Assembly (NCBI RefSeq): GCF_000317895.1
Contig: NC_019567.1
Span: 2,170,001 to 2,234,000, forward strand
DNA from: Bdellovibrio bacteriovorus str. Tiberius
GTDB taxonomy: Bacteria; Bdellovibrionota; Bdellovibrionia; Bdellovibrionales; Bdellovibrionaceae
Reading direction: 5' to 3'
Length of the DNA stretch: 64,000 nt
Shown in pieces: positions 1-64,000 of this stretch (positions within the stretch are counted from its first letter, which is position 1; every line of letters starts with the position of its first letter). The position numbers and the translations under genes are program-made. Below the pieces are notes generated by a model that made no database searches, was not told the DNA's origin, and saw nothing but the letters and a program-made list of their open reading frames with translations.

Positions 1-136
1 GATGACGCTGCTCAAGTCGTTTAACTTCCGCATTACGGCGCTTGGCATTTTCGCTTTCGCGATTTTCGTACTCTTCCCGAGTCTTGCGAATTTTTTCGTC
101 CTGACGCGCACGATCCGATGATGAAATAGAAGACAT
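1..136 (-). CDS. Partial gene: charged, probably coiled-coil N-terminus
   Basis: Only the first 45 codons are inside the window; the gene runs off the left edge. The ATG is preceded by GGGAGGA with a 4-base gap, a convincing ribosome binding site. The visible residues are almost all charged or polar (many Arg, Lys, Glu) and have helical or coiled-coil character, with no signal peptide. No family can be named from this fragment. It may be cotranscribed with the envelope genes that follow on the same strand, but about 86 bases separate it from the FecR-like gene. Confidence 0.6.
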   Translation of the reverse strand, partial: MSSISSSDRARQDEKIRKTREEYENRESENAKRRNAEVKRLEQRH

Positions 137-222
137 CCTATCCTCCCAGACCTCAGGGTAACATGAGGCATGGGAAGAAACTTCAAATGACATGGAATGC
201 AAATTAAAATCAGGACCAGAGT

Positions 223-960
223 CTAGCGCTCAAAGACGCGCTGGCGGTACAGATCTTTCATGCGCTGCAGTTCCGCGGCTTTTCGCTGGCGGCGCGTTTC
301 TTCGGCCTTTTCCTGAGCCTCGATGGAGGCAATCTTTCTTTCAGTCAAGGCCTGATAAAGCTGGCTGGATTTCTGCGCCAGATCACCCCAGTTATCACGA
401 TACAAACGCACTTCTTTCACGAAGTCCTCTTTGCTGCCACGATAAAGGGAGTTCCACATCGGCAAATGCTCTTTCATATTCACAGGTTCAATCATGCCGT
501 ATTCGGTTTTACCATGAGAGTTCATACCCGCAACCCAGACTTCGAAACCCTCTGGGATTTCCAAAGTCTTCCCATCGCGTAAAGTCACTTTAAGGGATGC
601 ATTCATATTGCGGATCAAAATGCGGGAATCCTGGGAAATCACCCAGTACTCACCCATTGTCGCCTTGGTGGTGGCATAAAGACTTTCAAGCTGCAGGTTT
701 TTTCCACCTTCAACCCAGACAGCGCCCTTCACCAGGCGCCATTGATCCGGGGCCAGACGAACCAGGGCTGAACCCGTGGTTACATGCAGCTGATTGTTGC
801 CTTTTTCAAAATGGAAAGCGGAACCGGTCACCTGAATCGCGCAGCTTTCCTGAGATTTCAGGCAAGCCGATGGCTGCTCAATCAGATCCCCGGCGGCCCG
901 AACCCGGACCTCCATCTGAAATGCCATCAAGAATAACATCAAGCGCACGATTTTCTTCAT
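223..960 (-). CDS. FecR-domain secreted protein with C-terminal coiled coil
   Basis: The 245-residue product begins with a basic, hydrophobic signal peptide ending near VRA-A, so it is predicted to be exported. The middle (about residues 45-150) has the beta-rich pattern of FecR-type periplasmic domains (V-x-x-G-x-x-x-V and similar strands). The last 50 residues are highly charged and probably coiled coil. Two cysteines near residue 33 could form a disulfide. I chose the MKK start, which lies two bases beyond the stop of the upstream TPR gene; a start four codons earlier would overlap it. The tight spacing suggests one operon with the TPR protein. It is not next to an ECF sigma factor, so a FecIR-type signalling role is not supported. 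Confidence 0.75.
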   Translation of the reverse strand: MKKIVRLMLFLMAFQMEVRVRAAGDLIEQPSACLKSQESCAIQVTGSAFHFEKGNNQLHVTTGSALVRLAPDQWRLVKGAVWVEGGKNLQLESLYATTKATMGEYWVISQDSRILIRNMNASLKVTLRDGKTLEIPEGFEVWVAGMNSHGKTEYGMIEPVNMKEHLPMWNSLYRGSKEDFVKEVRLYRDNWGDLAQKSSQLYQALTERKIASIEAQEKAEETRRQRKAAELQRMKDLYRQRVFER

Positions 961-961
961 A

Positions 962-1636
962 CTACTCAACACTTTGCGCCAGTTTGCGCGCCTGTTTTTT
1001 CAGGTTTTCATTCTTGAAATTCTTAGCCACGGTTTTATAGATTTCAGCCGCTTCTTCGCTTTGACTGTTCAGCTCGCTGATCTGTCCCATGCGAAGCAGA
1101 ATAAAGCCCGTCAGATCGTGCTGCGGGTACTGAGTCACCATCTCGTCAATCTGCCCCAAACTGCTGCGATAGTCTTTTTTCAGGAAGTAGCTTTCAGCAA
1201 TGAAAAAACGCGCCTCAACACTGTGTTGGGACAATGGGTATTTTTCCAACAACTGGCCAAATTCACGAATGGCACGGTCATATTCCTGACCGTTAAAGTA
1301 ACGCTTTCCCTTTTCATAGATGGCGCCAGACAGATCCAAAGCCTCTTCACTGGCCGGAGCACGCACCACTGCGGAAAGATTATGAAGCTCATACTTTGCT
1401 TGAAGTGTTTTATCGTTCGGCAGAACCTGCGCAACTGTTTGCTGGAAGTCCTTCAACTGGTAGGTCAAAAGAGAGTTGTTGAATTTCTCTTTTTCCACCT
1501 GTTTTTGCAGGGATGCCAGACGCATTTCATACTCTTCATGACCATTAAAATGCGCCACGAATGTGGCATACACTCCCATGAACCCGACAGCCAGGCACAG
1601 GCAGAAAACGACAAATAAAGAGTTCTGATTTTTCAT
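962..1636 (-). CDS. Membrane-anchored coiled-coil TPR protein, CpoB/YbgF-like
   Basis: The product has 224 residues: one N-terminal membrane segment (about 8-28), a coiled coil (about 35-70) and TPR-like helical pairs from about residue 105 to the end (repeated A-x-x-x-F and Y-P-x-S patterns such as LLEKYPLSQHSVEARF). This layout resembles CpoB/YbgF or BamD-type periplasmic TPR proteins, here held by an uncleaved signal anchor. It directly precedes the FecR-like gene. The start codon sits just behind a perfect inverted repeat, described separately. Confidence 0.75.
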   Translation of the reverse strand: MKNQNSLFVVFCLCLAVGFMGVYATFVAHFNGHEEYEMRLASLQKQVEKEKFNNSLLTYQLKDFQQTVAQVLPNDKTLQAKYELHNLSAVVRAPASEEALDLSGAIYEKGKRYFNGQEYDRAIREFGQLLEKYPLSQHSVEARFFIAESYFLKKDYRSSLGQIDEMVTQYPQHDLTGFILLRMGQISELNSQSEEAAEIYKTVAKNFKNENLKKQARKLAQSVE

Positions 1637-1673
1637 GTCTCACTTATCGGCAAAAACCGATAAATATTGAGAC
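1637..1673 (-). promoter_or_regulatory. Inverted repeat directly before the TPR gene start
   Basis: The arms TTATCGG and CCGATAA are separated by six bases, and outer arms TGAGAC and GTCTCA extend the pairing. In the RNA of the minus strand the hairpin ends at the start codon of the TPR gene. It could terminate the upstream gene or control translation; the loop is U-rich but no U-run follows the stem. Confidence 0.45.
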
Positions 1674-1677
1674 TGTC

Positions 1678-2391
1678 TTATTTTGAGACGGACTTCTGGT
1701 CGTAGGTATAGACGCTCTCGGCGTCCAGATCCTTCCACTTGCCATCCTTCTGAATTTTCGGCGCCACGCGGCCTTTCATTACCTGCAGCTTCTTGTCAGC
1801 ATGGGAATACCAAAGATGAATCGGATCCACGATAGCGGCGATAATGAAACTTGTGGGCTTCATACGCAGCTCCATCCATTTTACGCCAGCCACATCTTTT
1901 TCGCCGACCTTTTGCAAAGTGAACCCGACAGTCTCCAGACGATCCCAAACTGCAAAGCGAACATCCAAAGGTTTGCCGGCGGTTAAGGCATCCCAGTTTT
2001 TTTCAACAAAGGCGTTGAAATTAGGAGTGCTTAAAACAAAGCCGCTCAGTTTTTCATCCGCACTTTTCTTTTTGCCGCCCGGGCCTTCATATTCAAAATA
2101 AATACGGCCATCACGAACCTGGAAGCGGCCTTTTTCGCCGGTTTGCTTGCGATCGATTTCATAAGACAGCACGTCAGCCCCTTTGATCAGGCCTTTTTCA
2201 CTGACGACAACGTTGCCTTCTGTATCGCGAAATTCCGTCTGCGTTTGCACGCCGTCAGCCGGCGCAGCAAGATCTACATTCAAAGTAAAGAGAGTTTTTT
2301 GACGATTGGATTTCAAATCGTAAAGGGTTGCGGAAGAATAGTTTTGAGCAAATCCGAAAACCGGAAACAAAAGCGCAAGAACGAATGCCAT
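1678..2391 (-). CDS. Secreted protein of unknown function
   Basis: The product has 237 residues and a clear signal peptide (cleavage expected after FGFA). The mature part is beta-rich with no cysteines and no motif I recognise; it looks like a periplasmic lipid-binding or outer-membrane-associated fold of the DUF3108 kind, but that is only an impression. The ATG follows GGGGAGG with a 4-base gap. It lies upstream of the TPR and FecR-like genes on the same strand, so all three may be one envelope transcription unit. The intergenic hairpin may uncouple its expression from theirs. Confidence 0.65.
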   Translation of the reverse strand: MAFVLALLFPVFGFAQNYSSATLYDLKSNRQKTLFTLNVDLAAPADGVQTQTEFRDTEGNVVVSEKGLIKGADVLSYEIDRKQTGEKGRFQVRDGRIYFEYEGPGGKKKSADEKLSGFVLSTPNFNAFVEKNWDALTAGKPLDVRFAVWDRLETVGFTLQKVGEKDVAGVKWMELRMKPTSFIIAAIVDPIHLWYSHADKKLQVMKGRVAPKIQKDGKWKDLDAESVYTYDQKSVSK

Positions 2392-2504
2392 GAAGCCTCC
2401 CCATCAAAAGTCCATAGTACCCAATGGAGCAGAAAATAGTAACTATGACACTTAACAGCCATTAATTTCTGCAACACATCCAGGACCTGAAAATTTCATT
2501 TAAC

Positions 2505-2533
2505 TTGACCATCCCGACACAGAAAATTAGGGT
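2505..2533 (+). promoter_or_regulatory. Sigma-70-type promoter of the HU gene
   Basis: TTGACC and TAGGGT are separated by 17 bases, about 30 bases before the HU start codon. Confidence 0.45.
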
Positions 2534-2563
2534 AAGTTCCTTCGGGATAAGGATTGATGAGCT

Positions 2564-2836
2564 ATGAATAAAGCGCAATTGGTGGAACTGGTCGCAGAAA
2601 AAACAAAGACAACCAAGAGTCAATCCGAACTGATTCTCGACGCCACTCTGGAAGCCATTCAGGAAGCATTAAAAGATGGAGATGAAGTCAAACTTGTTGG
2701 CTTTGGCACATTCTCCAGAAGCTCCCGCAAAGCCCGCCAGGGACGCAATCCCAAAACCGGCGAAACGGTGAAAATTCCCAGCGCTTACATTCCCAAGTTC
2801 AAACCCGGCAAGGACCTTAAAGACGCCCTTAATTAA
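2564..2836 (+). CDS. hup: DNA-binding protein HU
   Basis: This 90-residue protein has the full HU/IHF fold: MNKAQLVELVAEK at the N-terminus, the signature around GFGTFSRSSRKARQGRNP, and the DNA-contacting proline arm (KIPSAYIPKFKPG). Length and sequence are standard for HU, a dimeric nucleoid protein that bends DNA. A sigma-70-like promoter lies just upstream. The 3' end overlaps the convergent GYF-domain gene by eight bases, so no separate terminator is available to either gene. Confidence 0.95.
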   Translation: MNKAQLVELVAEKTKTTKSQSELILDATLEAIQEALKDGDEVKLVGFGTFSRSSRKARQGRNPKTGETVKIPSAYIPKFKPGKDLKDALN

Positions 2837-3233
2837 ATTCAGGGCGATCCAAAATTCGCGACCACCCGCTCATGCCGGATTTCCAGATATAGTTCTGAGC
2901 ACTGACGCGCTGACTGCGCACAGATTCCTGAATTTCACGCACAGAATAAGGCCCTTCTTGCACCATGGCCTTGCCATCATCTGAGGCCACCAGCAACACC
3001 CACTCTTTATCATCCGCGGCGACATCCATCCCCTGCACATAGCCTTGAGTCGCCGGGAACAGACTGCGATCAAATCCCCATTCCCAAGCTGACTTCCAGC
3101 TGCCATCAGCATCGCAGGAAATCAAATCATGCGGACCGATGTCACCTTTTAGTATGAGCTGACGGACTTCTTCAAAACCGACGGGGCCCTGGGGTTTTAA
3201 GTTTTTGTTGTAGTACCAACGGTCATTTTTCAT
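2829..3233 (-). CDS. Protein with two GYF_2-type domains
   Basis: The 134-residue protein contains two copies of a WYY...GPVGFEEVRQLI-like module: residues 5-50 (GP, then L-I-x-x-G-D-I) and residues 75-130 (EGPYSVREIQE...WKSGMSGW). This is the GYF_2 pattern, which usually mediates protein contacts. There is no signal peptide. Its ATG overlaps the stop codon of the ChaN-like gene by four bases, so the two are translationally coupled and probably act together. Confidence 0.75.
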   Translation of the reverse strand: MKNDRWYYNKNLKPQGPVGFEEVRQLILKGDIGPHDLISCDADGSWKSAWEWGFDRSLFPATQGYVQGMDVAADDKEWVLLVASDDGKAMVQEGPYSVREIQESVRSQRVSAQNYIWKSGMSGWSRILDRPEFN

Positions 3234-4858
3234 AACTTTTCCTTTTTGCTCAGGAACGGTGCCGGCAAGGACTCGATCACTTCCAGTGCTTCATAGTAAA
3301 CCACATCAAAATGCGGATTGCCCAATGGCTTTTTCAGGAAGGTTGCCAAAGTGGCCGCCTTGATCAGTTTTTTTTGATATCCGCCAAACAAACGCTCACC
3401 CATCATCCCGCCCAACAAAGACGCTGCCAGAACATAGCTCCACTTTTTACGCGGACGTGCCTGCAGACGATGCCCCGGGACACCGGTGATCACCATCAAT
3501 TCATGCATCTTCTGAGCAAGCGCCAACTGCAGGGCTTCTTTCCCCAGATCCGAGGGACCGCGCGCTGCAAGACTTGCCTTGATATCAGCAATCGTGTCGG
3601 TCTTACGTTTGTGGTTGATGATTTTGGAACCAAAATAGGCCACAGCTTCTTTCCAGATCAGACGCAGGAAATCTGCCGGAACATCCATCGGAATCAGCTT
3701 TTCACCACTGACCTGACCATGCACAAAATGCATCGCCAATGAGGCCGCGTGATTCACCGTTCCCCGCGCCAGATAGGCCGCACCGATTTCCGGCAAATAG
3801 AAAGAGTTTTCATCTGCAATCATCATCTCTATCCAGCGCAGCTTTTTGGGGTCATAATGCTCGCGCACCTGACTCCAGAAAGAACTGTCCCGGGCTGTAT
3901 ACACCGATAAACTGGAGGTTGAAACCGTCAGCCCCAGTTCTTCCGAGATGATCTTAACGTAACGACCGACATGATCCGTATAATCCAGCAGGTCCTCATC
4001 GTCGTCGTCATCTTCATACAGCCCCAGATCATAGGTCTGCTCCAGATACATCAGATAATTTTGCCACTTCACCCACGGCGGAACACTCATCAGACAGAAG
4101 ACATTTTGCGACAGGCGCACCAAATCCGTGCTGGCCTCCAGCTCCCGATTCAGCAACTGGAAATAGATTTTTTCAGAGTTCTGGAAGATGCGCAAAATGC
4201 GTTTTGCAAATGGCGCCCCCAGAGTGCGGACGATCTCAGCGGGAATATGCTCTGATGCCAGATGCAAGTCCCCATAGATAACGAAAACCAAATGATCCGG
4301 ATGTGCCTTCACCAATTCAGCAATTTTTTTGCCAGCAAAGACATCCCGTGACTTCAAAGTCGTGGCATTGCGTTTTTTATAACTGCGGTTGATACCGCGG
4401 ACAGCGACCTTGTTTTTTTGCGCCCAGCGCAACAAAGGGCGATAGTATTCCCAGGGAAATCCCCACTTGGTCTGCCACTGCACTGATTTTAGAAAATCAC
4501 GCTCTGACATCTTCCCGGACATATAGCGGTCGATCTTTTCCTGATCTGCGGCCTCAAGGAACTCTACAGCCAGAATGGTTTTGCGGTCTTTGGGGATATG
4601 GCGCAGGATGCGCGCCTGGGCTTTTTGCGACTGGTGAAGAGCGTGAAAATCCCCGACCATAACGACCTGAGAGTGACTCATCTGCTCCCAAAGAGCTTCT
4701 TTGGTGGAGGCCGTCCATTTCCTGGAGAACTCCTTTTCATAGACCTTTTGATAGCGCATCAACTCGGGCGTGTCCCGTCCCAGTCGATGCCGCACCTGCT
4801 TTTCCATTTGCAGGTAAAGGTCTTTACGTATGCGTATCCATTTCTGTAGGTCGTTCAA
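3230..4858 (-). CDS. ChaN/TraB-like haem-uptake-fold protein
   Basis: About residues 60-225 resemble ChaN (Cofac_haem_bdg) and related proteins: the paired motifs GDFHALHQSQ and YGDLHLA supply conserved Asp/His residues, with VEFLE between them. ChaN-family proteins bind haem or act as metalloproteases in the wider TIKI family. The remaining 300 residues are helical and not recognised, including an acidic Asp/Glu-rich run. No signal peptide is visible. I chose the TTG at 4858 because AAGGA lies seven bases before it, and because upstream ATG choices (4942 or 4993) would run into or past the start of the divergent VKOR gene. Its stop overlaps the GYF-domain gene start. Confidence 0.65.
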   Translation of the reverse strand: MNDLQKWIRIRKDLYLQMEKQVRHRLGRDTPELMRYQKVYEKEFSRKWTASTKEALWEQMSHSQVVMVGDFHALHQSQKAQARILRHIPKDRKTILAVEFLEAADQEKIDRYMSGKMSERDFLKSVQWQTKWGFPWEYYRPLLRWAQKNKVAVRGINRSYKKRNATTLKSRDVFAGKKIAELVKAHPDHLVFVIYGDLHLASEHIPAEIVRTLGAPFAKRILRIFQNSEKIYFQLLNRELEASTDLVRLSQNVFCLMSVPPWVKWQNYLMYLEQTYDLGLYEDDDDDEDLLDYTDHVGRYVKIISEELGLTVSTSSLSVYTARDSSFWSQVREHYDPKKLRWIEMMIADENSFYLPEIGAAYLARGTVNHAASLAMHFVHGQVSGEKLIPMDVPADFLRLIWKEAVAYFGSKIINHKRKTDTIADIKASLAARGPSDLGKEALQLALAQKMHELMVITGVPGHRLQARPRKKWSYVLAASLLGGMMGERLFGGYQKKLIKAATLATFLKKPLGNPHFDVVYYEALEVIESLPAPFLSKKEKL

Positions 4859-4940
4859 GCTGTCTTCCTTGAGAGCATTCCGAAGTATTTTTACATAATT
4901 TCGATTGATTTCAAACACGATTCTAAGATTCAATGGGGTC

Positions 4941-6149
4941 ATGAAAAACACAGCCAGTAAATCCAAGTTCCTGCTTATCGCGATGATCGCCACCCTGATC
5001 GGCGTGGGTATTCATATCTATTTGACCCTGCACTATTATGATATCAAGTTCGGCCTGTCTGCCGGCGATTCAATGTGCAATATCAATGAAGTACTGAATT
5101 GTGATGCTGTGACTGCCAGCAAGTTCTCGGCCCTTCTAGGGGTGCCGATCGCACTTTGGGGTGCGATGACCAATTTGGTTTTGGTGTATTTCCTGGGCGT
5201 CACCCGTTTCAACCTTGTGCAGGATTCAGATCGCACTTCCCGCTACGCTTTGTTGCTGTCCGGAGTGACCGTTGTGGCTTCCGTGGTGATGGGATTGATC
5301 TCTGTCACCGCGATGAGCAACCTTTGCATCTTCTGCATCAGCGCTTATGTGCTTTCCATCATTGGCTTCATCTTCACTTGGATGGGTGCTGAAGACGTTA
5401 CTGCTGAAAATATCAGCAACGACATCAAAGACATCTTCACCTCGGAACGTTGGGTTGCGGGCTTCCTTTTGGCGATTCCAGCCTTCGCATTCCTGGCAAA
5501 TATTATGTATCTGGAAAGCCATGGCCTGTCTGACGTTGAAAAAATGGCCAAAGAAAAAGTGGCTTACTGGCAGGTTGCTCCTCAGCAGAACTTTGACCTG
5601 ACAAAGGGTCTGAGCATGCAAAAAGGCACAGAAGAACCTGTGATGACGATCGTAGAGTTTGCAGACTTCCGTTGCGGCCACTGCAAACACGCCGCTGCTC
5701 CTTTGCACAACTTCACTAAAAATCATCCGGACGTGCGTTTGATCTACAAACCATTCCCATTGGATGGCACGTGCAACGAAGCCATGAAAAACGGCGGCGG
5801 TGACGGCATCTCTTGCGGCCTGGCATTTGCGACTTTGTGTTCTGAAAAGATCGCGCAAAAAGGCTGGGTGGCGCACGATTATATCTTCGACAATCAGGAA
5901 GAAATCACGCGCATGATGAACCTGGATAAGAACCTTGAATCCATCGCAACAGCGACCGGCATCCAGCTGGAAGAACTGAAAACTTGCGTAAAAGGCACCG
6001 AGATTCCTGAGGTCGTGCGCAACACCGCCAAAGAAGGCGAAGTGGCGCAGATTCGCGGGACCCCGGCGATCTTCGTAAATGGCAAATTGCTGGACAGCGG
6101 ACAACTAATCCCGGTCCTTGAAGCTGCTTATAAGACATTGAAAAAGTAA
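4941..6149 (+). CDS. VKOR-DsbA fusion, disulfide-forming enzyme
   Basis: The 402-residue protein fuses a vitamin K epoxide reductase membrane domain (about 1-150) to a DsbA-like thioredoxin domain (about 225-402). The VKOR part shows the loop cysteines Cys46 and Cys54 and the active-site pair Cys129-x-x-Cys132, with at least four membrane helices. The thioredoxin part has Cys245-Gly-His-Cys248 and a cis-proline loop GTPAIF. VKOR reoxidises the linked DsbA domain using quinone, so this one gene replaces the DsbA/DsbB pair for periplasmic disulfide formation. It suits a genome rich in secreted cysteine proteins, several of them in this window. It is divergent from the ChaN-like gene and ends at a strong terminator. 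Confidence 0.9.
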   Translation: MKNTASKSKFLLIAMIATLIGVGIHIYLTLHYYDIKFGLSAGDSMCNINEVLNCDAVTASKFSALLGVPIALWGAMTNLVLVYFLGVTRFNLVQDSDRTSRYALLLSGVTVVASVVMGLISVTAMSNLCIFCISAYVLSIIGFIFTWMGAEDVTAENISNDIKDIFTSERWVAGFLLAIPAFAFLANIMYLESHGLSDVEKMAKEKVAYWQVAPQQNFDLTKGLSMQKGTEEPVMTIVEFADFRCGHCKHAAAPLHNFTKNHPDVRLIYKPFPLDGTCNEAMKNGGGDGISCGLAFATLCSEKIAQKGWVAHDYIFDNQEEITRMMNLDKNLESIATATGIQLEELKTCVKGTEIPEVVRNTAKEGEVAQIRGTPAIFVNGKLLDSGQLIPVLEAAYKTLKK

Positions 6150-6154
6150 GATGA

Positions 6155-6185
6155 AAAACGGCCTCTAAGAGGCCGTTTTCTTTTT
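6155..6185 (+). terminator. Intrinsic terminator after the VKOR-DsbA gene
   Basis: The 11-base arms AAAACGGCCTC and GAGGCCGTTTT have a 3-base loop and are followed by CTTTTT. The A-rich 5' side means it can also work for the convergent gene. Confidence 0.9.
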
Positions 6186-6774
6186 AGAATCCGATCATTT
6201 CCGCCAGTATGTTGGCAAGCTTCCCGAAGCCATCGTCAAACACCACAACGCTGGTCTTTGCCAGGCCATTGACGATATCCAGCCAGAACGCCAGAACAAT
6301 AATCGCCAGCGATGCAAACCACGCCGCCTTCACCACATAAATGGTAGAGCGAACATCCTGAATGCGTAAATCGCCCTGAACTTTCTCAACGATTTTCAAA
6401 ACATACTGAAGTTCACGGAAGTGTTCTTTGAATTTCTCACGAAGCTCCTGCTGCTTGGCACGCGTCAGGGAATTGATTCCCGGAAAGCTTCTTTTGGCTT
6501 TAATAGCATAGATCAAGTCGATGGAATGATTGATGTATCGAGTGACTTTGGACTGAAAGTTCGGGTACTCGGACGGCTTTTCCAGGAAGTCTTTCAATTC
6601 TTCGATGGCGCGATCATAGCGCTCGTCCAGAACCCACGTCAGAATGTTGTAGCGCAAAGAATCAGGCCGGCCCAAGTCCGACTTGTCGACATTCATATCG
6701 AAGAAGGCGCCTTCTTCCCTTTTCTTTGCTGGATCCGCAGCGTTTGCGGCGTCTTTTAATGCGGGTACTGACAT
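6184..6774 (-). CDS. Unknown cytoplasmic helical protein with C-terminal membrane segment
   Basis: The 196-residue product is mostly helical and charged, with one hydrophobic helix near residues 150-170 (AWFASLAIIVLAFWLDIV), so it is probably tail-anchored in the inner membrane. No enzymatic motif is seen. A segment around residues 45-70 (Y-D-R-A-I-E-E-L-K-D-F-L) resembles one TPR-like helix pair. No good ribosome binding site precedes the ATG. It is divergent from the coiled-coil gene, and a cluster of GACCTAG-type motifs lies between them. Confidence 0.65.
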   Translation of the reverse strand: MSVPALKDAANAADPAKKREEGAFFDMNVDKSDLGRPDSLRYNILTWVLDERYDRAIEELKDFLEKPSEYPNFQSKVTRYINHSIDLIYAIKAKRSFPGINSLTRAKQQELREKFKEHFRELQYVLKIVEKVQGDLRIQDVRSTIYVVKAAWFASLAIIVLAFWLDIVNGLAKTSVVVFDDGFGKLANILAEMIGF

Positions 6775-6822
6775 GAGTATCTTTTCGGCTGTTTGATGGC
6801 GATATTAAGGTCTTTTGTTATT

Positions 6823-6900
6823 ACCTAGGTCTAGTCTTAGTACCTTGGTTTGACTAATTATGTCTCATCCTGAGAACATGGACCTAGGGCGACCTAGACT
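6823..6900 (+). promoter_or_regulatory. Cluster of GACCTAG motifs between divergent genes
   Basis: ACCTAGGTCTAG occurs at 6823-6834. Two direct copies 10 bases apart, GACCTAGGGC and GACCTAGACT, occur at 6881-6900. CCTAGGTC is the reverse complement of GACCTAGG, so the sites also form an inverted pair. They flank a possible -35 box TTGACT at 6850, an arrangement expected of operators for a DNA-binding regulator. Confidence 0.4.
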
Positions 6901-6915
6901 TCATGGAGGAGGGCT

Positions 6916-8049
6916 ATGGAAACCGAATCTTTCCAGACCGCGAAACTTGGACATTTAGACTTTGATTCACCCCGGGAAAACCAGCCGGTGGGCAACATCC
7001 CATTGCCTGACGAACTGCCCCGCCAGAATGATTTCAGCCATCTCCCAAAAGAGATTCTGAAGTCCTCCACTGTTGAAAATCTGATTTCACAAAATGAAGA
7101 CCTGATGGCCCGCCTGAAGGTGACTTTGCGCCGTCTTTCTTTACTGGAAACTGAAAATCAGAAGTTCAGCGAAGAGGCTAACAAGGCCCGTCTTTCCCAA
7201 TCCTCTGTGACTGATCAAATTCTGGTCTGGAAGGAAAAGGACAATCTGTGGAGACAAAAGATCGATCAGCTGGAAAGAGAAAAAGAAATCCAGTCTGAAA
7301 AACTGCGTGCCCTGACTGAAAAAACACAGAACATGGCCACCGAACTGGCACGCCATGAAAAGTACCATGAGCGCATTAAAACTCAGGTAAAACCTTACAT
7401 TTCTGAACTGAAAGAATATTCCCGCACCCAGGACTTGCGCCTGCAGGAGCTGGAACATTCCTCCAGCCACAAAGAAGCCCAGCTGCGCGATCTGCGTCAT
7501 CAAATCATCGAGGTGACCAAGAATTCCCGCTATCAAGTTGAAGCTTCCGAGAAAAAAGCTCAGGAAATGGTTCACTTCTATGAAGAACAGATCGAGCGTC
7601 TGACCAAGGAAGTGGCACAACTGCATCAGATTCAAGAAGAACTTGAAGTGAAGTCCATAAAGCTGCACAGCGCTTTGGAGCGCCAGGACACTTTGGAAAA
7701 TGAAGTGGTGACTCTTCGCCGTAGCAAAGAAGAACTGAAAGACTGCTATGAGCAGGAGATCCAGCGCCAGCAGGAACGCATCAGCGAACTGACTCGCCAG
7801 AATCAAAAACTGGGTGTCGAGCATGCTGATTTGCAGATTCGCGTGGTGGAAGATCAGGAAAAAATCCAAAGACTTGAAAAAGACCACTATCAGTCCCAGG
7901 AACAACTGGAAAGTCTGAGATATATGTGGACTGCCAAAAACGAGGAAAACGAAAAACTCAAGGTTGCAGCCGCTGCTTTAGAGCGTTTAAACCTTGAGTT
8001 GAGTCAGAAACTTAATGAATTGCGGAAACAGGACGGGCCCACAGCTTAA
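6916..8049 (+). CDS. Long cytoplasmic coiled-coil protein
   Basis: From about residue 55 to the end the 377-residue product is an almost unbroken heptad pattern rich in Glu, Gln, Lys and Leu, typical of a filament-forming or scaffold coiled coil. The first 55 residues are less charged and proline-containing, and could be a docking segment. No signal peptide or membrane helix is present. GGAGGAGGG precedes the ATG closely, giving strong translation. Its stop overlaps the stop of the convergent STAS gene by four bases. Function cannot be assigned; bactofilin- or CrvA-like names are not supported. Confidence 0.75.
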   Translation: METESFQTAKLGHLDFDSPRENQPVGNIPLPDELPRQNDFSHLPKEILKSSTVENLISQNEDLMARLKVTLRRLSLLETENQKFSEEANKARLSQSSVTDQILVWKEKDNLWRQKIDQLEREKEIQSEKLRALTEKTQNMATELARHEKYHERIKTQVKPYISELKEYSRTQDLRLQELEHSSSHKEAQLRDLRHQIIEVTKNSRYQVEASEKKAQEMVHFYEEQIERLTKEVAQLHQIQEELEVKSIKLHSALERQDTLENEVVTLRRSKEELKDCYEQEIQRQQERISELTRQNQKLGVEHADLQIRVVEDQEKIQRLEKDHYQSQEQLESLRYMWTAKNEENEKLKVAAAALERLNLELSQKLNELRKQDGPTA

Positions 8050-8372
8050 AAGCTTTGCAGGGCCCCTTCGATGCTTTCATGCACTTCCAGGCTGGCACAC
8101 TCAGAGAATGAGAAAAGGCGCTGGAAGTCCGGAGTCAGACCCGCGATCTTCACATTCATGCGGCTCCCCGCATTCAAATCATTCAAAATACCAAAGAAAG
8201 ACTGAATCCCGGAAGACCCGACAAAGTGCAGGTTTTTCATGCAGAATACGACTTTACGGTCGGAGAAGTTCTGCAGACAGGCTTTTTTAAAGGACTGAGC
8301 TTTTTCGATTTCAATGCGACCGCTCAAAGACACAACGGTGATGTCACCATCGAGCACGAGTTTGACTTCCAT
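8046..8372 (-). CDS. STAS-domain protein (anti-sigma factor antagonist type)
   Basis: The 108 residues form a single STAS domain: the beta strand GDITVVSLSGRIE, the phosphorylation loop region FVGSSGIQSF, and a C-terminal amphipathic helix. In SpoIIAA-type proteins the first Ser of the D-S-S-G loop is phosphorylated by a partner kinase; here the loop reads V-G-S-S-G. No anti-sigma kinase is encoded nearby, so the partner must be elsewhere. It overlaps the convergent coiled-coil gene by four bases. Confidence 0.8.
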   Translation of the reverse strand: MEVKLVLDGDITVVSLSGRIEIEKAQSFKKACLQNFSDRKVVFCMKNLHFVGSSGIQSFFGILNDLNAGSRMNVKIAGLTPDFQRLFSFSECASLEVHESIEGALQSF

Positions 8373-8493
8373 GTTAAGACCTCATCAACCTAAGTTAAGT
8401 GTTCTATCTTAACGGCCAAAATCTATGACATTTTGAGTCCAAAAAGAGACCAGTTTCACCTCGACAAAGGCCCTAAAGCATCCCTAGAATACT

Positions 8494-10905
8494 TTGGTGC
8501 TTCGAAGCTGGATCGTCTTGATTTCATTTTTACTGGTGACAGTGATGTCATCTTCTTTTGCCCTGGGTGCAGAACCCATGGCGAAGATCCATGATATGTT
8601 GATCAATGCCGACAGCATGTACCGCGATACTGAAAAAGAGGTCGTGGAGCTGGAAGGCAATATCCAGATCGTCTACAAAGGCCAGCACATCAAAGCCGAC
8701 AAAGCCATCACCTCGCTACGTTCCCGTCAGGTGGAACTGTACGGCAACGTCGAAATTATGGACGCCAAAAACACCATCGTGGGCGATCAGGTGTTCCTGG
8801 ATTATGAAAACAACACCGGCATGATCTATAATGGATCGGTGCAATCCGGTCCAATCATGTTCTCGGGCGACGTTTTGCAAAAAACCGGCGAATCCGAATT
8901 CGTGGTGAGTTCTGCTGATTACACCGCCTGCACCAACTGCCCGGCTTCCTGGAGTTTCTCAGGCACCACGGTGCGCGCCGAACTGGGCGGCTATGCTTAT
9001 ATCAAGAATGCCGTTCTGCGCTTTGGCCATGTGCCGGTTTTCTGGATGCCATATCTGATTGTCCCGCTTAAAAGTGACCGTCAGTCAGGCCTGCTGACTC
9101 CGACCTTTGAAGTTTCTGACAAGGGGGGCTTTGCGATCTCCCAACCGTACTTCTGGGCGATTTCCCGCAGCACCGATGCAACGTTTGAAGTAAAAGACTA
9201 CGCCAAGCGGGGCCTTAAGGGTTTGGTCGAATATCGCTACATGCTGAATGATACATCCAGCGGAACGATGAATTTCGGAACCATCTTTGACCAGGCGTTC
9301 GCACAAGATGACCGCTTGAATTTATACCGCCCGGCCAGCGAAAAAGGCGACCCTTTAGAGCGCTGGTTCCTGCGTTATGATCATTACTATGACATGCCGG
9401 ATGGCATCGTTCACCGCGCCCAGTTGAATCTGGCCAGCGATCTGCAATATCCCAAGGACTTCCCGACCGAGACACTGAATCACGGTGACTCGGCGATGGA
9501 AAACCGCATGTCCTTCACCAAAAACACTCTGGATCAGCACTACAGTGTCGATTCATCGTACTATGTGAACATGCTGCACGGAAATCCACAGGAAGGAAAT
9601 GAAGACGCCGTTCACCGCATTCCTGAACTGCGCTTCTCGCAAACCCAGGAAAATATTGGCGAGACCAATTTCATTTACTCATTGAATTTGACCTATGTGA
9701 ATTTCACCCGCGCCGGTCAGGCCTATGACGACATGACCGAACAAACCATCAACGGGAACAAAATCCGCTTCCCAACCAACACATGCAACGACCCGCGCTG
9801 GGAAGACAACCCCAACTGCCGTCGCGTGTATGATGGGTCCTACAATCCAGGCCTGGATCAGATCCGCACCGGTCAGCGTCTGGATTTCATGCCGGCCCTT
9901 TATTACCCGATCAAATTCGGCGACGGTCTGGATGTGATTCCGGCGGTCAGCTATCGCGAAACCCACTACGGCTTCAACATCGACGAAGACCAGTATCTGT
10001 CCCGCCGCTACATCCGTACCGAAATCGGCGCGCGCACAAATTTGAGCCGCATCTATGGCGACACGGTAAATTCAAAAGCCACTCGCTATAAACACGAGAT
10101 CATCCCGGAAGTGATCTACACCCGCCTGCCGTGGGTGTCCCAGGATGACAATCCGTTCTTCGGCACTGGTTCAATTTCAGATGCGCCGTACACGGCCCGT
10201 GACAGCATCACGGATCTGGACATCGCCAGCGACTATGGCGTGCAGTTTGACTATTATGACCGCGTCTATGACCGAAACCTGGTGACGCTGGCTTTGACGA
10301 ACAAGATCACGGAAAAACGCTGGATTGGTGACCGTCCTGAATACCGCCAGGTCGGTTATCTGAAACTTGCGCAGTCTTATGACGGCACCCAGGAAAACAA
10401 AGTCGGCGTGAAAGAACCTTGGTCAGATCTGACCGCCACTTTGGATGTGCGTCTGGATCGTTTCCAGACTTATTCCATCTTCAACTATTTCCCTTATCAG
10501 AACGTGACCAACGCGTCTTCGCGTGTGCGGTTGTTAAATGATATGGGTCAGTTCTTCCAGGTGCAGCTGACTCGTCAATACAAGGTCACTCCGGGGCAAT
10601 CCGCGAACACCAGCGATCGCCAGGAAGATTACACGTTCTCGGCGGGCTTCACTTCCAGATTCATCAACTTGATGGGTAAGTTTGTATATGACGCCAACTG
10701 GGCGGAATCAACGACTCGCGATCAGGTGAAATCCTGGGCGTACATTGCGCAATTCAAACCGCCGGGCGATTGTATGATGATCACCTTCATTCACGATCAG
10801 GTGACCGGTGGGGATACCAACTTTAAATTGAATTTCGAATTCACATTCGATGGAAATCCAAAACCGGCCTTGCCACCAGAAGCTTTGGATTCATACGGAT
10901 TCTAA
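8494..10905 (+). CDS. lptD: LPS-assembly outer-membrane protein LptD
   Basis: At 803 residues it has LptD length and layout: a signal peptide (cleaved after ALGA), an OstA/LptA-like beta-jellyroll domain (about 30-130; repeats of L-x-G-N-I and Q-V-E-L-Y-G-N-V), then a large barrel rich in Tyr and Asp with alternating strands. It inserts lipopolysaccharide into the outer leaflet as the end of the Lpt bridge. The cysteine pair C-T-N-C near residue 150 may help the fold. The start is TTG at 8494 or GTG at 8497; neither has a strong ribosome binding site. Its stop overlaps the stop of the next, convergent gene. Confidence 0.9.
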   Translation: MVLRSWIVLISFLLVTVMSSSFALGAEPMAKIHDMLINADSMYRDTEKEVVELEGNIQIVYKGQHIKADKAITSLRSRQVELYGNVEIMDAKNTIVGDQVFLDYENNTGMIYNGSVQSGPIMFSGDVLQKTGESEFVVSSADYTACTNCPASWSFSGTTVRAELGGYAYIKNAVLRFGHVPVFWMPYLIVPLKSDRQSGLLTPTFEVSDKGGFAISQPYFWAISRSTDATFEVKDYAKRGLKGLVEYRYMLNDTSSGTMNFGTIFDQAFAQDDRLNLYRPASEKGDPLERWFLRYDHYYDMPDGIVHRAQLNLASDLQYPKDFPTETLNHGDSAMENRMSFTKNTLDQHYSVDSSYYVNMLHGNPQEGNEDAVHRIPELRFSQTQENIGETNFIYSLNLTYVNFTRAGQAYDDMTEQTINGNKIRFPTNTCNDPRWEDNPNCRRVYDGSYNPGLDQIRTGQRLDFMPALYYPIKFGDGLDVIPAVSYRETHYGFNIDEDQYLSRRYIRTEIGARTNLSRIYGDTVNSKATRYKHEIIPEVIYTRLPWVSQDDNPFFGTGSISDAPYTARDSITDLDIASDYGVQFDYYDRVYDRNLVTLALTNKITEKRWIGDRPEYRQVGYLKLAQSYDGTQENKVGVKEPWSDLTATLDVRLDRFQTYSIFNYFPYQNVTNASSRVRLLNDMGQFFQVQLTRQYKVTPGQSANTSDRQEDYTFSAGFTSRFINLMGKFVYDANWAESTTRDQVKSWAYIAQFKPPGDCMMITFIHDQVTGGDTNFKLNFEFTFDGNPKPALPPEALDSYGF

Positions 10906-11240
10906 AAACTCAAAACCGTGGCGAACACTTCAGCTCCATCAATCTGACCTTTTTCGAAAGTCGGCGCGATGGCAAAATCCGGCTGCTGAGACAGCTCCGG
11001 TTGTTTGTTCATGGAATAAACCCCATAAGCGATTCCCGCATACAAACCCAATGAAGCCCCGCGGGCCACGTTGTTCCAGCTTTGACTGGGTTTGTCTTCC
11101 ACCGCCAGACTGACCACGCCGACTGCCGCCCCACCCAACGTTCCCCACGCACAGCTGGTCAGAAAGCGCTTCAGGCTTTGCGCCTGGACGGATTGAGTTA
11201 GAAGCAGAACCAGAATCAAAAGTGGCAGGATTTTTTTCAT
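10902..11240 (-). CDS. Small exported protein with glycine-zipper-like segment
   Basis: The product has 112 residues with a signal peptide ending around VQAQ. Gly/Ala-rich hydrophobic stretches follow (AWGTLGGAAVGVVSLAV and GASLGLYAGIAYGVY), giving a glycine-zipper-like look common in small outer-membrane-associated proteins. The ATG chosen is preceded by AGGGG with a 10-base gap; an in-frame start 12 codons earlier would lack a signal-peptide-like N-terminus. Function unknown. It lies directly after yraN on the same strand. Confidence 0.65.
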   Translation of the reverse strand: MKKILPLLILVLLLTQSVQAQSLKRFLTSCAWGTLGGAAVGVVSLAVEDKPSQSWNNVARGASLGLYAGIAYGVYSMNKQPELSQQPDFAIAPTFEKGQIDGAEVFATVLSF

Positions 11241-11272
11241 AAGACATTGTCCCCTGAAAGCGGGGTTTTCAG

Positions 11273-11740
11273 TCAATCACTGATGTCTTCAAAGACCGTG
11301 ATCTCACCGTCTTTCGTGACAAAGGCCCAGTGAATTTCAACCAGCACATCCCAGCGCGCCGCCAGAAACAGCATCGCCCGCACCAAACGGGCTTTTTGCT
11401 TTTTAGTGATTCGAAAGGGCTGAAAGTCAGACAGGTTGGTGGTTTTAACCTCCACCATCAATAACGTCTGCCCGGAGGTTTTGAACAGCAAATCCACTTC
11501 AGCAAAGGGGGTTTTCACTCGCTGTCCCAGCAAGTGAAAAAGTTTACGCTGATAGTATTCGATAACCAGAGACTCGGACTGCAGTCCCCGTTCATGCGCC
11601 CAATAGACTGAGCGCTCAGAATTATTACACGTATTCTTTGACGCCCGCGAAGGATCTGCGGTGAGCGATGCACGGCCCGTGGTCGACGATGCTTTGTTTG
11701 TGAACCGGCGTGGAGTAGCCTTTGTGAATTTCGAATCCAT
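11273..11740 (-). CDS. yraN: YraN-family (UPF0102) putative endonuclease
   Basis: Residues about 45-150 match YraN: W-A-H-E-R-G near the start of the domain, E-V-D-L-L-F, then VEVKTT, which together supply the Asp and E-x-K of a PD-(D/E)xK-like nuclease fold. The family commonly sits next to rnhB, as here. Between the rnhB stop and the conserved domain I find no ATG, GTG or TTG in frame, so the earliest usable start is an ATG inside rnhB, giving a 116-base overlap and a 40-residue extension of low complexity. A non-standard start or a misplaced rnhB end is possible. Confidence 0.7.
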
Positions 11741-12242
11741 AGTGCGGGTACTTCACTCCCAGATCTTTCATCAGACGATCACGGGTCACTTTCGCAACAA
11801 TGGAGGCCGCCGAAATCGGAGCCACTCGCAAGTCACCTTTTACAATGGTGCTTTGTTCGAAGCCTTTTAGATTCGGAATCTTTTTGTTGCCGTCCACCAG
11901 AACATGACCGCTCTTCACTCCCAATTTTTCCACCGCACGTTTCATCGCAAGCAGTGAAGCATTAAGAATGTTGATTTCGTCGATTTCTTCAACGGAAGCA
12001 GAACCGATACCAACTATGTGTTCTTTTAAAATAAGATCCGCCAGTTCTTCGCGGCGTTTTTCGGACAGAAGCTTGGAGTCAGTCACAAGGTCATTCAAAG
12101 CATCGGACTTGAAAATCACCGCCGCCGCATAAACGGGACCCGCTAAACAGCCACGACCCACTTCATCCACGCCAATGATCGGAGTGGGCGAAAAATCACG
12201 CCATTCAATTTTCGGGAATTCGACTTTTTCTTTTTTAGCCAT
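11625..12242 (-). CDS. rnhB: Ribonuclease HII
   Basis: The 205-residue enzyme has all RNase HII hallmarks: [14 protein letters not shown] (catalytic Asp and Glu), D-S-K-x-L near residue 60, LVDGNK with the third acidic residue, and [12 protein letters not shown] with the fourth. It nicks RNA-DNA hybrids and removes single ribonucleotides from DNA. It is downstream of rplS but separated by a terminator and about 170 bases, so it probably has its own promoter. YraN overlaps its 3' end. Confidence 0.95.
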
Positions 12243-12342
12243 GCAGAGTGCCTCGATGTAAGGCTTGCGATACTACAAATAAGCGGGCCCGCGGGTCACG
12301 CTGAATGTGACTGCGTCGACGACAATGTTCCTGACAGACGTC

Positions 12343-12384
12343 AGAAAAAACAAAAGACCCGGAATCGTAAAATCCCAGGTCTTT
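12343..12384 (-). terminator. Intrinsic terminator after rplS
   Basis: On the minus strand the arms AAAGACCTGG and CCGGGTCTTT (one U-G pair) close a 12-base loop and are followed by TGTTTTTT. It ends the ribosomal and RNA-processing operon. Confidence 0.85.
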
Positions 12385-12413
12385 GCATAAAAGCTGTATT
12401 TAGTTTTAAAAAA

Positions 12414-12785
12414 CTAGTCTGCTTTAGCGGAAACCAGCTCAGATTCAATCTTAGCTGCTTTACCTTTAAGAGCGCGAAGGTAGTAAAGTTTAGAACGACG
12501 TACTTTACCTACGTTTACGATCTCAACTTTATCCAAAGCTGGAGATGCGAACGGGAAAGTTCTTTCCACGCCAACACCAGCGGACATTTTACGAACTGTG
12601 AAAGACTTCGCTGCACCAGATCCTTGGATCTTAGTTACGATACCTTTGTAAAGCTGAACACGCTCTTTCTCACCCTCTTTTACTTTAACGAATACGTTAA
12701 CAGTATCACCAGAGTTGAAGGACTGGATATTTTTGTTAGCAGCTTTAACACTAACGCGACGAACGATGTTTGTTTCTTTAGCCAT
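12414..12785 (-). CDS. rplS: 50S ribosomal protein L19
   Basis: The 123-residue protein shows typical L19 features: F-N-S-G-D-T-V-N-V-F-V-K-V-x-E-G-E-K-E-R near residue 25, R-K-M-S-A-G-V-G-V-E-R-T-F-P near residue 65, and KVRRSKLYYLR. L19 sits at the 30S-50S interface. It is the last gene of the ffh-rpsP-khpA-rimM-trmD-methyltransferase operon and is followed by a terminator. Confidence 0.97.
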   Translation of the reverse strand: MAKETNIVRRVSVKAANKNIQSFNSGDTVNVFVKVKEGEKERVQLYKGIVTKIQGSGAAKSFTVRKMSAGVGVERTFPFASPALDKVEIVNVGKVRRSKLYYLRALKGKAAKIESELVSAKAD

Positions 12786-12835
12786 TGCTTAAAATCCTTA
12801 TAGCAGTCAATTTTCACAAAAAGTAAAACAAGGGT

Positions 12836-13420
12836 CTACCATGGACCCATGACACGGTCAAGACAGATACTTACGGCAGATCTTACTGAAAGATGCCGAT
12901 AATCTTTGGGGGGAGCACCCCTAATGCTCTCCAGAACCCCTGACGAGGATCTGATGAGGTCTTCCGTCAAACCGAAGCCTGTTCCAAATAGCATAAAAAC
13001 TGGCTTTTTGGCCACATGCATTTCATTACGCAGCTCGGCAAACGAGTACTTATGCTTCGCCCACTCCGTACGGGCGGTTGTAGCGATCGTCAAGGCCTCT
13101 GGGACATTCCAGTCCTCAAATGCCTTTTCGACGCTCGCAACGGCCTTTACGTTCCCCAGGGCGGTCTTTCTCATGGGGTTGAACTTGGAGCCCTGGCCGG
13201 TACGCCAGTGATCCAGCACGCGATCCACAAACATCAGCTGCTCTTGCATGGGATGGATGATGTAATATTTTTCCACCCCGAAGACGGTCGCCGCGCGGGC
13301 GATGTCATGAATATCAAAATTGGTCACGTTGGTGGCCACTGTTTTCTGCATGCGATCTCGCACCGGATAGTGGACCAGCCCAATCGCCAGACGGGGCACG
13401 TAAGGTGTTTCTTCAGCCAT
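12836..13420 (-). CDS. SPOUT-class RNA methyltransferase (PF09936-like)
   Basis: The 194-residue protein matches the small SAM-dependent methyltransferase family often found beside trmD (Methyltrn_RNA_4): [11 protein letters not shown] near the start, the SAM-binding knot segment L-F-G-T-G-F-G-L-T near residue 140, and [13 protein letters not shown] at the end. The RNA target is not known to me. I chose the second Met because GAGGA precedes it by eight bases; it overlaps the trmD stop by eight bases. Its place between trmD and rplS supports a role in tRNA or rRNA modification. Confidence 0.8.
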
Positions 13421-14240
13421 TGAAGCTTTCCTCATTCAGGTCCTCAAGACCCAAAACTTCGCGATCCTGAGGGGATAGTTGCTGCCAGAACTTAAAGAGC
13501 TCCTTCAGGGGCTCTGCCGTTTTTTTCTTTTTCAATGCGCGGTACTTTTCACGCTCTTCCGCCAGATAGATGATGAACAGATCCGGGCGTTTCTTTAAGG
13601 TCACCAACGCCGAAACTTTCTCTTTCCAGTCGGCGATCAACTTGTGATTGCCACCCAAAAGAACTTCGGGAACATCCTGCCCTAAATACTGGCGAGGACG
13701 AGTGAAATTGGGATGCTCCAGAAGACCTTCTGAAAAACTGTCCTTGTCCGCTGAATCCACATGCCCCAGCACACCGGGAATGAAACGCGAAAGTGCATCG
13801 ATCACCACCAGCGCCCCCAGCTCGCCGCCGGAAAGCACATAATCCCCTACAGAGATTTCTTCATCCACATAGCTGTTGATGATTCGCTGATCGATCCCGC
13901 CATAACGGCCACAGACCAAAACCAGATGTTCTGCCTGGGATAATTCACGGGCCTTGTCATCCGTGAGCACCGAGCCTTGCGGCGACAGATAGATGATCTT
14001 GGAATTCTTATGTTGCACTTTTTGAAGGGATTTTTCGAGAGTCTCGGACAGCATGATCATGCCGTCACCACCGCCAAAGGGACGATCGTCGACCGTGCGG
14101 TGTTTGTCGGTGGCAAATTCGCGCGGAGTGTGCGCCTGCACCGACAAAAGATCACCCTTTAATGCCTGCCCCAGGACGCCGTGAGACACCGCGCCCTGGA
14201 TCATCTCAGGGAAAAGAGTGATCACATCGATTTTAAGCAT
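13413..14240 (-). CDS. trmD: tRNA (guanine-N1-)-methyltransferase TrmD
   Basis: TrmD makes m1G37 in tRNAs and prevents frameshifting. Seen here: ITLFPEM at the start, [11 protein letters not shown], the knot motif [11 protein letters not shown] and [10 protein letters not shown]. At 275 residues it is about 25 longer than many TrmD proteins, with a lysine-rich then acidic C-terminal tail. It overlaps rimM upstream and the second methyltransferase downstream by eight bases each, a sign of tight coupling. Confidence 0.96.
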
Positions 14241-14751
14241 TTTCGATATCGAAAAGCCCTTCAGGCAAATCCATCACGACAGCCTGATGTTTGAAGTCGA
14301 TTTTTTTGATGAAAGCATCAACGAACGGAACTTCCGCTGTTTTACCGTCAACAGTTTCAACCACCAGCAAATCCTGAACACCGTTAGAGGAAAAACCAAC
14401 GATTTCGCCCAATACGGTTTGTTCTGGATTCTTCAACTTGAAGTTTTTAATCTCAGACAGGAAGATGGTTTCACCCGGCTTGGACACCATCAGGTCTTCC
14501 TCGATGAAGAATTCCATGTGCTCCAGACCTTCGGCAGCGGTGCGATCAGCCACTTCAGCAGCTTTTACGATCAGACCTTTTTTGAAAGGCTTGGTGCGCT
14601 CAACAGTGAAAGTTTTGATTTCATCTGAGTCTTTGGCTTTAAGGCCAAAGGTTTTCATGCGTTTTGCCCAGGCAATTTCACCAGAGAAGACCAAAACATA
14701 AAGGTCTCCTTTAAGGCCGTGAGCTTCGCGAATTTTTCCTACCAATTTCAT
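14233..14751 (-). CDS. rimM: Ribosome maturation factor RimM
   Basis: The 172-residue protein has the RimM N-terminal start [16 protein letters not shown] and a C-terminal PRC barrel ([23 protein letters not shown]). RimM helps 16S 3'-domain maturation around S19. The chosen ATG has GGAG seven bases before it. It sits in the standard rpsP-khpA-rimM-trmD order. Confidence 0.95.
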
Positions 14752-14861
14752 TTTACGACTCCAGTGAGACGGCACTTAAGTCCGCCAGCACAAATAAGAA
14801 AGGGGTCACCTATTTGGTAACCCCTTCCATGAGAATTAACTCTAAATTTACTTAAACCAAA

Positions 14862-15101
14862 CTATTCAACGATATCCAGGTGATAACGTTTGTTAAGCTT
14901 AGTACCCGCAGCGCGGATGATAGTTCTCATCGCAGCAGCGGTTTTACCTTGCTTACCAATTACTTTCCCAAGGTCTTCTTTATCGACCTTCAAAGCAAGA
15001 AGTGTGGTTTGCTGACCAGGGATTTCATCAACTTCGACATTTTCAGGTTTGTCCACAAGGGACTTCGCCATGAACTCAACGAGGTCTTTCAAGCTATCCA
15101 T
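14862..15101 (-). CDS. khpA: KH-domain RNA-binding protein KhpA
   Basis: The 79-residue single KH domain carries the GxxG loop as G-K-Q-G within DLGKVIGKQGKTAAAMR. KhpA (YlqC) proteins bind many RNAs and act with KhpB in cell-envelope control in other bacteria. Location between rpsP and rimM is typical. The second of two in-frame ATGs was chosen because GGGGGT lies just upstream of it. Confidence 0.93.
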   Translation of the reverse strand: MDSLKDLVEFMAKSLVDKPENVEVDEIPGQQTTLLALKVDKEDLGKVIGKQGKTAAAMRTIIRAAGTKLNKRYHLDIVE

Positions 15102-15165
15102 ATTTACCCCCACAGATAGTACCTACCTGATCTAGTTTAGCAAAACCAAGTAGGAAGCCAACAAC

Positions 15166-15414
15166 TTATTTAGCTTGAGCCAATTTGATCACGTGTTTTA
15201 CGCGCTCTGAAGGTTGTGCACCTTTTTTGATCCACTCTTCAACTTTAGCCAGATCAAGCTCAATCTTTTTGTCGTTACCTTTTGGAGATGGAATGTAAGT
15301 TCCAAGAATATCAAGGAATTTACCAGTCACATAACGACGGGAATCCGCTACAGTAACGCGGTATTTAGGTTCATGCTTAGCGCCCATACGAGCCAAACGA
15401 ATTACAACTGCCAT
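15166..15414 (-). CDS. rpsP: 30S ribosomal protein S16
   Basis: The 82-residue protein begins MAVVIRLARMGAKHEPKYRV and includes VADSRRYVTGKFLDILGTY, both diagnostic of S16. It follows ffh by 68 bases and precedes khpA. Confidence 0.97.
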   Translation of the reverse strand: MAVVIRLARMGAKHEPKYRVTVADSRRYVTGKFLDILGTYIPSPKGNDKKIELDLAKVEEWIKKGAQPSERVKHVIKLAQAK

Positions 15415-15482
15415 TTCTAAACCTCATGTATCAAAAACAGTAAGTCCAAGTTTGTACTTGGATCGTGGTTAAATATCAAGCC

Positions 15483-16814
15483 CTAAAATGGAAACTTCAT
15501 TCCGCCCCGGCCCATACCCATTTTCATCATACCGCCCATCATCTTTTTTGCATCCTCAAACTGCTTTATAAGCTTGTTCACGTCCTGAACTTGAGTTCCG
15601 CTCCCCTTCGCGATCCTTTGACGACGCGAAGCGTTTAAAATCTTATGGTTATGACGTTCCTGATAGGTCATGGAGCGAATGATCGCTTCAATCTTTTTCA
15701 TTTCTGCATCCGGAGGGGTCATATTTTTCAGCTGCTTGCTGAGCTCACCCATGCCCGGTAAAAATTTCAAAATACTTTCAAAGCCGCCCATCTTCTTGAG
15801 CTGCTGGATCTGAGTCAGGAAATCCTCCAAAGTGAACTCATTCTTCATGAGTTTCTTCGCGGAATCACGCGCAGACTTTTCATCAATGACTTCCTGGGCT
15901 TTCTCAACCAGAGACAGTACGTCGCCCATGTCCAGGATACGGCCGGCCAGACGGTCCGGGTGGAAGACTTCCAACGCCGTGACTTTTTCACCAATACCCA
16001 GGAATTTAATTGGGATCCCGGTCACTTCACGGATCGACAAGGCCGCACCACCGCGCGCATCCCCGTCCACCTTGGTCAGAACCAGACCTGTCAGATTCAG
16101 GCGTTTGTGGAAGCCTTCAGCCACGTTCACGGACTGCTGACCCAGCATCGCATCGGCCACCAACAGAATCTCCTGTGGCGTCCAGATTTCTTTCAAACGA
16201 CCCAGTTCACCCATCAGATCTTCATCGATCTGCAGGCGTCCTGCCGTATCGACAATGACCACTTCGACCATGTTGTCGCGAGCCCATTGTTTGGCTTTTT
16301 CCAGAATTTCTTCCGGCTTCATGCCCACTTGGGTTGGGAATGTCGGGATGTTGTTCTGCTTACCCAGAACCTGCAACTGGTCGATCGCGGCCGGACGATA
16401 GATGTCGGCTGGAACCAAACCCGGTTTTTTATTCAGTTTCTGGCGGATATAAAGAGACAATTTCGCAGCCGACGTGGTTTTACCCGCCCCCTGCAAACCC
16501 ACCAAAAAGATCACGCTTGGGTTTTCACGAACGTTGATATCAACCGCGCCGCCACCAAGAACGTTCACCAGTTCGTCATGGACGATCTTTACGAACATCT
16601 GGCCGGGATTGACGTTGGTCAGGACGTCCTGACCCAGGGCTTTTTCCTTCACCTTATCGATAAAGGTTTTCACCACTTTGAAGTTCACGTCAGCTTCAAG
16701 AAGACTCAGACGGATTTCCTTGATGACTTCCTCAATATTGGCTTCGCTGATCTTATGCTGACCGCGGACCTTTTTAAGGCTTGTCATGATTTTATCTGAT
16801 AGATTCTCAAACAT
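15483..16814 (-). CDS. ffh: Signal recognition particle protein Ffh
   Basis: Ffh binds 4.5S RNA and signal sequences, targeting membrane proteins. The 443-residue product shows the N domain (MFENLSDKIMTSLKKVRG), the G domain (GLQGAGKTTSAAKL, D-T-A-G-R-L-Q, TKVDGDARGG) and a Met-rich M domain ending M-G-M-G-R-G-G-M. AGGAG precedes the chosen ATG by six bases. It heads the rpsP-rplS operon. Confidence 0.97.
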   Translation of the reverse strand: MFENLSDKIMTSLKKVRGQHKISEANIEEVIKEIRLSLLEADVNFKVVKTFIDKVKEKALGQDVLTNVNPGQMFVKIVHDELVNVLGGGAVDINVRENPSVIFLVGLQGAGKTTSAAKLSLYIRQKLNKKPGLVPADIYRPAAIDQLQVLGKQNNIPTFPTQVGMKPEEILEKAKQWARDNMVEVVIVDTAGRLQIDEDLMGELGRLKEIWTPQEILLVADAMLGQQSVNVAEGFHKRLNLTGLVLTKVDGDARGGAALSIREVTGIPIKFLGIGEKVTALEVFHPDRLAGRILDMGDVLSLVEKAQEVIDEKSARDSAKKLMKNEFTLEDFLTQIQQLKKMGGFESILKFLPGMGELSKQLKNMTPPDAEMKKIEAIIRSMTYQERHNHKILNASRRQRIAKGSGTQVQDVNKLIKQFEDAKKMMGGMMKMGMGRGGMKFPF

Positions 16815-17002
16815 GTGAAACTCCTGAAGGATCATTCTTTATAACAACTCTGCCGGAATGACAAAGAACCACCCCTAACGCAGCGCGCCCCGAGAGCGGT
16901 TCCAAGGCTCACTTCACTTTTGGAATAATATACTCCGGCGGAGCGTCAATCCATTCTTTCTCCACGCTTTGTGTGTATGAGAGTCCGCAAAGGGGCATTT
17001 TT

Positions 17003-17272
17003 ATGAAAAAAATTGTACTTGTTTCTGTATTGGGGACTGCCGCAATCGCAAATGCGCAGACAGGACTAAGAACTACTCACACTACGACAATGGACGGTCT
17101 TCGCGACGCCCGCAAACAGATGGAAGTTCAAACTGAAAATTCCATTCTGGAAAAACTGGAAGCACAACGCATGGAAGACGAGAAAAAACGTTTCCGTGAA
17201 TTTGACTCTTTGAACTTCAGCGTGGTGAACGACGGCACACAAACGTCCGCACCGACGACTTCTTCATTCTAA
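17003..17272 (+). CDS. Small exported protein, unknown
   Basis: The 89-residue product starts with a signal peptide (MKKIVLVSVLGTAAIANAQ). The mature part is short, hydrophilic and helical in the middle (Glu/Lys/Arg-rich, about residues 40-65) with a Ser/Thr-rich tail. There are no cysteines. AAGGGG precedes the chosen ATG. No family is recognised; its partner cannot be guessed from context. Confidence 0.65.
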   Translation: MKKIVLVSVLGTAAIANAQTGLRTTHTTTMDGLRDARKQMEVQTENSILEKLEAQRMEDEKKRFREFDSLNFSVVNDGTQTSAPTTSSF

Positions 17273-17621
17273 AAAACCGGAATTTCGCGGATTTTTTCGA
17301 AACACTTTCTGGGCTTTTTTGCCAAACGATTGTTTCACAAAATCCCGCGACCGCGATCTCGATTTAACTGAAAAATGGGCGTAAAACTTGCGCCCATTTT
17401 TAATTTCTTTTTTGAACCTCTACACGTTTGAAATGGTTTTTTTCTCGGAATTCTGTGGATACACACGGAAAGCCACGGTTTTTTCGTGTCAGTTGCCAAT
17501 TACATTTTTGTATTTAGACCGTTCCACGAATTTCTTACTAGGTTTTGTCGTGCGCTTTTGGAGTGTTTTGCTCCTTTTGCGAAACAAACAATAACCACAC
17601 CAACTTTGGTAAGGAGTTCCG
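17273..17621 (+). other. Intergenic region between two secreted-protein genes
   Basis: About 350 bases with no credible gene. It holds the terminator at 17372-17400 and, after it, an AT-richer stretch that must contain the promoter of the cysteine-rich gene, for which I see no clear -35/-10 pair. The ribosome binding site of that gene is AAGGAG. Confidence 0.6.
17372..17410 (+). terminator. Probable terminator about 100 bases after the small exported protein gene
   Basis: Arms AAAATGGGCG and CGCCCATTTT pair perfectly around a 9-base loop. The T-rich tail is interrupted (TAATTTC, then TTTTTT). Confidence 0.65.
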
Positions 17622-18125
17622 ATGAAAAAGGTTCTATTCACAATGGCCGCACTTTTGGTTTCTGTCAGCGCTCACGCTGTTCACCAGGGCAGTTCCTGGT
17701 CTGAAATCTTCGCGTCCCGCCACGCCGTGGTGACTCACGGTTATCGCTTGGGCGGTATCAAACTGGAAAATGCCTGTATGACCGACACCGAGATTCGTTC
17801 CATCACTCCAACGCGTGAGTGTGCGGAACTGGTGCCTCGCCAGGTGGGCAATCCGAACAGTGAACAAGGTGGTTACACTGAGTGGGTTTGTGCCCGCTAT
17901 GAAACCACAACCCTTGTTGTTGATCGCAGCTATGAGCAACCCGTTTGTGAAGAGTTCACTCCTGCCAACGGCGAACAAACTCCAGAGTGCACACGCTTTG
18001 GCTCTAGAACAGTGACTGTGCCTCGCACTATCGACACGCAAGTGATCATTTCTCGTGGCGAAGCAGACCAGTCCTTCTGGAAGCGCTTCACCTTCCCTAC
18101 TTGTGAAGGCGTATACCCTCACTAA
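17622..18125 (+). CDS. Secreted cysteine-containing protein, unknown
   Basis: The 167-residue product has a signal peptide ending at AHA. The mature part has seven cysteines and many Thr/Val-rich beta strands, so a disulfide-bonded periplasmic or secreted domain is likely, presumably oxidised by the VKOR-DsbA system. No known domain is recognised. AAGGAG lies seven bases before the ATG and a strong terminator follows. Confidence 0.7.
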   Translation: MKKVLFTMAALLVSVSAHAVHQGSSWSEIFASRHAVVTHGYRLGGIKLENACMTDTEIRSITPTRECAELVPRQVGNPNSEQGGYTEWVCARYETTTLVVDRSYEQPVCEEFTPANGEQTPECTRFGSRTVTVPRTIDTQVIISRGEADQSFWKRFTFPTCEGVYPH

Positions 18126-18132
18126 AAAAGCA

Positions 18133-18169
18133 AAGGCCCTGAATTTTCATCAGGGCCTTCCTTTTTTTT
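18133..18169 (+). terminator. Bidirectional terminator between convergent genes
   Basis: Arms AAGGCCCTGA and TCAGGGCCTT (10 pairs, 7-base loop) are followed by CCTTTTTTTT. The other strand has GCTTTTTTAG, so it also serves the large lipoprotein gene. Confidence 0.92.
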
Positions 18170-18182
18170 GCGAATGAATCAC

Positions 18183-21100
18183 TTATTGAATTGAAATCTG
18201 CGAGGCTGTGCAAGGGTTCGCCGCACAACGCCCCAGCACCATGTTGCCTGAGGAGGTTCGTTCCAGCTCCCCTGGAAGTTCGGCCACCAGATCAGAGGGC
18301 AGAAGGATAGAGTCTGTCACTGCTCCGTCCGCAACATTGAGCACCGGCAAAGTTGAAACGGCCTGGCCGTTTAGCGTGGAAAACACACCTTCCAGCAACA
18401 ACTTCCCGGAAGATACTTCCCGCACCGCCGCGATCAGATTCGGAATCACCATAACATTGGCAATCGTTAACGACACACTGTGAACAAATCCCGCATCAAA
18501 CGTTTCCTGCGCAACTTTGTACCGGGCCAGCGAAGTGGCGACACCATTGGCTGTACTGATTCCACCGATATACACACTGTCACCGCTGGAGGTGATGGAC
18601 ATTTTCAGATTTAGCATCGCCATAAACGGTTCCGACACCAGTCCCGGGATCGCGGAAAGCGAGTCCTGACCTTTCGTGAACAAGTCAGCTGCATTCTTGA
18701 TGCGCACAAAGTTCGACCCGGCGACAAAATTCACCGCAGTTTCAGAAAGATCTGTCGCATCCACAATTTTCAGACTTTCAAAATTACCAATCAGGAACAT
18801 CTGACCGTCATTTAAAACAGCATCCAAAGACCCCGTAGCCATTGTCCCGGAAATCAAAGCATAACGATCAGACTGAAGCTGACCATTTACCAGCGCAAAG
18901 GACTGAATCCCCCCGGTCGCGGCAATATAAAGCTGCGATCCGGATTTCAGAATACGGGCCTTGCTTGAGGCAACAAAATCCACCACGCCCGGAACCGGCA
19001 CATTGGTGACATCTCCACTGCCCGGATCAAAAACAACCACCGAAGAAGTCAAAGGATGTGAATTCAGCTGTGTTCCGTTTTTCTGAACCACCAGAAGCTT
19101 CCCATCCACGTCAGCAAGACCCAGAATCTCTCCGTCGAAATCAACAAAACTGAGTGACTTGTCAGCATTGGAAACTTTCAGCAGCGGAGAAACAGCCTGG
19201 TCGTTAAAATATAAGCTGGAAAGATAGAAAACAATATCACCGTTGGCCTGTTCAATGGGCTTCGCGTGACCAAAGAAAGTCGCCCGTGGCTGAAATTTAA
19301 AATACAAATCAGAAAACTTGCCCGCATCCGTACCGGTCGCCGCATCATAGACATGCATATAGATTTTTTCCGGAAGAGCCGCATCGAAACCGTCGTCATC
19401 GCCCGAAGGCACAATGACCTTGTCCTGGAAACGGTACATTCGGTAAGTTTTCCAGTGATTGATCAGGTCATGGCTGTAGTTCGCGCCGTTGCCCCCAAAG
19501 TCCTGCACAATGCTTTGCGCTGGCGCATTAATGGAAACAAAAGAGTTAATAACTTTGCACGAGGCCGGAAAGCTCGGGCAATTATGAGCGCTGTTGCCGC
19601 TGTTGAAGACCGCCGGATCCGCCAGAACGGAAGACCCTGTCATATAAAGAATGTCACCGCTAAGAATCAGTCTGGTTTCAGCGTTGCTGGTATTGATGAA
19701 TCTTTCCCAGACCACTGACGAATTTGTCACGTCATAAATGACCAGACGGCCGTCATCGGTGTCCCCATGCATGAAGGCCTCGTATTTTGCATTCCTCGCA
19801 TAACCAAACACATGACGAACCCCGCTTGCAAAAACTGCCTGAGTGATCGCGGTGGGTGGTACGAGCGTGTCGTTGGCGGTATTCACGGTGTAAAGCCCCC
19901 CGTCGAAGACGCCGCCATAGTTTGTGCCGGAAAAACAGATTCCAGCAGAAGACACTATATATTCAGAACAAAAGGCCCCTGAATTCACCGGAGTATCCAA
20001 GGTGGTGATATTGCCGTTCAAATCGAAAACCAGCAATTTCGCGCTGACAGGATAGTATGCGAAAAGTTCGCCCTGCCACGAAGTGAATTGAGGGTATTCC
20101 CCATAGGCCGGAAGAATTGTCACATTCGCTGCCGGACTGATAACACCTGTCACGGCAGCCCCGGTCAGCTTGTTATAGACTTCCAGCTGACGCACACCCG
20201 GATGCCAGTTATAAATGAAAAGATAATCCCCAACCATTGAAACGGAGGAATTACCAAACGTCTGATTCACACTTCCCAGAAATGCGTTTCCGTTTTGAGT
20301 GTCATAGGTGTAAGCCCCGTTAAAATGAATCAGACTAAGCTGGCCGCTTTCATATTGAATGCTTTGAAACGAATTTATCCCCGGAACGATTTCGGTGGGA
20401 TAAAACGACGTCACCAAAGATGCCGCCGCCGAAAACTGAAATTCTGCCACCGGCAGATCGCGAACGATGTTTTTTCCCGGGCCGTCGAACGCAGTCACAT
20501 CCATTGGATAGTCCCCGGCAAAAAACAGCGAGTTTTGTTCATTCACCTGCAGGATTTTACGCGGAAGAAGGCTTGCGTTAGGCACGGTCACAGTCATCAC
20601 AGGAGTATCATACAAATGCGCCCCCGCGTGGCTGTAGACTTTAAAATAATATTCTTTGGTCGTATCAAACACCGCATTATCAAAAACCATCACGACCACG
20701 TAATCTTTAAGGACCTGAACGCTTTCCACCAAAACATTCTGCAACTCGATATCCGCCACAGCGGGGTCGTCCACATAAGATGACGTCAGCTTTCTTAAAA
20801 CCAGGCGATTATAATAGGTGATTCCCTCATAAACCCGGGTCTGGGAACGATCGACATAAAGCTTGCGTGAAGAAACAGTGGGATCCCACGACTTGGTTGA
20901 AAACAAGGTCGTGGCCTGACCGGCCTTATTCAGGAAATAATATCCCTTTTTAGGATTACCGTGATAACTGCCTGCCTTTCGAAAGGTCACAGTGCTGGCA
21001 TCATCCTGAATAATCTCGGCTCCGCCGACAAAAGTGGGATTCCAGGATGTCAGCTGCCCCGTTGCAAGATCCACGGAAAAAGCACCGACCCTTTCAACAC

Positions 21101-21698
21101 CGTTCACCGCCTCAAAAACACCGCTGACGTACAGGCGATTGTTTTTCACGATCATTCCATGCAGGTCGTGGGCCGAATAGCTGGTGCTGGACCAGGTCAG
21201 TTTAAGTACTGGAAAGGAATTGTCCAGCGTCAGGTCAGGTCGGAATTTTAAAACATTTATCTCTGAAGCCGAGTCCGTGATAGACTTATAAAAGCGTCCA
21301 TACACATAGATATTGCCTGCAGCATCCACGGCGTTGGCAAAAATATCACCCGCATATCCACCCAGACCCACCGAGCTCAATGAAGGGGTTCCGTTGGCGT
21401 AACTGATCTTTAAACCATGGGAGGCAATATTCGTGGCATTGTTAAAGCTGCCTCCGATAAAGATATTGTCGTCCACGCTGGCGGCAGCCTTCATGGGACC
21501 ATTAACGATAATTTTATAATTGGAAAGATTTGTCAGCGTCCCGCTATCACCCTCGGATCCGCCATCACCCGTGCCTGGGTCGATGCCGATAGCTTCCTTC
21601 AGTTCACCGAAAAATTCGGCGTTCAGGGAACATCCTGACGTGAGCAATGAAAGAAGAATGAAGAATCCAATCATTCTAAAACGTACCAGTATTCGCAT
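18183..21698 (-). CDS. Large lipoprotein with beta-propeller-like repeats
   Basis: The 1171-residue product has a lipoprotein signal (hydrophobic core, then LLTSGC), so it is lipid-anchored at Cys23. A Gly/Asp/Ser-rich linker follows (about residues 40-55). The rest is one long run of beta strands with recurring pieces of the type I-F-I-G-G-S-F, V-Y-I-G-G-I-S and L-Y-V-S-G-V-F, which recall the delta-60/WD-like repeats of large surface beta-propeller proteins. Pairs of cysteines occur in the middle (for example around residues 580-600 and 700). No catalytic motif is seen; a binding or surface-display role is an inference. It is transcribed alone. Confidence 0.75.
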   Translation of the reverse strand: MRILVRFRMIGFFILLSLLTSGCSLNAEFFGELKEAIGIDPGTGDGGSEGDSGTLTNLSNYKIIVNGPMKAAASVDDNIFIGGSFNNATNIASHGLKISYANGTPSLSSVGLGGYAGDIFANAVDAAGNIYVYGRFYKSITDSASEINVLKFRPDLTLDNSFPVLKLTWSSTSYSAHDLHGMIVKNNRLYVSGVFEAVNGVERVGAFSVDLATGQLTSWNPTFVGGAEIIQDDASTVTFRKAGSYHGNPKKGYYFLNKAGQATTLFSTKSWDPTVSSRKLYVDRSQTRVYEGITYYNRLVLRKLTSSYVDDPAVADIELQNVLVESVQVLKDYVVVMVFDNAVFDTTKEYYFKVYSHAGAHLYDTPVMTVTVPNASLLPRKILQVNEQNSLFFAGDYPMDVTAFDGPGKNIVRDLPVAEFQFSAAASLVTSFYPTEIVPGINSFQSIQYESGQLSLIHFNGAYTYDTQNGNAFLGSVNQTFGNSSVSMVGDYLFIYNWHPGVRQLEVYNKLTGAAVTGVISPAANVTILPAYGEYPQFTSWQGELFAYYPVSAKLLVFDLNGNITTLDTPVNSGAFCSEYIVSSAGICFSGTNYGGVFDGGLYTVNTANDTLVPPTAITQAVFASGVRHVFGYARNAKYEAFMHGDTDDGRLVIYDVTNSSVVWERFINTSNAETRLILSGDILYMTGSSVLADPAVFNSGNSAHNCPSFPASCKVINSFVSINAPAQSIVQDFGGNGANYSHDLINHWKTYRMYRFQDKVIVPSGDDDGFDAALPEKIYMHVYDAATGTDAGKFSDLYFKFQPRATFFGHAKPIEQANGDIVFYLSSLYFNDQAVSPLLKVSNADKSLSFVDFDGEILGLADVDGKLLVVQKNGTQLNSHPLTSSVVVFDPGSGDVTNVPVPGVVDFVASSKARILKSGSQLYIAATGGIQSFALVNGQLQSDRYALISGTMATGSLDAVLNDGQMFLIGNFESLKIVDATDLSETAVNFVAGSNFVRIKNAADLFTKGQDSLSAIPGLVSEPFMAMLNLKMSITSSGDSVYIGGISTANGVATSLARYKVAQETFDAGFVHSVSLTIANVMVIPNLIAAVREVSSGKLLLEGVFSTLNGQAVSTLPVLNVADGAVTDSILLPSDLVAELPGELERTSSGNMVLGRCAANPCTASQISIQ

Positions 21699-21891
21699 AG
21701 CTTACTCCGCTATGTAATACATCGGAATATTGCGAGAAAAACCATGCTATTTACGAATGATTCTGTTCCCATTTTCGATGAAAACGTCTCAATCAGGGAC
21801 ACACCACCCGTTCGAATGAGTCAGCCCGGGTTTATTCAGAAAATATTTTGAAGGAACCTCTGGTTTATCAGCGATGCCATGACGGATGATC

Positions 21892-22665
21892 CTACCAGCG
21901 CTGGAAGGATCCTTTGCGCAAAGAAAGTCGTGCGACACCATAGAACACACCAATTCCGATCAGGGAAATAAAGGCGGCGGTCCAGACATTCACATCACTG
22001 ACTCCCAGAATTCCATAACGAAGACCGTTGATCAGATACAGCAACGGATTGGCTTTGGAAACCGCCTGCCAGAATGGATGCAAGTGTTCGATCGACAAGA
22101 ACACACCACCCAGATAAGTCAGCGGAAGCAAAATGAAAGCGGAAAATGCCGACAATTGATCAAAGGTGTTGGCCCAAAACGCAATGCTGATGCCGATCAT
22201 TCCAAAGATCAGACCGGCCAGCACCACAAAGAACAATGCTGCCACCGGGTGAGCAATCACCAGCCATGTGCCATTTTGGTAGTACATGAACAAAGAACCC
22301 ACGATGTAAGTTATCACCGCCACGATACTTCCGCGAACCAGGGCCGCAAGACTCATGGCCCAGATGATCTCCTGATCAGTGACGGGAGCCACACGCAGAT
22401 CTTCCAGATCGCCTGAAAATTTGGACGACACAATCGAAGAGGATGAATTCTGAAAGGCATTGTTGATAATACCCATCATCATCAGACCCGGAATCAGGAA
22501 GCTAAGATAACTTACGCCCTGGTGTGAAGCCATTTGTTCACCCAAAGACACACCAAAGATCAAAAGATACAGGAAAGAGGAAATAAACGGCGTCACCACC
22601 GTCTGCACCAGAACTTTCAGGAATCGTGCAATTTCACGCTGGAAAATAGTCACAAAACCGGTCAT
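21892..22665 (-). CDS. ABC-2 type transporter permease
   Basis: The 257-residue membrane protein has six predicted helices and the ABC-2 pattern: an N-terminal amphipathic stretch FQREIARFLKV, then helices, with LPLTYLGGVF in the conserved region before the last helices. Its start overlaps the ATPase stop (ATGA-type), so permease and ATPase form one exporter. Substrate unknown; the size and layout fit drug, lipid or polysaccharide exporters of the DrrB/NodJ type. Confidence 0.88.
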   Translation of the reverse strand: MTGFVTIFQREIARFLKVLVQTVVTPFISSFLYLLIFGVSLGEQMASHQGVSYLSFLIPGLMMMGIINNAFQNSSSSIVSSKFSGDLEDLRVAPVTDQEIIWAMSLAALVRGSIVAVITYIVGSLFMYYQNGTWLVIAHPVAALFFVVLAGLIFGMIGISIAFWANTFDQLSAFSAFILLPLTYLGGVFLSIEHLHPFWQAVSKANPLLYLINGLRYGILGVSDVNVWTAAFISLIGIGVFYGVARLSLRKGSFQRW

Positions 22666-23579
22666 AGCGACACCTGCGATTCTTTCTTGGTAACAAGCTT
22701 CAGGAAGGCGTCTTCCAGACTGCCTTCCTCGATCTGAACATCAGCGATCAGCCCTGTCGGGATGCTGACTTCGCTCAGGAATTCACCCAGGGTTTTATTC
22801 TGAGGCACAACGAAACTGTATTCTTTCCCGTCCACTTCAGTCAGATAGTCAGACTGAATCAGATGTTTTTCGGTCAGAAGAACACGGATTTTTTTATGCG
22901 TGTATTCGCGGATAATGGCTTTGGTATCCCCCAGAACCACCAGAGATCCCAGATTGATAATGCCGACGCGGTCGCACAGCTGCTGGGCTTCTTCCAGATA
23001 GTGAGTCGTCAGCAGAATGGACATGCCTTCGCCGCGAAGCTCTTGAACAAACTTCCACAGGTCTTCACGCAGACGAATGTCGACCCCGGCCGTGGGTTCA
23101 TCCAAAAGCAACAGCTTTGGATTGTGAACCAGAGCCTTGGCGATCATCAAACGGCGCTTCATCCCGCCGGAAAGCTGTTTTACTTTTTTATGGCGGTGTT
23201 CGTACAAAGACAGTTTTTCCAGCAGGAAGTGAATGCGTTCTTTGTTTTTACGCAGACCATAGTAACCAGAATGGAAGGTCAGGATTTCTTCAACGTCGAA
23301 GAAACCGGAAGTAATCACTTCCTGATGCACGACGCCTATTTGTTTTTTTGTGAACATCGGATCATTGCAAACATCCACACCGAACACTTTCACCGTCCCC
23401 GAGGTGGGCTTTTCAAGCGTCGTGATGGTTGAAATAATCGTCGTCTTACCCGCCCCGTTAGGCCCCAGCAGACCGAAAATCTCGCCGGGTTTTACGGAAA
23501 AGGTCATACCCTTCACCGCTTCGACGGTGCCGCCGCGGTAGGTTTTTCTGAGGTCAGTAATCTCTAATGGCAAATTCAT
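22662..23579 (-). CDS. ABC transporter ATP-binding protein
   Basis: The 305-residue ATPase shows Walker A GPNGAGKTT (about residues 39-47), signature LSGGMKRR, Walker B LLLLDEPTAGVD and the switch His in TTHYLEEA. The roughly 80-residue C-terminal extension is typical of DrrA-type exporters. It is coupled to the ABC-2 permease and follows prfC after an 80-base gap that holds an intergenic repeat. Confidence 0.93.
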   Translation of the reverse strand: MNLPLEITDLRKTYRGGTVEAVKGMTFSVKPGEIFGLLGPNGAGKTTIISTITTLEKPTSGTVKVFGVDVCNDPMFTKKQIGVVHQEVITSGFFDVEEILTFHSGYYGLRKNKERIHFLLEKLSLYEHRHKKVKQLSGGMKRRLMIAKALVHNPKLLLLDEPTAGVDIRLREDLWKFVQELRGEGMSILLTTHYLEEAQQLCDRVGIINLGSLVVLGDTKAIIREYTHKKIRVLLTEKHLIQSDYLTEVDGKEYSFVVPQNKTLGEFLSEVSIPTGLIADVQIEEGSLEDAFLKLVTKKESQVSL

Positions 23580-23583
23580 AGTT

Positions 23584-23644
23584 GCTACTCCAGCTTGCGC
23601 GGCTGCCGCCGCTTCAGCACTGTGGCTGCGCCCTACTCCAGCTT
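23584..23644 (-). repeat. Dispersed intergenic repeat, copy after prfC
   Basis: Read on the minus strand, the 43 bases at 23584-23626 match the copy at 26660-26702 at 39 of 43 positions. The core is G-C-C-A-C-A-G-T-G-C-T-G then AGCGGCGG, AGCCGCG and AAGCTG, and the 12-mer AAGCTGGAGTAG occurs on both sides of it. It lies just after the prfC stop, in the sense direction. Confidence 0.7.
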
Positions 23645-23659
23645 CCGGGTCACTGTGCG

Positions 23660-25267
23660 CTAGCGAGCGCGCGAGATACTAGTGTGGAATTCCACTGTTG
23701 GGTTTTCGCGCTTCAGCCAGTTTAGATCCCATTCCTGATTTACCAGAACAACCGGATTATTCTGCAGATCACGGTACATGTTCGCGCCACCTTTAAGGTC
23801 TGTGACTGGTTTGCCATCTTCCGTGCGCGGCCAGCGGGCCACGCCGTATGGCAAGCGGTTCAGCTTCACTTCCAGATTGTACTCGTCCTGCAAACGACGG
23901 ATCAGAACTTCAAACTGAAGTTCACCGACGGCACCGATGATCGGATCCTGATGGCCGACGATAGGATCAATAAACAACTGAATCGCACCTTCTTCAGAAA
24001 GGTGGTTCAAGGCTTCATTCATTTTCTGACGTTTCAGGGCGTCTCGAACAGACAGTTTCCCGAACAGTTCCGGAGCAAACTTCGGAATGTCCTCGAAATG
24101 AACTTTACCAGAGGCATAAACACAGTCGCCGATAGCAAAGTTACCGGTGTCACCGACCCCGACGATATCGCCCGCGTAAGCATCATCCACAGTTTCTTTG
24201 TCAGCTGCGACAAACTGACTGGCATAGGACAGGCGCAGCTCTTTGTCATGACGGGAATGTTTCACCTTCATGCCACGCTCGAACTTACCAGAGCAGATAC
24301 GGATAAAGGCAATACGGTCGCGGTGACGCTTGTCCATATTGGCCTGGATTTTAAATACGAAACCAGAGAAGTTCGCATCACAAGGATCCATTTCCTTGCC
24401 ATCTTTCAGATGACGAGGTTGTGGGCCCGGAGCGTACTTGGTGAAGAACTGCAGGAATGTGTCCACCCCGAAGTTCTGTTTCGCAGAACCAAAGGTCACC
24501 GGCGAAATAGTGCCGTTCAGGAATTCATTCACATCAAATGGCGGCAATGCGCCTTCGATCAGATCCAGTTCTTCCAGAACCTGGTCAGCGGATTCCTTAT
24601 CCAGATAGTCATAAAGGATTTTATCGTCTTTGCCTTTTTCAAATGGAATGATTTTGTAGTCTTCCACTTCTTCACGGCGCTGATCATAGATCCAGATTTC
24701 TTTGGTCAGACGGTTGTAGATACCACGGAAGCGCTGACCGATGCCCAGAGGCCAGGTCACAGGGTAGCACTGCATGTTCAAAGTCTTTTCAACTTCATCA
24801 ATCAACGTCAGCGGATCTTTACCTTCACGGTCCAGTTTGTTCACGAATGTGAAAATCGGGATCTTGCGCAGGCGGCAGACTTCGTAAAGTTTTTTAGTAC
24901 GTTCTTCCACACCCTTGGCAACGTCGATCAGCATGCACGCGGATTCCACGGCCATCAATACGCGGTAAGTATCCTCAGAGAAGTCTTTGTGTCCCGGTGT
25001 GTCCAGCAGGTTCACACGCAAACCGTCGAAATCAAAGGTCATCACGGAAGACGTGATGGAGATCCCTTTTTCGCGCTCCATGGCCATCCAGTCGGAGGTC
25101 ACAGCCTTCGTCCCCTGCTTGCCCTTTACTTCCCCGGTTTCGTGAATCACGCCCCCGTGATAAAGCAATTTTTCTGTCAGCGTGGTCTTACCGGCATCCG
25201 GGTGAGAGATGATCGCAAACGTACGGCGACGCTGAATTTCTTTTTGGATCTGAGGAGTGACTTGCAT
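23660..25267 (-). CDS. prfC: Peptide chain release factor 3
   Basis: RF3 is a GTPase that recycles RF1/RF2 from the ribosome. The 535-residue protein has the G1 motif SHPDAGKTTLTEKLL, switch region G-I-S-I-T-S-S-V-M, G3 DTPGHKDFSEDTYR and G4 NKLDRE, with the RF3-specific C-terminal domain ending in E-F-H-T-S-I-S. Length is standard (about 530). An A/G-rich AAAGGAAAG precedes the ATG at some distance. Confidence 0.96.
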   Translation of the reverse strand: MQVTPQIQKEIQRRRTFAIISHPDAGKTTLTEKLLYHGGVIHETGEVKGKQGTKAVTSDWMAMEREKGISITSSVMTFDFDGLRVNLLDTPGHKDFSEDTYRVLMAVESACMLIDVAKGVEERTKKLYEVCRLRKIPIFTFVNKLDREGKDPLTLIDEVEKTLNMQCYPVTWPLGIGQRFRGIYNRLTKEIWIYDQRREEVEDYKIIPFEKGKDDKILYDYLDKESADQVLEELDLIEGALPPFDVNEFLNGTISPVTFGSAKQNFGVDTFLQFFTKYAPGPQPRHLKDGKEMDPCDANFSGFVFKIQANMDKRHRDRIAFIRICSGKFERGMKVKHSRHDKELRLSYASQFVAADKETVDDAYAGDIVGVGDTGNFAIGDCVYASGKVHFEDIPKFAPELFGKLSVRDALKRQKMNEALNHLSEEGAIQLFIDPIVGHQDPIIGAVGELQFEVLIRRLQDEYNLEVKLNRLPYGVARWPRTEDGKPVTDLKGGANMYRDLQNNPVVLVNQEWDLNWLKRENPTVEFHTSISRAR

Positions 25268-25568
25268 TGTGGAATCTTTCCTTTGAAAACTCCTTTTTAC
25301 GGGGAAATCCGACGGGTTACAAGCATTTGCCGCACTGCCCTTGGCGCCCGGAACCCTCCTTGGGTGGATTTGTGCCCAACCTGACGGCGATCATGCCCAA
25401 AACCGGGCAATTCATACAGACTTCTCCTCGTTTTCCGGACGGAATGACGAGGCCCCCTTGCGCCAGAACACAAAAGCCCTTATAACCGTCCGACTACTTT
25501 GAACTCCCCTTGGTTTGGAGCCAAGCTACCCGGACGCTCGCGCGCCGGCAGGACACGAAGGTGACACA
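25268..25568 (+). other. Intergenic region between prfC and trhO (divergent)
   Basis: About 300 bases with no credible gene on either strand. It must contain both promoters. Two small inverted repeats are present: GCCC/GGGC around 25395-25408, and CCTCG/CGAGG at 25426-25452 with internal TTCC/GGAA pairing. No riboswitch family is recognised. Confidence 0.5.
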
Positions 25569-26621
25569 ATGTCTGAATCGCTGAACTATTATGTTACGGC
25601 TTATTATCGTTTTACTAAACTGGCAGATCTGCCAGCCATCCAAAAAGCTCTGGAAGACAAAGCGGAAGAACTCAACGTCAAAGGACTCGTGATCCTGGGC
25701 GACGAGGGCTACAATTCCACATGTGCCGCTTCTTCCATGGAATCTTTTGAAGCCTGGAAAGCGTTCATTCGCGAATACTTCAATTCTCCGGATCAGTTTT
25801 TTAAAGATTCCGATTCGACGAAGTCCCCGTTCCGCCGCTTCAAAGTCAAAGTTCGTAACGAGATCGTGACCACGGGTATTCCAGGAGTGATGCCTCCGGA
25901 AGGTGTGAATCATCACCTGACACCAACCGAGTGGAACAAAGTCATGAAAGAAGAATCTGACTATGTGATGATCGACACGCGCAACTGGTACGAATACAAA
26001 ATCGGAACCTTCAAAGGCGCCCTGAATCCCAATATTGAAAAGTTCACGGAATTCCCGCAATACATCGAAGCGCAAGGAATTCCTAAGGACAAAAAAATGC
26101 TGATCTTCTGTACTGGTGGCATTCGTTGTGAAAAAGGCATCCTGGAACTTCAGGACAAAGGGTACAACAACGTCTTCCAGCTGGACGGCGGTATTCTGAA
26201 TTATATGAAAGAATACCCGAACGATCAGTTCGAGGGCGAATGCTTCGTCTTTGACCACCGCGTGGCGGTCGATCAGAACCTGCAACCCTCCACCAAGTTC
26301 GGCCTGTGCCCGCACTGCGGTCAGCCTGCGACAATCAATGTCGACTGCAAACGCTGTGATTCCCATGCGCTGGTTTGCGAAGACTGTGTCAAAATCGATT
26401 ACGCCAAAGACACTTGCTCAAGAAACTGCGCTTACCAGCTGGAAAAACATCCGGCCCGCAAGGGTCAGAAACAACTGGTGCCGTTTGAAATCGAAAAGAT
26501 GAAAGCCGAAGGCAAGGACACCGGAACAGTTCCACAGATTCGTGTGACTCGCACCAAGTACATTTCACTCAACAAGAACGGCGAAGCGGAAACCCGCTCC
26601 ACCAAAGAAACTGCTGAGTAG
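25569..26621 (+). CDS. trhO: tRNA uridine(34) hydroxylase TrhO (YceA), rhodanese-like
   Basis: The 350-residue protein has the TrhO N-terminal domain (YYVTAYYRFTKL), a rhodanese domain (about 125-220) with active-site Cys in F-C-T-G-G-I-R-C-E, and a C-terminal Cys-rich region with several C-x-x-C pairs (C-P-H-C, C-K-R-C, C-E-D-C) that looks zinc-binding. TrhO makes 5-hydroxyuridine at the wobble position of some tRNAs. The ATG chosen has AAGGTG just upstream; an earlier in-frame start gives a non-conserved, proline-containing extension. Confidence 0.92.
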   Translation: MSESLNYYVTAYYRFTKLADLPAIQKALEDKAEELNVKGLVILGDEGYNSTCAASSMESFEAWKAFIREYFNSPDQFFKDSDSTKSPFRRFKVKVRNEIVTTGIPGVMPPEGVNHHLTPTEWNKVMKEESDYVMIDTRNWYEYKIGTFKGALNPNIEKFTEFPQYIEAQGIPKDKKMLIFCTGGIRCEKGILELQDKGYNNVFQLDGGILNYMKEYPNDQFEGECFVFDHRVAVDQNLQPSTKFGLCPHCGQPATINVDCKRCDSHALVCEDCVKIDYAKDTCSRNCAYQLEKHPARKGQKQLVPFEIEKMKAEGKDTGTVPQIRVTRTKYISLNKNGEAETRSTKETAE

Positions 26622-26627
26622 GCGCCA

Positions 26628-26706
26628 GCCACAGTTCTGCAGCGGCGGTTGCGGCGGTCGCCACAGTGCTGCAGCGGCGGTAGCCGCGAAAGCTGAAGTA
26701 GCTTTC
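26628..26706 (+). repeat. Dispersed intergenic repeat, tandem copy after trhO
   Basis: Two partial units begin G-C-C-A-C-A-G at 26628 and 26660 (32-base period). The second unit (26660-26702) matches the prfC copy in 39 of 43 bases. Its end forms a perfect hairpin GAAAGCT/AGCTTTC (26688-26706) followed by a T-rich stretch, so it may also terminate trhO. Confidence 0.7.
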
Positions 26707-27677
26707 TATTTTCCTGAGGGGGCTTTCTGAGCCCTCTCAATATCCCGCGCAAACAAGCTGACAACCCAGGAATCATTCACACCCACGCGGGTGCTGTTGA
26801 ATTGAACTTTGACCCTGGAGCGATAAGCCGGATCATAGCCGATCGCCTTGGCATCAAGACCCGCGCTGTCCAAAAACCTGGACATCTCGGCGGAGGCTTC
26901 ATCAGCATTGAACTCGCCCCCGGCATTGATGTTCTTTTCCATCTGATCACAGAAATCCAAAGTTGCTGAGTCACGCGCCAGTTCGGGCTTCGCTGCCACG
27001 GCCCGGGCCAGATAGTGCATGTTATAGCTTTTTTGCAGAATCTGATCCATGTCGACTGTGTGCTTTTGCAGGTAATCACCCGCGCGATAGATTTCGTAAT
27101 AGAACTCAGCTTTTTTCAGCAGACCCTGATCATTCTTTGCATCGGCGCTCATGATCTGTTCCACCACTTGTTCCATGCCTGGTGCACGAAAGATGAATCG
27201 CAAGATAGGTGCTGCGGTTTCAACCATCGGGTCATGATTTCCATCGGACAAACTGCTGAAGAAGTATTTCGCGGAAGCATTTTGCGGATCACGCAAAAGC
27301 CCGCTGTGTGCTGCTTTTTCAAGATTGCGACAACCATCCACCAGGGGCTTGCGAGGATCCGCGAAATCCTTCAGCAAAACATCCACGGTGTCTTGCGCCA
27401 GTTTTTCACGGGCATTCATCGCTGGTGTGGCCGCAGGTGTTGCTGAAGACGTTTCCGCGGTCGCGGAAGATTTATCAGAAGTGTTAGCTGTTAAGGATTT
27501 CGCAGCATCCGTGCTTGAGCTTTGAGCAGTTTTTTGCAGTGCTGGCGGAGTCAGGGCTTTTTTCAGATCAGAAGCTGAGGGAAGTTTGGAAAGGCCCCAG
27601 AATAAAAAACCCACCAGACCCACTGCTGAAATAACAAAGCTGATTCCCAAAATTTTTAGCAAGTTTTTCGCATTCAT
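26706..27677 (-). CDS. Membrane-anchored periplasmic protein, unknown
   Basis: The 323-residue product has one N-terminal membrane helix (about residues 8-28), then a Ser/Thr/Ala-rich low-complexity linker (about 45-90) and a helical C-terminal domain of about 230 residues containing two or three cysteines. This is the layout of a signal-anchored periplasmic domain on a flexible tether. No motif is recognised. The second Met of M-N-M-N was chosen because GGAGG lies seven bases before it. Confidence 0.7.
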   Translation of the reverse strand: MNAKNLLKILGISFVISAVGLVGFLFWGLSKLPSASDLKKALTPPALQKTAQSSSTDAAKSLTANTSDKSSATAETSSATPAATPAMNAREKLAQDTVDVLLKDFADPRKPLVDGCRNLEKAAHSGLLRDPQNASAKYFFSSLSDGNHDPMVETAAPILRFIFRAPGMEQVVEQIMSADAKNDQGLLKKAEFYYEIYRAGDYLQKHTVDMDQILQKSYNMHYLARAVAAKPELARDSATLDFCDQMEKNINAGGEFNADEASAEMSRFLDSAGLDAKAIGYDPAYRSRVKVQFNSTRVGVNDSWVVSLFARDIERAQKAPSGK

Positions 27678-27771
27678 ATTCATGCCTCCTGCAACACAGT
27701 CGAACTGAACCATGAAACACGAGCACTGACAATGATACATGGTGCTATATTAAAATTATTAATAAGAGGGG

Positions 27772-27800
27772 TTGACCCCTCGGCGCTTTGCACCTATACC
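27772..27800 (+). promoter_or_regulatory. Promoter of tRNA-fMet
   Basis: TTGACC and TATACC are 17 bases apart, with the -10 box 13 bases before the mature tRNA. This is the best sigma-70-like promoter in the window. Confidence 0.75.
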
Positions 27801-27813
27801 TATGTTTCCTTGT

Positions 27814-27890
<77 letters not shown>

Positions 27891-27893
27891 ATA

Positions 27894-27925
27894 AAGGCTC
27901 GATGGTAAACCATCGGGCCTTTTCC
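27894..27925 (+). terminator. Terminator after tRNA-fMet
   Basis: Arms AAGGCTCGATGG and CCATCGGGCCTT pair with one internal mismatch around a TAAA loop, followed by TTCC and more T-rich sequence. Confidence 0.75.
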
Positions 27926-28099
27926 ATTTCTACGCCTCGAAAAAATTAGATTCTATTTTACCCACTCTACAACACCCTGATCCTCCGTCTGCTTTTCGTT
28001 CTCAAATAGTTAATTTCTTGGATTATTTCGGATTTATGCTTGCGCACAAGGACTGTCCCGTTCTAAGGCTTTTATTCAACACTTAGCAGGAGGACACCC

Positions 28100-29215
28100 A
28101 TGATCATGAGCACAGCCCAATTCATCCGAAAAGGACTCGAACCCCAGCATTTGATTTCCTCCGTCAGTTTCATCGTGTTCCTGGTGTCGTCAATGTTTGC
28201 CGAAGGCAATATGTGGATCACTGTGACCGCGGCGGTGTTCCTGGGTGTGGCAGTGATGTCCTCTGTCCACCACGCTGAAGTTATTGCCCACAAAATTGGC
28301 GAAGGCCTGGGGACCTTGGTTCTTGCTCTTTGCGTGACGATCATCGAAGTGGGACTGATTGTGTCTTTGATGAACCAATCCACCGTCAGTGCTGATTCGG
28401 CTGTATTGGCCCGTGACACGATTTTTGCCGCGGTGATGATCATCACCAACGGGATGGTGGCACTGTGCCTGATTCTGGGCGGTATGAAGTACAAAGAGCA
28501 GGAGTTCCAGGTTCAAGGCTCAAAAAGTCTGATGGTTGTTTTGATGACCCTGGCCCTTTTGGTGTTTGTGCTTCCCAATTTCACAACCACAACCGCAGTA
28601 GGCACCTACAACCCGCCACAAATGATCTTCATTGGTATCATCTGCGTGGTTTTGTATCTTCTGTTCATTCTGTTCCAGACCACCACACACAAAACCTACT
28701 TTGAGGCCGTGGACACCAAGAGTGATATTTCCCCGATTGATCCCACTCATGAAATCACTAAATCCGACGCCTGGCTGAGTTTTATTTCCCTGTCTGTCAG
28801 TCTGATTGCCGTGATCGGTCTTGCAAAAATGATCTCGCCATTGATTGAACAGGGTGTGGACTATGTCGGCGCTCCAAAATCGATGGTGGGTCTTTTGATC
28901 GCAGGTATCGTGTTGCTGCCAGAGACCTGGGCCGCTATCAACGCCGCACGTGCCAACCGCCTGCAAACCAGTCTGAATCTGGCGCTGGGCTCTGGTATCG
29001 CCAGTATCGCACTGACGATCCCCACCGTCATTGCATTCTGCCTTTACACGAACCAGACACTGATGCTGGGCCTGGATCCTAAAAACATGGTCTTTTTGAT
29101 TATGACATTCATGGCCGGCATGATCACACTGGGAACCGGAAAAGCCACCTTGCTTCAAGGGGCGGTTCACGGCGTGATTCTATTAACTTACTTTGTGATG
29201 TCCTTCATCCCTTAA
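28100..29215 (+). CDS. Ca2+/H+ antiporter, ChaA-like (CaCA family)
   Basis: The 371-residue protein has about eleven hydrophobic helices in two similar halves, each with an acidic exchanger motif: TIIEVGLIVSLM in the first half and VLLPETWAAINAARANRLQ in the second. This is the ion-binding alpha-repeat pattern of CaCA proteins such as ChaA, which exchange Ca2+ (or Na+/K+) for protons. GGAGG precedes the ATG by about eight bases. slyX follows after nine bases, probably in one transcript. Confidence 0.88.
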   Translation: MIMSTAQFIRKGLEPQHLISSVSFIVFLVSSMFAEGNMWITVTAAVFLGVAVMSSVHHAEVIAHKIGEGLGTLVLALCVTIIEVGLIVSLMNQSTVSADSAVLARDTIFAAVMIITNGMVALCLILGGMKYKEQEFQVQGSKSLMVVLMTLALLVFVLPNFTTTTAVGTYNPPQMIFIGIICVVLYLLFILFQTTTHKTYFEAVDTKSDISPIDPTHEITKSDAWLSFISLSVSLIAVIGLAKMISPLIEQGVDYVGAPKSMVGLLIAGIVLLPETWAAINAARANRLQTSLNLALGSGIASIALTIPTVIAFCLYTNQTLMLGLDPKNMVFLIMTFMAGMITLGTGKATLLQGAVHGVILLTYFVMSFIP

Positions 29216-29224
29216 GAGGATTTT

Positions 29225-29431
29225 ATGAGCGAAGACAGATTCGTTGATCTTGAAATCAAGCTGACTCACCAGGAACAAAAGCTGGAAGAACTGCATCATG
29301 TAGTTTATGAACAGCAAAAGACCATCGACAAAATGGAGACCCTGCTTCAGGGTCTGACCAATCGACTGAAAGAAGTTCTGGGAACCGAAGGTGATGAGAT
29401 TCGCGGCAATGAAAAGCCGCCTCATTACTAG
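29225..29431 (+). CDS. slyX: SlyX family protein
   Basis: The 68 residues form a short coiled coil with the SlyX pattern (D-L-E-I-K-L-T-H-Q-E-Q-K-L-E-E-L and Q-Q-K-T-I-D-K-M). Function of SlyX is not established. AGAGGA precedes the ATG; the stop overlaps the convergent lipoprotein gene by four bases. Confidence 0.88.
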   Translation: MSEDRFVDLEIKLTHQEQKLEELHHVVYEQQKTIDKMETLLQGLTNRLKEVLGTEGDEIRGNEKPPHY

Positions 29432-29925
29432 ATGTCTTTTTCAGAAGCCTGATACAGAGGCAGTGCCGGAGGAACAACCCCCTGCTGCTTCATCAGCTCA
29501 GGATCGCGCAGTTGAATTTTGATTGAATTGAATCCATGACGGTCGATGAAACGAATTACAGTTTCGTCGCCCTCCACCTGAGCACCCGACACAAACAAGT
29601 GCATATCAAACAACGGACGGATCGCCCTAAGGCGCAAGACGCCGTCAGCCACATCCCACAAACCCTGTCCGTCGCCCAGCTTGTCCACCTGATAATAGAA
29701 TTTGCCATTCGTGAACAGCGCCATTCGCATTGGGTAATCAGAGCCTGTTTCAAGAAGTTTTACCTGATCCAGCTTTTCCACAGCACTGTCCATTTGCTCG
29801 GCAGGATTCACAAAGCGGCCATAGAATTCGGCATCACGCTTATTTGCAGTCATGGAGCTCATCGGAGAACAAGCCGCAAACAAAGTACACAAAGACAACG
29901 CCAGGATGATTTTGGATTTAAGCAT
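29428..29925 (-). CDS. Lipoprotein of unknown function
   Basis: The 165-residue product carries a lipoprotein signal, LCTLFAAC, so Cys19 should be lipidated. The mature part is a compact alpha/beta domain of about 145 residues with no further cysteines and no known motif. The ATG chosen is the one that gives a proper signal peptide; the in-frame start ten codons earlier adds a His-rich, unlikely N-terminus. Confidence 0.7.
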   Translation of the reverse strand: MLKSKIILALSLCTLFAACSPMSSMTANKRDAEFYGRFVNPAEQMDSAVEKLDQVKLLETGSDYPMRMALFTNGKFYYQVDKLGDGQGLWDVADGVLRLRAIRPLFDMHLFVSGAQVEGDETVIRFIDRHGFNSIKIQLRDPELMKQQGVVPPALPLYQASEKDI

Positions 29926-29961
29926 GAAATAATGATGACCTTGAGCTGGTCTCAAGTCAAC

Positions 29962-30456
29962 TCAGGACCCAGACCGCGCTTGGATACAAAGCATATCACA
30001 TCGTTCGTTGTGCTTAATTCCCGAATGCGCCTTCACCCATTTCCATCGCACGTCCCGCATCGACAACAGCAGATCCAGTTGCTTTAGCTGATTGACCTGG
30101 GGAATCGGCTGACCGCGGGACTTCACCCAGCCCAGAGCTTTCCATTCCGGGACCTTTTGCAGGGTCTCAATCAGGACTCGCGAGTCGGTGTAAATTTCAA
30201 TACGGGATTTTTCCGGCAAAGACGACAGTGCCTCGATGGCGGCCTGAAACTCCATCTGATTGTTGGTGGGTTTTAAAGAGGCCCCGCTGCATTCACGAAG
30301 CACGCGGTTACGACGAACAATCACATAGGCCCAGGAACCCCGACCGTTCTTTACACTGCCGTCGGTGTACACTTCAAAGCGCGGCAGAAAAAATCTGCGC
30401 GCTTTTTGGATGATTGCTTGAATAGGTTTTAAGATAGCCCCTGCTTCGTTACCCAC
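29962..30456 (-). CDS. rnhA: Ribonuclease HI-like protein
   Basis: The 164 residues carry the four RNase HI acidic residues: YTDGSVKNG, MEFQAAIEAL, IYTDSRVLI and N-E-R-C-D, plus the HSG loop in KAHSGIKHN. It should cleave the RNA of RNA-DNA hybrids. A roughly 25-residue N-terminal extension precedes the domain; its start overlaps the upstream NarL-type regulator by 28 bases, so a later start is possible. The gene symbol is by family. Confidence 0.88.
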   Translation of the reverse strand: MGNEAGAILKPIQAIIQKARRFFLPRFEVYTDGSVKNGRGSWAYVIVRRNRVLRECSGASLKPTNNQMEFQAAIEALSSLPEKSRIEIYTDSRVLIETLQKVPEWKALGWVKSRGQPIPQVNQLKQLDLLLSMRDVRWKWVKAHSGIKHNERCDMLCIQARSGS

Positions 30457-31043
30457 ATGGCAACTTCCACAGAAGTGTTCACGCCCAGTTTGGTCATGAT
30501 ATTGGTCTTGTGAGTTTTGATCGTCTGATCAGAACAACCCAAAGCTTCGGCGATTTCTTTATTGGAACGGCCTGTGGCAACCATTCTTGCCACTTCGACC
30601 TCTCGCTTGGTCAGAACTTCCACACCCGCCTTATCAATGGCCTGGCGGATATTGTCTGAAAGGAAGCGATCTCCATTTTTCAAGGCCAGCAGCGCTTTGG
30701 GCACGTCCTCGATGTAGGACCCTTTGCTGACAATCGCCACCACCGGGGAATTCCAGTAAGTTTTCAAAATGGCTGATTCCAACGACTGAGTGAATACGAT
30801 CACGCGAATAGATGCGTTGAACTTGCGGATAAAATCCAGAACTTCAAAACCGCTGGAGCCACGAAGATGGTGGTCCAACAAAATCACTGTTGGATTTTCA
30901 GTTTGAATCATCTGCAGGGCGCGGACGGCTTCCTCAGCCTCTCCTACCACGGTGAAAGTATCAGAAAGACGCTCCACCTCGGTTTTTAGGCCGGCGCGGA
31001 CAATCGGATGGTCATCAATAATCAAAACTTTTTCCAAACTCAT
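30429..31043 (-). CDS. NarL/FixJ-type response regulator
   Basis: The 204-residue protein has a receiver domain (D-D-H-P near residue 10, phospho-acceptor Asp57 in ILLDHHLRGSSG) and a LuxR-type helix-turn-helix (L-T-K-R-E-V-E-V-A-R-M and N-K-E-I-A-E-A-L-G, then T-I-K-T-H). No kinase lies beside it; the GAF kinase at 32.9 kb has its own partner. It is upstream of the RNase HI gene. Confidence 0.93.
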   Translation of the reverse strand: MSLEKVLIIDDHPIVRAGLKTEVERLSDTFTVVGEAEEAVRALQMIQTENPTVILLDHHLRGSSGFEVLDFIRKFNASIRVIVFTQSLESAILKTYWNSPVVAIVSKGSYIEDVPKALLALKNGDRFLSDNIRQAIDKAGVEVLTKREVEVARMVATGRSNKEIAEALGCSDQTIKTHKTNIMTKLGVNTSVEVAMWVTKQGLS

Positions 31044-31182
31044 ACTAAAAGTCTTTACGCCCGGCCCAAAAAAGTCAATTCAGGGACATTCAGATTTTCG
31101 CCGCATCGCTTCGCCACAGGTGCCCCGTGACAAGTGGACTTGGGCAACCCTAAAATGGGCGCGATTTTTAAGGAGTTGTCCC

Positions 31183-32070
31183 TTGGCATTTCGTTGGATC
31201 GGTAAATCAGCAGACGGTAAATCAGTCACCCTCAAACACCTTGAGGATTGCAAACTTAATACACCCCCTTATGCGACCACGACCTGGGTTCGGGACAATG
31301 CCGACATCGTGCGTGTTGCCGCTATTTTGGACGTCGAAACCACGGGTTTAAATCAGGCCGAAGACACCATTATCGAAATCGGTATTCGCCAGTTTCTTTT
31401 CAACAAAAACTCGGGCGAAGTTCTGGCTGTCACCAAGACCTATTCCAGCTTCCAGGATCCAGGGAAACCGATCACACCCGAAATTCAGGCCCTGACCGGA
31501 ATCACCGATGAAATGGTGGCCGGCAAGCAGATCGACTGGACTGCTGTGGATGCTCTTTTAAATGAATGTCAGTTGATCATCGCGCACAATGCGAAGTTTG
31601 ACCGCCCTTTCATCGATCGCAGATCCAAAACATCTACAGAGCGCGTATGGGCTTGTTCGTTTAAACAGGTTGAATGGTCCGACAAGGGCTTTACCAGCCC
31701 GAAGCTGGAGCTTTTGAATATCTATCACGGGTTCTTCACTGATTCCCACCGCGCAATCAACGATGTGGATGCCTTGCTTTACCTGCTAAGCCTGCCGGAT
31801 GCAGACACCCAGAAGCCTTATCTTTTTGAATTGATCAACAACGCCCGTCGCCCGATGACTCATGTGATTGCGACGTCGGCACCGTTTGAATCGAAAGACC
31901 ACCTGAAGGGTCGCGGTTATAACTGGGACAGCATCAATCGTTTCTGGTCAAAAATCATTTTCAAAGACGAAGTCCCGGATGAAACCAAATGGCTTGAAGA
32001 AACCGTTTACTGTGGCCCCTTCGGCGGCATGACCCGAGACATCGCCTTGGTGGATGGGTTTAAAAACTAA
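31183..32070 (+). CDS. DnaQ-fold 3'-5' exonuclease with extra C-terminal domain
   Basis: The exonuclease domain lies at about residues 45-210: Exo I LDVETTGL (Asp and Glu), Exo II IAHNAKFDRPF, and Exo III H-R-A-I-N-D-V-D-A-L (DEDDh type). A C-terminal block, LKGRGYNWDSINRFWSK, resembles the G-Y-x-W...W module found on other exonuclease-like proteins (DUF5710 type, by impression). The roughly 45 N-terminal residues are not recognised. I chose the TTG start because AAGGAG lies seven bases before it. It overlaps the convergent gene by four bases. Confidence 0.85.
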   Translation: MAFRWIGKSADGKSVTLKHLEDCKLNTPPYATTTWVRDNADIVRVAAILDVETTGLNQAEDTIIEIGIRQFLFNKNSGEVLAVTKTYSSFQDPGKPITPEIQALTGITDEMVAGKQIDWTAVDALLNECQLIIAHNAKFDRPFIDRRSKTSTERVWACSFKQVEWSDKGFTSPKLELLNIYHGFFTDSHRAINDVDALLYLLSLPDADTQKPYLFELINNARRPMTHVIATSAPFESKDHLKGRGYNWDSINRFWSKIIFKDEVPDETKWLEETVYCGPFGGMTRDIALVDGFKN

Positions 32071-32687
32071 CGAGGAATTGCGGACAGGCAGTTATCCAGG
32101 GACGTTCCGCCGCCAATGTTGCGGGCGTTCTTAAGATCACGCAGGATAAAGCTTTCAAAAGCGCCGTCGCTTCCGTTGGAAACGCACATAAATCCTGACG
32201 TTGCTTTTGCAATCAACACCTGGCAGGCATCAAACGAAGTGCCGCCACCGATTTTTTTACGTGTCGCCAAATCCAGAGGACTGAAACGCTCAAAGTGATC
32301 GTCACTGCCATTCGAGACACACATCAAACCATTCATCTGTTTTTCAATCAGTTGACGACATTTATCCAAACTCGTCCCGCCACCCACGACTTTGTTAGTT
32401 GCTAAATCAGTCGGAACGAAGCGTTCAAAGTGATCAGAACTGCCATTGGAAATACAGGCAAACGGCACGCGGGATTCTTTTTTCTGATAACGTCCCAAGG
32501 TGATCTCAAGCTTTTCAAGGCTATAGCGAACTTCCTCGTGGTCAGCATATACCAGCTGCGATTCCACGTCCTGCAAATGGTCAGCAAGCTTTCTGGCTTT
32601 TTCAGCAAGAGCCGCACTCACTGGTACCGCCTGAACACCTGAACTCAACAACAAAACCCCCAAGACCGTACATACTAAATTTTTCAC
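32067..32687 (-). CDS. Secreted protein with three 45-residue cysteine repeats
   Basis: The 206-residue product has a signal peptide ending near VQA, a coiled-coil-like stretch (about 25-70), then three repeats of 45 residues. Each repeat reads C-x-S-N-G-S-x-x-x-F-E-x-F, then D-L, then GGGTS-x-D-x-C, with its two cysteines 32 residues apart (Cys78/110, 123/155, 168/200 in my count). Each repeat probably folds around its own disulfide. GTG was chosen because AAAGG lies six bases before it. Function unknown. Confidence 0.75.
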   Translation of the reverse strand: MKNLVCTVLGVLLLSSGVQAVPVSAALAEKARKLADHLQDVESQLVYADHEEVRYSLEKLEITLGRYQKKESRVPFACISNGSSDHFERFVPTDLATNKVVGGGTSLDKCRQLIEKQMNGLMCVSNGSDDHFERFSPLDLATRKKIGGGTSFDACQVLIAKATSGFMCVSNGSDGAFESFILRDLKNARNIGGGTSLDNCLSAIPR

Positions 32688-32750
32688 AATATACCTTTCT
32701 GGAAAAAACTCATTTCCGATGCTGATCCCCTTCAGCAAGGGATGTGCCCT

Positions 32751-32777
32751 GTCAGATCCACTCAGTGGATAGCTGAC
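32751..32777 (+). promoter_or_regulatory. Strong inverted repeat upstream of the GAF kinase gene
   Basis: GTCAGATCCAC and GTGGAT-AG-CTGAC pair over 11 bases with a two-base bulge and a 3-base loop. It lies between divergent genes and could be an operator or a leader hairpin. Confidence 0.4.
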
Positions 32778-32917
32778 GCTCCCCTAGCCCCTCAGCTTCT
32801 GAAAACGGGGACGAGCTGTCCGGAAATCCGGAAAATCAGATGACTTTTAACAGGCCTGCGGACCAAAGCGATCTTTCCCCGGACAGAGTGCTAAAATGGA
32901 CTGGCTGGAGGCCAGCT

Positions 32918-34258
32918 ATGGAAAGCAACACTCTTCAATCTTTGGAGGTCATTAAAGACATCTACAATGTGGACCAGCTGCTTTCTGGTAAAGAATACAT
33001 TCGAGAGTTGGTGCACCGTCTGGCCACCACCTTGGACGTCAAATACGTGATGGTTGGCCACGCCATCGAACCTGAGCGCAAATCCATTCAAACGGACTTT
33101 CTATGGGCGAACCAGGGTTTCACCGACAACGTCGTCTATAACCTGGAAGACACCCCGTGCACCCAGGTCCTTTGCGGGACCCGTGTGGCCTGCTATTCCA
33201 CGAACGTGCAGCAGGAATTCCCCAAAGACCAGATGCTGAAGGATATGAATGTACAGTCCTATCTGGGATCCCCCTTTCTGCACACAGATGGTCGTCTTAT
33301 TGGATTGCTGGTGATCATGGACGAAAAGCCTTTTGCGAATTTGGAAATGCAGACAGCGATTGTGGAATTCTTTGCCGCCCGCATCGGAACCGAGTACCGC
33401 CGTCTGGCGGCGGAGGATTCTTTAAAAAGAATCAACGAAAGTCTGGAAAGACTTGTCAACGAACGCACCAGCGAACTGCAAAAAGCCTTCGCTTCACTTC
33501 AGGCCACACAGAAACAACTTATCTCTCAGGAAAAACTTGCGACTATCGGACGCATCACCTTCGGTATCGCCCATGAGCTGAAGAATCCTTTGAACATCAT
33601 TATCAACGCTTCAGAGCTGCTGCAGGATAGCGACCTCGACAAAGAATCCCGTGACCGCGCCGTTGAAATGATCCAGCAACACAGCATGCGTGCCAGTGAC
33701 ATTATCACCAACATGTTAAAACAGGCCCGTCAGGACACCAGCCAGGAACCGGAATGGGTTAATTTCTCTGCCCTGGTCGAGCGGGCTTTGGACATGTTCC
33801 TGCGATCCATCACCGACATTGATCTGAAAACGGCTTTGGTCAAAAAAATCAACATCACGCCTCAGGTGCAGGCACGCCTGGTCGACGCACCGGCCATGGA
33901 ACGGGTTTTTATCAACATTATCGACAACGCTCTTTATGCTTTGAATGAAAAGTTTCAAAGAAACCGCACCACATTTATCCCAGAGCTGCAGGTGGAGCTT
34001 TTGCCCGGAAAAGCTCTGTGCCGCCTTTCAGTCCGCGACAATGGCACCGGCATTCCACAAAATCACCTTCCCAATGTTTGCGATGAGTTCTATACCACGA
34101 AGCCACCGGGCGAAGGAACCGGACTGGGACTTTGGATTGCCAAACAGAATGTTGAAAAAAACCGGGGTTCTTTCCAAATTCTAAGCAAAGAAAACGAGTT
34201 CACTCTTATCACCATCGAACTTCCCAGTGCCCAACGCACGGCAGAGGTCAGTCTATGA
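32918..34258 (+). CDS. GAF-domain sensor histidine kinase
   Basis: The 446-residue cytoplasmic kinase has an N-terminal GAF domain (about 15-165), a coiled-coil linker, a HisKA domain with phospho-His in AHELKNPLNI, and an HATPase domain (N box NIIDNALYAL, G1 DNGTGI, G2 GTGLGLWIAK). No membrane helix is present. The GAF domain contains a C-T-Q-V-L-C pair that might be redox- or metal-sensitive. GGAGG lies six bases before the chosen ATG. It overlaps its receiver partner by four bases. Confidence 0.92.
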   Translation: MESNTLQSLEVIKDIYNVDQLLSGKEYIRELVHRLATTLDVKYVMVGHAIEPERKSIQTDFLWANQGFTDNVVYNLEDTPCTQVLCGTRVACYSTNVQQEFPKDQMLKDMNVQSYLGSPFLHTDGRLIGLLVIMDEKPFANLEMQTAIVEFFAARIGTEYRRLAAEDSLKRINESLERLVNERTSELQKAFASLQATQKQLISQEKLATIGRITFGIAHELKNPLNIIINASELLQDSDLDKESRDRAVEMIQQHSMRASDIITNMLKQARQDTSQEPEWVNFSALVERALDMFLRSITDIDLKTALVKKINITPQVQARLVDAPAMERVFINIIDNALYALNEKFQRNRTTFIPELQVELLPGKALCRLSVRDNGTGIPQNHLPNVCDEFYTTKPPGEGTGLGLWIAKQNVEKNRGSFQILSKENEFTLITIELPSAQRTAEVSL

Positions 34259-34662
34259 ACACGTCAGTACCTTTGGACGTCGTCGTGGTCGATGACGAAA
34301 GCAGTGTCGGTGCCCTGTGCGAACTGAAGTTCAGAAAGCCCATTGAAAAAGGCGATATTCGCTTTCACTTCTTTGAAGATGCCCAGTCCTGCTTATCATA
34401 TCTGGAAAGTTCCCAAAGAAATCCGGGCTCCGAAGTTTTATTCACCGACATTAATATGCCCAACGTTTCGGGCTTTGAATTGCTGAAGAAAGTGAAGCAG
34501 CGCTTCCCCGATATTGATGTCTATATGATGAGCGCTTATGACGATGAGCTAAGTATCCGAAAGTCCCTCAACCTGGGTGCGCAAGGCTATTTTACGAAAC
34601 CTGTAAACTATAAAGAACTCATATCCCGCATCGAAAAAGATTATGGAGTCACCCTGGCTTGA
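34255..34662 (+). CDS. Single-domain response regulator
   Basis: The 135 residues form a CheY-like receiver: D-D-E-S acidic pair near 13, phospho-acceptor Asp65 in LFTDINMPNVSG, and the conserved Lys in Y-F-T-K-P-V. It is translationally coupled to the GAF kinase and has no output domain, so it signals through protein contacts or feeds a relay. lon follows after 64 bases. Confidence 0.93.
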   Translation: MNTSVPLDVVVVDDESSVGALCELKFRKPIEKGDIRFHFFEDAQSCLSYLESSQRNPGSEVLFTDINMPNVSGFELLKKVKQRFPDIDVYMMSAYDDELSIRKSLNLGAQGYFTKPVNYKELISRIEKDYGVTLA

Positions 34663-34726
34663 CGGCTGGCGGATCGTGCTCATCTTTAAGGAAGCCCCCA
34701 CTTATGGGGAGAAAACGAGGTAACAC

Positions 34727-37108
34727 GTGTCATACGTCTCTGGTTACGTCCCAGTCATTCCTCTGAAGAATTCCGTACTGTTTCCTGACATCAGTATGCC
34801 TTTAAGAATCGGACGTGAAAAAAGTATATCGGCTTTACAAAAAGCCCTGCGCGACAATCACTGGGTGATATTGCTGACGCAGAAAAACCCCAATGCGTCG
34901 GTGGACAAAGCTGAAGATCTTTATCAGGTCGGCACACTGGCAAAAGTCGAATCATTCCGCATGGAAGAAGACGGAAGTTATAATATTTTCGTCAAAGCCC
35001 ATCAACGCGTTCGCCTGATTCACAGCCGGGAATCTGACGGGCACATTGAAGCGCAAACCGAGGCCGTGGAAGACTCAGGACATCTGGATAAAAAAACAGA
35101 AGAAGCCCTGCTGTCCTCTTTGCGCCAACTCAGCGATGACCTCTTGGACCTTCTGCCCGGAAACACAAGGCAGATCCGTGAGATGATTGCTGAAATTGAA
35201 GATCTGCAGACACTCGTAAACATGTGTGCCGCTTACGCAGATATCAATATATCCGACAAACAGGAAATTCTGGAAATCGCAGCTCTGAAAGACCGCGCCC
35301 TGAAACTTTTGGACCGCCTGCAGGAACTGAAAGAACGCCTGAAAATCCAGCGCGGCATCCGCGACAAATTGCAGGAAAGCTTCCAGCAGAATCAAAAAGA
35401 AAGCATTCTGCGGGAACAAATGCGCGTGATCCGCGAAGAGCTTGGCGACAACGAGGGCGAGGACCTGTTCACCAAATTCAAAGATAAAATCGACAAGGCC
35501 GGAATGCCTGCGGAAGCTTTGGAACTGGCGAAAAATCAGCTGCGCCGGCTGGAAACATCCAATTCAGCTTCGCCTGAGTATCAGATGATTCGCACCCATC
35601 TGGAGCTGATGACAACTCTGCCGTGGAATCAGTCGTCCGCGCAACAGAACATTGATCTGGAGGCCGCAGAGCGCGTGCTGAATGAAGACCATTATGGTCT
35701 GGATAAAATCAAAAAAAGAATCCTGCAGCATCTGGCGGTGATGAAACTGCGCAAGTCGCATCAGGGATCCATTCTGATGTTTATCGGCCCTCCGGGTGTG
35801 GGTAAAACCTCTTTAGGCAAAAGTATTGCGCGTGCTTTGGGTAAAAACTACGTGCGCGTGGCCCTGGGTGGCGTGCGTGATGACGCGGAAATTCGCGGGC
35901 ATCGTCGCACCTATATCGGCGCCCTGCCCGGTCGAATCATCGCAGGCATTAAGAAGGCCGGCGAAAATGATCCAGTCTTTATTCTGGATGAAATCGACAA
36001 ACTGACCCGCGGCTTTGGCGGCGATCCCGCCAGTGCGATGCTGGAAGTCCTGGACCCTGAACAAAACAACACGTTCCAGGATCACTATCTGGATACGCCG
36101 TTTGATTTGTCGAAGGTGTTCTTTATCGCCACTGCGAACTCTTTGGAAGGCATTCCATTGCCCCTGCTGGACCGCATGGAAGTGATCGATCTCAGCGGCT
36201 ACACGGTCGATGAAAAGCGCCAGATTGCGCGAAACCATCTTTGGCCTAAGCAATTGATCGAGCACGGATTGGAAGACAATCAACTGCAGATCACGGATCA
36301 GGCGCTGACCAAACTTCTGACTCACTACACCCGTGAAGCTGGTGTGCGCGATTTACAAAGAAAAATCGCCAGCATCTGCAAACACATGAGTCTTAAGATT
36401 ATCAAAGCCGAAGGACTGCCGCTGCTGGTGGAAGAAAAAGACCTGGAGGAAATCTTTGGTGCTGAAAGATTCTCGGCCGACATGATTGGCAGCTTGCTGC
36501 CTCCTGGAGTGGTAACCGGACTTGCATGGACGCCGGTGGGCGGGGACATCCTGTTTATCGAATCAGCCCAGATGCCCGGCAAGGGAAATCTGCTGCTAAC
36601 GGGACAACTGGGCGAGGTGATGCAGGAATCGACAAAAATTGCGCTGACACTGCTGAAATCACGGCTGCCGCTTTTGGATCCATTGCTGGACTTTGCAAAA
36701 AAAGACATTCACGTGCACGTACCAGCCGGCGCCATCCCGAAAGACGGGCCTTCTGCCGGTATCACCATGCTGACTTCGATGGCTTCCATGCTGCTGAATA
36801 AGCCGGTGGATCCGAAGATTGCCATGACCGGAGAGATCTCTTTACGGGGCAGCGTGATGCCAGTGGGCGGGATCAAGGAAAAGGTCATTGCCGCTCACCG
36901 GGCGGGTGTGCAGGAAATTCTTCTTTGCAAAAGAAACGAAAAGGATCTGAGAGAGATCCCTGAGGATATTCGCAAAGACCTGCGCTTCCACTTTGTCGAG
37001 GACGTGAATGAAGTTCTGAAGATCACTTTGGGTGTGAATGTGCCCAAGTGGGATCAGGTGCAGCTTCCTCCGCCGTCCCCGCTTAGCTCCACAGATGCAG
37101 GGACATAA
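34727..37108 (+). CDS. lon: ATP-dependent protease La (Lon)
   Basis: The 793-residue protein has the N-terminal substrate domain ([14 protein letters not shown]), AAA+ module with Walker [14 protein letters not shown] near residue 354 and Walker [10 protein letters not shown], and a C-terminal Ser-Lys protease domain (catalytic Ser in [11 protein letters not shown] near 676 and Lys in [14 protein letters not shown] near 719). Lon degrades misfolded and regulatory proteins. It starts with GTG after GAGGT. Its 3' end overlaps the convergent transporter by 26 bases. Confidence 0.96.
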
Positions 37109-38879
37109 AGCATGTAACCACCGCGATCAGGGCCGTCAGCGGAAAGCCGATTTTCAGGAAATCGACAAATCGGTAGTTCCCCGGCCCCAGAATCAGTAAA
37201 TTTCCATGGTGCCCGATCGGAGTCAGAAAAGACGCAACGGCTCCGACGGTCACACAAACCACCGCCGCGGTTGGCGAAACCCCGGCGGTTTTTGCAAATG
37301 CAATTGCAATGGGCGCAATCAGCACAGTTGTTGCCGCATCCGATAAAATCTGAGTCAACAATCCGGCGGCCACAAAGAAGGTCATCATGATGGCCCAGGG
37401 CTCCCAGTGCGCGATCACCCGTGCCAGACTTTCAGCAAACAAGGTGGCCAGTCCCGTTTTTTCCATGGCGATCCCCAAAGGGATCACCCCGGAAATCATC
37501 ACAAAGATTTTTACTTCGATAGAGTCATACGCCTGGCGCACGGAAATGCATTTGCTTAGAACCATCGCCACCGCCCCCATCATAAACGCGATATGCGGAG
37601 GCAGAGTTTCCGTCGCCGCGACCAATACCGACGTTCCCATGATAAGAGCCGCTGTTTTGGCCTTCACCCGTTTTTTCGGTCGCACGTTCATCGGGAACAA
37701 CATCAGAAGATGACTGTATTTGGCATTGATTTCATCCAGCTGATTTTCATGCCCCCACAGAATGATCAAGTCCCCTTCGCGCAACCGCGCCTGAGAAAGC
37801 TCGTGATACATCCACCCACCCCGGCGCCATAGCCCGATAACAACAACCCCCATGGTGCGCACAAAATCAATTTCACCGACACTTTTTCCCACCAAAGAAG
37901 ACTGAGGAGCAACCAAAGCCTGTACAATCATGGGTTCGGCGACCTTGCTGTGCCCTTCTTCGGCGGCGGCTATTTCTTCGCCGTACTTTTTCACCGTCCT
38001 TAGTGCCAGACCCATTTTCTCGTCCACCGACAAGAGCTCATCGGGCGAAGTTTTAACCAGCAGCACATCGTGCACTTCCAACTGTACTTCGGCTTCCAAG
38101 GTGGAAATCCTTATGCCGTTTCTTTTAAGACCGACGATTTCAAACCGCTTTTCCATTTCTTTCTGAAACTGCGCCAAACCCATCCCCGCCCAGCGGGAAC
38201 CAGACGGAACCACCAACTCGGTGAAAAGTTCTTCGATACGAAATTTTTCATCATGATGATCGCGCCCTGATGTCTTTGGCAGAACCCATAACAAAAGCAA
38301 AATCAGCACAAAGCTGACACCGACCAGTGTGGCCCCCAACGGGGTCACTGAGAACAACCGCAAGGCCGGTTCTCCGGACCGCTTTAAAACGCTGTTTGCC
38401 AGCAGAAAGGCTGGCGCACCAATCAAAGTCAGTGTCGTCCCCAGGGATGCTGCCGTGGCCATGGGAATCAATAATCGCGAAGAGGGAAGGTTTTGTTCCC
38501 GGCAAAGTCGCATCACAATCGGAAGCATCATCGCGGTGACCATCAAGTGATGGGTGAAGGCCGAAAGTGCCGCCACCGTCGTCATGATAACCAGATTTGC
38601 CGTCCACTGATTTTTCCCAGCCACCCGACTGACGGCATTGCCAATGGCATCTGTCAGCCCCGTGGCAGAAAGACCTGCGGACAGCACAAACACCGCCACC
38701 ACAATCAGGGCCGGTTCACTTGAAAATCCGGCAAAGGCCTCTTTGGGATCCAGAATCCGCGTCACCGCCAATGCCAGGATGATCAGCAAGGCCGTCATAT
38801 CCACGCCCAGCTTTTCGCTGACAAAAAAGTACAGCGCCAAAGCCAGGATTATTAAGAACATGATCTGATTTAAATCCAT
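37083..38879 (-). CDS. SLC13/DASS-type anion transporter with TrkA_C domains
   Basis: The 598-residue protein has membrane helices in two halves flanking a central cytoplasmic region (about 200-370) with two TrkA_C/RCK_C-like modules. Transport-domain motifs include SFLTPIGHHGNLL and the TLIGAPAFLLAN region, typical of the divalent anion:Na+ symporter family. Substrates of such proteins include sulfate, dicarboxylates and phosphate; it cannot be fixed here. The ATG was chosen to begin at the first helix. Confidence 0.85.
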   Translation of the reverse strand: MDLNQIMFLIILALALYFFVSEKLGVDMTALLIILALAVTRILDPKEAFAGFSSEPALIVVAVFVLSAGLSATGLTDAIGNAVSRVAGKNQWTANLVIMTTVAALSAFTHHLMVTAMMLPIVMRLCREQNLPSSRLLIPMATAASLGTTLTLIGAPAFLLANSVLKRSGEPALRLFSVTPLGATLVGVSFVLILLLLWVLPKTSGRDHHDEKFRIEELFTELVVPSGSRWAGMGLAQFQKEMEKRFEIVGLKRNGIRISTLEAEVQLEVHDVLLVKTSPDELLSVDEKMGLALRTVKKYGEEIAAAEEGHSKVAEPMIVQALVAPQSSLVGKSVGEIDFVRTMGVVVIGLWRRGGWMYHELSQARLREGDLIILWGHENQLDEINAKYSHLLMLFPMNVRPKKRVKAKTAALIMGTSVLVAATETLPPHIAFMMGAVAMVLSKCISVRQAYDSIEVKIFVMISGVIPLGIAMEKTGLATLFAESLARVIAHWEPWAIMMTFFVAAGLLTQILSDAATTVLIAPIAIAFAKTAGVSPTAAVVCVTVGAVASFLTPIGHHGNLLILGPGNYRFVDFLKIGFPLTALIAVVTCFMSLHLWS

Positions 38880-38939
38880 CCGACAATTATGAGCCCAGCC
38901 CCGATGAAATCCTAATTTCAACTGGGAAAGCTCATTCCT

Positions 38940-39470
38940 TTACTGCAAGACCACCAACACCAAAGCGGTGGTGGAACGGGCCATTTCTTCAAACACACCG
39001 GTTTTATTCTGAGCTGGTGCTGCGCCGGTGGCTTCGGCCGAGGATTTCACTTCATAGTCATCGGTTTTGAAAAGTTCACTGAGTTTGGACGGACGCTCGG
39101 TCATATTGTGCGTATCCACAGAATCAATCTTCAGATCCTGCTGCAAAAACTTTTTAATGGAGTCGGCGCGATCTTTGGCCAAAGAAATTTGTTTGGCAGA
39201 GGCTTTTTCATCCTTCGCCGGATACTCGCGATCTCCCCAGCTTAAAACCCGCACGGATTTGATCTTGTCAGACTCACGCAGTGAGGTGAAGAACGAGCGC
39301 AGTTCTTTTTTCTCTTCACCGTTCATATTGTTTTTTCCCGGCTCAAAAAAGACGGGTGCGACCTGTGATGCACCCACCATACGGGCTGTGGCCAGCTCGA
39401 CATCAGGTTGTGCGTAAGTGATGGCGCCTACAAAACCCAAAGCCAGCGCCAGACGAATAATCGAAGTCAT
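38940..39470 (-). CDS. Exported OmpA-like protein with W-x-D-R-E-Y-P motif
   Basis: The 176-residue product has a signal peptide (cleaved around TYAQ). The mature part has the order of OmpA C-terminal domains: V-F-F-E-P-G-K-N-N-M, then VRVLSWGDREYP, then LAKDRADSIKKFL. It is clearly related to the lipoprotein at 41.2 kb but is not itself a lipoprotein. GGAGG precedes the ATG by six bases. A sigma-54-type promoter lies 35 bases further upstream. The residues that bind peptidoglycan in OmpA are not convincing, so the function is open. Confidence 0.8.
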   Translation of the reverse strand: MTSIIRLALALGFVGAITYAQPDVELATARMVGASQVAPVFFEPGKNNMNGEEKKELRSFFTSLRESDKIKSVRVLSWGDREYPAKDEKASAKQISLAKDRADSIKKFLQQDLKIDSVDTHNMTERPSKLSELFKTDDYEVKSSAEATGAAPAQNKTGVFEEMARSTTALVLVVLQ

Positions 39471-39504
39471 GGATACCCTCCTTGTTATCTCACAAGAAAG
39501 GTAA

Positions 39505-39520
39505 TGCAAGGGAACCACCA
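39505..39520 (-). promoter_or_regulatory. Sigma-54-type promoter before the exported OmpA-like gene
   Basis: On the minus strand TGGTGGTTCCCTTGCA has GG and GC exactly 12 bases apart as in TGGCAC-N5-TTGCA. The inverted repeat at 39522-39551 lies immediately upstream. Confidence 0.6.
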
Positions 39521-39521
39521 A

Positions 39522-39551
39522 GGCTTAAAACGTTTAAAATCGTTATAAGCC
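39522..39551 (-). promoter_or_regulatory. Inverted repeat between the NtrC-type gene and its neighbour
   Basis: Arms GGCTTAAAACG and CGTTATAAGCC match at 10 of 11 positions around an 8-base loop. It may end the regulator transcript (no U-run follows) or bind a protein near the sigma-54 promoter. Confidence 0.4.
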
Positions 39552-39593
39552 CTGGCGCGAGGCAAATCACCCCGCACCCTGAGGAATTTTCCC

Positions 39594-41003
39594 CTAGACG
39601 GAAACCTGCGGGTCAATTTCCTGCAGTTTGCGATACAGGGTTTTTCGATCAATACCGAGAGCTTTGGCCGTCAGTTCTTTTGCGCGATTTTTTCTTTCAT
39701 AGACGAATTGCACGTATTTCTTTTCCAGCTCGTGCAAAGGTTCGACCTCGTCACCGAAATGAAAAACAAAGGCGTTCTTTTTATCCTCTGTACTTAAGAA
39801 AGCATCCTGCAATGCCGGTTCATCAAAAAGAGTGAAGGCCGCAACATCAATCTCGGCCCCGGATGAAAGAACCACGGACCGTTCAATGGCATTTTCAAGT
39901 TCGCGCACGTTTCCGCGCCAGCCTTGAGTCAGCAAAAACTCTTTGGCGGATTTTTTAAACCCCTGCACCTGAGTGCCATTGATGGCGTTGTATTTTTTCA
40001 GGAAATGCTCTGCCAAAGGCAGAATGTCCTCACGACGATCCCGCAGCGGCGGAAGTTTCACCGGAATCACATTCAGACGGAAATACAAGTCCTCACGGAA
40101 ACGTTTTTCCGCGACTTCCTGACGAAGATCCTTATGGGTCGCCACGATCACGCGCACGTCCACCGAACGGGACTGATTTTCACCCACCCGCTTGATTTCG
40201 CGCTCTTGCAAAACGCGCAAAAGCTTGGCCTGCAAGGACAGATTCAAATCCCCGATTTCATCCAGAAACAATGTGCCGCCGTCGGCTTCTTCAAAAAGAC
40301 CGACTTTCTTTTCCACCGCACCGGTGAAAGATCCCTTGGCGTGACCGAACAATTCAGATTCCAGAAGATTTTCCGGAATGGCTGAACAGTTGATCGCCAC
40401 AAAAGGTTTCTTGGCGCGCGGACTCCAGTTATGAATGGCTTTGGCAAAGACTTCTTTCCCCGTGCCACTTTCACCAGTGATCGAAACGGTCGAAGCGCTC
40501 TTCGCCACCCGGCGGGCCAGATCCACGACTTTGCGAATCGCATCACTTTTTCCGATGATGCCATCAGGATTCACACCTTTGCTGAAATCCAGAGTCTGGC
40601 GCAGGTTTTCATTTTCTTCATTCAAGGAATTAAATTTGAATGCCCGTTGCGCAGAAATTAAAAGCTGAGGGAAATGCAGTGGTTTCACCACAAAGTCATA
40701 AGCGCCGGCATTGATGGCTTCCACCGCCGTGTCGACATCGTTGGAAACGGTGATCAGAATAATCGGAAGCGCCACACCTTCATTGCGAGCAGCTTTGATA
40801 AAATCCAGGCCCGACATCAAGGGCAGATTCAAATCCGTGATGATGGCATCAGGAACCAGCTTTTTGGAAGTGATGGATTTCAAAGCCTCCAAAGGGTCTT
40901 CCATATGCAAAACCTGAATGCCTTTTTGGCGGAAGTACGCTGTTGCAAGCTCTGCCAAATCCAAATCATCTTCAATAAGCAGGATCGTTTTTTGAGAGTC
41001 CAT
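39594..41003 (-). CDS. NtrC-type sigma-54-dependent response regulator
   Basis: The 469-residue regulator has a receiver (phospho-acceptor Asp57 in IITDLNLPLMSG), an AAA+ domain (Walker A GESGTGKE, a GSFTGA variant of the GAFTGA sigma-54 contact loop, Walker B GGTLFLDEIGDL) and a Fis-type helix-turn-helix at the end (KALGIDRKTLYRKLQ). It opens sigma-54 promoter complexes when phosphorylated. GGGGG precedes the chosen ATG. It is flanked on both sides by related envelope genes with sigma-54-type promoters, the likely targets. Confidence 0.95.
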   Translation of the reverse strand: MDSQKTILLIEDDLDLAELATAYFRQKGIQVLHMEDPLEALKSITSKKLVPDAIITDLNLPLMSGLDFIKAARNEGVALPIILITVSNDVDTAVEAINAGAYDFVVKPLHFPQLLISAQRAFKFNSLNEENENLRQTLDFSKGVNPDGIIGKSDAIRKVVDLARRVAKSASTVSITGESGTGKEVFAKAIHNWSPRAKKPFVAINCSAIPENLLESELFGHAKGSFTGAVEKKVGLFEEADGGTLFLDEIGDLNLSLQAKLLRVLQEREIKRVGENQSRSVDVRVIVATHKDLRQEVAEKRFREDLYFRLNVIPVKLPPLRDRREDILPLAEHFLKKYNAINGTQVQGFKKSAKEFLLTQGWRGNVRELENAIERSVVLSSGAEIDVAAFTLFDEPALQDAFLSTEDKKNAFVFHFGDEVEPLHELEKKYVQFVYERKNRAKELTAKALGIDRKTLYRKLQEIDPQVSV

Positions 41004-41060
41004 TAAGCCCCCTTCTGAATATAGAGATAATCCAGCGGGGCATATATCCGCAACCTTTTT

Positions 41061-41085
41061 GTGGCTTTTTGCCACCTTTGGCCAA
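41061..41085 (+). promoter_or_regulatory. Candidate enhancer site for the NtrC-type regulator
   Basis: The palindrome GTGGC-TTTTT-GCCAC (41061-41075), followed by a further GGCCA half-site, lies about 60 bases upstream of the -24 element, between the regulator gene and the target operon. Confidence 0.45.
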
Positions 41086-41134
41086 AAATAAGATTCATAA
41101 GTCTATTTATTTCGTTTTAAGCGGTATTATCTTA

Positions 41135-41150
41135 AGGCACCCCAGTTGCA
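41135..41150 (+). promoter_or_regulatory. Sigma-54 promoter before the OmpA-like lipoprotein operon
   Basis: AGGCACCCCAGTTGCA carries GGCAC and TTGCA with the exact -24/-12 spacing, 56 bases before the start codon. Confidence 0.75.
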
Positions 41151-41206
41151 GCCATATTATAGCAACGGGCTTCTGGCCCCACGGAAAAACACCATAAGGA
41201 GACATT

Positions 41207-41707
41207 ATGTTACGCAACTCGAGCATTTTTCTGACCTTAATCAGCTCTCTTATATTGGGCGCTGGATGCGCTTCTAACTCTGCCAAAACAGAGTCACCAC
41301 AGTCTGCAGAGGCGACCGCTCCCGGCACTACTCATTACACGGTGGTGAACTTTCAGCCCGGTACCGACGAGCTTAGCAAGGAAGAACAAAGCAAAATCCA
41401 TCAGCTTACCGAAGTCGCCGAACGACATGGGGGCATCCAGGAAGTGCGCATTCTTGCCTGGGCCGACCGGGAATATCCCTCGCCAGGGCAGCATATCCCC
41501 GCGGGAGATTCTAAACTTGCTGATGAACGAGCCGCGGCAGTTAAAGCTGTGCTGAAAAAAGATCTGCAACAGATCACGGTGATTGATGAACTTAACGCCG
41601 CAACACACCCGGCAGACACGGAACTTAACAACGCCAAGGCCTCGAAAGCCCTGGTACTGATCACTTACAACACAACAACCCTCAACAAAGGAGAACACCA
41701 TGAATAA
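41207..41707 (+). CDS. OmpA-like lipoprotein with W-x-D-R-E-Y-P motif
   Basis: The 166-residue product has the lipobox LGAGC and should be lipidated. The mature domain parallels the 38.9 kb protein: V-V-N-F-Q-P-G, a helix, VRILAWADREYP, LADERAAAVKAVL. AAGGAG precedes the ATG. The csbD-like gene starts inside its last codons, so it is the first gene of a short sigma-54-driven operon. Confidence 0.8.
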   Translation: MLRNSSIFLTLISSLILGAGCASNSAKTESPQSAEATAPGTTHYTVVNFQPGTDELSKEEQSKIHQLTEVAERHGGIQEVRILAWADREYPSPGQHIPAGDSKLADERAAAVKAVLKKDLQQITVIDELNAATHPADTELNNAKASKALVLITYNTTTLNKGEHHE

Positions 41708-41957
41708 GGATATCATTCAGGGCAAATGGAAAGAGATCAAAGGCGACCTGCATAAAGCCTGGGGTAATATCACCGATGACGAGTGGGATAAAACCAAGGG
41801 TGATGCCACAGCCATCGCGGGTATTTTGCAGCAGAAATACGGCATGGCGAAAGACGAGGCTTCTGAAAAAGTCTCCTCCGTCTTTGCCAAGTACGCCAGC
41901 AGCGCAAGAGAGAGTCTGGATAAACCAACTTCCCCTTCCCGCCGCCCGCAACAGTAA
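41700..41957 (+). CDS. CsbD-family stress protein
   Basis: The 85-residue protein starts with the CsbD signature (I-I-Q-G-K-W-K-E-I-K-G, W-G-x-I-T-D-D-E-W). CsbD-type proteins are small, hydrophilic and general-stress-induced, with unknown biochemistry. The C-terminal half is longer and helical, ending in a basic proline-rich tail. It overlaps the lipoprotein gene and has its own AAGGAG. Confidence 0.9.
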   Translation: MNKDIIQGKWKEIKGDLHKAWGNITDDEWDKTKGDATAIAGILQQKYGMAKDEASEKVSSVFAKYASSARESLDKPTSPSRRPQQ

Positions 41958-42004
41958 CCCAATATTTTCGTTCGTCATTTGACCACGACAGATGACGGAT
42001 AAGC

Positions 42005-42039
42005 GGCCACCCTTTCAAGCATTCTCCGAAGGGGTGGCC
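42005..42039 (+). terminator. Hairpin between the csbD-like and GlsB-like genes
   Basis: Arms GGCCACCC and GGGTGGCC close a 19-base loop; no real T-run follows, so it may be a weak terminator or a processing site rather than a strong stop. Confidence 0.4.
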
Positions 42040-42074
42040 TTCCATCAAACACCTTACACCGAAAGGAGCACATC

Positions 42075-42326
42075 ATGATTGTCGCCATCATTCTGGGACT
42101 GCTGGTGGGAGCCATTGCCAAAATACTTATGCCCGGACGAGACCCCGGAGGCTGGATCATCACCTGCATGCTGGGTATCGCCGGATCTTTTGTCGCGCAC
42201 TTTATCGGAACCCGTGCGGGATATTATGCACCCTATGAGCCAGCCGGCTTTATCGCCTCGGTCTTTGGCTCAATGCTGATTTTGTTTGTGTATCGACTGC
42301 TGGTTGGGAAAACCAGCCACTCATGA
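42075..42326 (+). CDS. GlsB/YeaQ/YmgE-family membrane protein
   Basis: The 83-residue protein has three hydrophobic helices and the family pattern G-A-I-A-K-x-L-M-P-G-x-D-P-G-G-W-I-I-T, ending G-x-x-G. The family (formerly transglycosylase-associated protein) is induced by stress in other bacteria. AAAGGAG precedes the ATG. It is probably cotranscribed with the csbD-like gene and ends convergently over the Hpt gene by six bases. Confidence 0.92.
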   Translation: MIVAIILGLLVGAIAKILMPGRDPGGWIITCMLGIAGSFVAHFIGTRAGYYAPYEPAGFIASVFGSMLILFVYRLLVGKTSHS

Positions 42327-42608
42327 ATACTGCTCCAACAGGGCGGTCACCTTCTGCTTTAGCTCTTGCGCCGCAGACTGCACCGCCTGACCATCTTCCG
42401 CAAGGCAAGCGGCCTCAAGCCTCTTGCCAAGGTCGGTGAGATCATTGAACTCGAAAGTCGCGGCATTGCCTTTGACCTGATGCCCCACTTTTTTTCCCAG
42501 CTCAAACAACTCCGCACCCACAATCATCCCCAACAGGGATTCGAGCTCAGCATCACGACGGCGCAGGTATTTCACTTTTGATTCCACAGGCACAATCATC
42601 GCTGCCAT
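42321..42608 (-). CDS. Histidine phosphotransfer (Hpt) domain protein
   Basis: The 95 residues form a helical Hpt domain with phospho-His43 in GHQVKGNAATF (H-x-x-K-G-N). Hpt proteins pass phosphate between a hybrid kinase receiver and a final regulator. It starts two bases after the hybrid kinase stop, so it is the obvious partner of that kinase. Confidence 0.9.
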   Translation of the reverse strand: MAAMIVPVESKVKYLRRRDAELESLLGMIVGAELFELGKKVGHQVKGNAATFEFNDLTDLGKRLEAACLAEDGQAVQSAAQELKQKVTALLEQYS

Positions 42609-42609
42609 A

Positions 42610-45390
42610 TCAAACCTTGTGATTCAGATAGAAGTAAACTTCCTGCACCAGCAGCTCTCCGGACACCGGCTTGGTGATCTGACCATTGCAGCCTGCTTCC
42701 AGGCAACTTTGCAGTTCTTCATGCAGAGCGTGGGCCGTCAGGGCAATCACGTTGCGAGTGAAGCCCTTTTGACGAATGCGCTTGGTGGCCTCGCGACCAT
42801 CGAATTTGGGAATCTGGATATCCATCAAAATCAAATCCGGATTGTACCGGAAAGCCTGGTCCACAGCCTTTTCACCATCATCCGCAATCATCACATCCGC
42901 CCCGGCACTGCGCAGGAAGTGTTCAAATATTTCCTGATTGTCTTCAGAATCCTCGACCAGCAGGATTCTTGATCCTGCCAGCAGATTTTTCAGATCCAAA
43001 GCACCCCAGTCGATCTCGCGCTTGGGACCGTCATCCAGAGCACTTTCCACCTTCACCACATTTTTTTCAGGGCGCACATTGAAAGCGCGTTTTTCAAGAT
43101 CCTTCAGCGGAATGCGCAGACAGAAGGTGGAACCTTTGCCGATAGAGGATTCCTGCAGGAAAAGCTCCCCGCCCAGAAGTTCAGCCAGACGCTTGGAAAG
43201 TGCCAGCCCCAGGCCGGTGCCACCATACTTGCGGGTCGTGGAAACATCGGCTTGAGAAAACGGCTTAAACAGCATTTCACGGCCTTTTTCACTGATACCG
43301 ACACCGCTATCCTGCACCTGGAATTCCAGGAACTGTTCGCCATGATCACTGGCGTAGGTTTTATACAGCAGCTTCACGCCGCCTTTTTCCGTGAACTTGA
43401 TGGCATTACCCACAACATTCACCAGAATCTGTTTCAGGCGCACATCATCAGTCACCACCATCGACGGCACATTGCTGAGCTTCGCCGTGCTGAACTGGAT
43501 TTTCTTGTCGGAAGCGCGCACTTCCATGATGGATTTGATTTCCTGAATCAGGTTTTCAAGATTCACCTGAGCCATTTCAAAGTGCAGCTTGCCGGCTTCC
43601 ACCTTGGAGATATCCAGAATATCATCAATCAAACGCGCCAGCTCTTTACCGTTGCGTTTAATGCTTTTGACAATTTGCTCTTTGTCGCCGGGCTCCAGAT
43701 CGTCATCTGCCAGAATCTCTGAATACCCTACGATTACTCCCAACGGTGTGCGGATCTCGTGGCTCATGTTGGCCAGGAACGAACTTTTCATAAAGTTCGC
43801 ATCTTCCGCACGACGAAGCAAAATGGCCTTATCATAGGACATGGTGAATTTCCCCACCACACGCTGAACCGCATAGGACTTCATCTCGGAATCCAGCAGG
43901 CTTTTGGGGCCCTTCAACACGATCAGCACCGAGGTTTCCTTGCCGGATTCATGCATGGCCGTGCGGATCAGGTAGTAAGGCGACTGATCCAGAGTTTTAC
44001 GCACGTCGGGTGGTATCATGGCCAGGGCTTTTTGCATGGCCTCGACCGCGCCTTGAGTGGCCAGGATCCCTTCGCCCAGATGGACATCAAATTCACGTGG
44101 CACGTCCAGAATATCCGGGAAGACGTTCAGATTTTTCTGGAAGCGCTTTTCATAAGGGCCTTTTTGCTCACGGACAAAGACAGCGCAATCCTCGACACCA
44201 AATACGCTTTCCATGTGTGTGCAGAACTTTTCAAACAAAGAACTGCCTTCAATGGCCGAAGACAAATCCGCTTGTACCGTGTTCAGCTTGCGGAACATGG
44301 CGATATCCTCGGATTTATTCTTGGAAAGCTGGGACAAAGAGGCTTTATGGCGTTCACTGAACTTCAGGAACTGCTGTGTGGACCACAATGCCAGGAAAAT
44401 CACCGACAACATCACCAGTGTCACAAACGCAAAAAGAATCGGGACATAGCGTTCGTACCAGTTAAAGAAATGCGGCAAAGGCTCAAAGTGAATTGTCCAG
44501 GTTTTATCAAAGACTTTGATTTCACGGCTGACCGAGATATCAGAAACGACCTTGTCTTCAGACTTGGACGGGAAGCGTTCATAGATCGGAATGGTGCGAC
44601 CCATCTTCTGATCATAGATGGTGATCTTATAATTGACCTTTTCATCATAGAACTGCGGCACCCCGAAGGCGCCGTTAAAGAAACGGTTGATACGCACCAC
44701 CGAGTACGCAAACCCCAGAAGCATGTTCTTGGGCTCCACTTCACCCGACACGTCAATCGTCTTGGTCACTGGCAGATAAATCAGGAAACCTTTTTGGAAT
44801 TCCTCCTGATCATCCTGCACCAGGACCACCGGATCAGACACCGCCATCAGATTTCCCAACAGCGCTTTATCCATCGCCGACTGCCGAGTCAGATCCGAGT
44901 ACATATCAAAGCCCAGGGCTTTTTTGTTTCGCCAATCCTGGGGCTGAATCAAAGTAATTGAAGTGTATAAAGGACGCTCCCCTTCGGGCCAGAATTTAAA
45001 ATCGACAAAGCCCTGATCGCGCATGGCGCGCTCTAAACCGGGCACACCGTCTTTTTCAACTTTTTGCGCAAAGCCAATACCCTGCAACCCCGGGAAACGT
45101 CGAAGCACCTGGGAAGAATCCACATAGTCCTGATATTCTTTCGCTGTGGGAATTCCTGCCAACTGGAAAAAGGCGCGTGTGTCCATCAACGACTGACCAT
45201 AGCCGAAGAACTCGCGGTTGATCACCGCCTGAACACTTCCTATTTCTGATTCAAGACGTGCATTCCATTCTTTTTCAAGATGCACCTTAACCATCCACCA
45301 GCTCAGTACGCTGACGGAAATGATAATCAACAGAACAAGAAAGACATTCCATTCATGTGACAGAACGAACAGCCGCTTTAGTCTTTTCAC
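42610..45390 (-). CDS. CHASE-domain hybrid histidine kinase
   Basis: The 926-residue protein has a membrane helix (about 15-37), a periplasmic CHASE domain (about 70-280; FPGLQGIGFAQKV and ALGFDMYSD), a second helix (about 310-332), a GAF-like region, HisKA with phospho-His near 545 in NMSHEIRTPLG, HATPase (DSGVGI, GTGLGLALSKRL) and a C-terminal receiver with phospho-Asp near 853 in LILMDIQIPKFDG. CHASE domains bind small ligands outside the inner membrane. It starts with GTG after AAGGG. With the Hpt gene it forms a phosphorelay module whose final regulator is probably the nearby NtrC-type protein. Confidence 0.94.
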   Translation of the reverse strand: MKRLKRLFVLSHEWNVFLVLLIIISVSVLSWWMVKVHLEKEWNARLESEIGSVQAVINREFFGYGQSLMDTRAFFQLAGIPTAKEYQDYVDSSQVLRRFPGLQGIGFAQKVEKDGVPGLERAMRDQGFVDFKFWPEGERPLYTSITLIQPQDWRNKKALGFDMYSDLTRQSAMDKALLGNLMAVSDPVVLVQDDQEEFQKGFLIYLPVTKTIDVSGEVEPKNMLLGFAYSVVRINRFFNGAFGVPQFYDEKVNYKITIYDQKMGRTIPIYERFPSKSEDKVVSDISVSREIKVFDKTWTIHFEPLPHFFNWYERYVPILFAFVTLVMLSVIFLALWSTQQFLKFSERHKASLSQLSKNKSEDIAMFRKLNTVQADLSSAIEGSSLFEKFCTHMESVFGVEDCAVFVREQKGPYEKRFQKNLNVFPDILDVPREFDVHLGEGILATQGAVEAMQKALAMIPPDVRKTLDQSPYYLIRTAMHESGKETSVLIVLKGPKSLLDSEMKSYAVQRVVGKFTMSYDKAILLRRAEDANFMKSSFLANMSHEIRTPLGVIVGYSEILADDDLEPGDKEQIVKSIKRNGKELARLIDDILDISKVEAGKLHFEMAQVNLENLIQEIKSIMEVRASDKKIQFSTAKLSNVPSMVVTDDVRLKQILVNVVGNAIKFTEKGGVKLLYKTYASDHGEQFLEFQVQDSGVGISEKGREMLFKPFSQADVSTTRKYGGTGLGLALSKRLAELLGGELFLQESSIGKGSTFCLRIPLKDLEKRAFNVRPEKNVVKVESALDDGPKREIDWGALDLKNLLAGSRILLVEDSEDNQEIFEHFLRSAGADVMIADDGEKAVDQAFRYNPDLILMDIQIPKFDGREATKRIRQKGFTRNVIALTAHALHEELQSCLEAGCNGQITKPVSGELLVQEVYFYLNHKV

Positions 45391-45577
45391 AAAAACCCTT
45401 CTCTCCCAGGATTTATGATTTATTCAGTCTTAACTCATTCTTAGGTGAAGAAGGGTCTCATCGCAAGGAAAAGACACTATTAATATTGTTTAAACGCATG
45501 GGGGTCTTTCTCCTGCGGATCGGGTCATTTTGCCCCGAAAAACTCACGAAATTATGTCAGATGAAATATATGCGTTC

Positions 45578-45778
45578 TCACCGAGGGCCCCACGATTGCA
45601 TTACTGACTTTGCATGAACGATGTAACGGCAAATAGCCCAGATCAACAGCTTCACTTGCGCTTTCATACCACAGAGCCCATGAACCTCTCCCAGGGTGGT
45701 CTCTATGGTGAGAAAGATCAGCTTGGCGATCTTCACTCCTATTATATAGGAGGCGGCATTTACGCTGTATCCATTCAA
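45578..45778 (-). CDS. Possible small protein, 66 residues
   Basis: A TTG start has GGAGG nine bases upstream, which is the main support. The product is basic with two hydrophobic stretches (KLIFLTIETTLG and KLLIWAICRYIV) and three Met. It could be a small membrane-associated protein or chance. Two overlapping reading frames of similar length exist here, none with a better ribosome binding site. Confidence 0.25.
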   Translation of the reverse strand: MNGYSVNAASYIIGVKIAKLIFLTIETTLGEVHGLCGMKAQVKLLIWAICRYIVHAKSVMQSWGPR

Positions 45779-45794
45779 ATACCCTTCCCTCCAG

Positions 45795-45823
45795 TGAGGG
45801 GGCCTGAGCAAGAGGCCCTCTCA
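45795..45823. other. Strong hairpin in the kinase-PilZ intergenic region
   Basis: TGAGGGGGCCT and AGGCCCTCTCA pair over 11 bases (one wobble) around a 7-base loop. No T-run follows on either strand, so it is not a standard terminator. Confidence 0.5.
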
Positions 45824-45937
45824 CCCCTCCTCCCGTCAGAGTCTCATTTTGAGAGGAAGGAACTTAACACTGTCAGTAATTTCTAGACACCTGTTCACGC
45901 ACTTTTTCTGAAGAGCCATTCTGCGCAGGTCTGAAGC

Positions 45938-45953
45938 TGGCTTCATGCTTGCT
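45938..45953 (+). promoter_or_regulatory. Sigma-54-type promoter before the PilZ gene
   Basis: TGGCTTCATGCTTGCT has TGGC and TTGCT with the correct -24/-12 spacing, 31 bases before the start codon. Confidence 0.65.
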
Positions 45954-45984
45954 TATAGGAATCTGCACAAGGGGGAACTTAAGA

Positions 45985-46650
45985 ATGATGAACACACAAA
46001 TCTTTATCACCGGGACCAACCGTATTCCTGCGCAACTGAAAAACGAAAAGACTTTCGATTGCACACTGATCGACAATCCCTATTCGCTGCGCCCGGTTCT
46101 GCAAAACAACGACGTCGAAAAAATTATCGTCGTCTTCCTGCCTTTTCTGGAAGTGCGGCACTTTGACCTGTACAGCTATCTGCAAAAAACCACCCGCAAT
46201 GTGAAGACCTTCTTCGTGGTGAACGAGCTTTCAAGCTCGATGAAAATCCGCCTGAAATCCCGCAATGACTTCGTGGTGCTGTGGAAGACCGAAGAGGCCA
46301 ACTTGCTGAAAGACATCCAGGCCCACCTGAATGGCCGTCAGCTGGAGCTTCGTCAGGACAAGCGCGAAACGCAGGAAAGCCGCGCCATGGTCAGTCCGTC
46401 TATGCTGCCCTCGGGAATGGAAAACCGCGGCTTTCAACCCATCATGGGAGGTGCCTTTGAGAACATTTCACTTAACGGCTCTTGCCTTAAGATTAAGGCT
46501 CCATTCTATACGAAGAAAGACTTTGTCAATCTCACCTACCAGAACAAAGAAGGTGAATATGTCAGCGTCGAAGGACAAGTCCGCTGGTCACGCTGGAACG
46601 AGATTGAGCAGGCTCAGGAACTGGGCGTTCAGTTTCTTACCCAAGCCTGA
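45985..46650 (+). CDS. PilZ-domain protein with receiver-like N-terminus
   Basis: The C-terminal 90 residues fit PilZ: the N-x-S-x-x-G motif in FENISLNGSCLKI and the terminal strand E-L-G-V-Q-F. The upstream R-x-x-x-R arginine motif is not clear, so c-di-GMP binding is uncertain. The first 120 residues alternate strands and helices like a receiver but lack the phospho-Asp pocket. GGGGGA lies eight bases before the ATG. A sigma-54-type promoter precedes it. Confidence 0.75.
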   Translation: MMNTQIFITGTNRIPAQLKNEKTFDCTLIDNPYSLRPVLQNNDVEKIIVVFLPFLEVRHFDLYSYLQKTTRNVKTFFVVNELSSSMKIRLKSRNDFVVLWKTEEANLLKDIQAHLNGRQLELRQDKRETQESRAMVSPSMLPSGMENRGFQPIMGGAFENISLNGSCLKIKAPFYTKKDFVNLTYQNKEGEYVSVEGQVRWSRWNEIEQAQELGVQFLTQA

Positions 46651-46728
46651 CACTGACGCTATGCCTTGATAACACTGTCTGTTGCCTCCCCCTCTAAACT
46701 GTGCGTTGATTGAGAGGCGGAGGCCTTT

Positions 46729-47058
46729 ATGAAAGCGTTCATTCTTGCTGTATTTGCAATTCTCATGTCCCAGTCAGTTTTTGCCAAAACCATCCAGGTC
46801 ACCGGACGTGGTTCGGAGTATTCTTACTGCAATGCCAACAGCGGAACCTTCTGTTTTAACGACATCAAGCGCCGCGCCGAAAGCGAAGCCGAACGCGATG
46901 TCCGCTGGACCTGCGAGATGACCCATCGTGGGCGCTCTTTGACCTACACCATATTCAAAAACACATTCTGCAGCCCCAGCTATTTACCACCAAAACACGA
47001 TGGAACCTGGATCAACTGCCGTAGCGATGCACGCATGCAGTGCGAGGTTCAAGACTAG
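46729..47058 (+). CDS. Small secreted cysteine-rich protein
   Basis: The 109-residue product has a signal peptide ending VFA. The mature part has six cysteines (among them two in S-Y-C-N-A-N-S-G-T-F-C) and is basic, so a disulfide-stabilised periplasmic or secreted protein is likely. No family recognised. GGAGG precedes the ATG by five bases. The nitroreductase gene starts directly at its stop codon. Confidence 0.7.
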   Translation: MKAFILAVFAILMSQSVFAKTIQVTGRGSEYSYCNANSGTFCFNDIKRRAESEAERDVRWTCEMTHRGRSLTYTIFKNTFCSPSYLPPKHDGTWINCRSDARMQCEVQD

Positions 47059-47826
47059 ATGTCCGACAATATTTTCAGCAAAGCTCCTGACGTTATGTAT
47101 TCTGAACCTGCAGTTGCATGCGACTTTGGCGAATTCACCAAAGTTGTCGAAAGCCGTCGTTCTGTCCGCCACTATACCAATGAACCGATTCCGGATGCTG
47201 TCGTCGAAGAATGCCTGCGTTTGGGATTGCTGGCACCGAATTCCTCCAACCTTCAGCCGTGGGAATTTTACTGGATAAAAAGCCCGGACAAGCTTCAGCG
47301 TATGAAAGAATTCTGTCTGAATCAGCCGGCAGCGCGAACCGCGCCGACGCTGATTGCCTGCGTGGCCCGTCCCGATCAATGGCAGCGGGGTCAGAAGATC
47401 AATCAGGCTTATTTTTCCAACCGCCATGACACCCCGAAAAGTGTTCATGCCTATTACAACAAACTTGTGCCGTTCGTGTATGGCAATGGTCCCTTGCATA
47501 TTCTGGCACCGTTTAAAAGCCTGGCTGTGTTTTTCCTGGGAATGTTCCGGGTGATGCCACGCGGGCCTTTTGGTCGCAGCGGAAATTTGCTATGGGCCAC
47601 CAAAACCACCGCCCTGGCCTGTGAAAACCTGATGCTGGCTTTTCGTGCTGCCGGTTATGACAGCTGTCCGATGGAGGGCTTTGACGAAGTTCGCGTGAAA
47701 AAGCTGCTGGATCTGCCCTCCGGGGCCGCCATCACAATGATTATCAGCGCCGGCAAAAGATCTGAAAAAGGCATCTATGCTGAACGCATTCGTGGCAGCC
47801 AGGATTTATTTATCAAGAAAGTGTAG
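47059..47826 (+). CDS. Nitroreductase-family flavoprotein
   Basis: The 255-residue protein has the FMN-dependent nitroreductase fold: SRRSVRHYTNEPIPD near residue 33 (FMN phosphate contact), A-P-N-S-S-N-L-Q-P-W, and a C-terminal I-I-S-A-G-K-R segment binding FMN. These enzymes reduce nitro compounds, quinones or flavins with NAD(P)H. A middle insertion of about 40 hydrophobic residues is longer than usual. It follows the cysteine protein without a gap and precedes the AI-2E gene by six bases. Confidence 0.9.
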   Translation: MSDNIFSKAPDVMYSEPAVACDFGEFTKVVESRRSVRHYTNEPIPDAVVEECLRLGLLAPNSSNLQPWEFYWIKSPDKLQRMKEFCLNQPAARTAPTLIACVARPDQWQRGQKINQAYFSNRHDTPKSVHAYYNKLVPFVYGNGPLHILAPFKSLAVFFLGMFRVMPRGPFGRSGNLLWATKTTALACENLMLAFRAAGYDSCPMEGFDEVRVKKLLDLPSGAAITMIISAGKRSEKGIYAERIRGSQDLFIKKV

Positions 47827-47832
47827 GACGTT

Positions 47833-48882
47833 ATGCTGAATTCTTTCAAAGACAAACCGCAAGCTGTGCACTGGGTTTTATTTGCGCTGTTACTGACGGC
47901 CTTTTTATTTATCAATATTCCCTTCCTGATGCCTCTGCTTCTTGCCGGTGTCTTTGCCATGGGTCTGAATGACTGGATTGAAAAGCTTAGCAGGAAAGGC
48001 CGTCTGGGGCGCAAATCCTGGTCCATTATCTTTATGCTGGTGGGAATGGGACTGTTCCTGATCCCGTTGTCTTTGGCCATCTATCGCATCGTCGTTTACG
48101 CCAGCCAGCCGAAAAATATTGAAACCGACCAGATCCTGACTCAGGCACACAATCTGAAAAATTACGCTCTGAATCTGCTGCAAAAGCTTTCAGATTTCAC
48201 CGGAACTGATCTGGCCGGTCCGGCCAAAGAGGTGATGGAAAATGTGCTGCATAAAATCGGCAGCAGCGCTTTGGAGTATTCCACGCAGTTCCTGGGTCAG
48301 CTTCCGGCGATTTTACTTTTGATTTTTGTCTTTTTGATATCCATGACCGTGATGCTGATCAAAGCACCGGGCATCAAAAAATTCACCCTGAAGTATTCCC
48401 CGCTTCGCGAGGAAACGACGGAAAAACTGATCCTGATCACGAAAAAAAGCTGCTGGATCACTCTGTTTTCCACGCTGGTCATCGGCTTGATTCAAGCAAG
48501 TCTGATCGGTGCCGGCAGTTTGATCTTTGGCGAAGGTGATTTCTGGCTGGTACTGACCATCACCTTCTTTGTGTCTTTTATCCCGGTGATTGGCGCGGCC
48601 CCTGTGGGTTACCTGCTGTGTGTGCTGGCCTTTATTGGCGACCGCACCGGCGCAGCCGTTGGCCTGTTCATCGTGGCAACAATCGCGGGAAGTATCGACA
48701 ATATCATCAAGCCGTTTATTATCGGCGGTGAGCAGGATATTTCTGCCGTGATTGGCTTCACCTGTGTGGTCGGCGCGATCATCATGATGGGGCTGCCGGG
48801 CCTTCTTATCGGACCGGTGATCATGAACCTGTTTGTGGGAATCTCGCCCCTGCTTTTGAAAGAAAACGGCAACGTAAAATAA
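47833..48882 (+). CDS. AI-2E/PerM-family transporter
   Basis: The 349-residue protein has about eight membrane helices with the family pattern: a long middle soluble stretch, then the helix pair ending S-F-I-P-V-I-G-A-A-P-V-G and D-N-I-I-K-P-F-I-I-G. AI-2E proteins export small molecules or Na+/H+; the substrate here is unknown. It ends at a strong bidirectional terminator. Confidence 0.9.
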   Translation: MLNSFKDKPQAVHWVLFALLLTAFLFINIPFLMPLLLAGVFAMGLNDWIEKLSRKGRLGRKSWSIIFMLVGMGLFLIPLSLAIYRIVVYASQPKNIETDQILTQAHNLKNYALNLLQKLSDFTGTDLAGPAKEVMENVLHKIGSSALEYSTQFLGQLPAILLLIFVFLISMTVMLIKAPGIKKFTLKYSPLREETTEKLILITKKSCWITLFSTLVIGLIQASLIGAGSLIFGEGDFWLVLTITFFVSFIPVIGAAPVGYLLCVLAFIGDRTGAAVGLFIVATIAGSIDNIIKPFIIGGEQDISAVIGFTCVVGAIIMMGLPGLLIGPVIMNLFVGISPLLLKENGNVK

Positions 48883-48909
48883 ACAGGTGAAGTAAAACAA
48901 GTGAAATAG

Positions 48910-48940
48910 AAAAAGCCTCCCAATGGGAGGCTTTTTAATT
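48910..48940. terminator. Bidirectional terminator between the AI-2E gene and fumarase
   Basis: AAAAAGCCTCCC and GGGAGGCTTTTT pair perfectly around a 3-base loop; both strands give T-runs. Confidence 0.93.
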
Positions 48941-48941
48941 T

Positions 48942-50558
48942 TTAAAGTCTTTTGATCACGGACTTGAAGAAGTCATTTCCTTTGTCATCGACGATGATAA
49001 AGGCCGGGAAGTCTTTCACTTCGATCTTCCACACAGACTCCATGCCCAGCTCTGGGAAATCCAGCACTTCCACTTTCGTGATGCATTCTTTACCCAAACG
49101 AGCCGCCGGGCCGCCGATCGACCCCAGATAGAAGCCACCGTACTGTTTGCAGGCTTCTGTAACCTGAGGGCTGCGGTTTCCCTTACCCAGCATGATCATC
49201 GAACCGCCCAGCGCCTGGAAGGTGCCCACATAAGGGTCCATGCGCTCACTGGTCGTCGGACCAAAGGATCCGGAAGCGTAACCTTTTGGTGTCTTTGCAG
49301 GACCCGCGTAATAAACCGCATAATCCTTGAAGTACTGAGGCACACCTTCGCCGCGATCCACTTTTTCTTTCAGCTTCGCATGGGCGATGTCACGAGCCAC
49401 GATCATCGGACCGTTAAGCATCACACGGGTTGCCACTTTTTGCTGGGAAAGAACTTTCAGCGTTTCTGCCATGGGTTTGTTCAGATCAATTTCAATCGCT
49501 TCAGCACCAGCATCCTGCAGGTGATTTGGCAGGTACTGTTCCGGGTGAAGCTCCAGCTGCTCAAGGAAAATACCATCACGGGTGATTTTGCCTTTGATAT
49601 TGCGGTCCGCAGAACAGCTGACACCCACGCCGATCGGGCAACTTGCCCCGTGACGAGGCAGACGAATCACGCGCACATCGTGCACGAAGTACTTGCCACC
49701 GAACTGAGCGCCGATGCCGGTTTCACGGGCCCACTGCTCGACTTGTTTTTCCATTTCCAGATCACGATAGGCACGACCGCCTTCGCTGCCTGTCGTTGGC
49801 AAACCATCCAGATAACCCGCAGACGCGTATTTCACGATCTTCAGAGTTTCTTCCGCAGACGTCCCACCCACGCAGAACGCCAGGTGATACGGTGGACATG
49901 CCGCCGTCCCCAAAGAGTTCAGCGTTTCGCGCACGAACTTTTCAAAACCCTCCGGATTCAAAACCGCTTTGGTTTTCTGATACAGATAGGATTTATTCGC
50001 ACTGCCGCCACCTTTGGCCAGGAACAGGAAATTGTATTCCTCACCCTGCTCGGAATAAATGTCGATCTGCGCTGGCAGATTGCTGCCGGTGTTTTTTTCT
50101 TCAAAGAAAGAAATCGGCGCCATCTGAGAAAAACGCAGATTGCGTTTTTGGTAAGTGTTGAAAATCCCTTTGGACAGGAATTCCTTGTCGTCAGCACCGG
50201 TGAAGACGCGCTCCCCTTTTTTGCCGACTACAATCGCTGTTCCCGTATCCTGACAGGATGGGAACTCCATTTGCGCTGCGATCACCGCATTGCGCAGCAA
50301 ATCCACCGCCACAAAGCGATCATTGGGGGATGCTTCTGGGTCCTGCAGAATTTTTTCAAGCTTTTCAAGGTGTTTTGGGCGCAACAGATGCGACACATCG
50401 CTCAATGCCTCTTGCGCAAGCAATTCGAGGGCCTCAGGTTCTACAATCAGAACCTCGCGCTCGCCGACTTTTTCCACGCGCACGTGATCGGAAGAGATTT
50501 TTTTATATTGGGTAGTATCTTTTTGCTTTTCGTAGAGGGGGAAGTATTTAAATGACAT
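48942..50558 (-). CDS. Fumarate hydratase, class I (iron-sulfur type)
   Basis: The 538-residue enzyme is the class I fumarase of the TCA cycle. Cluster-ligand cysteines are visible in [16 protein letters not shown], in A-C-P-P-Y-H and in GVSCSADRN; the C-terminal half has the beta-domain motifs [19 protein letters not shown] and [15 protein letters not shown]. It is a fused alpha-beta form, FumA/FumB-like. No strong ribosome binding site is visible before the ATG. Confidence 0.95.
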
Positions 50559-50620
50559 GCAAATGAAAGTAGCATTGCGTCGTGTTCGCGCGCAAGCCCC
50601 GGCAGGCTGTGTTAGGTGGG

Positions 50621-51018
50621 CTATTTAGGTGGGACTTTGTGAGCCGCGATTGCGGCGGTTTTCTTGGGACCGGGTCTCTCTTTCGCTGGGAGAGTGGTCA
50701 GGAACCTACCGAGGTTAGAAGGTTTCGTTTGTAACGTCTCCTTCTGAAACACAACATATCGCCCTGGACCTATAAGCACAAAGTCATAATATTTACCGCT
50801 TCCATAAGTTTTGCTTATGGCAAACTCAGGGGTCCCATTAAACAGATTTGAGCGATTTCATCGTGAAGTTTTTGCAGCGTATCACAAAAGGGGGAAATTA
50901 AAATCCCACTCTGGAACCAGTTTCCCGGCTCCCTAACACAATCTTGAAATAACTTCGGGGCAACCGAAGGCTCTTTAGATTGCAAAGTGGCCCATTTTCC
51001 TTTAGCTTCCTCGAAATT
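50621..51018 (-). pseudogene. Probable frameshifted gene remnant
   Basis: Two long open frames lie end to end on the minus strand: 50818-51018 (67 codons) and 50621-50857 (78 codons), overlapping where a single -1 shift would join them. The joined product of about 120-140 residues looks protein-like (for example W-F-Q-S-G-I-L-I-S-P-F-C in the first half and DFVLIGPGRYVVFQKE in the second) and has a Lys/Pro/Ala-rich tail. Neither frame has an ATG near its beginning. Codon use (TTA, AGG, ATT) is unlike the neighbours. No family is recognised. Confidence 0.4.
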
Positions 51019-51032
51019 TTACCGGAGGTCCC

Positions 51033-52574
51033 ATGGCTTTACTACTCGTCAGCGCCTGTCTGTTCGCGGTTATTTTCTTGTACTTCAAGAACAACCCGCT
51101 GGGACATTCACGCAAGTTCATGATTCGTCGTTTCGTAAACTGGTTCCCTCTGGGTATGACTTATGCCTTCTTGTACATGGCACGTTACAACCTGAATGTT
51201 TCCAAGAACGCCCTGGGCGACCTGATGACCAAAGAACAATTTGGTATCATCTTCGCAGCCGGCACAATCACCTACGGTTTCTCTTTCCTTCTGAATGGTC
51301 CGATCGTTGATAAAATCGGCGGTAAAAAAGGTATCATCATTGCGGCTCTGGGTTCATCCATCATGAATCTTTTGATGGCAGGTGCGACTTATCTGTTCCT
51401 GATGGGCACTTTGAAAACAAACATGGTTGTGGCGTACTCTGTCTTGTTCGCGCTGAACATGTTCTTCCAGTCCTACGGTGCGGTTTCCATCATCAAAGTA
51501 AAAGCTTACTGGTTCCACGTGCGTGAACGCGGTGTCTTCGGTGCGATCTTCGGCACTTTGATTTCCTTCGGGGTTTACTTCGCATTCGACTGGGGTCAGG
51601 CGATCGTTGAAGCTTCCAAGCTGCAACTGGGTCACGAACCAACAGCCTTCCAAAGCTTTATCCGTCACATCTTCGCTATCGACACCGGCGTGACGAATGC
51701 CACATGGCTGGTGTTTGCAATCCCAGCCTTCCTGTTGTTGGTTTGGGCATTGATCGACTTCGTTCTTTTGAAAGACTCTCCGGCTGAAGCCAATTTCGGT
51801 GACTTCGATACTGCGGACGCTTCCTCTGACTACGATGATTCCAACGTTAAAATCACTATCGGCTTCATGCTGAAAAAGATCTTCACAAACCCTGTGATGA
51901 TCACAATCGCCCTGGTGGATTTCACTTCCGGCGTTCTGCGTAACGGTATCATGCAATGGTATCTGGTCTTCGCTCACGAGATGAAAGACAAAGACGCTGT
52001 GTTCTTTGAAGGCTCTCAGTTCTTCATCAAAAACTGGGGTCTGTTGCTTTGTATGACTGGTATCTTCGGTGGTTTCATGGCGGGTATCGTGTCTGACCGC
52101 TTCTTCCAGTCCCGTCGCGGTCCTCCAGCGGCGATCAATAACTTCATCATGATCATCCTTTTGATCATCATGGCGTTCAGCCTGTTCTCAAATCCAACCG
52201 TATTGGGTCTGGCAGCAATCATGATCACCCTGACAGTTATCGGCGTTCACTCTTTGATGTCCGGTACAGCAGCTGCTGACTTCGGCGGTAAGAAAATGAC
52301 TGCCACCGCGTCTGGCATCGTGGATGGTTGCGTGTACCTGGGCTCTGGTATCCAGTCCCTGGCGATCGGTTACCTGTCTCACAAGAGCTGGGCTTACTGG
52401 CCGCTGTTCCTGATCCCGTTTGCGGTGATGGGGCTTCTTCTTTCCCTGCGCATGTGGAATGAACTTCCAAAAGCGACCAAAAAGTACATCGAAGAAATCG
52501 AAAAGGCGGAAGAAAAAGCTCAGAAACTGGGCACCACAACGGTGGGCAGTTCCGACCCGACTCCGACCACATAG
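51033..52574 (+). CDS. OPA-family MFS transporter (GlpT/UhpT type)
   Basis: The 513-residue protein has twelve helices and the OPA family start: F-L-Y-M-A-R-Y-N-L-N-V-S-K-N-A-L-G, then LNGPIVDKIGGKKGI (MFS loop 2-3 motif). The conserved Arg of R-Y-N is the phosphate-binding residue of the family. Members exchange organophosphates such as glycerol-3-phosphate or hexose phosphates for phosphate. A 50-residue loop between halves is longer than usual, and the tail is Thr/Pro-rich. CGGAGG precedes the ATG; a terminator follows. Confidence 0.88.
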   Translation: MALLLVSACLFAVIFLYFKNNPLGHSRKFMIRRFVNWFPLGMTYAFLYMARYNLNVSKNALGDLMTKEQFGIIFAAGTITYGFSFLLNGPIVDKIGGKKGIIIAALGSSIMNLLMAGATYLFLMGTLKTNMVVAYSVLFALNMFFQSYGAVSIIKVKAYWFHVRERGVFGAIFGTLISFGVYFAFDWGQAIVEASKLQLGHEPTAFQSFIRHIFAIDTGVTNATWLVFAIPAFLLLVWALIDFVLLKDSPAEANFGDFDTADASSDYDDSNVKITIGFMLKKIFTNPVMITIALVDFTSGVLRNGIMQWYLVFAHEMKDKDAVFFEGSQFFIKNWGLLLCMTGIFGGFMAGIVSDRFFQSRRGPPAAINNFIMIILLIIMAFSLFSNPTVLGLAAIMITLTVIGVHSLMSGTAAADFGGKKMTATASGIVDGCVYLGSGIQSLAIGYLSHKSWAYWPLFLIPFAVMGLLLSLRMWNELPKATKKYIEEIEKAEEKAQKLGTTTVGSSDPTPTT

Positions 52575-52593
52575 GACCTTTCTGGTTCATTTT

Positions 52594-52625
52594 AAAAAGC
52601 CTGCCCCACCCGGCAGGCTTTTTTC
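52594..52625 (+). terminator. Terminator after the OPA transporter gene
   Basis: AAAAAGCCTGCC and GGCAGGCTTTTT pair perfectly around a 6-base loop and are followed by T. Confidence 0.93.
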
Positions 52626-52726
52626 GTTTTAAGACCTGTCATCTGCCACACTGATTCCCGACAAGCTCTAAGCCGATTTCTTTATTGCATCTATTCTTCG
52701 CGGCACAATAACGACTGGGAGGTTCT

Positions 52727-53698
52727 ATGAGAATCATCTGGGCTTTGGATGCTTTTGAAGACAACAAAGAACTCAACCAGCGCATGGCGGACTATCTGAC
52801 CCACCTGCACCAGACACTGCAGGCGGAAATTGAACCCCTGTACCTTTTGCGCGAAAACGAAATCGTACTGCCAACCTATGAGGTCCCGGCCTGGGTCACA
52901 GATCACTCCAAAACCGCCGAATCGCTCTTTAAAGAGGTTCTGAGCGACTATAACCTTCCTTTCCTGCTAGAACCAAAGGTCATCCCCCACGCCTCACAGT
53001 CGCACGCTGGGGCCGCAGAAACCCTGTCCCACTATGCCCTGCGCACCGGAACCAACCTGATCGTCGTCGGCAGCCATGGCCGCGAAGGGTTTCAGCGCTT
53101 TATCCTGGGAAGTTTCGCCGAAAGCCTGCTTCTGCAAAGCGAAGTCCCGGTCTGCGTGGTGGGAGCCCACACCACCAAAACCCGCTCGCCGAAAAACATC
53201 CTGTTCCCGACCGAGTTTGGAGAACATTCCAAGGACAACTTCCGCCACGTTTTGGAGTTGGCAAAAAACCTGAAGTCCGGCGTGACCCTGCTGCATGCGA
53301 TTGCTCGTCCGATCGAAAGCCTTTTTGATCTGGACACCCGCCCGCGCATTTATAACTTCAAAGGACAGATGCTGACGCTGGATCAAATCATCGAACACAC
53401 CATCGAGGAACAATCCCATCGCGCCCAGTACTGGGTCGATTGGGCCCATAAGGAAGGCGTGGAAGCGCAATTTATTATTGATAATTCATTCCGCGGCGTG
53501 GATGAACTGGTGATGGAAGCCATCGACAGCACCGAAGCAGATCTGGTGGTGATGGAAGCCCAAAGCGGCCCGATGAGCGCCGCCATCTTAGGCAGCTACA
53601 CCCGCAATGTGGTCCGCAAGGCCCACTGCCCGGTGTACGTGCTGACCCGCCACTTCTATGACAAGAAAGAGGACCGCTTTATTGAGCCGTCCCCTTAG
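52727..53698 (+). CDS. Tandem universal stress protein
   Basis: The 323-residue protein carries two UspA domains. The first (about 1-150) ends with I-V-V-G-S-H-G-R-E-G-F, then G-S-F-A-E-S, close to the ATP-binding G-x-x-G-x9-G-S pattern. The second (about 155-315) has G-S-Y-T-R-N-V in the equivalent place but a less complete loop. USPs are stress-linked nucleotide-binding proteins. GGGAGG precedes the ATG. It overlaps the convergent LuxR gene by four bases. Confidence 0.88.
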   Translation: MRIIWALDAFEDNKELNQRMADYLTHLHQTLQAEIEPLYLLRENEIVLPTYEVPAWVTDHSKTAESLFKEVLSDYNLPFLLEPKVIPHASQSHAGAAETLSHYALRTGTNLIVVGSHGREGFQRFILGSFAESLLLQSEVPVCVVGAHTTKTRSPKNILFPTEFGEHSKDNFRHVLELAKNLKSGVTLLHAIARPIESLFDLDTRPRIYNFKGQMLTLDQIIEHTIEEQSHRAQYWVDWAHKEGVEAQFIIDNSFRGVDELVMEAIDSTEADLVVMEAQSGPMSAAILGSYTRNVVRKAHCPVYVLTRHFYDKKEDRFIEPSP

Positions 53699-54210
53699 TT
53701 GCGCACCTGGGACGGGCGCATGGATTCTGGAAGTTTCTTATAAATATTATTCAAATGAGTTTTCAACGTCGCCTTGGAGATAAAAAGCTTCTCGGCGATG
53801 TTTGCATTGGTCATACCCTGAAGCACCATTTGCATAATGCGGATTTCACTCTTGGTCAGACCCTTTTCACGGAAGTAGGCTTCCTGCTTCTGGAATTTTT
53901 CTTCGCTTTCATCCAGCGGATAAAGCAGAGTGGTGATCTTATCGCCGTCGTTCACGATCAGCGCATCCACCTTGTGACCTTCAATTTCAGTGGCTTTGAA
54001 AAGCTTCATGCCTTCAGAAATGGCGGAGCATTCCTCGATCTTCTTATACAGAGTCATGCACGTCTTGGAGCACTGCTGACCCAGCATATCACCACAGGTG
54101 CGAATGCTGTTTTCATTCTGATAAAGAACTCGCTTGTCCTGATCCTTCACGCACAAACCCAGCTTGGTTCCCAGGTTTGCAAAGTGCTTTAAATCATTCT
54201 GGCCGTCCAC
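53695..54210 (-). CDS. PAS-like regulator with LuxR-type HTH and cysteine cluster
   Basis: The 171-residue protein starts with GTG after GGAGG. Residues 1-115 are PAS-like (L-C-V-K-D-Q-D-K-R-V-L-Y-Q-N near the start) and contain cysteines at 20, 39, 47, 51 and 61, which could sense redox or hold a metal cluster. Residues 115-171 are a LuxR-type helix-turn-helix (L-T-K-S-E-I-R-I-M-Q-M, N-A-N-I-A-E-K-L-F-I, T-L-K-T-H). There is no receiver domain. It is a likely one-component regulator; its neighbour, the universal stress protein gene, is convergent. Confidence 0.8.
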   Translation of the reverse strand: MDGQNDLKHFANLGTKLGLCVKDQDKRVLYQNENSIRTCGDMLGQQCSKTCMTLYKKIEECSAISEGMKLFKATEIEGHKVDALIVNDGDKITTLLYPLDESEEKFQKQEAYFREKGLTKSEIRIMQMVLQGMTNANIAEKLFISKATLKTHLNNIYKKLPESMRPSQVRN

Positions 54211-54776
54211 ACGCCACCTCCGTCCATTTCATAGTCGCCGAAAGCCGCTCTGCAAAACATGATGCCCATCATAGGACCCAAAATAATTAAAACTCGTAAC
54301 TTCATATACTTAGCAGCCTTATTAACATGCTTTTAAAATGTGAGGCCGGCGGCCTTGATGCGCATTGCGCGCAGCGATGGACGAACGATACTTTGCCAAC
54401 ATATTGGATCCCCGAACACACCCTTGGAAGCGCTATTCGCTGAAATTCCGCAGCAGAACTCAAAAATTTCATTCACAAAGTTCGAAGAGAAATTTAAAAA
54501 CAACTCGTAGAAAACAGGTATTTCGACATAAACATAATTAAAAGCTCTTATTTCTACCGCTTTTTGATTACGATAGAGCAATACTTCTAATGTTTAGGGG
54601 TATAGGATCAGAATAAGACGATAGTTTTAATTTTATGTTAAAGATTGGTAAAGATGTACCTCTGGGGGGGACGTCGGTACCGCCAAGTGATACTTACCGA
54701 ACTAGTATTGAATTATAAACCCTCTTGGCCGAATATGAACCTGAGCCAAGTTTATAACCTCAAAAAGGAGGAATTT
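54211..54776 (+). other. 566-base AT-rich intergenic region before the TetR gene
   Basis: It holds the promoter side of the PAS-LuxR gene at the left and a palindromic operator candidate at the right. A frame of 82 codons on the minus strand (54333-54581) begins with TTG, has no ribosome binding site and reads unlike a protein, so I do not count it. The middle is more AT-rich than the surrounding genes. Confidence 0.5.
54713..54757 (+). promoter_or_regulatory. Palindromic operator candidate before the TetR gene
   Basis: Inverted arms TTATAAA...CTTGGC and GCCAAGTTTATAA lie on either side of a 15-base centre, with four extra bases in the left arm. It sits just before the ribosome binding site, as expected for autoregulation by the TetR protein. 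Confidence 0.45.
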
Positions 54777-55403
54777 ATGGGTGCAGCTCCACAAACTCAC
54801 ACAAGTCCTGAAAAGAAGTACATGCTGAAAATCCCCGTCCAGAAACGCTCCAAAGAGACGGTGGCTAGCATTGTAGAATCCTGCGCACGCCTTCTGGTTC
54901 AAGAGCCCTACCACGCTATCACTACTGACAAGATCGCCGAAATGGCAGGTGTCAGCATCGGGTCTCTGTATCAGTTCTTTGCCAACAAAGAAGCCATAGT
55001 GGCCGCGGTGATCGACGATCTTCTGCAGAAAGACCTGGCATATATTGAAGAGAAACTGGCTCATCTTCAAACGCCGGACCTGGATGCCAAGATCCACGCC
55101 TTCATCGACATCGGCTTCACACGCTTCCACGACAACCGCCCGCTAAGAACCGCCCTGCAAGGCGTTCAAGGCATGCTGGATTACTGGGAAACACGCCGCG
55201 TGTTCTTTGAACACTACCAAAAAGCGGTATTGGCCCACATGCCGGTTTATCAGGGACGTGACCGTGACATGATGGCTCTTTTCGTCGTCAGCTGCTTTAA
55301 CAACATCCTGCAACTGGGATTATTGGGACCGCAAACTGTCGAGCGCGAAGAAGCGATCAAAAAAGAAGTCTTCACTCTGTTCAGCAGATACCTGAAGCCT
55401 TAA
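54777..55403 (+). CDS. TetR-family transcriptional regulator
   Basis: The 208-residue protein has an N-terminal TetR helix-turn-helix (about 20-65: ITTDKIAEMAGVSIGSLYQFFANKEAI) and a helical ligand domain. AAAGGAGG lies five bases before the chosen ATG; an upstream frame lacks any signal. It precedes the flavin oxidoreductase gene, which is its likely target or cotranscribed partner, with a terminator between. Confidence 0.92.
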   Translation: MGAAPQTHTSPEKKYMLKIPVQKRSKETVASIVESCARLLVQEPYHAITTDKIAEMAGVSIGSLYQFFANKEAIVAAVIDDLLQKDLAYIEEKLAHLQTPDLDAKIHAFIDIGFTRFHDNRPLRTALQGVQGMLDYWETRRVFFEHYQKAVLAHMPVYQGRDRDMMALFVVSCFNNILQLGLLGPQTVEREEAIKKEVFTLFSRYLKP

Positions 55404-55423
55404 GAAATTACTTGCGTCCTCCG

Positions 55424-55464
55424 AGCCTCCCCGTATTCTTTATGAAAGCAGGGAGGCTTTTTTT
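55424..55464 (+). terminator. Terminator overlapping the next gene's ribosome binding site
   Basis: AGCCTCCC and GGGAGGCT pair (loop about 19 bases, with inner CTTT/AAAG pairing) and are followed by T7. The ATG of the next gene follows the T-run directly, and its ribosome binding site GGGAGG is the 3' arm of the stem. Confidence 0.8.
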
Positions 55465-56463
55465 ATGCTCAAAAAGATCAAAACCAGTTTCACCGACACC
55501 ATGGGCATCGACTATCCCATCATCGCAGCCCCCATGTTTCTGGTCAGCAACACCGACATCGTCGTCGAAGCCAGTGAAGCCGGCGGCATCGGCACCTTCC
55601 CTGCCCTGAACTACCGCCCGATCGAACAATACGCTGAAGCCCTGAAAAACATCAAAAGCCGCACCAAGAAACCCATTGGCGTGAATGTCATTGTGAACAA
55701 AAGCAACACCCGCCAGGGTGAAGACATCAAAGTGGCCCTGGATCACGGCGTGGACATGTTCATTACTTCTTTGGGAAGCCCCAAATCTGTGATTCGGGAC
55801 GCCCACAAAAATGGCGCCAAGGTATTTTGCGATGTCACGAATCTGGAGCACGCCCTGAAAGTTCAGGACATGGGCGCTGACGGCGTGATCGCTGTGGGCG
55901 CCGGCGCTGGCGGACATGCCGGCCCGATTTCTCCGTTGGTTTTGATTCCGTGGCTTAAAACCCGACTGCAGATCCCCATCATTGCCGCCGGAGGCATTGC
56001 TCACGGATCCATGATTTCGGCGTGTCTGGCACTGGGCGCTTCCGGCGTCAGCGTGGGAACCCGATTCATCGCCAGTCGCGAAGCTCAGGTGGATCAGTCC
56101 TACAAGGACGCCATCGTGAATTCCACCCCGGAAGATATCGTGATGACCACACGAGTGTCAGGCACACCGGCTGCGGTGATCAACACCCCTTACGTGCAGA
56201 AAATGGGAACTGATTTGCCGTGGGCAATGAAGATCCTGAAAGACTACAAACTGACAAAGAAATACATGGTACCGTTGATTCATTTGATGGGAATGAAGTC
56301 CCTGGAGGCGGCTGCCACCAAACCCACTTGGAAAACCGTATGGACTGCCGGGCAGTCTGTGGGCCTGGTGGAAGAAATTCTGACCGTGAAAGAAATCTAC
56401 GCCAAGCTCATCAACGAATATGATGAGAGCGTAAAAAGCCTTTCCCAGTTAGGCCTTGATTGA
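55465..56463 (+). CDS. NAD(P)H-dependent flavin oxidoreductase, nitronate monooxygenase type
   Basis: The 332-residue TIM-barrel protein matches the 2-nitropropane dioxygenase family: Y-P-I-I-A-A-P-M near residue 20, GVNVIVNK, GAGAGGHAGP (FMN/phosphate loop with the catalytic His), and A-A-G-G-I-A-H-G then G-V-S-V-G-T-R-F. It should oxidise nitronates or reduce related substrates using FMN. Its 3' end overlaps the convergent DUF4442 gene by 15 bases. Confidence 0.9.
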   Translation: MLKKIKTSFTDTMGIDYPIIAAPMFLVSNTDIVVEASEAGGIGTFPALNYRPIEQYAEALKNIKSRTKKPIGVNVIVNKSNTRQGEDIKVALDHGVDMFITSLGSPKSVIRDAHKNGAKVFCDVTNLEHALKVQDMGADGVIAVGAGAGGHAGPISPLVLIPWLKTRLQIPIIAAGGIAHGSMISACLALGASGVSVGTRFIASREAQVDQSYKDAIVNSTPEDIVMTTRVSGTPAAVINTPYVQKMGTDLPWAMKILKDYKLTKKYMVPLIHLMGMKSLEAAATKPTWKTVWTAGQSVGLVEEILTVKEIYAKLINEYDESVKSLSQLGLD

Positions 56464-56934
56464 TCTGTTTCTGACGGAAAGTGTGAGCTCATAAGTCATG
56501 ATGGGCTCTGTTTCACTCACTGAAGGAACGATCGCATAACCCTTCATTTTTCGTTCAATACGGTTCGGATTGGTTTTGGACTCTTCAATCAAAGAGTTCA
56601 CCATTTCGACTTCGTCGCAGATAAAGTGCACATCGCCATCACCGCGCTTCAGATAGTCGCCTTTGAAATCCTTGAACACGAAGTCAATCTTCTGCTTGCT
56701 TTCAGCAATGGAAAAAACCGCCGCTGCCGCGATGGAAAGTTCTGCACCAATCCCCAACGCACCAAAATACATCGAGTTCAGGTGATTCTTCGTGCGATAC
56801 CCCAGCGGGATCTTGATCACAAAGCGCTTTTTGCCAGCTTCCACCACACGGGGACTGACAAACAAAACCAAAGGAATTTTGAAAAGACCATAAAGATGAA
56901 CGAACAGTGTGTATTTGAGATTTTTCATATTCAT
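56449..56934 (-). CDS. DUF4442-type hotdog-fold protein
   Basis: The 161-residue protein fits the DUF4442 family of thioesterase-like hotdog proteins: an N-terminal hydrophobic helix, R-T-K-N-H-L-N-S-M-Y-F-G-A-L-G-I-G-A-E-L (the central hotdog helix), then long strands. Catalytic activity is not established. There is no strong ribosome binding site, and a second in-frame ATG two codons later is equally possible. Confidence 0.78.
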   Translation of the reverse strand: MNMKNLKYTLFVHLYGLFKIPLVLFVSPRVVEAGKKRFVIKIPLGYRTKNHLNSMYFGALGIGAELSIAAAAVFSIAESKQKIDFVFKDFKGDYLKRGDGDVHFICDEVEMVNSLIEESKTNPNRIERKMKGYAIVPSVSETEPIMTYELTLSVRNRSIKA

Positions 56935-57167
56935 TCATCAATAGTAGGACTCACGCCCAGAGATGGACCAGCGTTTTTCACTGAGGCCTCGACCTTTTGA
57001 CAAAACGCACCATCAGGAGTGTAATGAAATCAGACAGGAGTTCCGTGAATTTTCCCCTCATACATGTTCTCATTCCCTCCTTCTCACGGACTCCTGCCCC
57101 GTTTATTGACCCCTTGACTATTCGCCTTTAAAGGAGAGGATAGAAACAGCAAGGGGTTCTTTTTTAT

Positions 57168-57380
57168 ATGGAACAAGCTCCACCCAAAACCAAATTTCTG
57201 GATCGCTGGACGCCACGAGTGTTTCGTGAAGCGAAGCAGATTTTCCGCGAAAGCGGATTAAAGGGCGTGATTCGCCGTTATGGCTGGAAATTCTTTGCCG
57301 TGTTTTTTGCTTATTATCTGATTCGCGATATTACTTTGTACATTATTCTGCCGTGGTACCTGGCGAAGAACTTGTTGTAA
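57168..57380 (+). CDS. Small membrane protein, 70 residues
   Basis: The product has a basic N-terminal half and one hydrophobic helix at the end (about 45-65: FFAVFFAYYLIRDITLYIIL). AAGGGG lies upstream of the ATG. A possible TTGAC-type promoter precedes it. No family is recognised; it lies alone between divergent and convergent neighbours. Confidence 0.6.
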   Translation: MEQAPPKTKFLDRWTPRVFREAKQIFRESGLKGVIRRYGWKFFAVFFAYYLIRDITLYIILPWYLAKNLL

Positions 57381-57386
57381 GACTAT

Positions 57387-57779
57387 TTACAAATCAATTC
57401 CCAAAAGGAAACTTCCCACCAAAGCCACAAAAACTGTCAGCGCCATCAGCGCAAGCCCTTTGTCTTTTTGCTTCAGGAACAAGATGGCGGTCATCAGGAC
57501 GCGCACCAACGGCAGACACACCAACACCACCAGACCAAACTGGGCAATCAACAGCGCGCGATCATTCATCACCAGCGCCCATTGAATGTTTTCCACGAAG
57601 GGACGAGGTTCATACGTGCTGAAGGACTGTAAATCTGATCCATCACGCAACCACATCCACAGCCAGCCCGTCAGCAGGAAGATCCCGGCAAACAAGACAC
57701 CACCGCGCAGAATCTGACTGATGGTCAGCTCCAGATCATGCAAAGACTCTTTTTCCGGTGTTTGCGGAGTCGGCGTCAT
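57387..57779 (-). CDS. DUF1634 membrane protein
   Basis: The 130-residue protein has three membrane helices and fits DUF1634, which is very often encoded next to TauE/SafE exporters. Its start overlaps the stop of the TauE gene by four bases, so they are coupled and probably form one system. Confidence 0.85.
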   Translation of the reverse strand: MTPTPQTPEKESLHDLELTISQILRGGVLFAGIFLLTGWLWMWLRDGSDLQSFSTYEPRPFVENIQWALVMNDRALLIAQFGLVVLVCLPLVRVLMTAILFLKQKDKGLALMALTVFVALVGSFLLGIDL

Positions 57780-58591
57780 TTCAACCCCTTGATGATCATC
57801 TGAATGGACACGATACTTAGAACCACCACGAAGATCTGACGAATCCTTACCGCTGGAATTTTCACCATGGCCTTGGCACCGACAAAAGATCCCACGATGA
57901 TTCCGACAGCCACAGGCGCTGCGATTTCAGGACGGATATCCCCGCGCAGAAGATACGCCCCGGCGCTGGCAGAGGCCGTCACACCAATCATAAAATTCGA
58001 CGTCGCACTGGAAACCTTAATCGGAATCTTCATTGCTCCGTCCATGGCCAAAACCTTGAAGATCCCGCTGCCGATACCCAAAAGGGCCGACATCACACCC
58101 GCGCCAAACATGGCAAACAGACCCAGCGGTACATTCTGCACCTTGTATTCAATCAGACGGTTGTCACTTTCCGGATAGATGCCATCAAGCTTCAGCTTTT
58201 CGGCCCAGGGGTGATTGACGGTGGCAATGTGTTCACCGCGCTTTCGCAGCATCATCAGGGCCGAAAAAAACAGGAAGGTTCCAAACAGAAGGAACAGAAA
58301 TTGTGCTTTGATAAAAGAGGAAATCAGAAAACCAACAATGGCGCCACTGACTGTTCCGACCTCAAGAAACACAGCCAGTCGCAGATTGGTCAAAGAATCT
58401 TTCAGGTAGCTGGCAGCAGCCCCCGAGGACGTGGCCACAATCGAAATCAAGCTGGCGGCAATAGCGTAGCGAATATCGACGTGGTACACCAGAGTCAGAA
58501 CCGGAACCACAATAATTCCGCCACCAAGCCCCAGAAGGGCCCCGAGGAAACCGGCGGCCATGGAAGTGATCAGCAGCAGTAACTCAAACAT
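57776..58591 (-). CDS. TauE/SafE-family sulfite exporter-like protein
   Basis: The 271-residue protein has eight predicted helices in two halves with the family motifs G-F-L-G-A-L-L-G-L-G-G-G and A-L-L-G-I-G-S-G-I. TauE/SafE proteins export organosulfonates or sulfite. With the DUF1634 protein it forms a two-gene unit. The substrate cannot be read from the sequence. Confidence 0.9.
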   Translation of the reverse strand: MFELLLLITSMAAGFLGALLGLGGGIIVVPVLTLVYHVDIRYAIAASLISIVATSSGAAASYLKDSLTNLRLAVFLEVGTVSGAIVGFLISSFIKAQFLFLLFGTFLFFSALMMLRKRGEHIATVNHPWAEKLKLDGIYPESDNRLIEYKVQNVPLGLFAMFGAGVMSALLGIGSGIFKVLAMDGAMKIPIKVSSATSNFMIGVTASASAGAYLLRGDIRPEIAAPVAVGIIVGSFVGAKAMVKIPAVRIRQIFVVVLSIVSIQMIIKGLK

Positions 58592-58600
58592 TGCGTTTGC

Positions 58601-58996
58601 TTACTTTACGCACTCGTACAGCTTAACCAAGCGAGCTCCGTAGTAAGTGTCTTTCTTTGTGAACTGCCAAGGTGGATACGGCAGGAAAACAGCTTCAGCA
58701 CACTGGCCAGGCTGAGCCACCGCCCATTGACGATCTTCGGAAGACGCTGTGAAGATTTCGTTTGTTTTAGTGTCCTTAATACCGATAGCAAAAGAAAACA
58801 CCTGAGATGTGATATTTCCTTCGGCGCGTGTGACAAGTGCCACAGGAAGCTCTACACGTTCAACACTGGTGATTTCACCAATCACAGTTTTAGAGAAGAT
58901 CACACTGTAGTTAGCCAGCACCGCCCACAGGATCAAACCAAAAACCACCAAACCAATAACAAACTTCGTAAACTTCCAAATTGTTGCCATATCCAT
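58601..58996 (-). CDS. Membrane-anchored protein, unknown
   Basis: The 131-residue product has one N-terminal membrane helix (about 10-30) and a small beta-rich soluble domain with two cysteines (P-G-Q-C-A-E-A and Y-E-C-V-K at the end), probably periplasmic and disulfide-bonded. No family is recognised. It is nine bases upstream of the TauE gene, so it may be part of that operon. Confidence 0.65.
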   Translation of the reverse strand: MDMATIWKFTKFVIGLVVFGLILWAVLANYSVIFSKTVIGEITSVERVELPVALVTRAEGNITSQVFSFAIGIKDTKTNEIFTASSEDRQWAVAQPGQCAEAVFLPYPPWQFTKKDTYYGARLVKLYECVK

Positions 58997-59040
58997 GGCT
59001 TATCGGTAAGTTTTAAACACGTCAACAAAAAGGACCCCCC

Positions 59041-60279
59041 GTGTTTTCCAAACAAGAAAAGCTCCTTCTCGCGATCCTGGCTTCCATTCAGTTTAGTTCC
59101 ATCGTGGACTTCATGATCATGATGCCACTGGGGCCTCAGTTGATGCGCATGTTTGCGATCAATCCGCATCAGTTCGGACTCCTCGTGTCATCGTACACCT
59201 TCTTTGCGGGCTTGAGCGGCTTTGCCGCCTCTTTCTTCCTGGACAAATTTGATCGCAAGGCCTGCCTGCTGTTCTTCTTCATTGGGTTCTCGGTGGGGAC
59301 CGTGGCCTGCGGCCTGGCGCCGAACTATGAAATGCTGCTTTTGGCCCGCGGCCTGACCGGCGTCTTTGGCGGCGTGCTGGGTTCGTTGGTTCTTTCCATT
59401 GTCAGTGATGCAATTTCTTACGAGCGTCGGGGCAGCGCCATGGGCGTGATTATGACGTCGTTTTCCATGGCCTCCATTCTGGGGGTCCCCTTCAGCCTGT
59501 TCCTGGCAAACCAGTTCAACTGGCACGCTCCGTTTATCTTCCTGGGATGCACGTCCCTGGCACTTTGTGTGGTGATCTGGTTCAAAGTTCCGTCCATGAG
59601 CAAACACCTTGAGGGCGGCATCATCAAAGAGCCCATGTGGAACACCATCAGCCGCATCGCCAACAACAAAAACCAGCGCCGTGGCCTGTATTTCATGTCG
59701 TCGGTGATGTTCGGCCACTTTGCCATCATTCCTTTCCTGTCGCCATCACTGGTGGCCAATGCCGGCCTGACCGAATCCCAACTGCCGCTGATGTACATGA
59801 TTGGCGGCGCCTTTACGATTTTCAGCTCCCCGTTCATCGGACGTCTGGCGGATCGCTATGGAAAACACAAGGTCTTCTTGTGGGGGGCCCTGGTGACGCT
59901 GATTCCTTACTGGGTGATCACCAATCTGGGACCCAGTCCTCTTTGGGTGGTGCTGGCGATCTGCGCCTTCTTCTTTGTGGTTTCCGGCGGACGCATGATT
60001 CCGGCGACAGCTTTGGTTTCTGGGACAGCCCGACCGCAAAACCGCGGAAGCTTCATGAGCATCGTCAGTTGCGTGCAGCAGTTGTCGTCAGCGGTTTCAA
60101 GTTACATCGGTGGCTTGATTGTCACGACCGGAGCTCATGGACGTCTGGAGCATTACCCGGTGGTGGGCTATATCGCCATCGGCTTCACCTTTGTCGCGAT
60201 CTTCCTGTCCCGCCGTATTGAAGCGGTTGAAGGCGGCGGCCCGGCTCCGGTCGAGCACGTGGCAGAGCCTGTCGTTTAA
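59041..60279 (+). CDS. MFS transporter (drug-efflux-like)
   Basis: The 412-residue protein has twelve helices. Motif A appears between helices 2 and 3 (SFFLDKFDRKACLL) and again between 8 and 9 (PFIGRLADRYGKHKV), and motif D2 near the start is F-M-I-M-M-P-L-G. These are features of DHA1-type exporters. It starts with GTG after AAAAGGA. The C-terminal tail is soluble and proline-rich. Confidence 0.88.
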   Translation: MFSKQEKLLLAILASIQFSSIVDFMIMMPLGPQLMRMFAINPHQFGLLVSSYTFFAGLSGFAASFFLDKFDRKACLLFFFIGFSVGTVACGLAPNYEMLLLARGLTGVFGGVLGSLVLSIVSDAISYERRGSAMGVIMTSFSMASILGVPFSLFLANQFNWHAPFIFLGCTSLALCVVIWFKVPSMSKHLEGGIIKEPMWNTISRIANNKNQRRGLYFMSSVMFGHFAIIPFLSPSLVANAGLTESQLPLMYMIGGAFTIFSSPFIGRLADRYGKHKVFLWGALVTLIPYWVITNLGPSPLWVVLAICAFFFVVSGGRMIPATALVSGTARPQNRGSFMSIVSCVQQLSSAVSSYIGGLIVTTGAHGRLEHYPVVGYIAIGFTFVAIFLSRRIEAVEGGGPAPVEHVAEPVV

Positions 60280-60285
60280 ATTATT

Positions 60286-60687
60286 TTACTTCACTTTTTG
60301 GCGCAGAGATTTGGTTTCAGAATGTTTGCGCTTGGTATCCAGACGCTTGCGCACAGAACTGCGGGACGGCTTGGTGGCCACTCGTTTTTTGGGAACAAAA
60401 AGGGCTTTTCTTAAAAGTGCATGCAGACGAGCAATGCACTCGGAACGGTTCTGATCCTGATCCCGATGCACATCGCTGCGAATCAGAATATCACCCTCTT
60501 CGGTCAACTGCGCGGCCAGCTTGGCCTGCAGGCGCAATTTCAATTGCTCGCTGATCACCTGGGAACTCATCAGATTCCAACGCAGAATCGCCGCCGAATT
60601 GGTGCGATTGACATTCTGCCCTCCGGGCCCGCGGGACCGGGCATAGGTGAAGTCAAGTTCTGCAAAAGGAATCTGAATATCGATCAT
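60286..60687 (-). CDS. arfB: Alternative ribosome rescue factor ArfB (YaeJ)
   Basis: The 133-residue protein has the GGQ motif in RGPGGQNVNRTNSAAILRW, and a basic C-terminal tail that in YaeJ inserts into the empty mRNA channel (K/R-rich from about 105). ArfB hydrolyses peptidyl-tRNA on stalled ribosomes. Its start overlaps the OsmC gene stop by four bases. Confidence 0.94.
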   Translation of the reverse strand: MIDIQIPFAELDFTYARSRGPGGQNVNRTNSAAILRWNLMSSQVISEQLKLRLQAKLAAQLTEEGDILIRSDVHRDQDQNRSECIARLHALLRKALFVPKKRVATKPSRSSVRKRLDTKRKHSETKSLRQKVK

Positions 60688-61142
60688 GCCTTGGCGCTTT
60701 CAAAGTCGGCCTGTCCTTCGCCGATCTTCACGTCGTTCAGGTACACCTCGTAATCAATCGGAGAGGCTTTCACGACCATCGCGCTGACGCCGCAGTACTT
60801 GGTCATGGACAAAACCACAGCCTTCATCAGCTGTTCGTTCTTCATTTCGCCTTTTACGAGGAATTTCAGTTTTACGCGGTCGAAAATGGACGGATAGCCC
60901 GCCGTGGTGTCGGTGTCTGCGTCCACGCTGCAGGACTGAAGCCCGACTCTCATTTTCTGCAGGATGGAAACCACGTCCATCCCGGTGCAGCCGCAGATAC
61001 TGGCCAAAAGCAGTTCTTTCGGGGATGGCCCTTGGTCCTTGCCTCCATCGCTGCGTGAATCCATAGCAACCTTGTGGTCACGAATCTGCGACTCGAAGCC
61101 GATGCCTCCAACCCACTTCGTTTGACACGCCATATGACCCAT
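60684..61142 (-). CDS. OsmC-family redox protein
   Basis: The 152-residue protein has the two OsmC cysteines: I-C-G-C-T-G-M-D-V and KYCGVSAMV. OsmC and Ohr proteins reduce organic hydroperoxides. AGGAGG is six bases before the chosen ATG; a frame extending upstream has no signal. It overlaps arfB. Confidence 0.9.
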   Translation of the reverse strand: MGHMACQTKWVGGIGFESQIRDHKVAMDSRSDGGKDQGPSPKELLLASICGCTGMDVVSILQKMRVGLQSCSVDADTDTTAGYPSIFDRVKLKFLVKGEMKNEQLMKAVVLSMTKYCGVSAMVVKASPIDYEVYLNDVKIGEGQADFESAKA

Positions 61143-61224
61143 TAAAACCTCCTGCGGTGCGCTTGGGAAGTAGCCTACCGTCCATAACGCCAGAAGTAAA
61201 GGCCCCCATTGCCGCGGCAAAGGT

Positions 61225-61254
61225 TTGCAATGACCTTCCATTGAGAGTTACAAT
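61225..61254 (+). promoter_or_regulatory. Sigma-70-type promoter of rny
   Basis: TTGCAA and TACAAT are separated by 18 bases, about 22 bases before the start codon. Confidence 0.45.
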
Positions 61255-61275
61255 AACAGGGTTAGGAGTACCCTT

Positions 61276-62859
61276 ATGATTGCAATGATTGCTACAGCCA
61301 TAATTGGAATTGTCGCCGGTGGTGGTTTGGGCTGGGCCTTGCACAAATTCTTCAGAGCGCGCACTTTGCGTCTGGCTCGCGAAGAGGCCCAGGATATTTT
61401 AGACGAAGCCAATGAAGTCATCGAACTTCGCAACCTGGAAGAAAAAGAACGCATCCAGGAAATCGAAATGGAATTGTGGACCAAGGTGGAACCCGAGATG
61501 CTGAAGTCCGAAGGACGCATCGAGGATCTGCAGGAAGTCGCCAACGAGAAAAAAGCCAAAGCCGACGCCATCGTTCAGGAAGAAAAGAAGAAACTTCAGG
61601 ACCGCGAAGCTGACGTAAAAGTTCAGGAACAGGCCCTGCGTGGCCAGGAATCTGAACTGGGCAAAATCAAGGACGCCCAGAAGGCGCTGAACCAGGATCT
61701 GGTGCAGAAGCTGACCGAGCGCCTGGGCACTTCCGCTGAAGAATTCAAAACCCAGTTGAAAAACCAGATGGAAGAGGAATCCCGCCGTCGTGCTGCCCGC
61801 ATGATCCAGGAAACCGAAGCTGACACCAAAGAACACGCCGAATCTGAAGCCAAGCGCATCCTGAGCCTGGTGATTGACCGTTTCGCCCGTCCTTACTGCG
61901 CAGAGCGTGGTATTGGTGCGGTGAACTTCCCGGATGCTCACATCCGCAAGCTGTTCTGCGACCCGGCTGGAAACAACATCAAGGCCGTTCAAGATGCCTG
62001 CGGTTGTGACATCATCGTGGAAGAAGGCATGGACATGGTCGGCGTTGCCGGCTTTGACCCTGTTCGCCGCGAGATGACCCGTCGCACGCTGGAGCGCATC
62101 TTCAAGGAAAAGAAAAACATCAATCCTGATTTCATCAGAAAAATTGCTGAGAATCAGAAGAAAGAGCTTTTCAAAAACATCAAACACGATGGCGACTCTT
62201 TGGCTAAAGAATTGAAACTGGAAGGCTTGAACGCCGAGATCCGTCAGATGATGGGTTCTTTGCGCTATCGTTATTCCTTCACTCAGAATCAGTATTTCCA
62301 CTGTGGTGAAGTGGGCTGGCTGGCGGGCCTGATGGCAGCTGAGCTGGGTATTGATATCAAGAAAGCACGCCGCGTGGGCATGCTTCACGATATCGGTAAA
62401 TCCATGGACCACACCGTCGAGGGCGGTCACGCCGTGATTGGTGCCGACTTTATCGCGGCTCGTGGCGAAGCGGCTGACGTGGTTCACGCCGTGAAAGCCC
62501 ACCACTTTGACGAACAACCCAGCACAGATCATGCGTTCCTTGTGATCGCGGCCGATGCGGTTTCTGGTGCTCGTCCGGGCGCTCGTCGTTCAACGATTGA
62601 ATCCTACAATCAGAAAGTTTCCGAATTGCAGGACATTGCCCGCAGCTTCCCGGGTGTTACTGACTGCTTCGTATTAAGTGGTGGTCGCGAATGCCGAGTG
62701 ATGGTGAATGGCAAAAAAGTGGATGACACTCAAGCCATGGATCTGTCGCGCAAAATTGCGGCACGCATCGAAGAAGAGTGCAATTACCCAGGATCAATTA
62801 AAGTGGTCGTGGTGCGCGAAACAGTTGTCACAGAACAAACAAGGAAAGAACTCGCATAA
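61276..62859 (+). CDS. rny: Ribonuclease Y
   Basis: The 527-residue protein has an N-terminal membrane helix, a long coiled coil (about 40-200), a KH domain, and an HD domain (GMLHDIGKSMDH, then HHFDEQP) that cuts RNA. RNase Y starts mRNA turnover, often at the membrane. Length is standard. A hairpin spans its stop codon. Confidence 0.96.
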   Translation: MIAMIATAIIGIVAGGGLGWALHKFFRARTLRLAREEAQDILDEANEVIELRNLEEKERIQEIEMELWTKVEPEMLKSEGRIEDLQEVANEKKAKADAIVQEEKKKLQDREADVKVQEQALRGQESELGKIKDAQKALNQDLVQKLTERLGTSAEEFKTQLKNQMEEESRRRAARMIQETEADTKEHAESEAKRILSLVIDRFARPYCAERGIGAVNFPDAHIRKLFCDPAGNNIKAVQDACGCDIIVEEGMDMVGVAGFDPVRREMTRRTLERIFKEKKNINPDFIRKIAENQKKELFKNIKHDGDSLAKELKLEGLNAEIRQMMGSLRYRYSFTQNQYFHCGEVGWLAGLMAAELGIDIKKARRVGMLHDIGKSMDHTVEGGHAVIGADFIAARGEAADVVHAVKAHHFDEQPSTDHAFLVIAADAVSGARPGARRSTIESYNQKVSELQDIARSFPGVTDCFVLSGGRECRVMVNGKKVDDTQAMDLSRKIAARIEEECNYPGSIKVVVVRETVVTEQTRKELA

Positions 62860-62881
62860 GCAATGTGAGTTCTTTCTGTCT
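62844..62881 (+). terminator. Hairpin over the rny stop codon
   Basis: Arms GAAAGAACTC and GAGTTCTTTC (10 pairs) close a 13-base loop that includes the TAA. A second small hairpin CTGTC-TTTA-GACAG follows directly. The T-run is short, so it is a probable rather than certain terminator. Confidence 0.55.
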
Positions 62882-62939
62882 TTAGACAGACCTTCTATTA
62901 AAATCCCTTCATGCTAGCTCTTTTAGAAGATTCTCCGAT

Positions 62940-62966
62940 CTACTTCGGTTTCAATTACTGAAGTAG
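62940..62966 (+). other. Inverted repeat upstream of the receiver gene
   Basis: CTACTTCGGT and ACTGAAGTAG pair over 10 bases with one wobble around a 7-base loop, 21 bases before the start codon of the CheY-like gene. It may be an operator or leader hairpin. Confidence 0.35.
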
Positions 62967-62987
62967 CGACACACAGGGAGAATATTC

Positions 62988-63413
62988 ATGGTCTTAGAAA
63001 CTAATCTCGAAAAACAACGCACACCTCGCGTTCTGGTGATCGACGATAGCTTGGATTCTGTGAAACTCATGTCACACATCCTTGATCACTACAAATGCGA
63101 TGTCACGATGGCTTTCGACGGTCAAGATTCCATCCCACTTCTTGCGAACAGACATTTTGATTTGGTGATTTTAGACTGGCAAATGCCACAAATGGGCGGT
63201 CGTGATACTTTACTTTTGATGGATCGTCTTTTGACGGAAAGAAAGGTGCACAAGATCCGCAGACCCATTCCGGTGGTGATTTACACCGGACACAGCGAGG
63301 AAGAACTGGATCTGCCATTGGTGAGAAACTTCACCTATATGGGCTTTATCAATAAACGCCAGGCGTTCAGTTCCATGATGAGATCATTTAATTTTATTTT
63401 GCGTTCTATCTAA
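62988..63413 (+). CDS. CheY-like response regulator
   Basis: The 141-residue single receiver has the acidic pair I-D-D near 19, phospho-Asp63 in LVILDWQMPQMGG and the conserved Lys near the end in F-I-N-K-R. The region around residues 80-95 is longer and basic compared with CheY. No kinase is adjacent. AGGGAG precedes the ATG. Confidence 0.9.
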   Translation: MVLETNLEKQRTPRVLVIDDSLDSVKLMSHILDHYKCDVTMAFDGQDSIPLLANRHFDLVILDWQMPQMGGRDTLLLMDRLLTERKVHKIRRPIPVVIYTGHSEEELDLPLVRNFTYMGFINKRQAFSSMMRSFNFILRSI

Positions 63414-63436
63414 GGCAACTTAGGAACGCACGCAAC

Positions 63437-63465
63437 GGGGCCGCGGGCATGATGTCCGTGGCCCC
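63437..63465. other. Strong hairpin between convergent genes
   Basis: GGGGCCGCGG and CCGTGGCCCC pair over 10 bases (one wobble) around a 9-base loop. Neither side has a T-run, so it may be a weak bidirectional terminator or only mRNA-stabilising. Confidence 0.4.
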
Positions 63466-63480
63466 AGAACTATCAGGCCC

Positions 63481-64000
63481 TTAAGGCTTCGCGCACTGCC
63501 CTTGACTCTGACAACGGAGCATATCAGCGCGATGCTGATGCATCTCTTTCAAAGTGTACTCAAGCTCCACTTCAAACCCCTGAGCCGCAGAGCCCTTCTG
63601 CGCGATAGAGAAGAACTCTTTCACGAAGGCAAACTGCTCTTTTTCGAAAGTCTGCTTGGTGGACGTGGAACGGAAGAACAAAGGTTTTCCAGAACGGTTG
63701 TATTTAAGGAAACGAGCTCTTTGCTCCTGGGCCTTCTGCAAACCGGCACGAACGTCTTTCCAGCATTTTACTTCAGCGATTTTCAAAACCTTGTTCAGGT
63801 TGTTATCAAAGATCACCACATCCAGCTCACCAATCGTGCGAGTTCCATCGCCGTAAGCGATGCCCACTTCGACTTTGTATTGCGGAGCCGGATACGTGCG
63901 TTGCATTTCCAGGCGCGCGACTTCTTCACAGATTGCACCGGAATCTTCGTAGCTGCGTGGAATATCTTTTAATTCAGAGAAATCCTGTGCCCAGTCAGCC
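63481..64000 (-). CDS. Partial gene: nuclease-like PD-(D/E)xK-type domain
   Basis: About 173 codons are visible; the 5' end lies beyond the right edge (no stop in frame up to the edge). The segment G-E-L-D-V-V-I-F-D, then I-A-E-V-K-C-W, gives the D and E-x-K spacing of PD-(D/E)xK nucleases, preceded by G-I-A-Y-G-D-G. This is a pattern match only. The C-terminal part is helical with several Gln and Lys. Confidence 0.55.
   Translation of the reverse strand, partial: ADWAQDFSELKDIPRSYEDSGAICEEVARLEMQRTYPAPQYKVEVGIAYGDGTRTIGELDVVIFDNNLNKVLKIAEVKCWKDVRAGLQKAQEQRARFLKYNRSGKPLFFRSTSTKQTFEKEQFAFVKEFFSIAQKGSAAQGFEVELEYTLKEMHQHRADMLRCQSQGQCAKP

Follow-up and report, generated by a model that had tools for sequence, protein, structure and literature searches.

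A predicted tandem enhancer and sigma-54 promoter beside an NtrC-type regulator gene of Bdellovibrio bacteriovorus

The window considered here, a stretch of 64,000 nucleotides from Bdellovibrio bacteriovorus str. Tiberius (contig NC_019567.1, positions 2,170,001 to 2,234,000, forward strand), contains the gene of an NtrC-type regulator that lies among the following features, numbered from the first letter of the window.

38940–39470, minus strand: OmpA-like secreted protein, proposed second target (Pfam PF00691, E 4e-5, below the curated cut-off; lipoprotein paralogue)
39504–39520, minus strand: predicted sigma-54 promoter P2, TGGTGGTTCCCTTGCAT (GG-N10-GC behind the regulator in 8 species)
39559–39573, minus strand: predicted regulator site at P2, GGGGTGATTTGCCTC, with 39 bp from there to the -24 GG of P2 (best-matching site at 38–40 bp in 8 species)
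39581–39595, minus strand: possible weak second site at P2, AGGGGAAAATTCCTC, overlapping the regulator stop codon (weaker match; similar position in several relatives)
39594–41003, minus strand: NtrC-type response regulator/enhancer-binding protein, 469 aa, REC–sigma-54 AAA+ (GSFTGA)–HTH_8 (Pfam and orthologues)
41037–41051, plus strand: predicted site A, the distal one of the regulator, GGGGCATATATCCGC, with 84 bp between it and the -24 GG (site B consensus; outer half G.GG.A invariant in 14 relatives)
41061–41075, plus strand: predicted site B, the proximal one, GTGGC-T5-GCCAC, with 60 bp between it and the -24 GG (TGCC.C of its right half unchanged across 14 relatives)
41135–41150, plus strand: predicted sigma-54 -24/-12 promoter P1, aGGCACCCCAGTTGCa (sequence reading; GG-N10-GC in 14 of 14 orthologous regions)
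41207–41707, plus strand: lipoprotein of an OmpA-like family, first gene of the target operon (sequence and paralogue comparison)
41700–41957, plus strand: CsbD-family stress protein (Pfam PF05532, 51 bits)
41970–42048, plus strand: conserved RNA element of two hairpins, in the same operon, after csbD and before the yeaQ-like gene (covariation)
42075–42326, plus strand: transglycosylase-associated (YeaQ/YmgE/GlsB-like) small membrane protein (Pfam PF04226)
42321–42608, minus strand: Hpt phosphotransfer protein, likely the kinase-to-regulator relay (Pfam PF01627)
42610–45390, minus strand: CHASE-domain hybrid histidine kinase with receiver, likely the relay input (Pfam)

The regulator is a complete group I enhancer-binding protein, with a receiver (PF00072), a sigma-54-activating AAA+ domain (PF00158) and a Fis-type helix-turn-helix (PF02954), each above its gathering score. 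Its gene begins with an ATG (complement 41001–41003) that has the ribosome-binding site AAGGGGG, and a search for a sigma-70 promoter of this gene found none. The sigma-54-contacting GAFTGA loop reads GSFTGA in this protein (P0001) and in the G010 orthologue; this is a one-substitution variant, presumably equivalent in function. The genome contains an rpoN gene. The nearest solved structures are those of the NtrC-family proteins 4l4u and 1ny5. Unlike the named equivalogs, the regulator scores below the respective NCBI cut-offs (394.3 bits against 558.6 for NtrC, TIGR01818; 429 against 714 for AtoC; 378 against 760 for ZraR), and by these it is none of the three. Orthologues that are ~70–97% identical over their best segments occur in 13 other Bdellovibrio genomes, with a recognition helix, GIDRKTLYRKLQ, that is identical between the two clades compared, and NtrC-type matches across the genus number some 40 per genome (28–58). 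The G004 regulator (L017/L167; 97% identical to the present one) carries a small deletion at about codons 123–131 that causes a frameshift, and the operator and promoters of that genome are intact.

The presumptive inputs of the regulator are encoded close by. The Hpt gene adjoins the regulator locus in 14 of 14 genomes, and the hybrid kinase adjoins Hpt here and in 8 of 13 relatives; it is missing from the locus in G010, G013, G015 and G020, and the G016 contig stops too early for its presence to be judged. Hybrid kinase, Hpt and regulator are thus encoded together at the present locus as a phosphorelay gene set with a putative flow of phosphate between them. On the plus strand, the lipoprotein shares 31% identity over 103 aa with the OmpA-like protein on the far side of the regulator gene. 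In the RNA element downstream of csbD, 12 of 23 pairs show compensatory changes among 6 species. No Rfam family matches it, and its only occurrences found were in this operon, in 7 genomes of Bdellovibrio, one of which (G012) had not contributed to the model.

Between the regulator start and the lipoprotein ATG lie both P1 and a palindrome. A sequence-only reading of the region had placed GGCAC-N5-TTGCA, correctly spaced, 56 bases before the lipoprotein gene, which direct reading bears out base for base: AGGCACCCCAGTTGCA occupies 41135–41150 with 1 mismatch to TGGCACN5TTGCA, and the -24/-12 element proper (41136–41150) ends in a TTGCA 56 bases ahead of the ATG at 41207. Its placement of GTGGC-T5-GCCAC about 60 bases further upstream, in the region shared with the divergent NtrC-type gene, is likewise exact (GTGGCTTTTTGCCAC at 41061–41075). 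A C/G-rich, short hairpin-like stretch (cgggctt..ggcccc, ~41166–41184, plus strand) directly follows the predicted transcript start, and most relatives have a similar stretch in that position.

Taken singly, these strings are unremarkable. Within the window, matches to the -24/-12 consensus, up to 2 mismatches being allowed, number 12, fewer than the mean of 26.3 in shuffles. In pattern searches of the 3.99-Mb genome, the exact palindrome occurs in 6 places, the same number as its reversed control, and the promoter consensus, at no more than 1 mismatch, in 63, against 54 for the control. Palindrome and promoter string each occur at about background frequency, so neither is significant alone, and the exact palindrome was discarded as a genome-wide marker. 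The suggested hunt for further palindromes near -24/-12 elements yielded, in this genome, no second exact copy with a sigma-54 promoter downstream. Such background frequencies are what would be expected if a sigma-54-like string and a short palindrome had merely fallen close to an NtrC-type gene by chance, an explanation that is nevertheless refuted by conservation and to which we assign almost no weight, as the composite is kept in 14 species at fixed spacing and is gone where the regulator is.

The evidence for this comes from 24 Bdellovibrio genomes, 14 with the regulator and 10 without. In all 14, the intergenic region contains G.GG(A/C)A-N27-TGCC.C followed 57–61 bp later by GG-N10-GC, and all 10 genomes without the regulator are also without the composite. 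In shuffled versions of the 14 intergenic regions it was found 0 times in 28,000, a figure that is partly circular since the pattern was drawn from 13 of the 14 sequences; the genome left out of motif derivation (G016) matches exactly. The median pairwise identity of these regions is only 46%, and the invariant columns fall mainly in two outer half-sites, the CAA of one inner half, and the -24 and -12 bases. Genus-wide, GRGGCA-N27-TGCCMCA has 9 of its 11 matches at the regulator gene (reversed control, 0). The full site/promoter unit, sought in 141 genomes of the order, has 12 of 15 matches there (control, 4), a search that missed the present genome and G004 solely through the base after TGCCAC. 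The predicted site-plus-promoter unit stands out as a phylogenetic footprint and is found together with the regulator. Together with the group I domains and rpoN, this supports the geometry of an NtrC-family enhancer and promoter that had been proposed from the sequence.

The alignment also alters the view of the operator. The exact palindrome exists in 4 of the 14 regions (the present genome, G004, G021 and G016) and a near-exact one in 4 more (G003, G005, G006 and G009); it is weak or broken in G012, G014 and the clade of G010, G013, G015 and G020, with the left arm lost in G014 and that clade. The original proposal had named, as evidence that would count against it, a palindrome missing from close relatives in which promoter and activator are retained, and the literal palindrome does fail in 10 of 14, whereas the outer half-sites of a tandem operator are invariant. 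As predicted from the aligned sequences, the conserved element (41037–41075) exceeds the palindrome, whose left arm is its least conserved portion, and the operator consists of a tandem pair of 15-bp sites, offset by 24 bp and sharing the consensus GNGGC-N5-GCCNC. The palindrome would be the proximal half of this double operator, because it is chiefly in the outer halves of the two sites that letters are invariant. An IHF site between enhancer and promoter is frequent in such systems, and not obligatory; none (WATCAAN4TTR, up to 1 mismatch) was found in 10 of the 14 regions, the present genome included.

Two other roles for the palindrome can be weighed against these patterns. Terminator-like stems are called in the region, though at shuffle frequency, and the palindrome could in principle act at the RNA level, as a hairpin or terminator in the leader of the regulator gene. 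However, stem pairing over 13 sequences holds in 67.7% of cells against 66.1% when shuffled (164 of 500 shuffles are as good), and this want of stem covariation counts against a hairpin; moreover, one palindrome arm is nearly invariant and the other drifts, as expected of protein half-sites, so that an RNA role appears extremely improbable. Somewhat less remote, albeit still unlikely, is that the palindrome serves mainly as an autoregulatory operator through which the regulator or another factor represses the regulator gene, activation of the divergent operon being secondary. Site A begins ~33 bp from the regulator start codon (~28–47 bp in relatives), so the sites may indeed also set the regulator's own expression. 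The spacing from site A to the sigma-54 promoter is nonetheless tighter (97–99 bp) than that to the regulator start, and the same sites recur at three other promoters, none of them upstream of the regulator gene.

The first of these is P2, which lies behind the regulator gene, bears the same kind of site and was missed in the sequence-only reading; among the 8 species with P2, its site is weaker in G005, G012 and G014. In G012, a ferritin/Dps-like gene follows P2 instead of the OmpA-like gene, and a separate sigma-54 promoter, preceded at 51 bp by GGGGC-ATTAT-GCCCT, stands before csbD. In G010, G013, G015 and G020, a site/promoter unit (49–50 bp) precedes a small secreted-protein gene beside Hpt. 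The P2, secreted-protein and G012 csbD promoters stood outside the motif definition and offer the strongest support for GNGGC-N5-GCCNC as the regulator's site. The spacing classes (39, 50 and 59 bp) differ by steps of about one helical turn, and 4 independent spacings fall within ~2.5 bp of a 10.5-bp period (p ~0.05), which is no more than suggestive of helix-phased enhancer spacing. Other csbD copies in the genus were considered as further targets and rejected, being without convincing sigma-54-plus-site units, G012 and G016 excepted.

Within the present genome, GNGGC-N5-GCCNC-N(35-64)-GG-N8-TTGC has 1 match in 3.99 Mb, at this locus (control, 2). A relaxed pattern has 14 (control, 12), of which the 2 at the locus were deemed credible and the other 12 were judged on base composition only. 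Thus, only the two promoters that flank the regulator appear credible as targets here.

Taken together, the region very likely contains the sigma-54 promoter of a local two-component regulon together with the enhancer at which its activator would bind, as predicted from its sequence. Counted against this reading are the left-arm loss, the G004 frameshift, the loci without a kinase, and a P1 that lacks its genes in two genomes: in G021 (L007, ~200 bp downstream of the regulator start) and G009 (L012), promoter and operator persist, and the lipoprotein and csbD are gone. No gene-sized ORF follows P1 in G021, only the RNA element described above, ending in a T-run, and the P1 output there is possibly a small non-coding RNA.

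NtrC-family proteins, once phosphorylated, occupy tandem sites as dimers and oligomerise, and so remodel sigma-54 polymerase. By analogy, the CHASE hybrid kinase would sense an envelope or extracellular signal, and phosphate would pass from its receiver to the adjoining Hpt and on to the receiver of the NtrC-type regulator. Regulator dimers would then bind the two tandem 15-bp sites, ~90 and 115 bp upstream of the transcription start, and form an ATPase ring that opens the sigma-54 polymerase held at GGCAC-N5-TTGCA, switching on the lipoprotein-csbD-yeaQ operon; from one good site, the regulator could act on P2 behind its own gene and so on the OmpA-like paralogue. Probably, a sigma-54 activator that is fed by an Hpt phosphorelay controls, via tandem enhancers, a local regulon of envelope and stress proteins (OmpA-like lipoproteins, CsbD and YeaQ-like), the role in envelope or starvation stress being suggested by the target protein families.

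This kind of switch is ordinary and well known; what is added here is the DNA code, the second target and the conservation in 14 species. The arrangement resembles the group I systems of NtrC, AtoC and ZraR in its receiver-AAA+-Fis helix-turn-helix architecture, sigma-54 promoter, divergent target operon and tandem inverted-repeat sites ~90–115 bp upstream. It differs in that the regulator is probably fed by a separate Hpt and in its apparent targets, CsbD, YeaQ-like and OmpA-like proteins; the operator of enteric NtrC also differs from GNGGC-N5-GCCNC. CsbD/YjbJ, YeaQ/YmgE and Dps belong to general stress regulons under sigma-B in Bacillus and RpoS in E. coli. Members of these families share a single control here as well, but that control appears to be sigma-54 with a dedicated activator, local, and confined to Bdellovibrio among the genomes searched. 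Stress proteins that are under RpoS or sigma-B elsewhere may thus be under sigma-54 and a phosphorelay in this genus. A literature search found no paper tying Bdellovibrio to sigma-54-controlled CsbD or to the present regulator.

An enhancer-binding protein that was uncharacterised so far, from a bacterium that preys on other bacteria, can thereby be provisionally given a DNA-recognition code and a compact regulon, and the same footprinting could decode other NtrC-type regulators of the genus. The repeated site/promoter units with swapped genes also constitute a natural test of the enhancer spacing limits on sigma-54 activation. Conceivably, though we hold this as a speculative proposal that is more doubtful than not, the whole is a sigma-54 stress module restricted to Bdellovibrio and driven by a phosphorelay, whose fixed enhancer/promoter units act as sockets for exchangeable genes (OmpA-like lipoprotein, CsbD, DUF1328, ferritin/Dps-like and small secreted protein) at helix-phased spacings of 39, 50 and 59 bp, with a structured non-coding RNA possibly the sole output in G021.

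A second csbD paralogue of the present genome (L152, 3456395 region) has a perfect GGGGCAATTTTTGCCCC inverted repeat ~140 bp upstream; the start of this string is called in two relatives, and the spacing of its arms is unlike that of the regulator site.
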